From Bacteroidetes bacterium GWF2_33_38 (GTDB lineage Bacteria > Bacteroidota > Bacteroidia > Bacteroidales > GWF2-33-38), in contig MEOF01000067.1 in the NCBI GenBank assembly GCA_001769505.1, positions 1 through 50,335 of the forward strand: a stretch of DNA of 50,335 nt, read 5' to 3'. The notes beneath the pieces were generated by a model, which made no database searches, had not been told where the DNA came from, and saw nothing but the letters and a program-made list of their open reading frames with translations. Positions within the stretch are counted from its first letter, which is position 1. The number at the start of each line of letters is the position of its first letter. Shown one piece after another: positions 1-50,335 of the stretch. The translations under genes were made by a program, and so were the position numbers.

Positions 1-2
1 TT

Positions 3-290
3 CAACAATTGAATCAAGTAACACAAGAAAATGCTTCGGCTTCGGAAGAAATGGCAACAACATCGGAAGAGCTTGCTAGCCAAGCACAACAACTTACTGA
101 AACGATTTCGTTCTTTAAAATTGAAGGAGGAAATTCACGAAAACGAGCTATGGCTACAAATACAACCAAAAGTTCATCGTTTAAAAAGCAAAGTCATTTT
201 TCACACGAAGGACTCAAAAAGTCATTCAAACACGATGGAATAAGTTTACAATTATCAGACACAAAAGATAGCGAGTTTGATAAATTTTAA
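3..290 (+). CDS. Methyl-accepting chemotaxis protein, C-terminal end (5' truncated by the window)
   Basis: The frame is open to the left edge of the window, so only about the last 95 residues are present and the true start is outside. The Gln/Ala/Ser/Glu-rich heptad helix (NASASEEMATTSEELASQAQ) is the characteristic end of the cytoplasmic signalling domain of chemoreceptors, which forms an antiparallel coiled coil and drives the CheA/CheW kinase. After the helix there is a short tail of about 55 residues, basic and then acidic, without a recognisable receptor-tethering pentapeptide for CheR. A strong terminator follows. The family call is confident from the helix; ligand and membrane topology cannot be seen. 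Confidence 0.85.
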   Translation, partial: QQLNQVTQENASASEEMATTSEELASQAQQLTETISFFKIEGGNSRKRAMATNTTKSSSFKKQSHFSHEGLKKSFKHDGISLQLSDTKDSEFDKF

Positions 291-312
291 TTATTTTAAG
301 GTTTAATTATTT

Positions 313-354
313 AAGAGTGTCAATACCTATAAATAGGTATTGACACTCTTTTTT
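313..354 (+). terminator. Rho-independent terminator after the chemoreceptor gene
   Basis: A perfect 18-bp inverted repeat (313-330 against 333-350) with a two-base AA gap is followed by a T tract. It sits 22 bases after the stop codon of the chemoreceptor gene and would end its transcript. The T tract is on the plus strand only, so it works mainly rightward. Confidence 0.9.
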
Positions 355-377
355 CATTATTATAATTTTGAAAAAAA

Positions 378-1538
378 ATGAAATTTATGCTAAAAGTGAT
401 TTTGATCACTGTATTTTTTATATCAGGATATGGTATTTTGTTTTCGCAAGAAACAAAAAATGAAATAATTACAAGCAAAGCCTCGATTGTAAACGATTTT
501 TCGAGTAATTTAATGGGCGGAATCAAACAGGGGAGTGTTGTGATGGGATTGATTGATTTGTCGTTAACATTTAACACCGAGAATGCAAAATTATGGAAAA
601 GCGGCGAATTTTTTATTCATGCACAAAATACTCACGGCGGAAATATTACCGGCGATTATGTTGGAGATATTCAAACACTTTCGAATATTGAAAACGGAAA
701 TTATACGTATTTGTATGAATTGTACTATTCGCATAATTTCGAAAAACTTAGAATTTGTGCAGGAATTCACGATTTGAATTCAGAAATTCTTACATCAGAT
801 TTTGGGGCTTTATATTTGAATAGTTCATTTGGAATTATGCCGAGTATATCGATGAATACACCTGTTGCAATATTCCCACATAATGCTTTAGCATTGGTTT
901 TAAACTACAATGTAACTGATAATATAAAATTTACTGGAGGAATTTATGATGGAAATCCAGGAAGTCTAGACGACAATAAATATGGTTTTGAATTAAATCT
1001 CAATAAAGACGATGGATTTTTTGCAATTACCGAAACAAAATATTCATTTTTGAATTCCGAAATAGAAAAAGGATTTATAAAGTTTGGCGGCTATTACAGC
1101 AGTATGAAATATCAAGATTTATCGGATTCTACTTCACAAATTGATGGAAATTATGGAGTATATTTAATTACAAATTATATGATTAAGCCACATAAAGATG
1201 ATGCTGAAAAAGGTTTAGGAATTCATTTTCAAGCAGGAATTGTTCCGTCAAAAACAAATAATTTTAATTCTCATGTTGGATTTGGCTTCAATTACAAAGG
1301 TATTTGCAATAAAAAAGACGACGAACTTGGTTTAGGAATTACATATTTAAGTTTATCGAAATACACACAAAATAATTTTACTGATAAGTACGAAATAGCA
1401 ATTGAATTAACTTATAATATTCAATTAAACGAACATTTTTCTATTCAACCCGATATTCATTACATTTTAAATCCCGGAATGGTAAAAAGTATTGATAATG
1501 CTTTTGTCGCAAGCTTGAGAACTAATGTATCGTTTTAA
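378..1538 (+). CDS. OprB-like carbohydrate porin, outer-membrane beta-barrel
   Basis: Predicted 386-residue outer-membrane protein. Residues 1-23 form a signal peptide with a hydrophobic core ending before SQE. The stretch around residues 75-140 carries the pattern seen in OprB-family porins (HAQNTHGGNITGDYVGD, then SNIENG, TYLYELYY and GIHDLNSE), and the remainder alternates short amphipathic strands and ends in Phe (VSF), the usual C-terminal signal for outer-membrane barrel insertion. The family forms sugar-selective or general diffusion pores; the substrate here cannot be told. ATG at 378 is preceded by an A-rich leader and a possible -7 element TAATTTTG at 363-370, which would give almost no leader RNA. 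The gene stands alone; the following 150 bases hold no gene, only a weak inverted repeat (aggtatat at 1540, atatacct at 1569). Confidence 0.8.
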   Translation: MKFMLKVILITVFFISGYGILFSQETKNEIITSKASIVNDFSSNLMGGIKQGSVVMGLIDLSLTFNTENAKLWKSGEFFIHAQNTHGGNITGDYVGDIQTLSNIENGNYTYLYELYYSHNFEKLRICAGIHDLNSEILTSDFGALYLNSSFGIMPSISMNTPVAIFPHNALALVLNYNVTDNIKFTGGIYDGNPGSLDDNKYGFELNLNKDDGFFAITETKYSFLNSEIEKGFIKFGGYYSSMKYQDLSDSTSQIDGNYGVYLITNYMIKPHKDDAEKGLGIHFQAGIVPSKTNNFNSHVGFGFNYKGICNKKDDELGLGITYLSLSKYTQNNFTDKYEIAIELTYNIQLNEHFSIQPDIHYILNPGMVKSIDNAFVASLRTNVSF

Positions 1539-1691
1539 AAGGTATATATGCCAAAAATAGTTGGTAACATATACCTACAAGCCTTATCACAATATTTTTA
1601 TTCAACGACCAAATAACAGTATGCGAAATTCTCGTTCGTATTGAGTTATAATTGGTATAAAACCGATATTCTTATGCTTTTTAGCTTAAGT

Positions 1692-4600
1692 TTATTCCGG
1701 TTTTACAACTTCAACCCATTTACCTTTTTTTCGAGCATTAATGCTGGCATCGTACATTGCCTCAACATTTACGGTTGGCATGTAAAATTTACCTACATAA
1801 CTAGCATTTAGCATTACTCTGAATGTTTTTGTTTTATATTGATAAACATCAAAATAAGTATAAACTCTATCGTCTCGAATGTCTTTATACGATGCAAAAC
1901 TTGTTTCTTCCTGATTAGCCGTTTCAATCATTCGTGAGTTAATGATTTCCCAACCCGATGGAAAAATTTGAGTTAGAGCCATTTCCTGATAATTAGTTCG
2001 ATAACCTGGGTTTGAAATACTTACTTCAGCAATAAAATCGGTTCCTTGTTCGATTCTTTCAGGATTTATAATCGTTCCATCAGCCATCATATATTTTATG
2101 CTAATTCTCAAATTGTTTTCGGCATCAGTCGCTCTGTCAATCATCGGAATACCTTCAACCATAAGTCGAGCAAATAAACTTCCAGTACTTGTATTGTTTA
2201 CAAGCAATTTTCCGGTTTCTAATTTATCTACATTTTTTGTTGTTAAAGAAATACTTTTTTTAGTTGAAACTGTTGCCAATTTTTCGTTAGCAAAAGCATA
2301 AGAATAACTTATTTGAGAAGTAGTAGGAAATTTTCCTATAAACTTCGAAGCCGCAATTAGCGAGTAAGCTGTTGTTTGAGTGCTATACCAATTATCTTTC
2401 GATATATTGTCGGAAATATCTTTTAAAATCATAAAGGCATCTTTCTGACGATTAAGTAAACAAAGAGTTTCTAAAATCATAGCCTTATCACGAATATCAG
2501 AACCATAAGTGTACGACATTTCAACGTATTCAGGAACTGTAGTCGAAAGATTTTCAACAATTTGATTTGCAATACTATTTTTCCCAGCAATTGCATAGCT
2601 TGCTGCAAGTCTCCACTTGGTTTCATTATTCAAATTCGATTTTTCGCGTAATCGATTCATGGCTCCAATTTCGGCTTCGTTGGCAAGTGCAAGTGTAAAT
2701 AATCGATAAGCCTGTGTAAATTGCGAGCGATTCCCGTCATCAGTCCAATTCGATGCACGAGATTTTTGATATTTCGCCCATTTTTTAAGCACGCTTTCCG
2801 AAACATTGTATCCTTTCTTTTTGGCTTCCAATAAAAAGTGCCCTACGTAAGAAGTTGCCCACTGATCAACATCAGAATTCCCTGGCCAATATGCAAAACC
2901 TCCATTTTCTTTTTGAAACATCAATAAACTAGTGATTGCAGATTTCACATTTCGTTCGATGCTTGCCTTGCGTTCGTCAGTTAACATCATTAAGTCGCTG
3001 AGATATAATTGAGGAAATGCTGATGAAGTTGTTTGTTCTAAACATCCATGCGGGTATGTGATTAAATAATTTAGTCGTTTTTCTAAATTTAATGGAGGAA
3101 TCGAAGAAACTTCAATAGTGGCTTTGTTTGTTCCATAAATCCCGAAGGTTGAAAAATCAAGTTCCCACTTTTCATTCGAATTAAGCACTTCGGCGTAAAC
3201 ATCGGTAACTTTCGGATTTGGATTCCGCACGTCAAGTTCAATTTCATACGTTGCATTTTCTTTTCCCGATGAAGCAGTGAGTTCTACTTTTGCAATTCCA
3301 GTTTTGTTGCCAACTTTAAGTTCAAATTCGATATTTTCCTCGCCAAGTTTTGGAATTTTAACATTTTTAGATGATTCACCATTAATTTGTAATAAATCAT
3401 TCGTTTTTAAATTCACGGTAACATTTTTAATGTTGTTTTCCATAGCAAAAACACTCACCGGCAATTTAACGGTTTCTCCAGGTCCTAACACTCTAGGAAG
3501 AGTCCCCAACAACATTAAAGGTTTTATAACCGGGGTTGTTTTTTCGGCATTTCCATAAGCTTTTTTATATCCAGCAACGACCATAGTACGAACCGAACCA
3601 ATGTAACGAGGTATGTGAACTTCGTGAGTCTGCTTGTCGCCTCCTTCAAGAAAAAATGGACCTAAAAATTTAACCATCGGTTTAAATCGAGTAGCTTTTT
3701 GCCCCCCATCTTTAGCTATTTCGCCGTCGCCTCCAATACTTAAAAGTCGCTCTAGTTTATAGCCATAAGCTCCAATTACCATATCGAACATATCCCAAGT
3801 TTGTACGCCCAATGCCTCTTTTGCATAAAAAATATCCCAAGGTTGCGGAGTTAAGAAGTGTGTAATATCGAGTAGTCCTTCGTCAACAATAGCAATGGTG
3901 TACGACATATCTCGCTTATTTTTCTCTGAAATAGTAATGTTAACTTTTTGTTCCGAACGCAATTTGTCAGGCATTTCAATTATCGGTTCGAGATGCGTAG
4001 CTTCGTTTTCTATGTAAATAGGAACAATACCGTAGAGTCGTATCGGCAAATCGTTTGCAGTTTGATTATGAGGTTGAAGCATCGTTACATGTACATAAAC
4101 ATTTGGAGACATTTGACTTGTTGCCTTAAATGAGAATTTTGTTTCTCCTTCAATGGTTTCAACCCAATAATTTTCAATAATTTTAGTTCCAGATTCAATG
4201 CTTATCAAAGCTCTACCATCTTTTCCCGATGGAATTGTAAGTGTAACATTTTCATTCACATTATATTTTTCTTTATCGGCTACAAAAGTTAACATCGAAG
4301 CTCCATCGGGCATTTCTTTTCGACTTCGGCCGGCCCAACCAGGCCAATCCATATAAACAAAATTTGCTGTAGAATGTCCGCTTGTTTTATCGTAAACTTT
4401 TACCAAATAACGTCCCCAATCAGGCTGATTTACTTGAATTGTCCAATTTGCTTTTCCATTTTTTGAATAGATTTTTTCGGTTTTAATCAAATCATTGTAC
4501 AACGAACTGCTGTAATCGGTATAATTCGATGAATTGTCCCACCACCATCTCCAACTTACTTTGTAGAAACTAACTTCTAGTAAATGATTGTCGGGTACTA

Positions 4601-7253
4601 ATTTTCCATTTTCATCAACAATAACAAATTCAACGGTATGCAATGTATCTGTTTCGAGAGCTCCCCAAAGGTTTTTTGCTTTTGGAGGTTTAATTCCTAC
4701 ATACGATTTATATGGATGATACGGAATTGAAACTTGGTCGATACTGAAATTTCCTCCAGTTTCAAAAACTTTTGTAACAAATGTAGCTTTAAGTTTTCCA
4801 GGAGCACGGTCGTTCACAGAAATATCTGTATTTATGGTTGCATTTCCGTTTCCATCAACATCGCCTTTGAAAATAGTGTATTCGTCGTTGTAATAATTTT
4901 TGGTTGGGTCGTCGAAAGTATATTCTTTAAACTTTTCAAAATATGTATCTGTTGATTTCAATACTACATCAATGTTTGCTCTCAGGTTTTTGGCAGTTGC
5001 TCCGTGCAACCATTTTACGCTTAAATTTCCAATGGCAGCAAAATTTTTCGACAAATATTCTTTATCAAAAGCTAGCTTTATTTTCAATCGATTGGGCTTA
5101 ATAGTTTCGATGTGAATGGTTTTATAAAATTTGTTATTTCCGATTGAAACCGAAGCATTCCAATATCCTGTAGGAGCATTTGGTTCGGTTTTTAAACGGA
5201 ATGTGTAAAATCCGTATTTATTTTTAGGTTCTGTAATTCTCTCAATTATCTGATTTTGGGGATTTCGGAGTTCGAATATTACAGGATGGTCGAGAGGAAT
5301 TTGAGTATTTTCTTCCAAAATAAAAGAAATGAACAACGAATCGCCTGGACGCCAAACACCTCTTTCGCCGTATATAAATCCTTTTAAACCATTTTTAACT
5401 GATGCTCCTGAAACATCGTATTTACTCAACGACAATGAGTTACCATCTTGCAATTTCAGGTAAGCTCTTTCTTTTTTATCCTTTGCAACGACAAAATGTG
5501 CTTCCTTTACATCAAGAAATTCAACCATTCCGTTATCATCGGTAATATTCGATTGAAGTAGCTGTTGTTGAAAATTATAAATTTCAACCGTAACACCAAC
5601 TTTGGGTTCTGCTGTTTTGATATGCGTTACAAAAATACGAATTGAGTTATCGTTTGCTTTTTTAGCAATTAAACCTAAGTCGGATGCAAATATATTTTGT
5701 GAAATTTCATTTTTTCGCCCATAATACTCTTTTTTACAAGGATTATCTCGATTTTCCCAATTATAATCGCCATCGTAGTAATAATAATCTTCGTAATAAT
5801 AATCCTCATAATATTCTCCTTGGTCGCTATCTTCGGATTCATATTCTTCGAGTTCTTCAAATTCAGGCTCTTCTTCCTTGTCGTCTTCAGCACAATTGTA
5901 AACAGAATATTGTTTTTTAAAATTTATACTTATTCTATAAATTGCTCCTTGTTCTTTTTTAATCAGGCTATTCAAATCAAGTGTAAAGGTATTCCACTTG
6001 CCTAAATCCATTATATTCTGATTATCCAAACGGATTGTTTTTTTCGAAACAACTTTTGCGGTTCGCCTTAATTCGTAATCGCCTTCAAAATCGTTAACCT
6101 GAAAAAATTGCTGGATATTGTTTTCGTAAATTTGTTGTACCGTAACATCAATAGCATTAAGATTAACGGCTTCGAATGGAAGTACAGTGCCTTGTTCCGA
6201 AGATGGAAGAATTACTCCTGTAGTAGTAAAACGAACACTCGGTTTAATATCCTCGAAAAAAACCATGAAAGTTGATTCTTTTTTCAGTTTGAATCCCAAT
6301 ACATTTTTAATTCCTTCTTTGATTTGAATTTCATAGTCGCCTTTAAGAAAATCAGAAGAATAAAGTCGAATCGAGTTGTCTTCGACAATATATTGACTTG
6401 GGTAATTTCCTCCGATGGTGATAAGTCCCGATAAATCCTGATCTTCTAACAATGGATCGGAAAATTGAAGCATTAAATATTGCTCAGGAGAATAAATTAT
6501 TTTGTAATTGGTAAATTTGAAATCACCAATTGCCGGAATTTCGTATTTAATCGTTTCTTGTTTATCTACACTAATAGAGGCTCCATCTGTGTTGATTTCA
6601 ATTTCCGAAGCTGTATCGAATCGTTCGATGCTGTCGATTTCAAATTTGAATTTGCTTGTACTTTCAGCATCTTCCCAATTTACAATAAGACTTTTTCCTT
6701 TTTGGGTTGCGGAAACTATTTTTTTAATATCGCTCATACTTTCCTGATCGGCGGTAATTATAGTCCCTTTTATTTTTTCCCAACGTAGCGTTTTTCGGTC
6801 AATTGTAATTAGCTCGTCGATCGAAATCTCGAAGTTTGATTTTATGGTATGAAATTCAAAATTGAAATACTCTAACGAAGACGGCACTTTAGCTAGTTCG
6901 GATAAATCGACCTCCACTTCATATGATGTTCCTGATTTTAAATTTTCATTTGGGATAAACTCTAGCGTATTGTTATCAGCCCAAAAAATTGAACCCGATA
7001 TTTCGGGAGTAATATCGAAAATATCTACATCAAGCTCTTGAGTTTTATCGACTTTTGCCATAAACTCCGATGTAAACTTAATTTTAATATTCGAAGTTTT
7101 TGAAATAATTCCAGAAGTGTATGCTGCAATATATTTACTAAACTCGGGATTGTAGCCACGTTTTTTTTCTTTTGTACTAAAAATAATTACAATAATGATT
7201 GCAATTGCTAAGATTGTTGCAATACCAGCAAATAAAAGCTTACGGTTTTTCAT
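1692..7253 (-). CDS. Bacterial alpha-2-macroglobulin family protein with intact thioester motif
   Basis: A 1853-residue envelope protein. Residues 7-26 are a single hydrophobic segment without a lipobox Cys, so it is probably an N-terminally anchored or secreted protein facing the periplasm. Many macroglobulin-like beta domains follow. The thioester domain (about residues 1380-1660) contains YPHGCLEQ with Cys1404, matching the CxEQ thioester that covalently traps attacking proteases in this family; an MG10-like domain ends the protein. Between Cys454 and Cys506 lies a very acidic, Tyr-rich insert (runs of E/D/Y) of unknown role. Family members are thought to protect the envelope from proteases; many bacterial homologues sit beside pbpC, but no pbpC is in this window. 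It is monocistronic, with terminator-like hairpins in the spacer behind the next leftward gene. Confidence 0.9.
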   Translation of the reverse strand: MKNRKLLFAGIATILAIAIIIVIIFSTKEKKRGYNPEFSKYIAAYTSGIISKTSNIKIKFTSEFMAKVDKTQELDVDIFDITPEISGSIFWADNNTLEFIPNENLKSGTSYEVEVDLSELAKVPSSLEYFNFEFHTIKSNFEISIDELITIDRKTLRWEKIKGTIITADQESMSDIKKIVSATQKGKSLIVNWEDAESTSKFKFEIDSIERFDTASEIEINTDGASISVDKQETIKYEIPAIGDFKFTNYKIIYSPEQYLMLQFSDPLLEDQDLSGLITIGGNYPSQYIVEDNSIRLYSSDFLKGDYEIQIKEGIKNVLGFKLKKESTFMVFFEDIKPSVRFTTTGVILPSSEQGTVLPFEAVNLNAIDVTVQQIYENNIQQFFQVNDFEGDYELRRTAKVVSKKTIRLDNQNIMDLGKWNTFTLDLNSLIKKEQGAIYRISINFKKQYSVYNCAEDDKEEEPEFEELEEYESEDSDQGEYYEDYYYEDYYYYDGDYNWENRDNPCKKEYYGRKNEISQNIFASDLGLIAKKANDNSIRIFVTHIKTAEPKVGVTVEIYNFQQQLLQSNITDDNGMVEFLDVKEAHFVVAKDKKERAYLKLQDGNSLSLSKYDVSGASVKNGLKGFIYGERGVWRPGDSLFISFILEENTQIPLDHPVIFELRNPQNQIIERITEPKNKYGFYTFRLKTEPNAPTGYWNASVSIGNNKFYKTIHIETIKPNRLKIKLAFDKEYLSKNFAAIGNLSVKWLHGATAKNLRANIDVVLKSTDTYFEKFKEYTFDDPTKNYYNDEYTIFKGDVDGNGNATINTDISVNDRAPGKLKATFVTKVFETGGNFSIDQVSIPYHPYKSYVGIKPPKAKNLWGALETDTLHTVEFVIVDENGKLVPDNHLLEVSFYKVSWRWWWDNSSNYTDYSSSLYNDLIKTEKIYSKNGKANWTIQVNQPDWGRYLVKVYDKTSGHSTANFVYMDWPGWAGRSRKEMPDGASMLTFVADKEKYNVNENVTLTIPSGKDGRALISIESGTKIIENYWVETIEGETKFSFKATSQMSPNVYVHVTMLQPHNQTANDLPIRLYGIVPIYIENEATHLEPIIEMPDKLRSEQKVNITISEKNKRDMSYTIAIVDEGLLDITHFLTPQPWDIFYAKEALGVQTWDMFDMVIGAYGYKLERLLSIGGDGEIAKDGGQKATRFKPMVKFLGPFFLEGGDKQTHEVHIPRYIGSVRTMVVAGYKKAYGNAEKTTPVIKPLMLLGTLPRVLGPGETVKLPVSVFAMENNIKNVTVNLKTNDLLQINGESSKNVKIPKLGEENIEFELKVGNKTGIAKVELTASSGKENATYEIELDVRNPNPKVTDVYAEVLNSNEKWELDFSTFGIYGTNKATIEVSSIPPLNLEKRLNYLITYPHGCLEQTTSSAFPQLYLSDLMMLTDERKASIERNVKSAITSLLMFQKENGGFAYWPGNSDVDQWATSYVGHFLLEAKKKGYNVSESVLKKWAKYQKSRASNWTDDGNRSQFTQAYRLFTLALANEAEIGAMNRLREKSNLNNETKWRLAASYAIAGKNSIANQIVENLSTTVPEYVEMSYTYGSDIRDKAMILETLCLLNRQKDAFMILKDISDNISKDNWYSTQTTAYSLIAASKFIGKFPTTSQISYSYAFANEKLATVSTKKSISLTTKNVDKLETGKLLVNNTSTGSLFARLMVEGIPMIDRATDAENNLRISIKYMMADGTIINPERIEQGTDFIAEVSISNPGYRTNYQEMALTQIFPSGWEIINSRMIETANQEETSFASYKDIRDDRVYTYFDVYQYKTKTFRVMLNASYVGKFYMPTVNVEAMYDASINARKKGKWVEVVKPE

Positions 7254-7374
7254 ACAATGGATTAAATATATTTGTCGTCTTAAAAGTATTAAAGAAAATA
7301 AACTTAATCCAATTTAGATAATAACATTTTATTAACGTACATTTTGCATTGACAAAAATTTGGCGAAAAATATC

Positions 7375-7470
7375 TTTTTTGTCATTTCGAGGGAAGCTTA
7401 GCGACGAGAAATCTTAATGTTCTACTTTTAACATTTTAGATTCTTCACTGCGTTCAGAATGACAAAAAAA
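7375..7470. repeat. Dispersed palindromic intergenic repeat (GTCATT...AATGAC type)
   Basis: The element opens with a T run plus GTCATTTCGAG (7375-7391) and closes with CAGAATGAC plus an A run (7455-7470), giving a 12-bp outer inverted repeat. Inside are GAGAAATCT and AGATTCTTCACTGCG arms. This organisation is known as a multicopy intergenic palindrome in many bacterial genomes, including Bacteroidota. Only one copy is in the window. Confidence 0.6.
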
Positions 7471-7483
7471 CTTGACTTTGTGG

Positions 7484-7508
7484 CTCGGATATTCCTATCC
7501 GAGTTTTT
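7484..7508. terminator. Hairpin with T tract
   Basis: Stem CTCGGATA (7484-7491) pairs with TATCCGAG (7496-7503) across a TTCC loop and is followed by five T on the plus strand. No plus-strand gene lies immediately upstream, so it may belong to the intergenic repeat cluster rather than end a transcript. Confidence 0.45.
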
Positions 7509-7576
7509 GTTTTTATCGGACAAGAATGTACGAGTTACGAAAACAGCCACAATTAAAGTAGAGCCTTTATGTACTG

Positions 7577-7612
7577 AAACCTCTCAGGTTTCCAAAACCT
7601 GAGAGGTTTTTT
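7577..7612. terminator. 15-bp hairpin, probable terminator for the leftward DUF4153 gene
   Basis: A perfect 15-bp inverted repeat (7577-7591 against 7595-7609, three-base loop) beginning AAACC and ending GGTTT lies 35 bases beyond the stop codon of the leftward gene ending at 7648. Short flanking A and T runs would let it work in either direction. The AACCT...AGGTT hairpin is a common intergenic type in this phylum, so it may also be a dispersed repeat. Confidence 0.55.
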
Positions 7613-7647
7613 GTAGGCGGATAAAACCTGACCAAAAGATTCTTGTA

Positions 7648-9489
7648 TTATTTTATTTTCAAAAAAAGTTGTGCATCAAAATTATTAACTTTAATAACAT
7701 CTTGTTTTTCGATATTTCCATTCATATTGTTGATGCAAAATACAAGTTTAATCTTTTCATTTTCTGATATCAACATCATATCGCTGAACGTAAGTTGATT
7801 CGATATTTGTTTTGTTTTTAAACTTTTGATGTTTTCTTTTATAGGTAACGAGATGCCTAAACTATCGTTTACTTTAACCGAAAGCGTAAGATTTTTCTCA
7901 TCAAAACTAATTTGTATTTTTTGGTCATCAACTATATATTCTGCTAAATTTTGACTTAACGAATCGTTATAATTATATGCTTGTTCGTATTTCAAAAAAT
8001 AGTCGTAAGTATCGATTTTAATTATTGAATTAGTATGATTTAAGTCCGTTGCATTGAGGTAAAAATATTCATTTTCATAGCTTTCTTCCTGCCATTCACC
8101 AATGTATTTTAGCCCCATTTTATCAACAATAATAATGTTTCCTGCATTGTATCTTGATTCACTCGCCAACAAGGAATCTAAATTTTCGTCAAACAACGGC
8201 TGAAATATTTCACATCCATGATTTTCAACAATATAGTTCACAATTGAACAAATGCTTTTGTTCTCTTCAAACGGAATAACATGGTCTGATTTTTTGTACT
8301 TTCCATTTTCGAGCAAGTTATTTTTCTCCAATATATTTTCAAATCGGCTCATCTGACTATTGAGCGATACATTGAAAGCACTCCATGGTCCGTAAAGCGA
8401 TAGAAAAGAAATAATTGCCAATGAAATTGGAATTACTTTAATATTTCTCATTTTATTGAAAAGCATAAAAATGGTAATTCCCGTCAACCAAATTGCCAAA
8501 ATCAAGACAAAATAACGATTTTCGGTAATACCATATTCGCCAATTCGAATCCAAATTGCCATAAAAAGCATCACAATCAGAGGAATAATCGCCCAAAAAT
8601 AAAGTTTAGAAAATAAGTTCGTTATTAAGCTTTCTTTTTTACTAATTACCGGATAAATTAGCAACAAGGAAAAAATCCCTGCTATTGAAAACCCAAGCAC
8701 AAGGTTAGAAACCCAACCAACAGGCCATTCACCCTGTACAATTATTTTGAACATATACATGTACAGAATAATGAAATAAACACTTACAATTGTAAGTAAA
8801 ATGTATTGAGTAAATATTTTCAATCCTTTGGGGTACGAATTGTCTTCATCTAATTTATTGAAATCGCTTGGAACTCCAGCTAAGAAAAACCAAGTATTAA
8901 AAACACTTACAATAAAAATCCAAAGTTTAAAATACAAATCTTCGTCCACCGAAATAGTAAATAAATGCTGAACTGCTGCAATAGCCAATGCCAAACCCAA
9001 ATACAAAACAGCAGAATAAATGCCGCCAAAGAAAAATCGTAAAAATAACGACTTATTGAACTGCCAAAAGCCATTCATTTGCCCTTTTCGGTAGAATGGA
9101 ATAAACGAAATTAACAGATGAAACACTATTGCAAGTATAAACGCATTAATAAACGATTTAAGATGATAGATTTCGGGCAAAAAAAAGTAATATGCCAATA
9201 AAAGTGTGCCAACTCCGTTTTTTATTAAAATATTTTTAATTCCTTTTATACCTAATTTTTCGAGTAACAATGCAGTTGCAATAAAAAACGAAATCCCGAT
9301 GTACAAGGTTTGAATAATGTTGTACCAAAATTGATTTTTTTCAAGCTGAGCGTAATCTAAATCAATTGTGTGAAACACGATTAGTGTTGCAGCAATAGAA
9401 GTAATTATTGCAAATGGAAATCGTAAAAATGTAACTACAAGTTCGTTCACGATACTCTTAACCGACAAAATTTTCTTTAGATTTAACAT
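7648..9489 (-). CDS. DUF4153 domain-containing polytopic membrane protein
   Basis: A 613-residue inner-membrane protein with about ten to twelve hydrophobic segments in residues 20-370 and a soluble C-terminal part of about 240 residues. The stretch around residues 200-285 carries the family pattern: FFLAGVP, a YPKGLKIFTQYILL helix, GWVSNLVLGFSIAG and LLLIYP. These are the hallmarks of DUF4153 proteins, common in Bacteroidota and of unknown function. The C-terminal part is polar and rich in Asp/Asn, with no recognised motif. ATG at 9489 follows an A/T-rich leader without a Shine-Dalgarno sequence. It is transcribed divergently from the next gene. Confidence 0.8.
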   Translation of the reverse strand: MLNLKKILSVKSIVNELVVTFLRFPFAIITSIAATLIVFHTIDLDYAQLEKNQFWYNIIQTLYIGISFFIATALLLEKLGIKGIKNILIKNGVGTLLLAYYFFLPEIYHLKSFINAFILAIVFHLLISFIPFYRKGQMNGFWQFNKSLFLRFFFGGIYSAVLYLGLALAIAAVQHLFTISVDEDLYFKLWIFIVSVFNTWFFLAGVPSDFNKLDEDNSYPKGLKIFTQYILLTIVSVYFIILYMYMFKIIVQGEWPVGWVSNLVLGFSIAGIFSLLLIYPVISKKESLITNLFSKLYFWAIIPLIVMLFMAIWIRIGEYGITENRYFVLILAIWLTGITIFMLFNKMRNIKVIPISLAIISFLSLYGPWSAFNVSLNSQMSRFENILEKNNLLENGKYKKSDHVIPFEENKSICSIVNYIVENHGCEIFQPLFDENLDSLLASESRYNAGNIIIVDKMGLKYIGEWQEESYENEYFYLNATDLNHTNSIIKIDTYDYFLKYEQAYNYNDSLSQNLAEYIVDDQKIQISFDEKNLTLSVKVNDSLGISLPIKENIKSLKTKQISNQLTFSDMMLISENEKIKLVFCINNMNGNIEKQDVIKVNNFDAQLFLKIK

Positions 9490-9572
9490 AATTTAGTTTT
9501 TTTAATAAAGATATATAATAAAAATGACCTATTTTTAGTTCTCAAAGATTCACATACAAAAACGAATTTATT

Positions 9573-10220
9573 TTGAATTTATTTAAACGATTTGGGTTTT
9601 TAGTATTTTTTGTGATTTTATCAATTCCATTCGAATCAATTGCACAAGAAAATAAACCTGTAAAACTACATCAACTTTCGGGTATTATCAACGACTCAAA
9701 ACAACGACCAATGCCATTTGTACACGTGTTGGTTAAAAATTACCGACGTGGAACGATTAGCGATTTCGAAGGTTTTTTTTCAATCGTAGTTCAAGCAAAA
9801 GATACTATTCTATTTTCATCGATGGGATATAAAAAACAAATTTGGATAGTACCTGACACCGCCTTAACAAACGACTTATATGTACAATTTAAGCTTGAAA
9901 CCGACACCATAATTTTAAGCGAAGCCATTGTTTTTCCGTGGAATACTTATGAAAAATTTCGTGAAGCATTTGTTCAACTAAATGTTCCTAGCGATGATAT
10001 TGAACGAGCTCTCACGAATTTTGCACTCATCGAAAAGCAATTGCTCAATGATTACAGCGGAGAACCTAATGCGAGTTTGAGTTATAAATATTTTATGCAA
10101 CAAACATACAATCAACTGTATTACGCCGGTCAACTTCCTCCAAATAATTTGCTAAATCCGATTGCTTGGTCGAAGTTTTTTCAAGCTCTAAAAAACGGAG
10201 ACTTTAAACGGAAAGATTAA
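9573..10220 (+). CDS. Exported protein with carboxypeptidase-regulatory-like domain
   Basis: A 215-residue exported protein. Residues 1-24 form a signal peptide (hydrophobic LVFFVILSI, then SIAQE). Residues about 34-115 form a carboxypeptidase D regulatory-like beta-sandwich: LSGIINDSKQRPMPFVHV, GTISDFEGFFSI and ILFSSMGYKK match the pattern seen at the N-terminus of TonB-dependent receptors and in small stand-alone proteins of this phylum. The rest is alpha-helical and of unknown role. The frame has no ATG or GTG after the upstream in-frame stop at 9525, so TTG at 9573, directly before the signal peptide, is the best start. The protein is probably periplasmic or attached to the outer membrane; no partner receptor is adjacent. 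Confidence 0.7.
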   Translation: MNLFKRFGFLVFFVILSIPFESIAQENKPVKLHQLSGIINDSKQRPMPFVHVLVKNYRRGTISDFEGFFSIVVQAKDTILFSSMGYKKQIWIVPDTALTNDLYVQFKLETDTIILSEAIVFPWNTYEKFREAFVQLNVPSDDIERALTNFALIEKQLLNDYSGEPNASLSYKYFMQQTYNQLYYAGQLPPNNLLNPIAWSKFFQALKNGDFKRKD

Positions 10221-10386
10221 AATGTTTAGAATAAGAATAGTAGCCGTTAGCGGGCTTCATTCCTGTCTAGTTAAACAAAAGTTGGAGTGGGCTGCAACCA
10301 TTGAATTTACTGCTGAACAGGCTATTATTTTTTTTATACATTGTTGACGGTAGGTGTTAGTTTAAAGAGAAATTAAGTCGCAAAAT

Positions 10387-10743
10387 TTAAAAACTCGTGT
10401 TTTTAACTTCTTCATAGAAACAATCGCAGTAGTCTTCAAAATGTTTCTTAAATTTTTCTGTATTTGTAATTGATTTAGGGATGGAGTATTTATTATCCTT
10501 TATTGTTTTGATAAAATCTAATAAGGATTCTTTATTTGTATGAATTCTGTTTCCGCATGATTCAAGTACAATTATATGAGCTTCATATATTTCAGCAATT
10601 TTTTGGTCATGGTATTCTTTAATTTCTTTGTCTCGGTTATGTTCCGCAAGCATTTTCTTTTTTAATAAGAAATCAATGAATTTATTATGAAAATCTTTAG
10701 TCATAACTGTGTTTCCATTTTCTGTTTTTTTTGAGCGTTTCAT
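10387..10743 (-). CDS. Hypothetical protein, 118 residues
   Basis: A small, charged, mostly helical soluble protein with no signal peptide or membrane segment. Cys at about 63, 107 and 109 are the only Cys residues and do not form a clear metal motif. I do not recognise a family. It lies downstream of, and in the same direction as, the phosphatase gene with a 63-base gap, so it may be read through from that operon. Start at ATG 10743. An orphan gene brought in by transfer is possible. Confidence 0.5.
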   Translation of the reverse strand: MKRSKKTENGNTVMTKDFHNKFIDFLLKKKMLAEHNRDKEIKEYHDQKIAEIYEAHIIVLESCGNRIHTNKESLLDFIKTIKDNKYSIPKSITNTEKFKKHFEDYCDCFYEEVKNTSF

Positions 10744-10806
10744 ATTCTCTGTCTTTTAACCATTGTTTCTCTCAGCTTGTTTAGTAGTTTTTTCACTTAC
10801 AGCAAA

Positions 10807-12453
10807 TTACTCCGTTATCTCAATAATTGGTTCCGATAAACATCCATTTGGAAAAGGCATGTTTAAAAAAGTGGCAATGGTTGGTGCAATTTCAGTCATC
10901 GAAACTCGACGAGTAATCGTTTTACGATTCACTTTCCACCCGTACCAAATTAATGGCACGTGAGTATCATATGCATAAGGCGAATTATGATTGGTTGCCG
11001 AAAAGCTGTCTTCCATCCAATTTGGCTCAAGATTTATGAGAATATCTCCAGAGCGATTTTGATTGTAATTGTTTTTCATTTTACTAAAAATACCATTTGA
11101 ATAATCGGAGTTTTCAAGGTTAGTTGCAGTCATTGCATTGGCGACTCCGGTAAACTGAATAAAAAATTGTGCTGTTCGTTTTTGAAATTCATCTAACGAC
11201 AGTTTAGAATCTTCGATTAAATTTCGATTCAAATATATCTGTTGGTCAATATATTCCGAAACCCATTCGCCATAACCATAAATTGCATTTAAGTATGTTT
11301 TTAAAAGAGTGATAGCATAATTATCGTTAAAAAAACCGGCTGGGATATGTTGGCTCTCCAAATATTTGGGGGAGTGTGCTACACCATGGTCGGCAGTTAA
11401 ATACACCAAGCAATTTTCTTTACCGATTTGATTGTCGATAAAACTTAAAAAATGTGCAATTTCTTCGTCAAGTCGCAAATATGTATCTTCGTTTTCAACG
11501 GAAGTTGGTCCGTATGAGTGCCCTATATAATCGGTAGCCGACAAACTCACAATCAACAAATCGGTAAAATCATCAACGCCAAGTTCTTCATTTACAATTG
11601 CATTAATTGTAAAATCTTTTGTAAGGGAATTTCCAAAAGGAACTGTTTTAAGCAAGTCGTATTTCTTTTCTTCTCGTATTTCGGCTAAATTATAGGGAAA
11701 TGTTATTTGTCCTTTTATTCCAGTCTCAAATGGATTGTTATCGGCAATGCTTTCGGTGTATTCTTCAATAGGTCGAAGTGTACTCCAAACTCTGTTAAGA
11801 TATAAATCTGGATTTTTTTCTTTATTAAATTTTCGAACCCATTTTGGCAACGAATCGAGATAATATGAACTTGTTACAAAATTTCCTGTTTGTTCGTCGA
11901 ACCAATATGCTGCGTCAGCTGCGTGCCCTGCCGAAAGTATTGCTGCACGGTCTTTTAGTGAAATAGCAATAACTTTGGATTTTCCGTTTGATGCTAATTT
12001 TAATTCATCGCCAGTTGTTGTTGTGATAAGATTTTTGGGTGATTTTTTTCCAGCGTCTTCGCTTTCGCTTCCAGTTGTTTTAGCTTTATCGTCTCCAACA
12101 CAATAAATGCGTTGTTCTTTAAGTCGATTATACCAAGTGTTTGAAACAATTCCATGAACTGCGGGTAATGCTCCGGTAGAAATGGTTGCATGTCCTACAG
12201 CTGTTTGAGTAAATATGTAATCGAAATTTGCATTTTTGCAAAAAGCTCCTTCTCCAATTAATCGTTTAAAACCTTTGGTGTCGAATTTATCCCAATACCT
12301 CGAAATATAATCGTAACGCATTTGATCAACAATAATTCCAATTATCAATTTGGGTTTTTCAGGTGGAATTTTTTTTCTGGTTTGCTGCTGAGCAAAACTC
12401 TGAGTTAAGTAAATCGAAAAAATAAGAGTGAAAATAATTAGAATTCGTAACAT
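10807..12453 (-). CDS. pafA: PafA-like alkaline phosphatase (secreted phosphomonoesterase)
   Basis: A 548-residue member of the alkaline phosphatase superfamily with a signal peptide (residues 1-21, SFAQQ). Metal and active-site residues are visible: Asp43 in IVDQMR, the nucleophile Thr84 in QTAVGH, Asn105 in GIVSNTWY, Lys167 and Arg169 in SLKDRAA, the Asp/His pair in SATDYIGHSYGP, ADHG, and a late His in DTHVPL. Spacings between Thr84, Asn105, Lys167 and Arg169 equal those of the Thr79/Asn100/Lys162/Arg164 set known for Elizabethkingia PafA, so monoesterase rather than diesterase activity is likely. It would release phosphate from organic esters in the periplasm. The crcB gene ends two bases upstream, so the two are co-transcribed. 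The gene name rests on active-site residues, not on a full alignment. Confidence 0.85.
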   Translation of the reverse strand: MLRILIIFTLIFSIYLTQSFAQQQTRKKIPPEKPKLIIGIIVDQMRYDYISRYWDKFDTKGFKRLIGEGAFCKNANFDYIFTQTAVGHATISTGALPAVHGIVSNTWYNRLKEQRIYCVGDDKAKTTGSESEDAGKKSPKNLITTTTGDELKLASNGKSKVIAISLKDRAAILSAGHAADAAYWFDEQTGNFVTSSYYLDSLPKWVRKFNKEKNPDLYLNRVWSTLRPIEEYTESIADNNPFETGIKGQITFPYNLAEIREEKKYDLLKTVPFGNSLTKDFTINAIVNEELGVDDFTDLLIVSLSATDYIGHSYGPTSVENEDTYLRLDEEIAHFLSFIDNQIGKENCLVYLTADHGVAHSPKYLESQHIPAGFFNDNYAITLLKTYLNAIYGYGEWVSEYIDQQIYLNRNLIEDSKLSLDEFQKRTAQFFIQFTGVANAMTATNLENSDYSNGIFSKMKNNYNQNRSGDILINLEPNWMEDSFSATNHNSPYAYDTHVPLIWYGWKVNRKTITRRVSMTEIAPTIATFLNMPFPNGCLSEPIIEITE

Positions 12454-12455
12454 GT

Positions 12456-12830
12456 TTAAGCTATGTTTTTAGAAATTATAAAAAATAAACCAATACCGAG
12501 AACAATGCTTGATATGAAATACAAAGATGCAAACATTATGTTTCCTGTTTTTATTAATTGAAACATTTCGAAACTAAAAGTTGAGAATGTGCTGAAGCCT
12601 CCACAAAATCCAACCAACAACATCGTTTTGGCAGTTTCGTTGAATGTAAATTTATGAAAAATAAGCAGTAAAAATATGGCAAAAATAAACGTACTAATAA
12701 CATTCGAAAATAAGGTTGCAATTGGATTTATGCCTTCAAACTTCGAAACAATGAGTTTTGAAATTCCATATCGGCACAAACTTCCTAGTCCGCCACCGAT
12801 AAAAACTGAAAGCATTACATTTATGTTCAT
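12456..12830 (-). CDS. crcB: Fluoride channel CrcB/FluC
   Basis: A 124-residue protein with four hydrophobic segments. It has the family motifs: GGGLGSLCRYGIS near the N-terminus, an Asn in the second helix (LFSNVIST) and GFCGGFSTFSTFSFE, the Phe/Thr/Ser track that lines the fluoride pore. FluC proteins are dual-topology dimers in the inner membrane that let toxic fluoride leave the cell. No fluoride riboswitch (crcB motif) is evident in the short upstream spacer, which instead holds tandem TTACAAGT repeats. It lies two bases before the phosphatase gene and is the first gene of that pair. Length is normal. Confidence 0.92.
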   Translation of the reverse strand: MNINVMLSVFIGGGLGSLCRYGISKLIVSKFEGINPIATLFSNVISTFIFAIFLLLIFHKFTFNETAKTMLLVGFCGGFSTFSTFSFEMFQLIKTGNIMFASLYFISSIVLGIGLFFIISKNIA

Positions 12831-12840
12831 TTATCCAAAA

Positions 12841-12935
12841 AGTTATAAGTTACAAGTAATGAGTCATGAGTTACAAGTTACAAGTTATGTTCTTAGTTTT
12901 TTCATCTAGCTTCTAACTTCTAGCTTCTAGCTTTT
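12841..12935. repeat. Short AT-rich intergenic repeats
   Basis: Degenerate tandem units AGTTACAAGT (12841-12885) and TTCTAACTTCTAGC (12910-12930) fill the spacer between crcB and the TlpA-like gene. Similar non-coding repeats recur in other spacers here (14335-14485, 17265-17305) and are common in Bacteroidota; no function is known. Confidence 0.6.
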
Positions 12936-14324
12936 TTATATCCCATCTAAGGTTTTCAAAATTTCTGCAATATTTTCCGATGGACGTTCAGCTGTAGCAT
13001 TGATAATTTTGCCTTCTCTATCGATTAAAATAAATCTAGGAATAGAACTAATGTTATAAGCTTCGGCAATGGTTGTTTTCCAACCTCCTGCATAAAGTTG
13101 AATCCCTTTTAATCCTTTTTTATTTACAACTTCTTTCCATTTTGCTTTGTCTTTAAGTTCGTCAACCGAAACACCCATAAAAACAATATTTTTACCTTTA
13201 AATTCATCAATTAATGCTGACATGTGAGGAACTTCCTCCATGCAAGGACGACACCAAGTTGCCCAAACATCGATGTAAACATATTTACCTTTGAAATCAT
13301 TAAGCGAAATCATTACTTCACTAGTATCTGTATAAGTAAAATTTGTTGCGATATTTCCTTTTGCAATTTTGTTCCATTTTGCAAACAATTCGTCTAATTT
13401 GCTATTATATTCTTCATTTTTACAAGACTCTTTGAAAAACTTCAAACTTTCATCAATATCTTCTATTCCATTGTATTTTAAAGCTTTGAATAAATGATCA
13501 AACATAGCATACGACTGTATCTCTTTGTTAGAAGAAATTTTTTGAGCTTCTTTCATAAAGGTAATGTTGTCTTCCAAAGTTGAATCATTCTCAAGAACTT
13601 TTTCAACATTTTTCACCAAATAGGTAGTCAAAAATTCGCGATAATCTTTTAAGTCAATAAGTTTTGGGTTGTTCAAATCAAGTTTATTGATAAAGTCGTA
13701 GAAATTAGCACTTACTTTGAATGTGTCAACTTGTGCAAAATATTTGTGATAATCTTCGTAATTTAGTAAAGACAAGGCTTTTTTGTATTTTATTCTATTT
13801 AATTCAAAATCAAAAACCTTTTCATCAACTGAATCTTTTCGTTTTGTAATTTCTTGTTCTAAAATGTTAAATATCGAATCGTACTGCTTGATAAAAGTCT
13901 TTTCATCTGACATAAATCTTGAATATGATTTTAGTCCCAAGGTTTTCTCAACTTCGTTTACTGATTTTAAGAAATTTGCACGGGGTGCCGCTTTTCCCGA
14001 AATATTTATTTTTCCGTTAATGACCGAATAATTCAAATCATCGCCCGGCGACAAAAAAAGTTGCATATAATAATCGTTGTACGCAAGAGTGTAATATTTG
14101 GAAGCACTTGTTTCAAATTCAAATTCGTAATTCCCCGACTCGTCAATGTTAATTGTATCAATTTCATAATCGTTTAAAACTTCCTGATACAACAATATTT
14201 GACCACTTTTAGCGGTATCTATTTGACCACTAATTTTAACATTTCCCGTTGGCTCAAGCGTTGAGTTTGAATCGCAAGCCGATAAAATTGCAAGAATTGA
14301 AAGTGCAAACAATAATTTTTTCAT
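12936..14324 (-). CDS. TlpA-family thiol-disulfide lipoprotein with N-terminal DUF4369-like domain
   Basis: A 462-residue lipoprotein. A lipobox (LAILSAC, Cys17) implies lipidation and membrane attachment. Residues about 27-125 look like the beta-rich DUF4369-type domain often fused to TlpA proteins (VKISGQIDTAKSGQILLY...), followed by a helical middle. Residues about 325-462 are a thioredoxin fold with WCRPC (Cys358/Cys361) and the cis-proline in SSIPRF (Pro429). Such proteins reduce or shuffle disulfides in the periplasm; many Bacteroidota carry several. A redox role is likely but the client is unknown. It is preceded and followed by repeat-rich spacers and appears to be transcribed alone. 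Confidence 0.88.
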   Translation of the reverse strand: MKKLLFALSILAILSACDSNSTLEPTGNVKISGQIDTAKSGQILLYQEVLNDYEIDTINIDESGNYEFEFETSASKYYTLAYNDYYMQLFLSPGDDLNYSVINGKINISGKAAPRANFLKSVNEVEKTLGLKSYSRFMSDEKTFIKQYDSIFNILEQEITKRKDSVDEKVFDFELNRIKYKKALSLLNYEDYHKYFAQVDTFKVSANFYDFINKLDLNNPKLIDLKDYREFLTTYLVKNVEKVLENDSTLEDNITFMKEAQKISSNKEIQSYAMFDHLFKALKYNGIEDIDESLKFFKESCKNEEYNSKLDELFAKWNKIAKGNIATNFTYTDTSEVMISLNDFKGKYVYIDVWATWCRPCMEEVPHMSALIDEFKGKNIVFMGVSVDELKDKAKWKEVVNKKGLKGIQLYAGGWKTTIAEAYNISSIPRFILIDREGKIINATAERPSENIAEILKTLDGI

Positions 14325-14334
14325 GTTTCTTAAA

Positions 14335-14485
14335 GTTAAAAGTTTGTAAAGTTCATCAAGTCCATAAAGTTAATAAAGTTGGTTGTTAGGTTGAAATGTT
14401 TATGAGTTTATAGGTTCATTTTCTAACTTCCAACGTCTAACTTCATTTTCAAATTTTCAAATTAGCACATTATCACATTATCTAA
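14335..14485. repeat. Short AT-rich intergenic repeats
   Basis: The spacer is built of imperfect short repeats: AAAGTT units (14336-14380), TTCTAACTTC/AACGTCTAACTTC (14422-14443), TTTTCAAA doublets (14444-14462) and GCACATTATCACATTATC (14465-14482). No gene, hairpin with T tract or promoter stands out. Confidence 0.6.
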
Positions 14486-14492
14486 AAGTCAT

Positions 14493-16202
14493 TTAATTAT
14501 TTTCGATTTTAATAATCTTTTTTTCAAACATTAAATCTGCGACATAAAATTGAAAAATATATAATCCTTTATCAAAATTTTTGATGTTAATTTCTAACAA
14601 GTTATCACCATTTTCGAGGTGCAGATTATCGACTGTGCTAATTTTTCTTCCATTTGTTGAATAAATTTCATAGCTGTAAGTAGTCGTTTCGCTTGATATT
14701 ATTGAAAATACAATCACATTTTGTTTTGTGGGATTGTTCAATGCTTTTATTTCAAATCGATTACGATTTTGAGTTGAAAAATAAGAATCATCGTTAGCTA
14801 ATTCTACATTTAAAAATGTGGTTTGCTTGTTCTCGACTGAAATATTTTCGATTATTTTCGATTTGTGTTTTGGAGCTGAAATGCGTAATGAGTAGTTTCC
14901 TGCGGAAATCAAGCGATGATAATTTCCATTAATAGTTTCGGAATAAATTTCTGAACTGTCAACATCGTGGCTTAATACTTCAATTTTTGCTTTCAATGGT
15001 GTTCCAGTAACTGAATCAGTTACAACTCCCGAAATTCCGTAAAGCGATTGCTCAATATAGTTTAGAAGCGACTTATAATTATAATTCCAATAATTTGGCA
15101 ACAACATGCTGTCGGGCAAATGAACCGAACTGATTTCCAAGGTAACTTCTCGTCCATGTAAAAAATAGTTTACATAATCTTGTCGACCACCAGAAATAGT
15201 GTACCACTCATACCCATTGGTAATTCCATTGTTAAAATCCGTAAAATAATCTGCCATACCGTAGGCTTGTGCAGTATCGGCATACATTCGTGAAATATAT
15301 TGATACCAAGTATTGTCAGCATGGTATTTAGCCCAAGTATCCCAAGGATAATTCACTGTTTCGACTCCCGAATGAATATTTGCAGAAAGAACAAAATTAT
15401 GGTATTTCATAAAATTCATCATTGCTATATTTTCGGTTTGCCAATCGTAGCCATCGGGATGGATGCCATCTTCGGGATCGGGATAGTTTCGATTTAAATC
15501 AACTCCATTCGCATTATTCCGAGTTCCTTCGGCAACTGTGTGGTTTCCTGCTGCATACATTCCATCGGGGTTTGCAAGTGGATTTATCCAAATTTCGATA
15601 TTATTTACAAGATTTGAAATATCAGAATTCGTGTAATTATGTAACAAATAATCGATAAGTCGAAGACTCAACACGTAGCCAATCGGTTCGTTTCCATGAA
15701 TCGACGATGAATAAAAAAATTCAGGTTCAGCTTCTTTTTGGTCAACATTATCTGAAATTTTTACAGCAATAATCTTTCGCCCGTTAATGCTTTCGCCTAT
15801 TTCGTGTAACGAACAAATGCTAGGAAATTCAGCAACAAACTGACTCATCAACGAAATGTATTGTTCATAGGTTGGATACGAATTCCATTCGCAAAGTTCT
15901 TTCAACGATTTGCTTATTTTAATGTCATAATTCGATTTCGACTCAATAACATCGAATGAAATATTTTTGCTTAAAAAAAGTTCAAACTGACTTTTGTTCG
16001 CATATGCAAAAACTTGATTAGCGATAATTTTTTCGATTGATAAGGTTTTCGAAAAATCATTGATTTCAGTTTTATTATTTATCTCGAATGAAAAATAGAT
16101 TTCCTTTTTATTTGAAAAATAATTGTTCAAGGTCGATTGAGCGTTGCAAAACAGAACGCCCATAAAAAAAATACAAAATACACAAAGTGCTTTTACCATC
16201 AA
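14493..16202 (-). CDS. M14-family zinc carboxypeptidase with T9SS type A sorting domain
   Basis: A 569-residue secreted peptidase. Signal peptide at residues 1-22 (VLFCNAQS). The M14 catalytic domain (about 105-385) has Zn ligands His169 and Glu172 in SIHGNEP and His277 in ANIHSG, a substrate-binding Arg238 in VDLNRNYP, and the general base Glu356 in VTLEISS. A carboxypeptidase-regulatory-like sandwich follows (about 390-470, GVVTDSVTGTPLKAKI), then a C-terminal sorting domain (about 485-569) with GRKI and DKGLYIFQFY and a basic end, which directs export by the type IX machinery. The likely role is extracellular removal of C-terminal residues from peptides. It is a single gene; the next leftward transcript is unrelated. 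Confidence 0.9.
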   Translation of the reverse strand: MMVKALCVFCIFFMGVLFCNAQSTLNNYFSNKKEIYFSFEINNKTEINDFSKTLSIEKIIANQVFAYANKSQFELFLSKNISFDVIESKSNYDIKISKSLKELCEWNSYPTYEQYISLMSQFVAEFPSICSLHEIGESINGRKIIAVKISDNVDQKEAEPEFFYSSSIHGNEPIGYVLSLRLIDYLLHNYTNSDISNLVNNIEIWINPLANPDGMYAAGNHTVAEGTRNNANGVDLNRNYPDPEDGIHPDGYDWQTENIAMMNFMKYHNFVLSANIHSGVETVNYPWDTWAKYHADNTWYQYISRMYADTAQAYGMADYFTDFNNGITNGYEWYTISGGRQDYVNYFLHGREVTLEISSVHLPDSMLLPNYWNYNYKSLLNYIEQSLYGISGVVTDSVTGTPLKAKIEVLSHDVDSSEIYSETINGNYHRLISAGNYSLRISAPKHKSKIIENISVENKQTTFLNVELANDDSYFSTQNRNRFEIKALNNPTKQNVIVFSIISSETTTYSYEIYSTNGRKISTVDNLHLENGDNLLEINIKNFDKGLYIFQFYVADLMFEKKIIKIENN

Positions 16203-16240
16203 TCAGTTTTTCGAATATTCATAAATTGTTATTTCTACTG

Positions 16241-16828
16241 CTATCTTTTATTTTGTTCGTTTGTTAAATATTTTTTCTCTTTCAAGCAGGACAATATTAC
16301 TTTAGTCATTGCTCCTATTGAAATAATGAGACCTATAAATGCAGTAGAATAAAGAACTATAGAAGTAGAGTTGCAAATATGGGGTACAAATGGCAAAATG
16401 CTTAAAGAAAAAAGGATTGTAATTAAACCTGAAATTATAGATATTTTTGTCCAAAAAAGTATGTGTTTACGAGCTGAATTAACATTGCCAAAAATTTCCT
16501 TCATGCGATTTAAGCTCTTCAGTTGTGCACTCTTTTGAACATTGAGGTCTATAAGGATTTTTTCCATTTCTTCTTCCATTCCTCCGATGCATTCAGATTT
16601 GTGCAATGTTTTTAATGTTACTGCAATCGTTGGACAATCGTGAAATGAACTATTAAATAATCCATGTATACCATTTAGATAATTATAGAAATATTGCACT
16701 TGCAAAAATTGTATTTTCTTCAATTCTTGTATTTTGAAAATAACAAATACGCCACTTAAAGCAATAAATCCTGCTAAAACTTGTGCTATCGTCGAAAAAG
16801 TATAATATAACGAACTAAAAATTTCCAT
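16241..16828 (-). CDS. Small integral membrane protein of unknown function
   Basis: A 195-residue protein with one N-terminal membrane helix (about 13-31, AQVLAGFIALSGVFVIFKI), a cytoplasmic or periplasmic helical loop, and two C-terminal helices (about 122-145 and 150-175), ending in a basic tail. The AQVLAGFIALSGVF signature recurs in uncharacterised bacterial membrane proteins, but I know no function. It lies 38 bases upstream of the carboxypeptidase gene on the same strand and may share its promoter. Confidence 0.6.
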   Translation of the reverse strand: MEIFSSLYYTFSTIAQVLAGFIALSGVFVIFKIQELKKIQFLQVQYFYNYLNGIHGLFNSSFHDCPTIAVTLKTLHKSECIGGMEEEMEKILIDLNVQKSAQLKSLNRMKEIFGNVNSARKHILFWTKISIISGLITILFSLSILPFVPHICNSTSIVLYSTAFIGLIISIGAMTKVILSCLKEKKYLTNEQNKR

Positions 16829-16874
16829 TTTGAAAATATTATTTATGTACGTTAGTCTTCAACCTCACAACTAA

Positions 16875-17255
16875 TTAAGATTTTACAGCGATTGATTCAA
16901 TTTCGATCATAACTCCTAAAGGAAGTTTTACAACACCATAGGCTGCTCGTGCAGGAGGATTTTCAGCATAATATTTTCCATAAACTTCGTTCATAGCAGC
17001 AAAATTGTCCATACTATCGAGCAAGCAAGTTGATTTCACAACATCTTTATAAGAATAACCCGCTTTTTCAAGTATTGCTCCAATGTTTTTCATTACTTGT
17101 TCGGTTTGCTCTTTTATACCGCCCTCTACTACTTTTCCTGTACTTGGGTCGATTGGAATTTGTCCTGAAACATAGAGAGTTCCGTTTGCTTCAACGGCTT
17201 GACTGTATGGACCAATTGCTTTTGGTGCTTTTTCGGTAGAAATAATTTTTTTCAT
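16875..17255 (-). CDS. ridA: RidA family reactive intermediate/imine deaminase
   Basis: A 126-residue cytosolic protein covering the whole family length. Hallmarks are [21 protein letters not shown], the catalytic Arg103 in PPARAAYGV and Glu118 in MIEIESIAV, spaced as Arg105/Glu120 in the E. coli enzyme. RidA hydrolyses 2-aminoacrylate and related enamines released by pyridoxal-phosphate enzymes to keto acids and ammonia, protecting those enzymes from damage; the active protein is a trimer. The upstream spacer has tandem AAGTTATAAAGT-like repeats and no clear promoter. Confidence 0.93.
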
Positions 17256-17308
17256 ATTTTTTTAAGTTATAAAGTAACGAAGTTATGGGTTAACATAGTT
17301 ATGAAGTT

Positions 17309-20008
17309 TTAGAATAGTCCGTTTAATCGTTTTTTTGCTTCTTCTTTCGCTTTTTCTTCGGCTTCTTTTTTCAATCGCTCGGCTTCGGCTTGAGCTTGTT
17401 TTTTTAGTCTTTCGGCTTCAAGTCGTGCTTTTTCTTGTGCTTCTTTCGATTTTTTTGCAGCTTCTTGCTTTAGCCTTTCTGCTTCAGCTTGGGCTTTTTT
17501 CTTTAGTCGATCAGCTTCGGCTTTTGCTTTACGTTCGAGTTCTTCTTTTTGTCGCTCAAGTTCAGCTTTTGCTTTGTCTTTCAAATCTTGCATTGCATCT
17601 TTTGCTTGGTCTTTCAAATCAAGCGAAATTTTGGGGTCCAACAATGTTCCACCAATTAATACATTAACATTTATATTTTCCGATGTTTCGATGTTAATTC
17701 CCTTACTTGCCGCTTGTTTGGTTAAATTATTCAATACATCGTTGGCTGCGGTTCCAAATTCTTTTCGTGGAATATTTAAATTTATAGTATAGTTAAGCTC
17801 CTGATTTAAGGTAGAATATCCTCCAATCATTGCATCAGTTTTCGAATAACTCGTTTTAAACGGGTCGATTGTAACTTTGCCATTAATAATTTTGAAAAAT
17901 AAGTCAAAATCGTTGAACTCTGCTTTTTTGAATTTGTCTGATTTTAAAGCGTCAGCAATCTTAGTAAATGTTTTTGAATTAGAAATCACAATGTTGTGTG
18001 TTTGTAAACGTCCAGAGCTGTTTATTGAATTCATATCGGGCATCATATCAGGCAATAAATTGCTCTTGTACGTCATTTGAGTCGAGAATTTTCCTTGACA
18101 ATTTTCGGCTATCGGAGCAAGTTTTTGAATGGTATTGAATGTTTTAAAAGATTTCTGAATATCTAATTTTTCAATTTCCATATTGAAATCAACGTATGGT
18201 TTTGCCATATTTTGTGTGTTATATTCACCACTCATGCTCACTTTGCCGTCGAGCAAATTCATACTAACATTATCCATGATAATTTTCCCGTCTTTTATCA
18301 CAATTATTCCAGACAAATTTGAAATCGTAATGTTGTCATAAATCGTTTTTCCAATGGTAGAATTGAGTTTAAAATCAATATTTGCAGGAACTTCATAAAC
18401 CGTAAGTTCTGATTCTTCGCTTGATGCAGTGTCGATAACACCTTCGTCATCAGTCATAAATTCATTTACATTGAAATAGGTTGAAGTAAACGTAAAGTCG
18501 CCTTTTAAAACTTCATCTCTAAAAGTATATGCCAAAAAGTTTTCGATTTTTCCGGTCATACTGATGTCGCTGCTGCCAATTTTTGAGCTAAACGATTTTA
18601 AATCGAGGTATTTAGGCGTAAATTCCATTTCGGTATGGTTGATGGTCATGCCTTGTGGCAAATCAACGCTTTTGAAAAAGAAGTTGTTCAATGCAATTGT
18701 TCCTTTTGCTTTAAATTCCTCGTATTTTTCTTGCTCAATGGTTGACATTCGTCCGTCGATTTCGAGATTTGCGGTTAACACACCTTTCAGTTCGGAATCG
18801 TCTAATGGAATAAACTCTTTAACCGAATTAAAATCAATGGTTCCGTTTATCGTCCCTGCAATTTGCGGGTCGCTTATCGGAGTTTGAATCAACATTTTAA
18901 TATCAAACGGATTTTTAGCCATTTCGACATGAAATTTCGAAATATCGATAACCATGTGGTCGTCAACACCGTCTTTGTTATCAACGGTAATCGCAACTTG
19001 AACATTGTTTACCGATTTTGGTAAATCTGGATATTGAAACATTCCGTTTTCGATAAGCAGTTTTATGTTGTAAGCCGGAAGCGAGTTGTCGTTATAAATT
19101 CCCTTGGCAAAACCGTTCAACGCTAATTTCCCTGACGATTTTAAGGTTTCAAAATCGGTCATATACACCGCAGGAACGAGCGATAAAATGTTTTTAAATT
19201 CAGTTTTGGGAGCGTTAAATGTTATATCCATTCCAATATCGTCGGTAGGCATTTCGATAAAACCGGCAAACTGGAGTTCGAGTTGATTTAGTTTTAAAAT
19301 ATTTTCGGAAAATGTATATTTCGACTTAAGCAAATCTGTTTCAATTTTAGCATCAAAATTCACTGCCGTTTGATTAAAATATTTTACGCCTTCGAAAAGC
19401 ATCGTCATTTTTTCGATACTAGTCAATGTATTGAGCGTAGTTATATCTTGAGTCATATCGCCGTTAAGCGAAAAATTCATATTTTCAAGCAAGGTATAAA
19501 AATCCAAACTTCGGTCGTCATAAACAATTGTTGCATTGTTAATACTCAATTGGTTGAGTTTTAGCTTAAATACGGTAGGTTCTTCGCTGCTGGTAGAATC
19601 TTCGACGTCTCCCGATTCTTTGGCGATGTCCCAATTGGCTTTTCCGTCTTTCAAAACAATTGCATTGATGTTTGCATGGTCGATGATTATGGAATTTACT
19701 TTGTATTCGTCGCCAAAAATGCTCATAAAATCTATCCCTATCGAAAGCTTATCGAGTTTAACGAGTGTATCGTTTTTGAAAGTATCGACGCCGACAACCA
19801 TTAATTTGTTTAACTCGAAATTAAAATCAGGAAAACTCGAAATAAGCGATAAATCGAAACCATCGAAAGTTACTAAAGCATTTATATTTTCGTTGATTTG
19901 CTCCACAACAATATCTTTAATTTTATCTTTAAAAATGAAAGGAAGAGCAACAATTGTTGCAATCATTAATAAAATTACAATTCCGAATATTTTCAAAAAT
20001 TTTTTCAT
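17309..20008 (-). CDS. AsmA-family envelope protein with Lys/Glu/Ala-rich C-terminal helix
   Basis: An 899-residue protein anchored by an N-terminal membrane helix (about 5-26) with the bulk in the periplasm. The N-terminal AsmA part (VTFDGFDLSLISSFPDFNF, VDTFKNDTLVKLDKLSIGID) and the later AsmA-like C-terminal region (about 560-790) are the repeated beta-groove modules of the AsmA/TamB group, which are thought to move or organise lipids between membranes. The last 100 residues are an almost uninterrupted highly charged helix with AEAERLKK units, perhaps a long single helix or coiled coil; its DNA is correspondingly repetitive. It is divergent from tRNA-Arg, with a possible -7 element TAAATTTG at 20022-20029. 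Confidence 0.85.
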   Translation of the reverse strand: MKKFLKIFGIVILLMIATIVALPFIFKDKIKDIVVEQINENINALVTFDGFDLSLISSFPDFNFELNKLMVVGVDTFKNDTLVKLDKLSIGIDFMSIFGDEYKVNSIIIDHANINAIVLKDGKANWDIAKESGDVEDSTSSEEPTVFKLKLNQLSINNATIVYDDRSLDFYTLLENMNFSLNGDMTQDITTLNTLTSIEKMTMLFEGVKYFNQTAVNFDAKIETDLLKSKYTFSENILKLNQLELQFAGFIEMPTDDIGMDITFNAPKTEFKNILSLVPAVYMTDFETLKSSGKLALNGFAKGIYNDNSLPAYNIKLLIENGMFQYPDLPKSVNNVQVAITVDNKDGVDDHMVIDISKFHVEMAKNPFDIKMLIQTPISDPQIAGTINGTIDFNSVKEFIPLDDSELKGVLTANLEIDGRMSTIEQEKYEEFKAKGTIALNNFFFKSVDLPQGMTINHTEMEFTPKYLDLKSFSSKIGSSDISMTGKIENFLAYTFRDEVLKGDFTFTSTYFNVNEFMTDDEGVIDTASSEESELTVYEVPANIDFKLNSTIGKTIYDNITISNLSGIIVIKDGKIIMDNVSMNLLDGKVSMSGEYNTQNMAKPYVDFNMEIEKLDIQKSFKTFNTIQKLAPIAENCQGKFSTQMTYKSNLLPDMMPDMNSINSSGRLQTHNIVISNSKTFTKIADALKSDKFKKAEFNDFDLFFKIINGKVTIDPFKTSYSKTDAMIGGYSTLNQELNYTINLNIPRKEFGTAANDVLNNLTKQAASKGINIETSENINVNVLIGGTLLDPKISLDLKDQAKDAMQDLKDKAKAELERQKEELERKAKAEADRLKKKAQAEAERLKQEAAKKSKEAQEKARLEAERLKKQAQAEAERLKKEAEEKAKEEAKKRLNGLF

Positions 20009-20021
20009 GTGTGTTTTTGTT

Positions 20022-20029
20022 CAAATTTA
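20022..20029 (-). promoter_or_regulatory. Possible -7 promoter element for the AsmA-like gene
   Basis: Read leftward, TAAATTTG fits the TAnnTTTG consensus of Bacteroidota housekeeping promoters and lies 14 bases before the ATG at 20008. A -33 TTTG at the usual spacing is not clear. Confidence 0.35.
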
Positions 20030-20094
20030 TTTAACAAAAATAGCATTTTAGCTACAAAACTTATAATTTGAGTGAAGTTTTTATAAAAAATTGG

Positions 20095-20102
20095 TATATT
20101 TG
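20095..20102 (+). promoter_or_regulatory. -7 promoter element of tRNA-Arg
   Basis: TATATTTG matches the Bacteroidota TAnnTTTG consensus and ends 12 bases before the first base of the tRNA. The upstream region is T-rich (20078-20083), with TTTG at 20067-20070 slightly too far away for an ideal -33 box. Confidence 0.6.
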
Positions 20103-20114
20103 CAGTCTGATAAT

Positions 20115-20191
20115 GGTCTCGTAGCATAATTGAATAGTGCATCTGACTACGGATCAGAAGGTTGGGGGTTTGAATCCCTCCGAGATCACCA
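20115..20191 (+). tRNA. tRNA-Arg (anticodon ACG), CCA encoded
   Basis: A complete cloverleaf: acceptor GGTCTCG/CGAGATC (one G-T pair), D stem GCAT/GTGC, anticodon stem TCTGA/TCAGA with loop CTACGGA (anticodon ACG at 20149-20151), a five-base variable loop, T stem GGGGG/CCCTC with loop TTTGAAT, discriminator A and encoded CCA. The A34 is normally deaminated to inosine by TadA to read CGU, CGC and CGA. Promoter and terminator flank it. Its 3' half is overlapped on the other strand by the end of the recombinase reading frame, which suggests it is the insertion point of the adjacent element. Confidence 0.97.
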
Positions 20192-21767
20192 AATGGGACT
20201 GCCCTGATAAAAAAGGGTTAGTCCCTTTTTGTTTGCAATCACTATCGCCGACACAACAAGCGATTGCAGAAAATATGGAATTAACTTTTTTGGTTTGAAC
20301 TGTGTCAAATTCCTTATCATACCAAATTCCTTCTGGAAATACCAGTCTTTGTATCCGCTCCCTTAATCGCATGTTGCCGGACGCCCACATTTCATGCATA
20401 TTTCCGCAAAGATAAAAAGCCTTGTCTAAAATATTCTTATGGTTTGAACTTGGATTTTGACTACTGTTTAGTTCCTTTAAAATTTGATTCTGCTCTGACT
20501 TGTATTTCGTATGAAATTTTTCAAAGGTTTCTTTGTTCATTTCACCCAAAACATAAAATTTCTCTTCTACAAGGTCTATCTTTTTGGTGATTTCTGTCAA
20601 ATGGGTTTTTATCGCTTTTAGTTTCTCCGTGTTGCTTTTTATTAAATCAATAAAGGTATTTTCCAATTGAGAGATTATAATCGTTTTAAGGCTTTCTTTT
20701 ACCTGAAATTTCTGAAGTAAAGTTACAAACTGCTTGTTCAATTCATTCGCATTCTTACTACAGCTACAACCTTTTCTCCTGCATTTGTAATAGTAAATAT
20801 TTTTAGCCTTAACAAGAAAACCTGTTAATGGTTCACCGCATTTTGAACATTTAGTAAAAACCTTTAGAGGGATATTTTTGTTCTCTGGATTATGTGCAAT
20901 TCCATATTGTGGCGATCCGGAAATAATATTATTGATTTTTAAGAAATCTTCCTTGCTTACCGCCACTTCGTGTACTCCTTCAACAACCTGACCATCCAAT
21001 AGTGAGTTGGAAAGAAGCCCACAATAAAATGGATTCGTAAAAATCTTGTGGATTTTTTGTTTGTACATCGGCACACCCATCGCATTTAACTTCACAACTA
21101 TTTCTTCATTCATCAATCCGTTTATTTTCCAGTTAAAAGCAAGTTTTAGCTTTTTGCCTTCTTCATTGAGAACGATTTTTTTCTCATTGTTTATCCTGAT
21201 AATGTCGTAGCCTAGTGGAGGTTTTTGCACCCATACTCCTCTTTTCAGCTTTTCTCTCATTCCTGCTATTACCTTTTGTCTTCGAAGCTGATTGTCATAT
21301 TCAGAGAAAAGCAATTGAATATTCTGATGAAGAACCCCACTTGGGTTACTAGTGTCGGTTGGTTGAGTAACTGCAAAAACATCAATACCATATTTTTCCC
21401 TTAAATCTGTTGTTAATTTTATTGCTGCTCCCCCTGTACGGCTGAAACGGTCTAAAGTGTAAACTAATACCTGACTTATTTTTCCGTTTGATTTTCTAAC
21501 GTACTCAAGCATTCGTTTGAATTCTTTTCTCCCATCTGTTTTTGCACTTTCGTATGTTCCTCCAAAATAGGCTATAATATTTAAATTGTTGCGATGTGCA
21601 TATTCTTCAATCGCTTTTTTCTGTGTTTCAAGACTTAAATTTGTGTCAGCTTGTTCTTTTGAAGAAACTCTTGTGTAAACCACTACGTTTCCTGTTGTTA
21701 CTTTTTTTACAACGGAAGTATTTTTCTTGCCAAATCTTGTTGAGAATACTGATTCTGTTGTTTTCAT
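20154..21767 (-). CDS. Large serine recombinase (site-specific integrase), C-terminus running into tRNA-Arg
   Basis: A 537-residue large serine recombinase. The N-terminal resolvase domain (about 28-170) has the nucleophile Ser35 in YTRVSSKEQ and the LDRFSRTGG signature. A recombinase domain follows (LGYDIIR, then NPFYCGLL around residues 240-250), a zinc ribbon (CSKCGEPLTG with later KCRRKGC) and a coiled coil (about 370-440). It would integrate and excise its element at specific att sites. The last 38 or so codons read back through the tRNA terminator and the tRNA 3' half, ending in a stop inside the anticodon stem. That tail (VISEGFKPPTF) is antisense tRNA, so host DNA supplies the stop. 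Such contact at the element edge suggests insertion here, although serine integrases use tRNA sites less often than tyrosine ones. Confidence 0.92.
   Translation of the reverse strand: MKTTESVFSTRFGKKNTSVVKKVTTGNVVVYTRVSSKEQADTNLSLETQKKAIEEYAHRNNLNIIAYFGGTYESAKTDGRKEFKRMLEYVRKSNGKISQVLVYTLDRFSRTGGAAIKLTTDLREKYGIDVFAVTQPTDTSNPSGVLHQNIQLLFSEYDNQLRRQKVIAGMREKLKRGVWVQKPPLGYDIIRINNEKKIVLNEEGKKLKLAFNWKINGLMNEEIVVKLNAMGVPMYKQKIHKIFTNPFYCGLLSNSLLDGQVVEGVHEVAVSKEDFLKINNIISGSPQYGIAHNPENKNIPLKVFTKCSKCGEPLTGFLVKAKNIYYYKCRRKGCSCSKNANELNKQFVTLLQKFQVKESLKTIIISQLENTFIDLIKSNTEKLKAIKTHLTEITKKIDLVEEKFYVLGEMNKETFEKFHTKYKSEQNQILKELNSSQNPSSNHKNILDKAFYLCGNMHEMWASGNMRLRERIQRLVFPEGIWYDKEFDTVQTKKVNSIFSAIACCVGDSDCKQKGTNPFLSGQSHLVISEGFKPPTF
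20195..20230 (+). terminator. Terminator of tRNA-Arg
   Basis: GGGACTGCCCT (20195-20205) pairs with AGGGTTAGTCCC (20214-20225), with one mismatch or bulge, and is followed by five T. It lies three bases after the encoded CCA. Confidence 0.85.
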
Positions 21768-21922
21768 TTTTTTGCTTTTTTATTTCTTGTTGCTTTTTTT
21801 AATAATATTTGAAGTGTGTATCTAACATGCAATAACCAGTCCTTTAATCCTTAATATTCGACAAATAATTTTTAAGAACCTCCCGTTTTTAAAGAATTAT
21901 TGCATTGTATCTCGTTGACTAT

Positions 21923-22828
21923 TTAACAAGTGGCGGGAAATTCATCAGTTTTGTTGAATTCTTGTTGATTATGGGTTGATTTAGACAAATTGTTTCCTTC
22001 GTCATCATCATTTTCTTCTTCCCATTCTTCCAAAAACACAATGGTTGGAACAATTGCTTTTTTCTCTTTTAGCAGATAGCTGATTATAGAACCCATTTGT
22101 TCGAATTCTTCTTTGGTTAGCTGTTCCTGCATATATTTCAAAAAATTTATGCGGTCTTTTTCTATTATTTTGTCATCTTCATTAACTCTTTCAAATGTTG
22201 TTTCTGTTTCAGATTCTTTTATTTCTTCTGCATCGGCTGTTGTGTTTTCTTCGGCAAACATTCCTGCTAATGCTGATGCCCCCGGTAATTTTGCTAATCG
22301 ATGAGCATTTCTGCGAATGATGCCTTCTAATGCTACTGATGCCAAATCGCCCCATTGTTGGCTTAATTTGCCTTTTGAATTGTTGAGTTCTTCAATTTTA
22401 TTTTCAAGTTGCTCGATGTATTCTTCCGCATCTTCTAAATCGCTTTTTATTTCTTCCTTTTCTTTTAATAGAAGTTCATACTCCCATTCTTTTTTTTGCT
22501 TTTCGAGATGCTCTCCAACTATTTTATTGACTTCTAATCCTGACAATGAGGGCTTCTCGGGAAGTTTTTCTTCCTTTAATACGAGAATATAACGGTTGTT
22601 GCGTTTTGAATTCCCTTCATAAATAATAATGGAGATGCTTTTTGTATCATCGGTTACAAAATCTTCGTATTCCTCGAATTGTTCGGGGTTATTGGTACGT
22701 GGGATAATTCGGAGCTTATCAACGTAAATTTCATAATCTAATGGCTTTCCTGCTTTGGAGTTGTTTTGTAACAATTGTCGTAGCTGCCATGCTTGTTCGC
22801 TGCTGTATGCGAGTCGTTCTATACTCAT
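21923..22828 (-). CDS. Recombinase-associated coiled-coil protein of unknown function
   Basis: A 301-residue soluble protein. Residues 1-105 are a globular part (AYSSEQAWQLRQLLQNN...); residues about 108-155 are a strong coiled coil rich in Glu, Lys and Leu (KEEIKSDLEDAEEYIEQLEN); then ALEGIIRRNAHRLAKLPGA and an acidic tail. I do not recognise a named family. Its position between a serine recombinase and a second coiled-coil protein on the same strand suggests an element-maintenance or partner protein. The start ATG at 22828 lies just inside a region with two inverted repeats (22831-22896), so its expression is probably regulated. Confidence 0.65.
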   Translation of the reverse strand: MSIERLAYSSEQAWQLRQLLQNNSKAGKPLDYEIYVDKLRIIPRTNNPEQFEEYEDFVTDDTKSISIIIYEGNSKRNNRYILVLKEEKLPEKPSLSGLEVNKIVGEHLEKQKKEWEYELLLKEKEEIKSDLEDAEEYIEQLENKIEELNNSKGKLSQQWGDLASVALEGIIRRNAHRLAKLPGASALAGMFAEENTTADAEEIKESETETTFERVNEDDKIIEKDRINFLKYMQEQLTKEEFEQMGSIISYLLKEKKAIVPTIVFLEEWEEENDDDEGNNLSKSTHNQQEFNKTDEFPATC

Positions 22829-22830
22829 AA

Positions 22831-22896
22831 CTTCGTATTTTTAAGTTAAACATATTTTTTACGAAGTACCGAAAAGCATTTAACTCACTTTTCGGT
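22831..22896. promoter_or_regulatory. Two inverted repeats upstream of the coiled-coil gene (possible operator)
   Basis: ACTTCGTA (22831-22838) pairs with TACGAAGT (22860-22867). Directly next, ACCGAAAAG (22868-22876) pairs with CTTTTCGGT (22888-22896). Both lie immediately before the leftward gene starting at 22828. They could bind a regulator or fold in the RNA leader. Neither has a T tract suited to termination. Confidence 0.5.
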
Positions 22897-22928
22897 TATT
22901 GCTCGATTTTGTATGATTTTACCAAACA

Positions 22929-22988
22929 ATGTAGTTTTATGTAGCGTTATGTCGGTTTGTGTAGTTTGTGGTAGTTTTGTGTCAGAAA
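22929..22988. repeat. Degenerate tandem array with exact 10-bp period
   Basis: Five to six units in a row: ATGTAGTTTT, ATGTAGCGTT, ATGTCGGTTT, GTGTAGTTTG, TGGTAGTTTT, then GTGTCAGAAA. The 10-bp step keeps each unit on the same face of the helix, as in iteron or regulator-binding arrays. It lies between the two accessory genes and touches the stop codon of the right-hand one. Confidence 0.6.
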
Positions 22989-22989
22989 A

Positions 22990-23505
22990 TTATACAACTG
23001 GCTCTCGTTCTTTGTATTCTTTTTTTAGAATTCCTTTTTCGTTTAACCATTGAGGCAAAACATAAAAATGCCCAAGTATGCCTGATACTTTGTATTTGTT
23101 TATTCTTCCATATTTTACTGCTTTTGCTAAGTTTGGAGATAGGTGTTTCACTTTTTCAATGACGTTACTGAATGCTTCCTTGTCGTGTTCTTCAATGTAA
23201 CGAATAATTTCTTTTGATTGCATTGGATACTCGCTGATGGTGAGTGCTGTGATGATTTTTCCTACCCAACTGTTTTCTTTGTTATATTTTATTTTTGAAG
23301 TTGAAGCTTTCTGTTGCTTTTCTTCTTGCAACTTTTCAAGTTTTTGAATGAGTTTTTCACTCTCGTTCATCTTTTCGGTTATCAATTCTTCTAAATGTTG
23401 TATTCGCTTTTCTTTTTCTTGTAATATTTCAACTAATTCTTCTTTGGTTTTTAAAAGCATTTTTTGCTTTTTAGCCTTATTTATGGGGTTTGTGTATTGA
23501 TTCAT
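22990..23505 (-). CDS. Coiled-coil/winged-helix-like accessory protein
   Basis: A 171-residue protein. Residues 10-65 form a Lys/Glu-rich coiled coil (LVEILQEKEKRIQHLEELI). Residues about 78-160 resemble a winged helix: a helix-turn-helix-like segment (YPMQSKEIIRYIEEHDKEAF) followed by KYGRINKYKVSGILGHFYVLPQW, where the strand/wing would lie. A DNA-binding role at the element's own repeats is plausible but inferred. It is the first gene of the three leftward accessory genes, with a promoter at 23524-23531 and a duplicated 16-bp motif just upstream. Confidence 0.65.
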   Translation of the reverse strand: MNQYTNPINKAKKQKMLLKTKEELVEILQEKEKRIQHLEELITEKMNESEKLIQKLEKLQEEKQQKASTSKIKYNKENSWVGKIITALTISEYPMQSKEIIRYIEEHDKEAFSNVIEKVKHLSPNLAKAVKYGRINKYKVSGILGHFYVLPQWLNEKGILKKEYKEREPVV

Positions 23506-23523
23506 ATCTGTATTTTATTGATA

Positions 23524-23531
23524 CAAATATA
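23524..23531 (-). promoter_or_regulatory. -7 promoter element of the accessory operon
   Basis: Read leftward, TATATTTG fits TAnnTTTG and lies 18 bases before the ATG at 23505, giving a short leader. Copy 1 of the duplicated 16-bp motif occupies the position of the -33 region. Confidence 0.55.
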
Positions 23532-23538
23532 ATATGTC

Positions 23539-23620
23539 TAATATTATTCTAATAATAAAAATGTATATTTCTAATATATGAAGCTTGTATTTCTAATATT
23601 TGTATAATATTATTCTAATA
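23539..23620. repeat. Duplicated 16-bp AT-rich motif, candidate operator
   Basis: TAATATTATTCTAATA occurs exactly at 23539-23554 and again at 23605-23620, 66 bp apart. Two further copies of TTTCTAATAT lie between them (23568-23577 and 23590-23599). All are upstream of the accessory promoter, so binding would control it; the AT-rich make-up makes chance similarity more likely than usual. Confidence 0.45.
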
Positions 23621-23750
23621 TTGCTAATGGAATTCTATAATAACTTGATTTTTTTAGGATGTTTATTCATGGGAATATTCAAAAAGAGTGTTAGTATCTG
23701 TACGATTCTTAATAAGTCGAAGTGCTTAACTGGAATAGCGGCAGATAAAA

Positions 23751-24701
23751 TTATACATACCTATTTTTCAAAATGTCGCTTGTTAACTTTGAAAAAGGAC
23801 GTTTATAATAATCTTTATGGTCAAAATAAACACCATAAATTGTTTTTTTCAATTCACCAATACTTATTGCTTTTAAAATTGGATTTTGATTCTTTAATTT
23901 TGCAAGATAGGTGTCGGTATAAATTCTTTTTTTATTAAGAATATCTTTAATAAGCTCTTTATGGCATCTAAATCTATTTAATTGAGCAACTACAGAAATA
24001 GTTTCTTTTATTTCATCTTTATACTTTACATCTTTAAATATAATATTTAACTGTAGTTTGCTAGTATCGGAAATAAAACCAGCATCAATAGGATTAATAT
24101 CATAAAAATAAACATCATCAACATTAACAGACAAATGCGGATTAAAGTATTTTTTATTTTGATCTAACTTTATTTGATTGCAAACCTTACATGCTGGCAC
24201 TAAATTAAAAAATGAAATTGCAAAAAAAGGATAATCCTTTTTTGAATAAATATGATCCCAGTCAAATGTTCTTCTTATTTGATTTCCTCTCTTTTTATAT
24301 TCAAAAGAATATGTATAATTTTCATTGCAATAAGGGCAAGTGAAAATGTCTATTTTATTTGCTAGGTATTTTGAATTATATTTTTCAGTGATTTTATTAC
24401 TTGAGAAATAAATACCCCCTCTAACAAAATATCCATATAAAGTTTTTAAGTTTAAATCGTTTCTAATTTTCTTTTTTTCTTTTATAGTTAACTTATCAAA
24501 ATATTCTTTAATTTCTTTTAATGTTTCAGGAGATGCTTTAATCAGACTTTCAAAATCAGTGATAATTGAACCAAAATGTGTGTTTACATAGTTATTTAAT
24601 TGAGTAGTACATTTATTAAAATGATTGTCGCAGTACCCTATAATTGCATCACTGTGAATATCAAGGAAAGATTTATAGTTTGAATAATGAACTGTTATCA
24701 T
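23751..24701 (-). CDS. HNH endonuclease, PtuB-like partner of the adjacent ATPase
   Basis: A 316-residue nuclease. Two Zn-binding knuckles, Cys122/Cys125 (TCPYC) and Cys171/Cys174 (ACKVCN), frame the HNH core Asp149-His150 (FDWDHIYSKKDYP) with Asn175 and His189 (FNPHL). The DH-Y-P-K-x-YP and NLVPxCxxCN pattern is that of HNH proteins paired with ATPases in Septu and related defence systems. Its ATG overlaps the stop of the ATPase gene as ATGA, so the two are translated in a coupled manner. The likely role is DNA or RNA cleavage once the ATPase senses infection. The N-terminal 110 residues are helical and unassigned. Function is inferred from context and motif. Confidence 0.82.
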   Translation of the reverse strand: MITVHYSNYKSFLDIHSDAIIGYCDNHFNKCTTQLNNYVNTHFGSIITDFESLIKASPETLKEIKEYFDKLTIKEKKKIRNDLNLKTLYGYFVRGGIYFSSNKITEKYNSKYLANKIDIFTCPYCNENYTYSFEYKKRGNQIRRTFDWDHIYSKKDYPFFAISFFNLVPACKVCNQIKLDQNKKYFNPHLSVNVDDVYFYDINPIDAGFISDTSKLQLNIIFKDVKYKDEIKETISVVAQLNRFRCHKELIKDILNKKRIYTDTYLAKLKNQNPILKAISIGELKKTIYGVYFDHKDYYKRPFSKLTSDILKNRYV

Positions 24702-26623
24702 TTTTTTGTTTTTTCTTTTGATATGTCAAGTATTTTCGTTTTATCTAATTCGACAATTTCATAATATTTATCAAAATCTTTACTTTTTTTTCTGTTAACC
24801 ATTTTTTGTATTTCATCTCTGATTAAGGGCTCTCCTATTAATTTTAAGAAACCCTCTACGTCTAATAAATTTTTAAATGTTTGTTGTTTTTTATTATTAA
24901 GAAATTTAAAAGCATCATTTATCTTTTCAAAAGCAAATTGGCTTATAAATTCATTTACAAAGAAGCCATCGCTAAATAATTCAAAAATATTGCCTCCTAA
25001 AGTTGGTTTATGATTGATAGAGTTTGATACCTTACAAAGCCCATTTTCCTTTTTTAAAAATATCAAATTATGACTTGGTATATCTGACGATATAAAAGGG
25101 GAATGTGAAGTTATGATAAATTGAAAATTTTTATTAAGGTTAAGTTTTTTATTAAAATAATCGAAAAATACATAAAGTGAATTAATGTATTTCCTTTGCC
25201 ATTCAGGATGCATATAAAGTTCTCCTTCATCTATACAAACAATTACATTTTCTTTATCATTATATGTTAGATGTTCAAATGTTTCGTAAAATTCAGAAAA
25301 TTGGTTTAAAAGTGCAGACTCGCCTGCACTGAATGGATTAATGCTATATCTGAATAAAACATCAGATTTATAATCTGTTATTGAAATTATTATACTTAAA
25401 AACTTCCATAAGTCTTCAGTTATTATTAATTTGTATGATCCAATATCTACAATAGATTTTGGCTCTATTATTTTAACTTTATCAAGATGAGAATCTATAT
25501 TTTTTAATAAATCATTTATTTTTCCAATCATGTAAAACTTGTCATCACGATTGTGAATTAGTAATAATTCTAAAATTTTATCAAATATTGAATCGTCAAG
25601 AATAAGGTTATTGATAAATTTTGATAAATCATCTAATGGTAATCTATTTTTACTTTGTTTGAAATAATCATTATAAAATGTAAAAAGGAAAATTTTAAAT
25701 ATCAATTCATTCTTAAACTTTATTTTGATACTTTTTTCTATATTATTCTTTTTAATACAATATTGATTAATTTCCGGTAGTCGTTTAAAATCAAACAACG
25801 ATTGATTAATTAATTTTTCAGTTTCCGCAAATATTTCTTCGTTAAACCATATGGTAACTGTATTTGGAATATGAATGTCCTTTATAAGTGCTTCTAATCT
25901 TTTGTGTTTTGTATTAAAAATTACTAAAAAATTAATCATTCTTTTCAATCTATCTTCAAAGTACAACTTAAGTAGATTAAAACTCTCATCAACAAATACT
26001 GTATCATCGTTTTTATATTTCTTGTTTTTATCTAAATATTTTTGAATACTATCTGGGGTAAGGGACATTCGAGTTTGATAGTCAACCGAACGATTTCGTG
26101 GATTATTCATATTTAACCATTTATCATTTTGGTCTGAATACAAATTTGAGTAATAAATAATACTCATTTTTTTGAAAGGAGACTCTGTTTTATTAATATT
26201 TAATAATTTATTTTTAATACTTTCTTTAGAAATAATACCTTCTTCTGGTATAATTATTTCAATTGGGTTTTTAAAAAAGAATTTTGAATCCTTGCTTATA
26301 TATGTATAAATCTCTAATTTAGAATTAAGCGGATTTTCAAGAATTATTAATACAGGATGTGTTAATGGTTTATCAGCTTCCATAACATTCAATAGTCTTA
26401 GAAGTGATGTTTTCCCAGAGCCATTGATTCCAATTATTCCTGTAATATTTGTAATTCCTTTTTTTGAAAAAAGCTGAAAATAATCAGGAGTTTTACTAGC
26501 ACTTATTAATATTTGTCTTTTTTCTGAATTAAGTTTAAAATCATAAGTGTACTTACTCCCAAAGTTAAATACTTGGTTTTTAATACTCATATAATTTTCA
26601 ACCCAAATGGCAACAAGTTTCAT
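24698..26623 (-). CDS. AAA (ABC-type) ATPase, PtuA-like
   Basis: A 641-residue ATPase of the ABC/SMC-like AAA_21/AAA_15 group. Walker A is GINGSGKT (65-72), the signature-like segment is FSAGESALL (about 431), Walker B is IVCIDEGE (461-468) and the switch is SHSP (506-509). A helical insertion of about 350 residues separates Walker A from the signature, as in OLD- and Septu-type ATPases, but there is no C-terminal Toprim domain. It overlaps the HNH gene by four bases. Such ATPases sense phage and hold or release the nuclease. It is co-directional with the preceding T9SS genes, but a hairpin at 26658-26683 separates them, so it probably has its own promoter in the AT-rich 26624-26657. Confidence 0.87.
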   Translation of the reverse strand: MKLVAIWVENYMSIKNQVFNFGSKYTYDFKLNSEKRQILISASKTPDYFQLFSKKGITNITGIIGINGSGKTSLLRLLNVMEADKPLTHPVLIILENPLNSKLEIYTYISKDSKFFFKNPIEIIIPEEGIISKESIKNKLLNINKTESPFKKMSIIYYSNLYSDQNDKWLNMNNPRNRSVDYQTRMSLTPDSIQKYLDKNKKYKNDDTVFVDESFNLLKLYFEDRLKRMINFLVIFNTKHKRLEALIKDIHIPNTVTIWFNEEIFAETEKLINQSLFDFKRLPEINQYCIKKNNIEKSIKIKFKNELIFKIFLFTFYNDYFKQSKNRLPLDDLSKFINNLILDDSIFDKILELLLIHNRDDKFYMIGKINDLLKNIDSHLDKVKIIEPKSIVDIGSYKLIITEDLWKFLSIIISITDYKSDVLFRYSINPFSAGESALLNQFSEFYETFEHLTYNDKENVIVCIDEGELYMHPEWQRKYINSLYVFFDYFNKKLNLNKNFQFIITSHSPFISSDIPSHNLIFLKKENGLCKVSNSINHKPTLGGNIFELFSDGFFVNEFISQFAFEKINDAFKFLNNKKQQTFKNLLDVEGFLKLIGEPLIRDEIQKMVNRKKSKDFDKYYEIVELDKTKILDISKEKTKK

Positions 26624-26657
26624 AAATATAATATTTTACTAAATAATTATTAAAACA

Positions 26658-26683
26658 AGAAGTGCAGATTTCTCTGCACTTCT
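26658..26683 (-). terminator. Terminator after the 2182-residue T9SS gene
   Basis: A perfect 11-bp stem (26658-26668 against 26673-26683) with a four-base loop lies seven bases beyond the stop codon of the leftward gene ending at 26690. In that direction it is followed by TGTTTT, a modest T tract. Confidence 0.75.
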
Positions 26684-26689
26684 ACCAAC

Positions 26690-29600
26690 CTACTTCATTT
26701 CCACTAACCAGTAACTATTAACTTCATCATTAACCATAATTTTTAGCATATAAGTCCCTGCACTATAGCCTTTGCTTTTTGCACTAAATGTATAATTGTA
26801 TTTTCCTTCTTTGGTATAACCTGAATATACATTTTCTATCAATTGACCTCCCATTGTGTAAACTTCTAACGATACCTGTGCATCAGTTTTTGTAATTAAT
26901 TCTATACGTGTGCTTTCGGTATATGGGTTTGGATATACAATAACTTTATTCTCTTTGAAATTGATTACTTGTATTAATTCGTTATCGTCAATTTCCTTTA
27001 TCATTTCGTTGTTTGCTGTGATTTCGGGAGTAAACATTGCCGATTTTAAATTGGCTGTTGCCGGACATTGTGAATATTTCAAGGTTGCCATGTAGGAATT
27101 ATATTGTCCCCCGCTGTAACCAGTAACATAAACATTATCGTTCTCACTTACCACCACGTCATTTCCTCCGTTTACGCTGTTTTCAGGTGTTCGGAATGTC
27201 TCAGTCCATTCAACTACTCCTTCCTGATTGTATTTAACAAGCAATATATCATTGGTTTGAAAGTGTGAATTTCTTGGTATGGTTGCACTTCGACCTGTTA
27301 CATATATGTTATTGTTATCATCGGTGGTTATACTTCTACAATAATCAAATCCATCGTATCTATCGTTATAGATTTGCTTCCACTGTTGATTTCCGTATGT
27401 GTCATATTTTAATGTTATGATATTGCTATTTGTGGTGCCTCCTACGTAAATATTCCCATCATTATCTGCGTCTATTGCATTCGGATAACTACCAAAATTA
27501 TAAAATGTTGCCCACTGCTGTACTCCGCTTGGGTTGTATTTTATGGTCAAAATCTTATCGTTGCTTACTCCGGTTACATAAATATTATCTGAATTGTCGT
27601 TTGTTAAGTATTGACCAAAGTCCGAATTTCCCGAATCAAATATCTTTGACCATGTTAAGGTTCCGTTTGTATTGTATTTTAAGGTAATATAATTGGGATT
27701 CTGGGGCAAGGTATTGTTGTACGACACGCCTGTAATTATTGCATTTCCATTGTTATCGGCTTTCATTGATGTTGCTCCGTCAATATCCGAAAGGTTGTAG
27801 GTTTTAAACCATCTTTGCTGACCTGTTTTGCTATATTTGGCTATAAAAATATCTTGTGTATTTGCTGTTGCATTATTACAGTTTCCGGCTACAAATACAT
27901 CGCCTGTACTGCTTAATTCTACGGCATTTGCTCCATAGGTAAGTCCGCTTGTATTTGCTATGTTTTTTGTCCATTGCAACTGTCCGTCGGCGTTGTATTT
28001 CAACAGCACTACATTTGCATTTTCAGATGTCAGGGATAAATAACAATTTCCTTCTTTATCCAATGCCATATCGTCGGTAAAGTCATTGTTTGCCCGACCT
28101 GAGTTGTAAGATGTTACCCATAATTGTTCGCCTGTGGGGCTGTATTTAATCAATATTACATCGCTGTTTGTTGTAAGATTATATGTGCGACCTGCAACAT
28201 ACAAATTTCCGCCTAAATCTATGGCTGTACCAACTGTACTGATTGAATCGGGACTGGTGTATAAGTCGTACCACTCAAGATTTACACCCGATAAACTCAA
28301 TGTCAGTGGGCTTTCTGAAATCCATTCTGATATAGGTTTGTATTCAGAAGTTTGAAGTTTGTAGCCTGATTTGGTTGCAAGCGAATAAACCTGTGTGGTG
28401 TCAAGCAAATAAAGAATATCTTGTGTTATTTCAAATTTACCATTAATATCTGTAATGATTGGTAATAGCCCTGTTATCATACTGTTATCCTCATTCGTAA
28501 TAATTAACGTGTCATAAACAACCGGATTGCTTCCACAAGCAGGGCTTTCGTATAAGTAACCGTATATTTTTGATGTGTCGGGGGCAATTAATGGTGTGAA
28601 TGTTTCTGTAAAGATGCTATCGGTTACAAGGCTTAACAATGCTTGAGCATTTGCTGAAACTACTGATTCAGAGCCTGCAACAACATTTATTGTTTGTAAC
28701 TGTTGCCCCGATAGGTTATATATTGTATCTCCGTTGATGCATATTTCTGCAAGCAAATTAAAGAACTCTATTGCATTTATTTCTCCATTGGTTTCGGGTT
28801 GAATCTGGCTTAACAGATTTTGGGCTTCTGTACATTGTCCGGCATTCAAATATGCCTGTATCAATTGAAACGTCAATTCATTATTGTTTTGTGACTGGAG
28901 AAATGCCATAAGGCTGTCTGTCCCGTTTTCTATGGTTGTGTCTAATAAATAATACTGCAAAAGTTCATTTATTGCCGTGCCGTTTTGTTCTGAATATTCT
29001 GCTATCTGATATTCAAGTTCGGTTCGGGCGGATGTTCCGGTTTGAACATTGTTTATTTCGGTAAAAATGCCTTCGGGTAAAGCAGGATTTCTGGTTATAA
29101 TAGCTTTCATAACCTCTTTTGAAACAGGGCTGTTCGGCACTACTATTTCTTTTACAATACCATCAGGCAAAGGTGTTTTGCCTGTCCGCTGTATAGCTGC
29201 CAGCAGCACTTCATCTGACAGGTATGGCCCAACGGCAAGCAATTGTTCTTTTATTTGTCCCGGAGCCTGATCGCTTAATGCTATGGTAAGCAGATTTTGT
29301 GTATTTCCGCCATCTATATTGTTTTTTAACTGCTCTACGGCTATTGATGTTGTGTTAATTTCTGCAAGCAGTTCTCCTGATGTTCGTATCCGAACCATAC
29401 ACATGTCGGGATTATATGCTGTGGCACAAGGATTTGCAAACACCTTTGTGTCGTCATAAAGTGCGAGGGTTGTCCTTGCAGATGGGTTATATGAATAATT
29501 AAATGCTGAAGTACCGGGGTTTGTCCAGAAATCGCTTGTAAAACCTGTATGGCTAAACAGATTATTTGCTGCCGATGTTTGGGTTAAGCATGAGCCTTGT

Positions 29601-32600
29601 TTGATATTAACGCTTCCTGTTATGGCTATATCGGCAATGGTTGTGGAAACAAAGTTATTGCATCGCATTACAAGTCCTTTGTTTTGGGAATCAGCTTGTA
29701 TGTTGGTTTGCAGTCCGGTAAAATCGTTCTGATAAATTGTGTTTGCAGTAGTGCCTGTATTATATACATAAACTCCGTAATGGCCGTTATTTGTTGTTGT
29801 GAAATTATTGTTTTGTACTCCGTAACCCGATGAACTCTGTAGATACACTCCGCATGAATTGTCGTTTGCAGTGGCTTGTGTGTTTACCTCAAAGTTGTTG
29901 TTACGGATTCTTGCATAATTAACGGCTCCAAGTTTTACACCAATATAATTGTTTTTGAAATCAGAATTTTTTATATCAAAAGTGTTGACAGATGAATAAT
30001 TATTTGCATTTATTCCATACCAAAGGTTCTCAAATTTGCTTTGATATGTTGTTCCTGATATGGTGTAATCGTCAACATAAAATTTTGAGCCTGTGCTTGA
30101 AATTCCTGTGCCACGCTTGTTGTATGCATAAGTTGAATAATTATTGTTTGTAAATGTATTTCCTTTAATTTGTATACCGTTAATATTTGTTAAGGCTATA
30201 AAAGCACTTGGTATTGTCCCTAAATAATTATTATCAGTAATGAACTGGCATCCGTATATGTATGAAGTATTTGATTGATTGTATGCAGTAATTTTTACTG
30301 CTGTAGTATTATTTCGGAAAATACAGCCGGGTTCTGCACGTAAAATTCCTCCTCCGTATGCAGGATGGTATTGGTCTATTTTCCAATGTCCAAGCAGCAC
30401 TCCAATTGTTGCATTTTCGATAATTGCTCCATTTTTCATTTCCAATACGCCTTGATTGTCATCGGTTTGTGCAAGACTGCTGTTGCCTTGTATTTCGATG
30501 CCTTGCCAAAAGCCACCACAAAAACAAGAAATTTCTCCACCATCTAATATTAATTTTGCCCCTCGTTCGACAATAATTTTTTTGTCAGCAAGAATATTAA
30601 GAGACCCCGTAATTGTCAATGTATTACCTGATAAAATTCTAATATCAGATTCAGCCCAAGCATTTCCACTCCATATAATATTTTCTGATATTTTTTTTTC
30701 AAAATCATTTCCTGATAAAGGTAAAATATCTCCTTCCCAAATACCTCTCCCAAAAGTTGCTGCTCTCAATTTGCCAGAACAATAATTAATTTTTAGTTCC
30801 ATTACTCTAACGTTTGGAAAATCTCCATACTTTACCCACTCAATCATAGCTGCATCTTTATAAAAAACACCTGCATCAGTAGCAACATACAATAAATCAT
30901 TAGAATTTTTTTGATAAACGATACCGTTAACTGGAAGATTTACAAGCGACCCATTTGGATCTTCATTTGACCAAGTAACGCCCCCGTCAGAAGTAACCCA
31001 AATTCTGTATTGAGTATCATCACTTGCATAAGTAACCCAAATTTTATTGGGATTTGAAGGGTGGACGACTAAGCCCGTCAAAACAGGAAAATTATCTCCA
31101 ACAGCAACAGGGTAACCCGGATAAATAACTTCATTCCACTTTTGAACAGACATATCGTCAGCATTAAATCCGGTAGTTGTCTTAAATAAATGAGATGGTA
31201 AATCAAGTGGGTCAATAGTTGTTGGATAAGAATTTAATCCATAAGAAATAGCATATACATAATTAGGGTTGGACTCACAAATCCCCAATTCTGTAAATTG
31301 CCTTTTCCAATCAGCAATAGTTGTTCCTTCAAATTGTGTAGCAATTTTATATACATCTGAGTTTAACTCCCACAAATCAAGTCTTGTATCAGTACTTGTT
31401 TTTTCAACTTTTTTTTGTTTAAAGATTTCTCCAACAAAGGTATAATAAGGCATGAATGTTTGTGGATGATTAACAGTTTTATATGAATCTGTTGGTTTTG
31501 TACTACTATTATAAGGAGGCAATACTGGTTGTTGAGAAGTACTATAAGAAATTGTAGTTCCTGTTAAGTCGTAATTCTTGCCTGTAATGAAACCACCATT
31601 AACATTCCAAAACATCACATCGTTACTGTATGCTTCAATATTTGTCCCATAGCCATCACCTCCATCAATTTTTGACCATCCCGGATCATTATACTTTCTT
31701 GTACCCACGTCTTGTTCTCCTATTAAAATCTTACTTCTTGAATTTTCTGAATCATCAAAATTCCATATTTTTGCAATTTGTAATCCGTTATTTCTCATTT
31801 CCCATCCACCTGTACTGACATTAGTCATATCTTTAACGCTTATTCCCCCGTCATTTGCACAAAAAATTATATTTGAATTACCCGGAACATATTTTAAGTC
31901 TTTTACATCAGCATGAAAACCGCTACCATTATATGGTGAAGCACTATTAAAAACAACTCCTCCATCAGTTGATCTTTTAACCATTGTATGCCCAAATATT
32001 ATTTCATTTTCATTAGTTTGTGAAACAGCTATAGCTAAAAGATCATTAGAAAATGCTTCAGTTCCACTTGTTTGAACTTTAGAATATAAAAATGACCAAC
32101 CATCTAATGAATATTTAAATAAATAACATAACCTTCTTCGCTTGATTACTCCATTTACCAAATATTCTTCATCCCCAACAATATATGCATAAATGTTATT
32201 TGGTGCTGCTGGTGTAACTGCTATATTAATACGGTACAATCTGAAATTATTAGCAAAACTGTTTAGATCAAGCCCTGTACTGCCACCCGTAATACTCGAC
32301 CAAGTATTTCCTCCATCATTTGACTTATAAATACCTTTGCCACTGGAGTAAATTGTATTATAATCGTCTGGCTTAAATTCAAGTCCTCTTAACTCGTCAT
32401 CATTATATGTTGTAATACAATCGAATACTTTTTCCCAGAAAGGAGTAGGACTTAATGCATTTGTGGTTCTGAAGACACCAATGCTTGTAGCTACAAATAT
32501 TATATTTTCATCAGTTGGGTCAATAATCATTCTGCGACAGGTACCACCTTCAATAAAGTTTGATAAAAAGCCATCATTTATTGATTCCCAAGTAGCTCCG

Positions 32601-33238
32601 TAATCAGTACTCCTATAAATACCTGCAGTGAATAAAGGATTTATATTACTTTTATTTCCCGTCCAAAATGCAATTCCATAATCACCCATCCCAGTTGCAA
32701 CAAAAATGTGATTTGAATTTTGATAACTTACAACTATATCACCGATTGATGTAGTTGGTAACTGAATATTTGTAATTACACTTATCCAATTATATCCATC
32801 ATTTTCTGAACGCCATAACCCACCAAATTCAGAAGAGGCATATATTGTTTTATTTGTAATTCCATCGTATTGCGGATCAAAGCAAATTCTATTCATTCTG
32901 CCTATCTCGGTCGCATCTGTATTTGTCCCATTCGATCCTGTTGGACCTAAGCATGTCCAATTTGGATTTAATGTTGTAAATGATTTATATTTTGTGGTGC
33001 TATTGAATTCTTGTACGAAATTCGTATAATTTTTGGCATAATTTTTAGAATTATAAGTTTTACTTAACCTCATACCCCAAAGCATATTCATGCGTTTCAA
33101 TTGATTCGAAACACCGCCTTCAGCAGTATCGGAAGGATCGTAATAATCTCTAAAATAATCTTGAAAGCTATATTCTGCTACTTGTGCAAATAAGTTAAAA
33201 TTTAATGCAATAATTATTAAAAAAATAATTGTTCTCAT
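26690..33238 (-). CDS. Giant T9SS cargo protein: BNR/sortilin-like repeats, beta-helix, SBBP propeller repeats
   Basis: A 2182-residue secreted protein. Signal peptide at residues 1-18 (NLFAQ). Residues about 110-860 carry repeated sortilin/BNR-type motifs (GLWRSENDGYNW, GIYRSTDYGATW, GIYKSNDGGNTW). Residues about 880-1210 look like a right-handed beta-helix with N/G-rich turns (KIIVERGAKLILDGG, RNNNFEVN). A helical/TPR-like middle lies at about 1290-1500. Residues about 1670-2045 hold SBBP-type propeller repeats (VLIKYSPTGEQLWVTSYN, ILLVKYNQEGVVEWT). Residues about 2095-2182 are a type A sorting domain (VYPNPYTESTRIEL, YSAGTYMLKI). It is probably displayed or released outside the cell as an adhesin or degradative scaffold. 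The DNA coding for residues beyond about 880 is markedly richer in G+C than the front part. It is second in a two-gene operon. Confidence 0.88.
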   Translation of the reverse strand: MRTIIFLIIIALNFNLFAQVAEYSFQDYFRDYYDPSDTAEGGVSNQLKRMNMLWGMRLSKTYNSKNYAKNYTNFVQEFNSTTKYKSFTTLNPNWTCLGPTGSNGTNTDATEIGRMNRICFDPQYDGITNKTIYASSEFGGLWRSENDGYNWISVITNIQLPTTSIGDIVVSYQNSNHIFVATGMGDYGIAFWTGNKSNINPLFTAGIYRSTDYGATWESINDGFLSNFIEGGTCRRMIIDPTDENIIFVATSIGVFRTTNALSPTPFWEKVFDCITTYNDDELRGLEFKPDDYNTIYSSGKGIYKSNDGGNTWSSITGGSTGLDLNSFANNFRLYRINIAVTPAAPNNIYAYIVGDEEYLVNGVIKRRRLCYLFKYSLDGWSFLYSKVQTSGTEAFSNDLLAIAVSQTNENEIIFGHTMVKRSTDGGVVFNSASPYNGSGFHADVKDLKYVPGNSNIIFCANDGGISVKDMTNVSTGGWEMRNNGLQIAKIWNFDDSENSRSKILIGEQDVGTRKYNDPGWSKIDGGDGYGTNIEAYSNDVMFWNVNGGFITGKNYDLTGTTISYSTSQQPVLPPYNSSTKPTDSYKTVNHPQTFMPYYTFVGEIFKQKKVEKTSTDTRLDLWELNSDVYKIATQFEGTTIADWKRQFTELGICESNPNYVYAISYGLNSYPTTIDPLDLPSHLFKTTTGFNADDMSVQKWNEVIYPGYPVAVGDNFPVLTGLVVHPSNPNKIWVTYASDDTQYRIWVTSDGGVTWSNEDPNGSLVNLPVNGIVYQKNSNDLLYVATDAGVFYKDAAMIEWVKYGDFPNVRVMELKINYCSGKLRAATFGRGIWEGDILPLSGNDFEKKISENIIWSGNAWAESDIRILSGNTLTITGSLNILADKKIIVERGAKLILDGGEISCFCGGFWQGIEIQGNSSLAQTDDNQGVLEMKNGAIIENATIGVLLGHWKIDQYHPAYGGGILRAEPGCIFRNNTTAVKITAYNQSNTSYIYGCQFITDNNYLGTIPSAFIALTNINGIQIKGNTFTNNNYSTYAYNKRGTGISSTGSKFYVDDYTISGTTYQSKFENLWYGINANNYSSVNTFDIKNSDFKNNYIGVKLGAVNYARIRNNNFEVNTQATANDNSCGVYLQSSSGYGVQNNNFTTTNNGHYGVYVYNTGTTANTIYQNDFTGLQTNIQADSQNKGLVMRCNNFVSTTIADIAITGSVNIKQGSCLTQTSAANNLFSHTGFTSDFWTNPGTSAFNYSYNPSARTTLALYDDTKVFANPCATAYNPDMCMVRIRTSGELLAEINTTSIAVEQLKNNIDGGNTQNLLTIALSDQAPGQIKEQLLAVGPYLSDEVLLAAIQRTGKTPLPDGIVKEIVVPNSPVSKEVMKAIITRNPALPEGIFTEINNVQTGTSARTELEYQIAEYSEQNGTAINELLQYYLLDTTIENGTDSLMAFLQSQNNNELTFQLIQAYLNAGQCTEAQNLLSQIQPETNGEINAIEFFNLLAEICINGDTIYNLSGQQLQTINVVAGSESVVSANAQALLSLVTDSIFTETFTPLIAPDTSKIYGYLYESPACGSNPVVYDTLIITNEDNSMITGLLPIITDINGKFEITQDILYLLDTTQVYSLATKSGYKLQTSEYKPISEWISESPLTLSLSGVNLEWYDLYTSPDSISTVGTAIDLGGNLYVAGRTYNLTTNSDVILIKYSPTGEQLWVTSYNSGRANNDFTDDMALDKEGNCYLSLTSENANVVLLKYNADGQLQWTKNIANTSGLTYGANAVELSSTGDVFVAGNCNNATANTQDIFIAKYSKTGQQRWFKTYNLSDIDGATSMKADNNGNAIITGVSYNNTLPQNPNYITLKYNTNGTLTWSKIFDSGNSDFGQYLTNDNSDNIYVTGVSNDKILTIKYNPSGVQQWATFYNFGSYPNAIDADNDGNIYVGGTTNSNIITLKYDTYGNQQWKQIYNDRYDGFDYCRSITTDDNNNIYVTGRSATIPRNSHFQTNDILLVKYNQEGVVEWTETFRTPENSVNGGNDVVVSENDNVYVTGYSGGQYNSYMATLKYSQCPATANLKSAMFTPEITANNEMIKEIDDNELIQVINFKENKVIVYPNPYTESTRIELITKTDAQVSLEVYTMGGQLIENVYSGYTKEGKYNYTFSAKSKGYSAGTYMLKIMVNDEVNSYWLVEMK

Positions 33239-33249
33239 AATATAACAGT

Positions 33250-34188
33250 TTAATATTTAATGATTTTGTGGACTTCGTTAGATAACTTTAAATAATAGAT
33301 TCCTTTTGGAAGATGACAAACATTAATTTCATTAGAATTTATATTTTTAATATTTAATATAATTTTACCTAAAGTATTTATAATTAGAACTTCTTCATCG
33401 ATTATTTTATTAAAATAAATTTTATTATTAGTTGGGTTAGGGTAGATTAATAAATTTTTGTTTATAAAGTTATGTTTTTCAATATTTGTAATATAGTCAG
33501 CACAACCACCAACATATAACGAATCATCAACAAAATCACACTCTAACCGAAATCCACCATATTCAGGTTGTAAAATTGGTTGGAATAAACCACCTCCCAT
33601 ATAACTCCCACCAATTCCTTCAAACATTGCATGATTATGAATAAATCCATCTCCTGTAAAATATACTACTTTTGCTCCATATTCATATTTAACTGAATCT
33701 ACTATTGAGGAATAATTACAATCACCCATTGTTGCAACGTAACATTTTAATGTATCTCCTGCTTGCACATTAAAATCATATAATACTCTTTCTCCGTCAA
33801 TTGCACATTCGGGGTAATAATTATTTAAATATTCATCATATAAATAAACTTTTTGAGTTAATGTGTCTTCACGTAAAAATTTGTTAATAAAAATTGAATT
33901 AGTATCCACTAAATACGGTGTGCAGAAATAAGGGTATGCACCTAGTTCTCCAATGAAATTCTGAGCATAAACCTTTTTATAAGTTTTCCCGAAAATGACG
34001 GTATCTCCTTCCAAAAAATATCTTGCACCACCAGAAAGTCCACAAATTGGATTGTTTTCTGGGCTTGAGCCTTGCATTACATCCCAATATTTATTCTCTT
34101 CAACTAAAGGAATATATGCTTGTGCAACAGTTTTACAATAAAAAAAAGTTATTAAACCGATAATAATTAAAAAAAATTTTGTATTCAT
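33250..34188 (-). CDS. Secreted T9SS type A sorting-domain protein, 312 residues
   Basis: A signal peptide (residues 1-23, ending TVAQAY) is followed by a Cys-containing domain of about 210 residues (YIPLVEENKYWDVMQGS, CGLSGGARYFLEGDTVIFGKTYKKVY) seen in secreted proteins of this phylum with no known function, and a C-terminal sorting domain (about 240-312: LLIYPNPTNNKIYF, GKIILN, LPKGIYYLKL). The WxV and TV-x-FGKTYKKV elements recur in small T9SS cargo. It ends 11 bases before the giant T9SS gene, so the two are very likely co-transcribed and co-exported. Confidence 0.82.
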   Translation of the reverse strand: MNTKFFLIIIGLITFFYCKTVAQAYIPLVEENKYWDVMQGSSPENNPICGLSGGARYFLEGDTVIFGKTYKKVYAQNFIGELGAYPYFCTPYLVDTNSIFINKFLREDTLTQKVYLYDEYLNNYYPECAIDGERVLYDFNVQAGDTLKCYVATMGDCNYSSIVDSVKYEYGAKVVYFTGDGFIHNHAMFEGIGGSYMGGGLFQPILQPEYGGFRLECDFVDDSLYVGGCADYITNIEKHNFINKNLLIYPNPTNNKIYFNKIIDEEVLIINTLGKIILNIKNINSNEINVCHLPKGIYYLKLSNEVHKIIKY

Positions 34189-34498
34189 ATCTTAAAAATT
34201 TTAATTTCTCTACAATTTACAAAAGCCATTTATTAAATACAATTTTGAAATCATGTTATTTAGCACGTTATTTTTGCAATTGTTTTTAATTATACTCTCT
34301 AAATATATAGAGTCAAAAAATCAAAAAGGTAAACAAGAAAAAATCAGAAATTCTTGCAATTGAATTTTATGCATGCTGGAAATGAGATGATTAAGTCCTG
34401 AAAAATATTGAAAAAATTTCTTCAATTTTTTCTAAAAATATGCAGAATGGCTTTTTAGTTTTGTAATTTGTTGTTTGGCTTTTTGGTATGATTTATTT
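34189..34498. other. AT-rich spacer between T9SS operon and the large cluster
   Basis: About 310 bases with no open frame that looks coding. It contains a GAAAAAATT / AATTTTTTC hairpin (34410-34432), which could be a weak terminator for the leftward cluster, and a near-palindrome around ACTCTCTAAATATATAGAGT (34294-34313). No repeat or att-like sequence was found. Confidence 0.5.
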
Positions 34499-34678
34499 TC
34501 AGGTAACGTAGTTCGGAATACTATATGATAGTTTGTCTTGCTTCTTTTTAATTAATGGCATTTTTTCAAATGAAACATGCTGTTCTATGCAAATAATCCC
34601 AGATTTGTTATTCTGCTTAAAATCTGCCTGAACAATCTTTTGAAACTCCTTCCCTCTTTTTAACTGATATGGTTCCAT
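34499..34678 (-). CDS. Small protein, 59 residues, overlapping the end of the ParB-like gene
   Basis: An ATG at 34678 opens a frame (MEPYQLKRGKEFQKIVQADF...) that overlaps the last 19 bases of the ParB-like gene in another frame and ends SYSIPNYVT at 34501-34499. The composition is protein-like: charged, with hydrophobic SGIICIEQHV in the middle. Overlap of stop and start is typical of coupled genes. I recognise no family. It completes the RES / GNHR-protein / small-protein string and could be an antidote or adaptor, but that is a guess. Confidence 0.6.
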   Translation of the reverse strand: MEPYQLKRGKEFQKIVQADFKQNNKSGIICIEQHVSFEKMPLIKKKQDKLSYSIPNYVT

Positions 34679-35469
34679 TTAAGTGTTTTATCAATATGTA
34701 CAGCATCAGCATGTAAACCATGCTCATCTTTAATGTCTATTAATCGTTTATGCTGATTTATTATTTTAGTTAATACAGGATTTGCAAGATCCGTGTGTTT
34801 ATTTATTTCAATTTTTGATTTATTTCCACCGAAAAAGCTTCGCCATTTTGATGTGTTTTCTGCATTATCATAGCTGTCAATAAAATCTCTTATCTGCTCA
34901 TTCTTGACAGTAATAATAACATTATATAATAGAAATTTCCATAAATTATTGGATAAATTGATGGGGACAATAGTGCGTTTTTTCAACTCATGCCAGCAAG
35001 TGTAATATTTATCATTAAACTCACATTCTGAAACTTGAGCATTAGTAATATCAATATCTAAGAACTTGGATAAGCAGATTCTATGATTTCCTTCACCACT
35101 TATTATATAAAAATCACCATATTTGGACACTTTCTTTTCTTGTTTTTGTGTATTCATAAATTGCTGTAACATCTCATTTTTTGAGCCTACATTCGAATCA
35201 AACCTATCTAATCCACCTAACATCTCAATCCACATAAGGTTTATATAATTTGAATGGGTTGTTCCGACTATGGATTTTGCTGAAATACTTTCTACTTCAA
35301 TACTCTTGTAAGAGTCTGTATAGAAACTGAAATTATCAATATTGGTCTTATCAATGGTTTTGTCAAAAAACCACTTTTGATATGTAAAGTCTGGTTTTAT
35401 CTGTTTCAAACGTTTAAAGCCATTCTGTAAACAAATGTTTTCTACTCTACTAAAACTTAAATCAATCAT
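34660..35469 (-). CDS. ParB/sulfiredoxin-like GNHR-motif protein, 269 residues
   Basis: A 269-residue soluble protein. YIISGEGNHRICLSKFLDID (residues 121-140) matches the G-x-x-HR signature of the ParB/sulfiredoxin-like fold, followed by the strand AQVSECEF; the preceding SIVGTTH, W-x-E and FDSN elements fit the first half of that fold. Members bind or hydrolyse nucleotides (CTP in ParB) or cut nucleic acid. Residues 150-269 are helical, ending in HGLHADAVHIDKTL. It starts three bases after the RES gene and overlaps the 59-residue gene, so all three should be one transcript. The fold call rests on a single motif and spacing. Confidence 0.6.
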   Translation of the reverse strand: MIDLSFSRVENICLQNGFKRLKQIKPDFTYQKWFFDKTIDKTNIDNFSFYTDSYKSIEVESISAKSIVGTTHSNYINLMWIEMLGGLDRFDSNVGSKNEMLQQFMNTQKQEKKVSKYGDFYIISGEGNHRICLSKFLDIDITNAQVSECEFNDKYYTCWHELKKRTIVPINLSNNLWKFLLYNVIITVKNEQIRDFIDSYDNAENTSKWRSFFGGNKSKIEINKHTDLANPVLTKIINQHKRLIDIKDEHGLHADAVHIDKTLKWNHIS

Positions 35470-35472
35470 ATG

Positions 35473-36273
35473 TTACCAAATTATATCTCCGTTTAGCTCT
35501 ATTCTTTTAGCTTTTGCCGTACAAAGTACTTGATATTTGTTTCTTTCAATTTTTTTCTCAATCAAAATTGTCCAGCATTCTTTTGGAACGTAAAAATTGT
35601 CATATACCTCTGGTTTTATTACTATGTTTGAGGTATTTTTATCTGCTGCAATACTTGGAAAAACAAGCCCTTCAATTTTTTCTCCTTTCAAAAAATTACT
35701 TCCAATCACAGCTGTTAGCTTATATTTATCCTCTTCTCCTTGTTTCACAGGCTGAGTAAATTGATCTATCAAAAAGTCATCAATAAGTTGATTCTTCAGA
35801 ATGTTTTGCTCATTTCCAAGTTTTCTACGAATTGCAATATCATCACTGATTTTTCCTTTTGATTTCCATGCGGTATGTCTCATTCCTAATTCCATCATCG
35901 TTAAGTAATCCTTATTTAATCCACTTAATAGAACTGTAAACTCATCACCTTCTTTAGGTTGATTTTCTATAATTGCTGTACTTTCATTGGCAGAACCATA
36001 AAAAACACTATTGAATGGATAATTAACTCTTCCATAGGTTTTTATAAATTCAGGCTTTGGATATATTAATTTTTCAATGTTCTCGAACCTTTTTGTTTCT
36101 TTTTTCCTAGCTCTATATACTAATTTTGCAGGGACTTTCATTAGTCTTGTATTGTAACCATTCATTAAAAAGCTAATCATTTTCTCCAATTCCTTAATTT
36201 CAATTTTAGCTAAATCAATACTCCCCAACTCTTTAATAATTTGATTAATATTGTTTACTGTGTTCTTTTCCAT
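35473..36273 (-). CDS. RES-domain protein (putative NAD-degrading effector)
   Basis: A 266-residue protein. After an N-terminal helical stretch (1-45), the RES pattern appears: KLVYRAR (Arg54), YGRVNYPFNSVFYGSANESTAIIEN (Arg82, Tyr92, Glu97/Glu103; quoted in parts, residues 80-104) and GLVFPS (Ser207) with SNIVIKPE after it. RES domains are best known as NAD-consuming toxins paired with an Xre/MbcA-type antitoxin. Here no Xre-type gene is adjacent; instead a ParB-like gene follows after three bases. It is also longer than simple RES toxins (about 150-200 residues). The transcript probably comes from the large gene 172 bases upstream or a promoter in that gap. Confidence 0.72.
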   Translation of the reverse strand: MEKNTVNNINQIIKELGSIDLAKIEIKELEKMISFLMNGYNTRLMKVPAKLVYRARKKETKRFENIEKLIYPKPEFIKTYGRVNYPFNSVFYGSANESTAIIENQPKEGDEFTVLLSGLNKDYLTMMELGMRHTAWKSKGKISDDIAIRRKLGNEQNILKNQLIDDFLIDQFTQPVKQGEEDKYKLTAVIGSNFLKGEKIEGLVFPSIAADKNTSNIVIKPEVYDNFYVPKECWTILIEKKIERNKYQVLCTAKAKRIELNGDIIW

Positions 36274-36277
36274 TGAA

Positions 36278-36391
36278 TTATTTATTCGGATTTTTTAAAC
36301 GGGAAACATTCAATTCCTCTTGTGCTTCTGTCAGATTTCCGTATCCATCTTCTGAAATTCATTTTCCATTTGTTTTAATGACATACTGCAT
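36278..36391 (-). pseudogene. Possible remnant of a small gene, interrupted by an in-frame TGA
   Basis: Read leftward, MQYVIKTNGK, then TGA, then ISEDGYGNLTEAQEELNV and SRLKNPNK to a stop at 36278, five bases before the RES ATG. The second part looks protein-like. It could be the decayed N-terminal neighbour of the RES gene, or a chance frame; the region is only 114 bases. Confidence 0.3.
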
Positions 36392-36445
36392 ATCAAAAAG
36401 GCAATATTAATAATCATAGACAATCAATTGTTTTCAGCTCTAATG

Positions 36446-39400
36446 TTATGATATTTCATTATTACTTGGAAAAATATTGCCTATTATTTGTTTCCATTCA
36501 TTAGATGAAATCATTTCTTTTAGTAATTCTGGAGTTTGTGCCCTTTCCAAAATATATTTAATAAAGAAGTTTAAACAATCATTTGCTAAATTGTTTAAGT
36601 AATCCCTATCTGTATCATAATCCATGTCTTCCAGTAATGGACTTTTAAATAGAAAATTTCCTGAGATAAAGGCTTCTGATAAAATAGTTAATTGATTATC
36701 TTCTATCTTATAGATTTGAGTTTCTGCTCGATTTTCTTTCCATGAATTCACAAATTTCCTTTGGTCATAAGGATTAGCATTTAATTTAATATAATATTCT
36801 TCATCACCAATGTCAAAAGAGATTCCAAAATTACGCATAGTTTCAATGTAGCTCTTTAACATAAGAAAAGCCCTAGTGTTATCAAGTTGTGCAAAGAAAT
36901 TGAACTCACCCTCTTTTTTTAATCGTGCCATTAACGTAATCCAATTTAAGAAAGATTCATTATATGAATCAATTGAAATTGAACCTATTCTATATAAGGC
37001 TTCATTTACTTCAATAGTTAATACTTCAGATGAAGTATTCTGCCAAGTATCAAGCCCAATTAATAAATAAGATTGAAGAAGCACCTTGTTATCCTCAACA
37101 ATTTTCGAAGGTGCTTTTAACACAAAATCAATTGCTAAAAGAAAATATGAGTTGTATGAATCTATTGAAGGATTCCTATTTGAAAGGATACTCAAAATCT
37201 CTAAACAGATAATTTCATTAGTATCTAAATTATTAACAATAATTCTGAGAATTGAGGCATAAGCGTAAGTATCCCGTCTATCTTTCCAACTATTTAGTAG
37301 TTCATCCCATTTTTGTTTTTCAACTTTATTCTTTATTTTTATTTCAGTAGCCTGAACAAAGCATGATAATTCTCTTTTAAGTTTTTCATTTTTTATAGAA
37401 CTCAACCGACAGTTCAGCTTTTCAAATATCCGAGTCTGCATATCAACAGCTTGTACGCTTTTGGCAATATTTAAAAAATTAATTAGCACTCCAGAGAAAT
37501 CATCATCGTTAATTTTATTTATTATTTCATCAAAGTATGTTAATCCGCTCTTATCAAAAAGTAAAACATTTAAATATGGTAAATAATCTTCTACAGTACT
37601 ATCAAACTTTATACACGATAAAAAAGCAAATTCTGCTTTAATTTTCATACCATAATCGCTTATATAGATGCGGTTAAATGCTTGCTTAAAATATACAGAT
37701 GATAAATCAATCGAACTACTATATTTTTTAGCTAATAATAAATATCCTATTATGCTTAGAAAACTATTAGATGATTTCAGAATACTTAGATTATCATTTA
37801 AATCATCACTTTCGATATCATTCCCGACATTAATACATGAATCTTTAAAATATGCTCCTTTTAAAATACTAAATTCTTTTAAAGGTTTCATGTCTAAAAA
37901 ATCCCACAACATGCTATCTAAATAAAATTGCGAATGTATGTCATTAATAACATTTTGGCTTATATCTCCATTTTTGATACTCAAAGTATCAATTTTTAAA
38001 TCAAAAATAATATTTGCTCTTTCTATTAAATTAGTATTAATAATCAATTCCGGTATTTCTTTAATAAGTCTGACAAGAATACTTATACAATTTAAGCAAG
38101 ATTCTCTTAATAATTTTAATTCAACAAGAATGGTTTGATCATCAACTTTATCTGTTTTATGGTAAAGTTCTTGCTTTTTCTCTGAATAATTTAAAATGCA
38201 TTCCAGTGTTTTTAGTTCATTAATACAAACATTTGTCAAAAAGAAACATTTAATATGCTGATTTGTTGGCATTGTTCCAATTTCCAGCCTTATAACATCG
38301 ACGTAAGCAATGAATAATTCTGACCAAGACACTAATTCAGAATTTATTAAAGCATGACTTATTTTGTTTGCCGTATAATTCTCAATAAGTAAATTGGAAC
38401 AAAATGTAGATTTGGATAATGATATTAATTCAATTATACTCAAGTTACGTGTATTTGAATCTGAAATTCTCTTTTCAAAGTTTTTTGAAATACTTTTTAT
38501 TGTTTCACGGCTCTTCAAAACCAATAATGGAATGTTGAGTATAGATGGAGAACCAGACACTGGATAATATGTAAGGCAAAATAAGGTACTAACAATTTTA
38601 CCATAATTATAAATAGAACTATTGATAAATGTTTCACGAATAGACTGTCCATCTTCTTTTTTAGGGGTAGGATATATTTTAAGTGATGAATTTAGCTCGA
38701 AAAAAACCTGCCATAATCCGTTATGATAAGATTCATTAATATTTAATGTATTAAAATTATGACTAAATTGATATAATTTTGATAAGGTTGATAATATATT
38801 TTTGCTATTCAAAATTGCAAATAAATCCCATCCAATTATAATAAATTTTTTAACTAATTCTTCATTATGCTTTATATAATCTACATAAAAATCAATACAT
38901 CTAATAAATGCTTTTTCCCCCTCCTGTACCAACATCAAATTAGTGCATTTTTCAATTGTATATAGGTATATATTAATAATTTCAACTACAATACTTTCTT
39001 TCAAAGTCAAATCGGATATTTCAATCAAATTGGATTCGCAAAGGTGATAATAAAGTCGTCTAAGCAAAGTTTTTCTTAATGGGACTTTTTGAAGTTTGTC
39101 GTACCAAAACAAAGTCCAAAATAAATGACCAATTGCTGGATTAAAGTACCCCAAATTCTCATTGTTTGATGTTAAAATATCCTTTGCTTCTACAGTAATT
39201 CTGAAACTACTGCCATCATATACTTCCTCATAAATCACAGGAATATTGCTGATTTTTATGAAGCAAATACGGAACTCTTCCATAGATAAATTTGTACCTT
39301 TTAATATTAATTCTAATATTCTCGCTCTTAACTTATATACTCGACCTTTGCTTTTTTTCAAGGATTTTAATAAGAACTCTTTGTTGAAATACAATATATT

Positions 39401-40549
39401 TGGCAATGATGATAATGACAATAAAAACAATAAATCGTAAGCACTATATTTGTCCCTTGAATTTTGTTCATCTTTTTGAAATTTCAGCAATATCTGTTTT
39501 AACTGTTTAAGGTTTTCAATATTTGGCTCACAACAGATCTGCTTAAGGGTAGTATATTTATCTGCTAATTGTGATAAATTCAAGAATTCAATAAGTTTAC
39601 TTTTTTCATTCAAAGTAATACTCTGCAATTCAAATTTCAGAAATTGTTCTATAGGATTCCTTAAAGAATAGTTTTCGCCAAGTAGGTGATTACCATAGTA
39701 TTCTAAAGTATAGTTGCTAAAAACAACCCAACATTCTTTATAAAAAATATCATCATGCTTTTCAAGGAGATATTGATTTAACACTCTTTTTGTAGTATTA
39801 TCCAAACCATCAATATTATCCACTATAATAAAACGTGGACTTGGGCTTTGCCGAAAAGCTTGTACTAAATGTTTAATAAATTCATTATATTCTTCAGACC
39901 CATTACCATTCTCAAAAAGTATTTCGTGTTTATGTATTTCTTCTACAAGCTTGTGTATTGCCTCTCTTCTATCGACAACAATCCACTTTGAGAATATTGG
40001 TCTTAATACTGCTACTGAAATAAACGTCAATAACGCACTGATTCCTATTATATAATTTTTAAAATTGTCATTGAAAATATTACTAAAATACACAGGTAAA
40101 ATAACACAAATTAAGAGGCAAAAAAATATTAATATCCAAAATTTAATTTCAAGTAATTTAAATGAATTTGTAAGTCCACTTTTTTTAGCTAATTTGATTA
40201 ATCTATTTTTGCCTATAATTCTAATGATTTCTGGCAACCCTTGATTTGCACTAATCCCATTAAAACAATTGATATTCCAAGTTGGAAACAATGATTTGAA
40301 ATTAAGTCGTAACATTTCGGCAGTCCACGACATTCCATCTCCTTCTTTAACAAAGATTTTAATTCCTAAAAATGACTTATGAGTGTTTCTTATTAACTCC
40401 GAAACCAATTTATTTACTTTCGTTTCAATTCTTTCCGAAACTTCATTGCTTTCAGATAATTTTATTTTACGATCAATGATATTATCTTTATTTAATATCT
40501 TTATTAAGTTCTTTTCAGAAACAAAGCTTGGAACCTCTTGCTTACTCAT
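36446..40549 (-). CDS. KAP-like membrane P-loop NTPase with degenerate Walker A, 1367 residues
   Basis: A 1367-residue protein. Around residues 62-80 lies a P-loop-like segment, IKIFVKEGDGMSWTAEML, in which the GxGK(S/T) lysine is replaced by Met73. Two membrane helices follow (about 137-155 and 165-184), and then a Walker B-like strand RFIIVDNIDGLD (239-250) and a sensor-like WVVFSN (about 274-279). Membrane helices placed between Walker A and Walker B are the hallmark of KAP NTPases, so I call it KAP-like. The remaining thousand residues are helical repeats without Cys/His motifs, perhaps a sensing superhelix as in STAND proteins. It starts ten bases after the SEC-C nuclease gene, so the two are a translational pair. 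The lost lysine suggests nucleotide binding without normal hydrolysis, or a scaffold. Confidence 0.68.
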   Translation of the reverse strand: MSKQEVPSFVSEKNLIKILNKDNIIDRKIKLSESNEVSERIETKVNKLVSELIRNTHKSFLGIKIFVKEGDGMSWTAEMLRLNFKSLFPTWNINCFNGISANQGLPEIIRIIGKNRLIKLAKKSGLTNSFKLLEIKFWILIFFCLLICVILPVYFSNIFNDNFKNYIIGISALLTFISVAVLRPIFSKWIVVDRREAIHKLVEEIHKHEILFENGNGSEEYNEFIKHLVQAFRQSPSPRFIIVDNIDGLDNTTKRVLNQYLLEKHDDIFYKECWVVFSNYTLEYYGNHLLGENYSLRNPIEQFLKFELQSITLNEKSKLIEFLNLSQLADKYTTLKQICCEPNIENLKQLKQILLKFQKDEQNSRDKYSAYDLLFLLSLSSLPNILYFNKEFLLKSLKKSKGRVYKLRARILELILKGTNLSMEEFRICFIKISNIPVIYEEVYDGSSFRITVEAKDILTSNNENLGYFNPAIGHLFWTLFWYDKLQKVPLRKTLLRRLYYHLCESNLIEISDLTLKESIVVEIINIYLYTIEKCTNLMLVQEGEKAFIRCIDFYVDYIKHNEELVKKFIIIGWDLFAILNSKNILSTLSKLYQFSHNFNTLNINESYHNGLWQVFFELNSSLKIYPTPKKEDGQSIRETFINSSIYNYGKIVSTLFCLTYYPVSGSPSILNIPLLVLKSRETIKSISKNFEKRISDSNTRNLSIIELISLSKSTFCSNLLIENYTANKISHALINSELVSWSELFIAYVDVIRLEIGTMPTNQHIKCFFLTNVCINELKTLECILNYSEKKQELYHKTDKVDDQTILVELKLLRESCLNCISILVRLIKEIPELIINTNLIERANIIFDLKIDTLSIKNGDISQNVINDIHSQFYLDSMLWDFLDMKPLKEFSILKGAYFKDSCINVGNDIESDDLNDNLSILKSSNSFLSIIGYLLLAKKYSSSIDLSSVYFKQAFNRIYISDYGMKIKAEFAFLSCIKFDSTVEDYLPYLNVLLFDKSGLTYFDEIINKINDDDFSGVLINFLNIAKSVQAVDMQTRIFEKLNCRLSSIKNEKLKRELSCFVQATEIKIKNKVEKQKWDELLNSWKDRRDTYAYASILRIIVNNLDTNEIICLEILSILSNRNPSIDSYNSYFLLAIDFVLKAPSKIVEDNKVLLQSYLLIGLDTWQNTSSEVLTIEVNEALYRIGSISIDSYNESFLNWITLMARLKKEGEFNFFAQLDNTRAFLMLKSYIETMRNFGISFDIGDEEYYIKLNANPYDQRKFVNSWKENRAETQIYKIEDNQLTILSEAFISGNFLFKSPLLEDMDYDTDRDYLNNLANDCLNFFIKYILERAQTPELLKEMISSNEWKQIIGNIFPSNNEIS

Positions 40550-40559
40550 AAATTTACAA

Positions 40560-43500
40560 TTAATTTAATATGTTTATCCCTTGCCTTTTCAACGAAACAA
40601 AAGATATGACAGGCAATTTAATCTTTTCCTTTGCCAAATAATAAAGTGGAATTTCCTCTGAGGTTAAAATCAAAGATTTTACCTCAAATTCTTTAGCTGT
40701 GCTACAAAAACAAGAAAGTAATTCAATATGATGTTTTAACCACAAATCCCTTTTTACATGCTTCTCAATAAGCCCTTCGTTTCCATCTCTTCCTAAATAA
40801 TTGTCAAGTTCTGTTTTCATTTCATGCATTACTCTTGCACTGACTGTATTTTTACATTCAATAGAATAAAACACCCTCTTTTTTTCATCTATTGCTAAAA
40901 TATCAATGTCTCCATACACTCCATCTTCCTCTTTTCCACTGAGGTCTTTTGGTTTGACTTCATAAGGAATAACCTTAAATATCTTTTGATTTTCCAACCA
41001 ATTACAAACTTCATCTCTGAATTCTTTCCCTTTTTCGTTATTTCTTTTTTTCAGAAAAGCTTCAAGTTTTCCTCCTCCTTTAGCTTTTAATCTCCCACTA
41101 TATAAAAGAGATAGCAGATTATCTTTACTCGAAAGAACATATCTATAACTCCATAATATAGTTGTTTCTTCTTTATGTTCAATTTTTACTAGAGGTCTTC
41201 GAATATATGATAATGCTCGATTATATCTCCAAGGATAAATATCTGTTTTAGAAAATCCATCTGGAGCTTTGTCTATTGCTTTTCTTTCTGTTAGAGACAA
41301 AAGCGTTAGTCCAGCAAGTAATACGTCATTATTAAAATCAGGGAAGTATGTTTTTATTTTTTCAACAATATCTATTTCATTCATCACAGTCACGGATTCT
41401 TCATTTTCTATAGAAATCCGAACCAAACAGCCTTTCAATTTTAAAATCCATGTTAAACTAATTCCCCATTCCTGCTCAAATGCTTCATCAATTTCTTTTG
41501 TTTCTTCTGTTTCTCCTGCATTAATAACACTTTCATGTAATGAAAAATTCTCATCAAATCTCTGCTGATATTTAAATATTTCGCCGGCTACTCTTGCTTC
41601 TGACCATGTCTCTATGTGGTTATAATAGAAGCTTTTGTCAACTCCTATTCTCCCAGAAGGTAACAAGCCCATTTCTGGATCATCCAACCCTAAATCCATT
41701 GAATCGGATAATATTCCCCAATTAATAACCTCTACCATAAGAGCAACAAGTCTGTCAACATCATCCATATTTGGACATTTTGATTCAAAACTAGGTTGAG
41801 CCGCAATAAACTCAATTAAGCATCTTAGTGAAAGATTTGTTTCTACGAGTTCTTTATTGCTTTTCTGTAATTTTATAACTTCTGTAGGAAAATCACTAAA
41901 ACAAGATATTTTTGCTGGAATAAGAAGCTCTGAAAACTCTCTTTGGTAAGTACACCTCTCTTGCAATTTAATTAACCACTTTAATAGCTCAACTGAATCA
42001 TACTGCTTTAGTTCATGTAAAATTTCAGTTATAAAATTACCAACTATCTTATTACACAACCTTATCTTATCATCTTTTGATTTTATCTTTTCTGGGACAG
42101 TTTGGTTTAAGGAGTCGACAATTCCGTTAAGTATTGATGATGTCTCGCATTCCTGAATTTTTCTTAATGGAGACAACCATCTATTATCAAGGATTAAATT
42201 TTTTGAAGAATCATAATACAAAATCATTTTAGCACTATCTGGTTTGAGATAAGAATCTACTATGTTTGTAATTTCAGTTTCTTCTAATATCGGAAACTCG
42301 TTCTTATAACTGACTAACAAAGACAAACCTTTAAGAATATTTTTCATAATAAGTTTTTCTGCTTCATTTGTAGGCTTTAACAAAAAAGCAGTTAAATCAG
42401 GAACCTTGAGATAAATTTTATTGTTTTCAACCCGAACATCAAAATGTAAATTAACTGAAGTTTCTAATTCCCTATTTAAAGCTGATTTTGTTTTTAATAA
42501 GTCATTATCAAGGATTAAAATAAACTCCAATGATTCAGATTTAATTTCCTCAATATATTTACTCAGTTCCAAACGCATTTTATACAGCCAGAAAATTGCG
42601 GATTCACAAAAGAAGTGTATCACGTTTTTTTCTTCAGGCTTTGTAGCTTGATTGTTTTTTACCCAAACTGGAATGGAAAAGCATTCAATCAATAGATTAC
42701 ATTCACGTGATTTTTCTCTTTCTTTATAAATAGGTGCGTATTCTCGATATTTTATTACAGGAACAGGTATGAGCCCATGTTGTTCTGTGTATTGCAATGT
42801 TGAATGCTCGTCTCTTTGTTTAATGATTTCTCTTTCATAATTTGAAGAACTACCTATAGCAAAATTCATTAAATCAGGCACGGCATAATCAGAATGCAGT
42901 AATGACTGATTATTGTTTTTATAGGCAAAATAGGTGTCTAAAAATCCTCCCGGAGCTATTATCTGGGTTCTATTTCTCGTTTTACTCTGTATTCTTGCAA
43001 ATTTCCATAGGGTTAAAGGATCAAGTTCATTCGAAAACACAAGGCTCTCAAATTCACAATGTTTTAATGCCAAAACCTGATTTTCGTTTATAGCTCCTCC
43101 ATGAAAAAAGTAAAAATCATATCCTGATTCTCCTATGATGTATAATGTAAAATACTTATATAGGGCATTCTGATTCACTTTCTCCAAAAACTCTAAGACT
43201 TCATTATTTCGGTTGTCGTAAAAATTAATTTCGCCAGATTGAGAAGAAAATAAATCCACACTTTCTTGAGATTGACCCGATTTAACATAGCAAACATAGG
43301 CTAACTTGTCATTATCAATACGAAATACCGATTCTTTGATGTTTAATTTTGTTTCAGGAAGGGTGATATCCGTCAATTTCCATCCGGTTTCTTCTAATTG
43401 TAAATTCAAGATTCTCCATTGATGCGTATAATAGTAGTTCATTAACTCCTTATGGCATCCGAAATCTTTTGAGGTTTTAGTAATAAATTCTGTCAGACAA

Positions 43501-44342
43501 TTAACGGAAGCCGTTGGTAATGCAAAAATATACTCATCATTATTTTTATAGAGAGGCTTTGTTAATAATGGGTTTTTGTCAGGATCATCATTTTTGAAAT
43601 TTTCATCATTTAAGTCTACTACAAATTTTTCTATTACCTTTAAATCAACTTGATAATGAATTGCAATTTTCTGCAAATGAGAGGTTTGAAATGACACTAT
43701 ATCCTTGAATCTTGATAAATCACCTTCTTTTGGTATCTTTATTTCAGAATGTTCATATTCTTCATATATATATCTTTTCAATCCGGCATTCATAGCCATT
43801 GACTCACACATGGCAAGTACTATCGTGGCAGCATCCCTAATTGTCTTTTTATATGAATCAGGCAATAAGTTCTCCATTGTAAAAATAGCTTCTAAATAGC
43901 TATTTAGAATCCGTGTTCCATTATGATTTAAACCCGGAAATACAGTAAAATTGCCAAAAAACCATATAATATTTTCTGTAAAGAATGAGCTTACAGGGTC
44001 TTCTAAATAATGGCTTTTGAAATTATTCATGAAGAAATCTTGTAAATTTTTGTAATCAATTTCAGGCTTATCTAAAATTTCTTGTAGTACTAAATCCCTC
44101 GCTAATATTTCAAATCTTACATTTTTTCCATGATTTAAAGGAAGTAATTGTGCCGCAGCAATTGTTTTAAGCAAATCAAATTTATCATAAGAACTAACAA
44201 ACTTCTTGTATTCAGAAACCGTCACTTTTTCTTCTTTTTCAGATACGAAATTACTATACTTTAAATTACAACAGTATTTATTCTTTTTTCCACTTCCGCA
44301 TGGACAAGGAGCATTTCTTCCGATTTTATTACTATTAGACAT
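40560..44342 (-). CDS. Large SEC-C zinc-finger protein with C-terminal PD-(D/E)XK nuclease domain, 1260 residues
   Basis: A 1260-residue protein. Residues 8-26 are a SEC-C zinc motif (NAPCPCGSGKKNKYCC; Cys13, Cys15, Cys24, Cys25). A long central part of about 1000 residues has no motif I can name. Residues about 1115-1200 form a restriction-endonuclease-like fold: GDIDILAID (Asp1145/Asp1147), then YSIECKN (Glu1162, Lys1164), the D...ExK catalytic set. Such a nuclease would cut DNA in the presence of Mg. It lies ten bases upstream of the KAP-like gene and 18 bases after a 40-residue gene. Joined with a membrane NTPase it suggests a sensor/effector complex. Motifs are clear; the substrate and trigger are unknown. 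Confidence 0.75.
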   Translation of the reverse strand: MSNSNKIGRNAPCPCGSGKKNKYCCNLKYSNFVSEKEEKVTVSEYKKFVSSYDKFDLLKTIAAAQLLPLNHGKNVRFEILARDLVLQEILDKPEIDYKNLQDFFMNNFKSHYLEDPVSSFFTENIIWFFGNFTVFPGLNHNGTRILNSYLEAIFTMENLLPDSYKKTIRDAATIVLAMCESMAMNAGLKRYIYEEYEHSEIKIPKEGDLSRFKDIVSFQTSHLQKIAIHYQVDLKVIEKFVVDLNDENFKNDDPDKNPLLTKPLYKNNDEYIFALPTASVNCLTEFITKTSKDFGCHKELMNYYYTHQWRILNLQLEETGWKLTDITLPETKLNIKESVFRIDNDKLAYVCYVKSGQSQESVDLFSSQSGEINFYDNRNNEVLEFLEKVNQNALYKYFTLYIIGESGYDFYFFHGGAINENQVLALKHCEFESLVFSNELDPLTLWKFARIQSKTRNRTQIIAPGGFLDTYFAYKNNNQSLLHSDYAVPDLMNFAIGSSSNYEREIIKQRDEHSTLQYTEQHGLIPVPVIKYREYAPIYKEREKSRECNLLIECFSIPVWVKNNQATKPEEKNVIHFFCESAIFWLYKMRLELSKYIEEIKSESLEFILILDNDLLKTKSALNRELETSVNLHFDVRVENNKIYLKVPDLTAFLLKPTNEAEKLIMKNILKGLSLLVSYKNEFPILEETEITNIVDSYLKPDSAKMILYYDSSKNLILDNRWLSPLRKIQECETSSILNGIVDSLNQTVPEKIKSKDDKIRLCNKIVGNFITEILHELKQYDSVELLKWLIKLQERCTYQREFSELLIPAKISCFSDFPTEVIKLQKSNKELVETNLSLRCLIEFIAAQPSFESKCPNMDDVDRLVALMVEVINWGILSDSMDLGLDDPEMGLLPSGRIGVDKSFYYNHIETWSEARVAGEIFKYQQRFDENFSLHESVINAGETEETKEIDEAFEQEWGISLTWILKLKGCLVRISIENEESVTVMNEIDIVEKIKTYFPDFNNDVLLAGLTLLSLTERKAIDKAPDGFSKTDIYPWRYNRALSYIRRPLVKIEHKEETTILWSYRYVLSSKDNLLSLLYSGRLKAKGGGKLEAFLKKRNNEKGKEFRDEVCNWLENQKIFKVIPYEVKPKDLSGKEEDGVYGDIDILAIDEKKRVFYSIECKNTVSARVMHEMKTELDNYLGRDGNEGLIEKHVKRDLWLKHHIELLSCFCSTAKEFEVKSLILTSEEIPLYYLAKEKIKLPVISFVSLKRQGINILN

Positions 44343-44360
44343 AATTTCAAAAAAGTATTA

Positions 44361-44483
44361 CTAAGTTGGCTGACAAAAAGTATTATACACGTAAGTCATC
44401 GGTCTATAGCCACTTAAATATCCATCTTGGGTACTATAAATTTTCTGCCTATTTGGTAAAAATTTTTTATCGAGTGTTTTCAT
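44361..44483 (-). CDS. Small protein, 40 residues, in the cluster
   Basis: ATG at 44483 opens MKTLDKKFLPNRQKIYSTQD, then GYLSGYRPMTYVYNTFCQPT and a stop at 44361. It fills most of the gap between the PLD-like gene (30 bases upstream) and the SEC-C gene (18 bases downstream) in the same direction. Tyr/Arg/Lys-rich and soluble. I recognise no family; composition and tight packing argue for a real gene. Confidence 0.5.
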   Translation of the reverse strand: MKTLDKKFLPNRQKIYSTQDGYLSGYRPMTYVYNTFCQPT

Positions 44484-44513
44484 TATATTATCACGTTTAT
44501 TTATAACCTCAAT

Positions 44514-45188
44514 CTATATTTTTATTAATCCTTCTTTTAAAAGATATGTTTTAATGTCCATTATATCATTTTTATCAACATAATCGATAAGGCAGTACTT
44601 CTTACCTAATCCATTAAAAGAAGCCCCAACAAACAGACCTCTTTTCCCACAAAGCCAAAGTCTATCATGAAATAAGTCTGAAAACTTTGTCTCAAGCTTC
44701 AATTGACTTTTTACATTTAAAAAACTATCATATATTGCTTTTTCAGTGTGTTTTTTGTACTTCTTTTTACTTGTGACAAAAGTAACTTTTTGCAACTTTT
44801 TCAAATGCTTACTGAATATTTGTGTTATAAAATCAGAATATTTCATATTTTCATTATCATCTGTAAACATGTAATAATCAATAATAATTAAATGTTCTGA
44901 TGAAATAATGCGATCCAGAAATTTTTTAAATACTTCAATAATATCTTTTGCCCTGTTATATGGAGTTCCTGTTGCTTCATATTTTATTTCAGGTGTAAGA
45001 ATTCTTGTTTGACCTTTCTCAACTAAGTCAGTCTCGATATCCTTACTGTCATCCTCGAATGGTAATATAGTATAGCTAAGTCCATTAATTGATTTTAGAA
45101 CTTTAAAAAACTCTGTTTGTGGATCCAAATACTTATCTGTATATGATTCACATTTAATATCAATCTGCAATTTTAAAGATGTCATCAT
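44514..45188 (-). CDS. PLD-like protein (MIT C-terminal type), 224 residues
   Basis: A 224-residue soluble protein. The C-terminal half has the layout of the phospholipase-D-like domain found at the end of MITD1-type proteins and in bacterial defence loci: HLIIIDYYMF (about 99-108), FVTSKKKYKK, FHDRLWLCGKRG (His174-Asp175-Arg176), GLFVGASFNGLGKK (about 184-197) and DYVDKNDIMDIKTYL. A single His-containing motif means that a nuclease or lipase would need a dimer or be inactive. Residues 1-90 are a separate beta-rich domain. It starts 32 bases after the CoiA-like gene and is probably co-transcribed. A binding role is as likely as catalysis. Confidence 0.65.
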   Translation of the reverse strand: MMTSLKLQIDIKCESYTDKYLDPQTEFFKVLKSINGLSYTILPFEDDSKDIETDLVEKGQTRILTPEIKYEATGTPYNRAKDIIEVFKKFLDRIISSEHLIIIDYYMFTDDNENMKYSDFITQIFSKHLKKLQKVTFVTSKKKYKKHTEKAIYDSFLNVKSQLKLETKFSDLFHDRLWLCGKRGLFVGASFNGLGKKYCLIDYVDKNDIMDIKTYLLKEGLIKI

Positions 45189-45220
45189 AATTATAAATTC
45201 TTTTCTACTTGTAAATTATG

Positions 45221-46900
45221 TTACCTTGAAAAAGCCAACTCTGGATACAAATCCCTGAAAACTCCTTCAAAATCATATTCCTGCTCTGGCATATCCAAAT
45301 AAAACTGAGTGATTTTCTTTTTAAAAGTTCCTTTTCCGTCAAGTTGTATCAGAATTTTCCAAAGTCCAGAACTTTTAAATGCAATTTCGATATATTCCCA
45401 ATGCTTACTATAATGCTGGATTGCATTATTTGCAAATGCAATCCATTCATTCGGTTTATAGCTAAATCCCATAATAGTTGCATGTTTAGCTGATTCAATA
45501 ATAAAAAGTAATTTTGAATATTTATAAGCAATATCAATCATGCTTTTGTCTGATAAACTCATACAAAGCTTATATAAAATCAAATCATTATTATTTTCTC
45601 CGCTTAAATCAGGTATTGATACTGCTAATGCCTCATCTTCAGTAATTAACTGATAACCTCTTTTTAACAATCCTTTTATTGGAAGATATTTTCCTATTGA
45701 TTTATTCAAATATATCTCTTGAAAAGCGGTTTTCCCTTCAAAGTCTCTCTCATTCACATCTATATCAATTTCGTTGCAATTCAAAACAAAATCAATAAAT
45801 GCAATATCTTCCTGCGTTGCAGTCTTTATCCATTGATTTAAAGCAGGTGTTTTTGATTTGAGATTACTCTTGATGTTCAACATCGAATTAAACACATCTT
45901 TCTCAAATTCATTTAATTCTGAAAGAAAGAGTATGACATCTCCAAAATACTGTGATTTTCTTTCACGTAAAATTTTAATTTCCTGAATTATTCTCTTTGA
46001 TTTATATTTTGCAGCACTTAATCGGTCTTCCTCTATTTTTATTTTTTCGACTTCTTTGATTTGTTTTGCATTTTGCCATTGTTCTTTTTCCTTCAGGGTT
46101 TTATTATCACCAAAATTATAGTAGTATATTTGATAGCATTCAGAATCAAACTTTAACTCATGAAAAGGGATCGATTTATTCAACCATTTAGTTAGAAGGC
46201 TATTATCATCTGTAAGAAAAGGGAATTTATAAGTGCAATTAAGACTGAATTCTTTGGTGTTTTCATCAAGATTGAAGAAATTTTCATACTTCGTCAAGTA
46301 TTTAATATCTCTCTCTAATTGAGCTTGTTTATGGACATCGAAATTATCAAGTATCCAAATAAGAAACATTTTGTTTTGTCTATAAAAATCATACCGACTT
46401 AAAATATAGCGTAAAGATAAATCAGATAATTGTATTTCGAAGACTAATTCCTTATCCAGATATTTGCAGTAAACATCTGGTCTTCTTCTTTCATTATTTT
46501 TTATAATTACCTTATTGTCAATTGAAATTGAAGCATTATCAACTCCTTTAACATTTTGAAGAAGTGATGCAATCTTATTCTTCAGTTTTTTATGTCTTTC
46601 ACTTTCTTTTGCTACAAGAATTTTGTTATGCTGATCGACTTCTTGTGGAGAGAGATTTCCGTCTTTTAAAATACAAAAATCAGCTTTCGGTTGATGTTTA
46701 AAATGGAGTCTATCATGTTTACTTGTGGAAACATGTAGCCTTTGCTCACATTCACAGCAATATAATTCAACTTTATCCTCATGAAATTGACGTCGAATTA
46801 AAAAAGCATCTTTTTTATTATAAAAAATTTCATCAGCATTAAGAATTTCACCAGAAATCTTATCAAATGCAATTTTTATAAGTCGTTCATAATTTCCCAT
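45221..46900 (-). CDS. CoiA/DUF6035-like nuclease with zinc finger, 559 residues
   Basis: A 559-residue protein and first gene of the leftward cluster. A zinc-finger-like part (YCCECEQRLHV, then HFKHQP and FC; Cys48-51, His66-69, Cys76) is followed by a helix ESERHKKLKNKI, then RRPDV (Asp142) and VFEIQLSD (Glu155, Gln157), the nuclease core of CoiA-like and DUF6035 proteins, with RYDFYRQNKMFLIWIL after it. CoiA itself helps process DNA in competence, but DUF6035 homologues are found in accessory regions of Bacteroidota. Residues about 375-400 (NEIDIDVNERDFEGKTAFQE) resemble an ankyrin-type turn. A coiled coil lies at about 280-310. No promoter box is clear upstream; the hairpin at 47090-47115 lies in the shared divergent region. 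Confidence 0.7.
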   Translation of the reverse strand: MGNYERLIKIAFDKISGEILNADEIFYNKKDAFLIRRQFHEDKVELYCCECEQRLHVSTSKHDRLHFKHQPKADFCILKDGNLSPQEVDQHNKILVAKESERHKKLKNKIASLLQNVKGVDNASISIDNKVIIKNNERRRPDVYCKYLDKELVFEIQLSDLSLRYILSRYDFYRQNKMFLIWILDNFDVHKQAQLERDIKYLTKYENFFNLDENTKEFSLNCTYKFPFLTDDNSLLTKWLNKSIPFHELKFDSECYQIYYYNFGDNKTLKEKEQWQNAKQIKEVEKIKIEEDRLSAAKYKSKRIIQEIKILRERKSQYFGDVILFLSELNEFEKDVFNSMLNIKSNLKSKTPALNQWIKTATQEDIAFIDFVLNCNEIDIDVNERDFEGKTAFQEIYLNKSIGKYLPIKGLLKRGYQLITEDEALAVSIPDLSGENNNDLILYKLCMSLSDKSMIDIAYKYSKLLFIIESAKHATIMGFSYKPNEWIAFANNAIQHYSKHWEYIEIAFKSSGLWKILIQLDGKGTFKKKITQFYLDMPEQEYDFEGVFRDLYPELAFSR

Positions 46901-47173
46901 TTACTTTCACTCAAACAAAAAATTAAAATTATTTCTTCAAACAATACCTCCCTCTTAATAAAATGAGTTCAAATCAAAAAAGGTAACCTCCGAAACCAAT
47001 ATAAAGTTAAAAATATATTTGAATTTCAGACATATAAATTCTTGATATTTTATTAACTATTTGAATAGATTAAGTAATAATTTTTAATCAATTATTTAAT
47101 TATTGTTAAATAATTCAAATATAAAGCCTTGCGTGTGTTGAATATGTATTTTATGTTCGCTTGAAAAAAAGCA
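46901..47173. other. Divergent promoter region with AT-rich hairpin
   Basis: A 273-base spacer between the leftward cluster and a rightward small gene. It contains the inverted repeat AATTATTTAA (47090-47099) / TTAAATAATT (47106-47115) and several TTGAATA / TATTCAA pairs. No open frame or consensus promoter is convincing; the symmetry would suit regulation in both directions. Confidence 0.4.
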
Positions 47174-47407
47174 ATGAAATCGTTAAACCAAAAAGTTACA
47201 AAAATGAAAAAATATTACGATAGAACGGATGACCTAAATCCGAATTATATGTTTTCTACAACTGCAACGCAGCTTTTATGCGAAGCAGAAAAAGACGATT
47301 TTGATATTAAGTTTCTTGTACGTAAAGAACTTGCAAATAGGGGTGTGGACAAGGATGGAAAATGGATTGGGTTTCAGGCTGCCAAGATGGAGCATGGTGT
47401 GGAGTGA
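47174..47407 (+). CDS. Small mobile-element-type hypothetical protein, 77 residues
   Basis: A 77-residue soluble protein; ATG at 47204 (MKKYYDRTDD) is an equally good start and gives 67 residues. The core YMFSTTATQLLCEAEKDD, FLVRKELANRGVDKDGKWIG and FQAAKMEHG is a compact, conserved-looking pattern that I associate with small proteins on Bacteroidota mobile elements; no function is known. It is divergent from the large cluster. Confidence 0.6.
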   Translation: MKSLNQKVTKMKKYYDRTDDLNPNYMFSTTATQLLCEAEKDDFDIKFLVRKELANRGVDKDGKWIGFQAAKMEHGVE

Positions 47408-47415
47408 TTGCTTAA

Positions 47416-47658
47416 TCATTCGGATGCTTGTAAATATTCAGCTGATATTTCTTGCTTTTTTTTCTGGGATGGTTTGGGATAAGGGATGGGTTCTTTGTGC
47501 TTGTCACTTACGAGGCTCATCAGTTTGTGATTCAGTTTTGTCAGCAACAGGTTTTGTTCTTCGAGTAATTTTATTTGCTCCCCAAGTGCATTGAGGTTTT
47601 CAAGCTGTTTATATACAAGCACTTCTAATTCTGCTTTGGTGTAGCGATATTTCCCCAT
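47416..47658 (-). CDS. Small coiled-coil protein, 80 residues
   Basis: An 80-residue protein with a leucine-heptad helix (residues 15-50, LENLNALGEQIKLLEEQNLL) and a basic Pro/Lys tail. The start ATG at 47658 opens MGKYRYTKAELEVLV. Such short coiled-coil genes often sit beside integrases. It converges on the preceding gene with an eight-base gap. No family is recognised. Confidence 0.5.
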   Translation of the reverse strand: MGKYRYTKAELEVLVYKQLENLNALGEQIKLLEEQNLLLTKLNHKLMSLVSDKHKEPIPYPKPSQKKKQEISAEYLQASE

Positions 47659-48084
47659 AACCTGTTTTTCGGGCTATGTTCGGGAATGTATTTCAGATGT
47701 GCAAATTTGTACCAAATTTCAACTTCGAACTTTTTTCTATTCAGACTTGTACACAAATATTAATTAATGTAGAAACATGTCGCAAAATGTTTTTATTTGT
47801 AGCAAGTCATCAAGCATATGGTTTGAATTTTGGGAGCTTTGGCTCACAAACAATAATAAGCCTTTCAGAGCATCTAGCTTTGGAAGGTTTTTTTTGTTGC
47901 ACCAAATTTTGCACCATTGACTACCACTAATCGTATAGTTTTATATTAACCCATTGTGCATTTGTAGAATAAATAATAAATGTTATTCGTTGGATAAAAA
48001 ACTCGTATATTTATTTGTGATTCAAACAACTAAATATATGGGCGACTTTTAGGCAAGTTGCGAGAAAATTTTAGAATTTTTTAA
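47659..48084. other. Non-coding remnant region with TTTGTACCAAATTT-type repeats
   Basis: No reliable gene. Related sequences TTTGTACCAAATTT (about 47706-47719) and GCACCAAATTTTGCACCA (47898-47915) occur about 190 bases apart, resembling sequences found next to tyrosine integrase genes in this phylum, but no integrase frame remains. From about 48040 the sequence probably belongs to the start of the IS982 remnant. Confidence 0.35.
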
Positions 48085-48450
48085 AACAAATTCAGAAAAC
48101 CTAAGTTAAGTAATATAGAGTTAATTTCTATAAATTTCACGTCTGAATATCTTAGTATAGATATTGAATGTCAATTATTTAAAACTTTACCAACATCACT
48201 TAGGAATAAGATAGAACGGTCAGTTTATAATAAAAGAAAACGTAAATTATTTTATGCAATTTCAAAAATTCAAGATCTGATTTCAAATAAATTTAATGAA
48301 TTTGAGGATTATTACATAATTGATAGTATGCCCTTAGAAATAGTGAAACTATCGAGAAGCGGAAGAAGTGAAATTTGTAAAGAAGATTATAATTCTTCAC
48401 CAGATAAGGGATTTTGTGCAAGTCAAAATATGTAATTTTATGGATATAAC
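48085..48450 (+). pseudogene. IS982-family transposase remnant
   Basis: In one plus-strand frame the sequence reads FRKPKLSNIELISINFTSEY, SIDIECQLFKTLP, NKIERSVYNKRKRKLFYAI, YYIIDSMPLEIVKLSRSGRS and KEDYNSSPDKGFCASQNM, the N-terminal half of an IS982 transposase including the first catalytic Asp (IIDSMP). Stops interrupt it at 48082-48084 and 48433-48435 (just before FYGY), and the C-terminal half is absent; sequence loses similarity near 48449. An intact IS3-family element starts 17 bases later. Confidence 0.85.
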
Positions 48451-48466
48451 CCCGTCCTCAAAAATG

Positions 48467-48491
48467 TGTATCGTCCTGAAATAGGTTTACA
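48467..48491 (+). repeat. Left inverted repeat of the IS3-family element
   Basis: 25 bases, opening TGTATCGTCCTGAAATAGG; exact reverse complement of 50014-50038. Confidence 0.95.
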
Positions 48492-48507
48492 CAAATTTTA
48501 AATAAAT

Positions 48508-48963
48508 ATGAGTAACCAAAATCAAGTAAAGAGAAAAGAAAGACAATGTTTAAATCCACGTTCTCCAATATTATATTTTAGAGAAAAAGAAAAGCGAGAA
48601 ATGGTGGAAGATTTTTTAAATTCAGGAAACACAATGATTTCTGTTTGGACGAAATATACAGGAAGAACTAAAGGAGAGTTTCAGATTAAAAGATGGATGA
48701 TAAAATATGGATACGAAGATAAACGTACTGCAAAAAGCACTATCTTTGAAACAAATCCAAATTCAATGGCAAAAAACGATGTATTTTCAGAAGAAGATTC
48801 ATTTGAGACTTTGCAATTAAAAAAGCGAATTGCAGATTTAGAAAAACAAGTGAGTGATTCAGAAATGAAAGCGGCAGCCTTTTCCACAATGGTTGATTTA
48901 GCTGAAAAAGAATTTAATATCTCTATCCGAAAAAAGTACAATACCAAACCATCGAAAAAATAA
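48508..48963 (+). CDS. IS3-family transposase OrfA
   Basis: 151 residues. A helix-turn-helix-like N-terminal part (KREMVEDFLNSGNTMISVWT, GEFQIKRWMIKYG) binds the element ends; a leucine-zipper helix (LKKRIADLEKQVSDSEMKAA) allows multimerisation. Near its end the reading frame passes a slippery heptamer where part of the ribosomes shift to orfB. The ATG at 48508 lies 17 bases inside the left repeat. Confidence 0.9.
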   Translation: MSNQNQVKRKERQCLNPRSPILYFREKEKREMVEDFLNSGNTMISVWTKYTGRTKGEFQIKRWMIKYGYEDKRTAKSTIFETNPNSMAKNDVFSEEDSFETLQLKKRIADLEKQVSDSEMKAAAFSTMVDLAEKEFNISIRKKYNTKPSKK

Positions 48964-49868
48964 GAAATGATTATCCTAATTTAGGATTATTCAAATTATG
49001 TGGATGGTTTGGTCTTACTCGTCAAGCGTATTATAAATACAACAGGAAGTCACTTGAAGAAAGCAAAGTAGAAGATTTAATAATCAAAGAAGTTTTGATA
49101 ATACGACAGCTTCACAAACAAATGGGAGTTCGTAAATTATATGATAAACTGCAAATATTTATGTTTGAGCATCAAATAAAAATGGGGCGAGATGCTTTAT
49201 TTAATCTGCTATCTTCAAATAAATTACTTATAAGGAGACGGCAAAGACGTGTTCAAACAACCCAGTCTACACATTGGTTAAGAAAATATCCAAATCTTAT
49301 CAGAAACTTTACCCCAGCATCACCTAACCATCTATGGGTTAGTGATATTACTTATTGGCGGATTGAAACGGGTTTCATTTATATTAGCTTAATAACTGAT
49401 GCGTACTCTCATAAAGTTGTAGGTTATCATGTTGCTGAATCTTTATCAAGTATTGAAACTATTAAAGCCTTAAAAATGGCTCTTTTTGATATGACAAGGA
49501 AACCTAAAAGGCATCACAAACTAATACATCACTCGGATAGAGGTCTTCAATATTGTTCACAGGATTATACAAGTTTATTAAAAAGTAAAAATATTAAAAT
49601 AAGTATGACAGAGAGTGGTGATCCTCTTGAAAACTCTATTGCAGAAAGAATAAACGGCATTATCAAAGAAGAGTATCTTAAGCATTATTCCGTTAAAACA
49701 ATAGAAGAAGCCAAGAGGATCTTGGATCTTAATATTAAGTTATATAATAAGGACAGACCTCATAATAGTATTGGAAATCTATATCCAGAACAAGTTCATA
49801 ATTTAAATCTAAAAACGAAAAAACTTTGGCGGACATATTATAAAAAAAAGACTACTTTAGTAACATAA
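48918..49868 (+). CDS. IS3-family transposase OrfB (DDE integrase core), expressed by -1 frameshift
   Basis: The frame is open from 48918 (after the stop at 48915) to 49868, about 316 codons, without an ATG near its beginning; the first possible independent start is TTG at 49095. It begins TIEKIRNDYPNLGLFKLCGW, continues with a helical HTH_21-like part, and the rve core with catalytic Asp in VSDITYW, Asp in HHSDRG and Glu in NSIAERINGIIKEE, and ends with the typical YNKDRPHNSIG. As a fusion with OrfA it forms the transposase. No internal stop or frameshift damages it. Confidence 0.9.
   Translation, partial: YLYPKKVQYQTIEKIRNDYPNLGLFKLCGWFGLTRQAYYKYNRKSLEESKVEDLIIKEVLIIRQLHKQMGVRKLYDKLQIFMFEHQIKMGRDALFNLLSSNKLLIRRRQRRVQTTQSTHWLRKYPNLIRNFTPASPNHLWVSDITYWRIETGFIYISLITDAYSHKVVGYHVAESLSSIETIKALKMALFDMTRKPKRHHKLIHHSDRGLQYCSQDYTSLLKSKNIKISMTESGDPLENSIAERINGIIKEEYLKHYSVKTIEEAKRILDLNIKLYNKDRPHNSIGNLYPEQVHNLNLKTKKLWRTYYKKKTTLVT
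48930..48936 (+). promoter_or_regulatory. Programmed -1 ribosomal frameshift site (A AAA AAG)
   Basis: In the orfA frame the codons are CGA AAA AAG, the canonical A6G slippery heptamer; slipping back one base enters orfB. A small hairpin (ATCCTA 48973-48978 / TAGGAT 48982-48987) lies downstream, rather far to be the stimulator. Confidence 0.85.
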
Positions 49869-49887
49869 TTGCAAGTTTTTAGTTAAA

Positions 49888-50034
49888 CTGTAAACCTATA
49901 TCAGGATTAAACAACAAAACTTAACAGAAAAATTATATTTTTTTATTCAAAAAAGATGGATTATATAATCAAAAAATTAGACTGTAAACTTATACTAGGA
50001 TTAAGCACTAACCTGTAAACCTATTTCAGGACGA
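49888..50034. repeat. Two extra copies of the IS right-end sequence inside the element
   Basis: CTGTAAACCTATATCAGGAT (from 49888), CTGTAAACTTATACTAGGAT (from 49982) and the true end CTGTAAACCTATTTCAGGAC (from 50013) are 22-base relatives in the same orientation, 94 and 31 bp apart. They could be extra transposase-binding sites or relics of end duplication. Confidence 0.75.
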
Positions 50035-50038
50035 TACA
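50014..50038 (-). repeat. Right inverted repeat of the IS3-family element
   Basis: 25 bases ending CAGGACGATACA; exact reverse complement of 48467-48491. Confidence 0.95.
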
Positions 50039-50335
50039 ATGTAACTAGTTGTAAGATTCAAAAATACAAAAACACGCTTAAGTTTCAACCTTAAGCAGTC
50101 TGAAAATAATCCCATTAAAACAAAAGTTGAAAGATTGAAAGTGAAATTTGTAAAAAAAATTTTAGTACATGACAAAACGCATAACATGCTGATAAACAGC
50201 TAATTAGACTCTTTGAAAATTTGGTTAATACCTTGATATTCAATATCTTACATAAGATTACAACGTCAATATGTATGATATGAATACCAAGGATAAAAAC
50301 AAAAATAGTGATTTAGTTTCAACTCTCAATAAAAA
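50039..50335. other. AT-rich sequence right of the IS, no gene seen
   Basis: No convincing open frame. A GCTTAAG / CTTAAGC hairpin (50076-50096) is the only structure. It does not read as the missing C-terminal half of the IS982 transposase. Confidence 0.5.

Follow-up and report, generated by a model that had tools for sequence, protein, structure and literature searches.

We identify a candidate KAP-like membrane protein of 1367 residues in the analysed window, the whole 50,335-nucleotide stretch of Bacteroidetes bacterium GWF2_33_38 DNA. On its motifs and profile matches, it is probably a KAP-derived pseudo-NTPase within a defence-type gene cluster, and we lean towards regarding it as hydrolysis-dead and membrane-bound. 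This reading overlaps a rival, weighed below, that shares the KAP origin and drops the nuclease-release step. Since the ATP-gripping lysine of the P-loop appears to be replaced, the protein may serve as a sensor or scaffold without burning ATP. The features are listed in Table 1.

Table 1 Features of the candidate gene and its upstream neighbour (positions in the window)
Feature	Position	Strand	Basis or remark
Candidate KAP-like membrane pseudo-NTPase, 1367 aa	36446..40549	(-)	ORF, motifs, hydropathy, profile comparison
C-terminal tail, residues 461-1367 and stop	36446..39169	(-)	without family match above cut-off
Walker B-like FIIVDNIDGLD, residues 240-250	39800..39832	(-)	D-N-x-D retained, Gly248 in place of the family Arg
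Second hydrophobic (membrane) segment, residues 167-185	39995..40051	(-)	hydropathy 2.10
First hydrophobic (membrane) segment, residues 137-155	40085..40141	(-)	hydropathy 2.84
Degenerate Walker A EGDGMSW, residues 69-75	40325..40345	(-)	alignments to KAP relatives
Lys68 codon	40346..40348	(-)	presumed signature-lysine position of deviant Walker A motifs
Spacer, nuclease stop codon to candidate start	40550..40559	(-)	10 bases
Upx-like protein, 1260 aa, N-terminal SEC-C motif and C-terminal PD-(D/E)XK signature	40560..44342	(-)	family profiles, alignment
GDID...ECK signature of the Upx-like protein, residues 1144-1164	40851..40913	(-)	alignment
SEC-C motif of the Upx-like protein, residues 9-25	44268..44318	(-)	family profile

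Reading frame and motifs of the candidate

The reading frame is genuine, because the chance of its running without a stop is log10 P ~ -57 (the composition predicts ~9% stops per codon) and its codon usage resembles that of the adjacent genes. Residues 67-75 read V67 K68 E69 G70 D71 G72 M73 S74 W75, with Met73 encoded by ATG at 40331-40333, so that the EGDGMSW segment picked out in the earlier note is found in the translation. In place of the Walker A pattern GxxxxGK[ST] stands VKEGDGMS; GK[ST] is absent from all 1367 residues, and a relaxed P-loop pattern gives zero matches across the protein.

Four MAFFT modes agree in aligning Met73 with the P-loop lysine and Asp244 with the aspartate of Walker B, which upholds, at remote-homology strength, the proposal that methionine occupies the Walker A lysine position. 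In two alignments Met73, Val67 and Gly248 lie opposite Lys, Gly and Arg in all 17 aligned KAP relatives, which are akin to one another and do not count as 17 independent witnesses. Residues G70, G72, S74, D244, N245 and D247 are common to the candidate and these relatives. The earlier note held that homologues with lysine here would point to a local mutation; lysine is indeed present in 17/17 of the remote relatives counted, but these form a different, active-looking group and are not orthologues.

Just two of the eight best non-overlapping 19-residue windows exceed a hydropathy of 1.5 (starts 137 and 167), and both lie between EGDGMSW and FIIVDNIDGLD, where two membrane helices had been predicted and where the KAP branch carries its own. 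The Walker B strand is also present as described: FIIVDNID, from residue 240, is hydrophobic and carries the D[DN]xD of KAP proteins, with glycine in place of the arginine that follows the acidic residues in the branch (DN[MIL]DR). What the earlier note observed thus stands for the ORF, the motifs, the hydrophobic segments and the intergenic gap, and is not confirmed for the long helical-repeat tail: Chou-Fasman averages are neutral, and against a profile built from KAP-branch C-termini the candidate shows no match, placing 282nd of 475 reported.

Kinship with the KAP family and homologue searches

The branch used for comparison is marked by a DN[MIL]DR Walker B together with a pair of membrane helices, and its profile was built from eight members. 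In a profile comparison against it the candidate ranked second of 473 proteins, behind a genuine KAP protein of Cohnella (locus L062), with a score of 44.4 and a probability of 69 over 149 columns (residues 122-276). This match spans both membrane helices through to the Walker B strand; the 13 further matches listed are confined to the surroundings of Walker A and align just 18-60 columns. The 8-member HMM gave the N-terminus 15.7 bits versus at most 6.9 in 200 shuffles, and placed the candidate second in a 709-protein set (E 0.001, 438 reported). A 21-member HMM was weaker: the best domain reached 12.0 bits with at least one of 2000 shuffles higher, six of 2000 shuffles exceeded the full score of the N-terminal piece and one equalled it, and the rank in the 709-protein set was third. 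After alignment the candidate retains six of nine invariant residues, a count equalled or bettered by 4 of 256 other proteins, all four with GK[ST] in those columns, and by 2 of 150 local shuffles. The remote evidence leans towards KAP descent, less so with the wider profile, and the KAP arrangement put forward in the earlier note is supported at that strength.

Curated families give no KAP match to the candidate in Pfam, NCBIfam, PADLOC or PHROGs; for PF07693 there is none up to E 1, and all five KAP proteins scanned (four branch members and the Cohnella protein) lie above the Pfam cut-off. Sub-cut-off matches are PBDC1 (E 0.005, residues 1068-1107), CLZ (E 0.043), AAA_25 (E 0.38, residues 194-247) and AAA_7 (E 0.42) in Pfam, and murE (E 0.15) in NCBIfam. 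Two structure models have mean pLDDT values of 43.2 and 43.4, too low in confidence for fold assignment, and PDB profile searches with KAP alignments (15 and 42 sequences, E up to 1) returned mostly short P-loop matches.

No homologue was accepted in searches of genomes, plasmids, phages and viral contigs. An exact-short-peptide pattern, a method that reaches close relatives, marked 16 stretches in genome contigs, none of them confirmed. The candidate itself was the sole match among 99 relatives; 395 genomes of the phylum added one match to residues 4-65 (E 2.5e-4), whose frame was read as methyltransferase-like and taken for chance, and 395 genomes of the class, searched at E up to 1, added 11 (E 0.004-0.6), of which the four with ORFs read were all judged unrelated. 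These three genome sets overlap, and their numbers are not additive. Plasmids and phages yielded zero matches, and none was confirmed in viral contigs. As a parent family we also considered the YobI-type NTPase (PF20693), which scored above its cut-off in none of 80 relatives and gave no hit to the candidate. An Avs2-like neighbour in Deinococcus (L034) proved unlike the candidate as well (best E 1.8).

The Upx-like neighbour and the weighing of explanations

The gene upstream probably encodes an anti-phage nuclease, judging from its family profiles. It matches the Upx models of PADLOC (E 1.2e-43) and NCBIfam (NF042954, E 2.2e-52), residues 49-1236 aligning to profile positions 26-1223, and scores 177.5 bits against the NCBIfam equivalog cut-off of 1900. 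Besides this long-range similarity it has the PD-(D/E)XK residues, D1147, E1162 and K1164 being invariant in 6/6 aligned proteins, and its best solved chain is 9wuf, a 'Restriction endonuclease' (E 2.9e-23, residues 657-1241). Both the nuclease-family match and the ten-base spacing bear out the upstream nuclease gene of the earlier note, whose interpretation thus holds in part, for the KAP arrangement, the lysine-to-methionine position (at remote-homology strength) and this neighbour; its sensor-plus-nuclease mechanism we put forward as a hypothesis.

We then propose a model in steps of decreasing firmness. The N-terminal third would derive from a KAP branch whose P-loop domain encloses two membrane helices and whose Walker B is of the DN type. 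It would have lost the lysine and first glycine of the P-loop as well as the arginine of Walker B, and retained the G-x-G-x-S backbone and D-N-x-D. The protein would most likely sit at the cytoplasmic membrane, its 900-residue C-terminal part forming a binding surface. As the 10-base gap suggests, it may be made from one transcript with the Upx-like nuclease; the two hydrophobic segments would tether it to the membrane, and the motif points to a pseudo-NTPase domain that would serve as a scaffold or a switch with no turnover. That phage infection then leads the candidate to free or position the nuclease is speculative and, in our estimate, somewhat unlikely.

Nearly as plausible as the preferred reading is that the same pseudo-NTPase is an independent single-gene element, brought behind the Upx-like gene by island shuffling and transcribed by readthrough. 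The neighbours of Upx-like genes differ from locus to locus, as judged by ORF size and position, and tblastn found no homologue of the candidate beside them in 70 fetched loci, some of them short, so the pair is not conserved in that sample; the 8-member profile, too, finds a KAP gene in just one of 75 loci (L033-L107). KAP-branch genes, in turn, are found on plasmids, where their neighbours vary, and in viral contigs, where L179 and L182 adjoin phage portal genes. Against such independence, two co-directional genes ten bases apart point to a single transcript, and in Cohnella (L062) a KAP gene is followed, after 277 bases and on the same strand, by an Upx-like gene. In several plasmid records, KAP-branch members are annotated 'P-loop NTPase fold protein'.

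The remaining alternatives concern the candidate itself. That it is an unrelated two-helix membrane protein with EGDGMSW and DNID by chance would fit the missing family match, the weak residue statistics, the weaker wider profile and the low-confidence models, but we hold this unlikely given second rank of 473 and a match running through both helices to the Walker B strand. Deviant Walker A motifs of the MinD/ParA type and kinases with a relocated lysine offer parallels for a substitute lysine, and Lys68, five residues before Met73, has what we take to be the deviant spacing; its column holds no lysine in the 8 and 9 relatives of two alignments. Binding or hydrolysis by way of Lys68 is nevertheless quite improbable: one relative (L177) has arginine there beside an intact lysine, so a basic residue need not be a replacement, the loss extends to the first glycine of Walker A and to the arginine of Walker B, Trp75 follows the site, and a single lysine in a lysine-rich protein is weak evidence. 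Very improbable is the fuller version, a KAP NTPase with a 'with-no-lysine' style P-loop, its lysine moved to 68, acting as the membrane trigger of a two-gene anti-phage system with the SEC-C/Upx-like nuclease. There is scarcely any likelihood that the enzyme is otherwise active and that Met73 stems from a sequencing error or a mutation newly arisen. Its codon, ATG, differs at one base from the lysine codon AAG, and no second copy was found for comparison, but the 4.1-kb frame is intact, and two other invariant positions have changed, with Val67 for Gly and Gly248 for Arg, which speaks against one erroneous base or one recent mutation.

Comparison with known systems

A narrow look at the literature, covering parts of the sources, found no description of a KAP protein without the Walker A lysine. 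If the preferred reading is true, a KAP membrane domain is able to work as a non-hydrolysing scaffold, and the pairing of a KAP-like protein with a nuclease becomes testable. Among 5027 PADLOC defence models, presumably including that of Tmn, none matched the candidate at E up to 1. The upstream protein resembles Upx (NF042954) near full length and differs by its extra N-terminal SEC-C motif.

With the KAP branch (PF07693) the candidate shares the order of a Walker A site, two membrane helices and a D-N-x-D Walker B strand, and also a long C-terminal region; it differs in the missing lysine, first glycine and Walker B arginine, in having no Pfam KAP match, and in a tail not detectably related. 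The anti-phage protein Tmn is described as a KAP protein with two transmembrane domains whose defence mechanism is called unexplored (PMC11846954). The candidate resembles it in its KAP-like layout and two membrane segments and lacks the P-loop lysine, the two being compared by description and PADLOC models. The iSTAND proteins are described as catalytically inactive STAND NTPases of MoxR-vWA conflict systems (PMC7159879). Those are STAND proteins with other partners, whereas the candidate is KAP-like; it would share with them the use of an inactive P-loop NTPase as a conflict-system component.

The target gene and its Walker-like motifs

The target, a candidate KAP-like membrane pseudo-NTPase, is encoded by an open reading frame of 1367 codons without an internal stop, where about 9% stop codons would be expected from composition (log10 P(no stop) about -57). 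Codons are used much as in the adjacent genes. The motif in which the earlier note saw the Walker A lysine replaced by Met is confirmed: residues 67-75 read VKEGDGMSW, the codon of Met73 is ATG, and GK[ST] occurs nowhere in the whole protein. The Walker B-like strand (FIIVDNID from residue 240) and two membrane segments between the Walker sites (about 137-155 and 167-185 by hydropathy) are also present. The proposed helical-repeat tail was not borne out, helix propensities there being neutral and no library model (Pfam, NCBIfam) reaching its cut-off.

Coordinates of the target, its neighbours and selected comparison loci
Feature	Location	Strand	Description
Target	36446-40549	-	1367 aa
Met73 codon	40331-40333	-	ATG
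Upx-like gene	40560-44342	-	1260 aa
Downstream gene pair	34660-36273	-	RES-domain protein (Pfam E 4.4e-6), then 3 bases on a 269-aa protein with GEGNHR
Small gene	44514-45188	-	224 aa; C-terminus FHDRLWLCGKRGLFVGASFNGLGKKY; no Pfam match up to E 1
Nuclease-type gene	45221-46900	-	DUF7830 + DUF6035 + DUF7829, CoiA nuclease-like match (Pfam)
Deinococcus plasmid	L034:3702-11648		Avs2-like gene (PADLOC E 1.5e-94), then Upx-like gene about 400 bases on
Upx-like pair	L048:6432-13810		same strand, 5 bases apart
Upx-like pair	L057:5430-13756		same strand, about 830 bases apart

The active site was compared with that of KAP proteins in two alignments of 8 and 9 relatives, the window excluded. In 17/17 of these relatives, which are related to each other and thus not independent, Gly, Lys and Arg stand opposite Val67, Met73 and Gly248 of the target, and G70, G72, S74, D244, N245 and D247 are common to all. 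The Met73 and Asp244 columns are identical across four MAFFT modes. Among the wider KAP matches listed, every one that spans the P-loop has GK[ST]; in two comparison loci (L177 and L182) the automatic pattern landed elsewhere, but the 21-member-HMM alignment shows the true P-loop, and the L186 and L187 matches are C-terminal pieces with the P-loop outside them. The joint loss of Lys, Gly and Arg argues against one base error. A Lys-to-Met change at this Walker A position normally abolishes hydrolysis. Lys68, five residues before Met73, is notable for sitting at the position of the signature lysine in deviant Walker A motifs; this column holds Lys in none of the 8 + 9 aligned relatives and Arg in one (L177).

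AlphaFold2 on the single sequence (residues 1-372) placed strand 62-67, a loop, helix 77-87, strand 92-97, two long helices and strands 239-242 and 273-276 in an order compatible with a P-loop domain into which helices are inserted, but the mean pLDDT of 43.2 is too low for evidence. The model of residues 1-440 with nine viral-contig KAP relatives (mean pLDDT 43.4, likewise no evidence) is without strands 62-67 and 273-276.

Probable remote kinship to KAP NTPases

Direct searches yielded no accepted target relative in genome contigs, relatives, phylum and class samples, plasmids, phages or viral contigs; weak matches were present and were rejected. PADLOC, PHROGs and solved structures returned no match to the target, Pfam four and NCBIfam one, all below cut-off and none to KAP.

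When 80 relatives were searched with a KAP profile, this pointed to a KAP branch in which two membrane helices separate Walker A from a DN[MIL]DR Walker B; its members are mostly 1070-1170 aa long. The Pfam KAP cut-off was exceeded by 5/5 proteins scanned (four branch members and the Cohnella KAP). Two viral-contig KAP genes of this branch (L179, L182) adjoin phage portal genes; P2-like phages are said in PMC9122126 to bear hotspots of anti-phage genes.

With an 8-member HMM of the branch the N-terminus of the target scored 15.7 bits, where none of 200 shuffles exceeded 6.9. In a set of 709 proteins drawn from the window together with loci L033-L107, 438 of them reported, the same HMM ranked the target second (E 0.001), behind one true KAP. 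Profile comparison with the branch, using the first 480 residues of 473 proteins of at least 300 residues, again placed it second, over 149 columns (residues 122 to 276); the 13 further matches listed were short (18-60 columns) and lay at the profile's Walker A region. Two results are set against KAP descent. With the wider 21-member HMM the target ranks third in the 709-protein set; its best domain scores 12.0 bits, exceeded by one of 2000 shuffles among the matches listed, and in full score its N-terminal piece is beaten by 6/2000 shuffles and tied by one. Counted after alignment, it keeps six of nine invariant residues, a number equalled or exceeded by 4/256 other proteins and 2/150 local shuffles. 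We consider it likely, short of proof, that the target N-terminus descends from KAP.

The upstream Upx-like gene and the cluster

The nuclease gene that the earlier note placed ten bases upstream is indeed there, its stop lying 10 bases before the target start. Its product matches Upx in PADLOC (E 1.2e-43) and in NCBIfam (E 2.2e-52, yet 177.5 bits of 1900), and its SEC-C motif (pattern CPCGSGKKNKYCC) scores 19.8 bits against a Pfam cut-off of 20.4. Residues G1144, I1146, D1147, E1162, C1163 and K1164 of its GDID...ECK signature are invariant in 6/6 aligned proteins. Judged from sequence, this nuclease family is real and defence-linked.

Seventy Upx-like loci were fetched by scan, and tblastn with the target as query, run on them and on the other loci fetched, gave no match at E <= 1 and a single one (E 7.7) at E <= 10; some of the loci span just a few kilobases, and the neighbours of their Upx-like genes are partly unseen. 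One locus of L033-L107, from Cohnella (L062), has a KAP gene, 277 bases before the Upx-like gene. The SEC-C pattern is found at the N-terminus of 11/55 full-length Upx-like ORFs from the 70 loci (L038, L039, L041-L044, L046, L052-L054 and L057), and all these locus titles name Bacteroidota.

Beyond the Upx-like gene, the 224-aa protein has a C-terminus reminiscent of the phospholipase-D-like domain in proteins of the MITD1 type, and the DUF6035-containing gene is a second nuclease-type gene of the cluster. The RES-domain and GEGNHR genes are perhaps a toxin and its ParB-like partner.

Possible mechanism and known systems

The best-supported reading is that the target is a KAP derivative, anchored in the membrane and probably hydrolysis-dead, that belongs to a defence-type cluster. 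It would be co-transcribed with the Upx-like nuclease, given their spacing, tethered to the membrane, given its hydropathy, and without ATP hydrolysis, given its Walker A motif. Of the tie to the nuclease proposed in the earlier note, the 10-base spacing stands and the pairing is not conserved in the loci searched. Coupling of the two proteins would be a guess unsupported by conservation data, and it is at least as likely that the target acts independently of the nuclease.

Three defining KAP features were tested, and the target falls short of the Pfam cut-off, the Walker A motif and the Walker B Arg; on these tests it is not classifiable as a KAP NTPase. It may nevertheless work like one. Inactive STAND proteins occur in conflict systems according to PMC7159879, and PMC10853773 places KAP NTPases in other defence neighbourhoods as well. 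Among known systems, Tmn is described in PMC11846954 as a KAP with two transmembrane domains.
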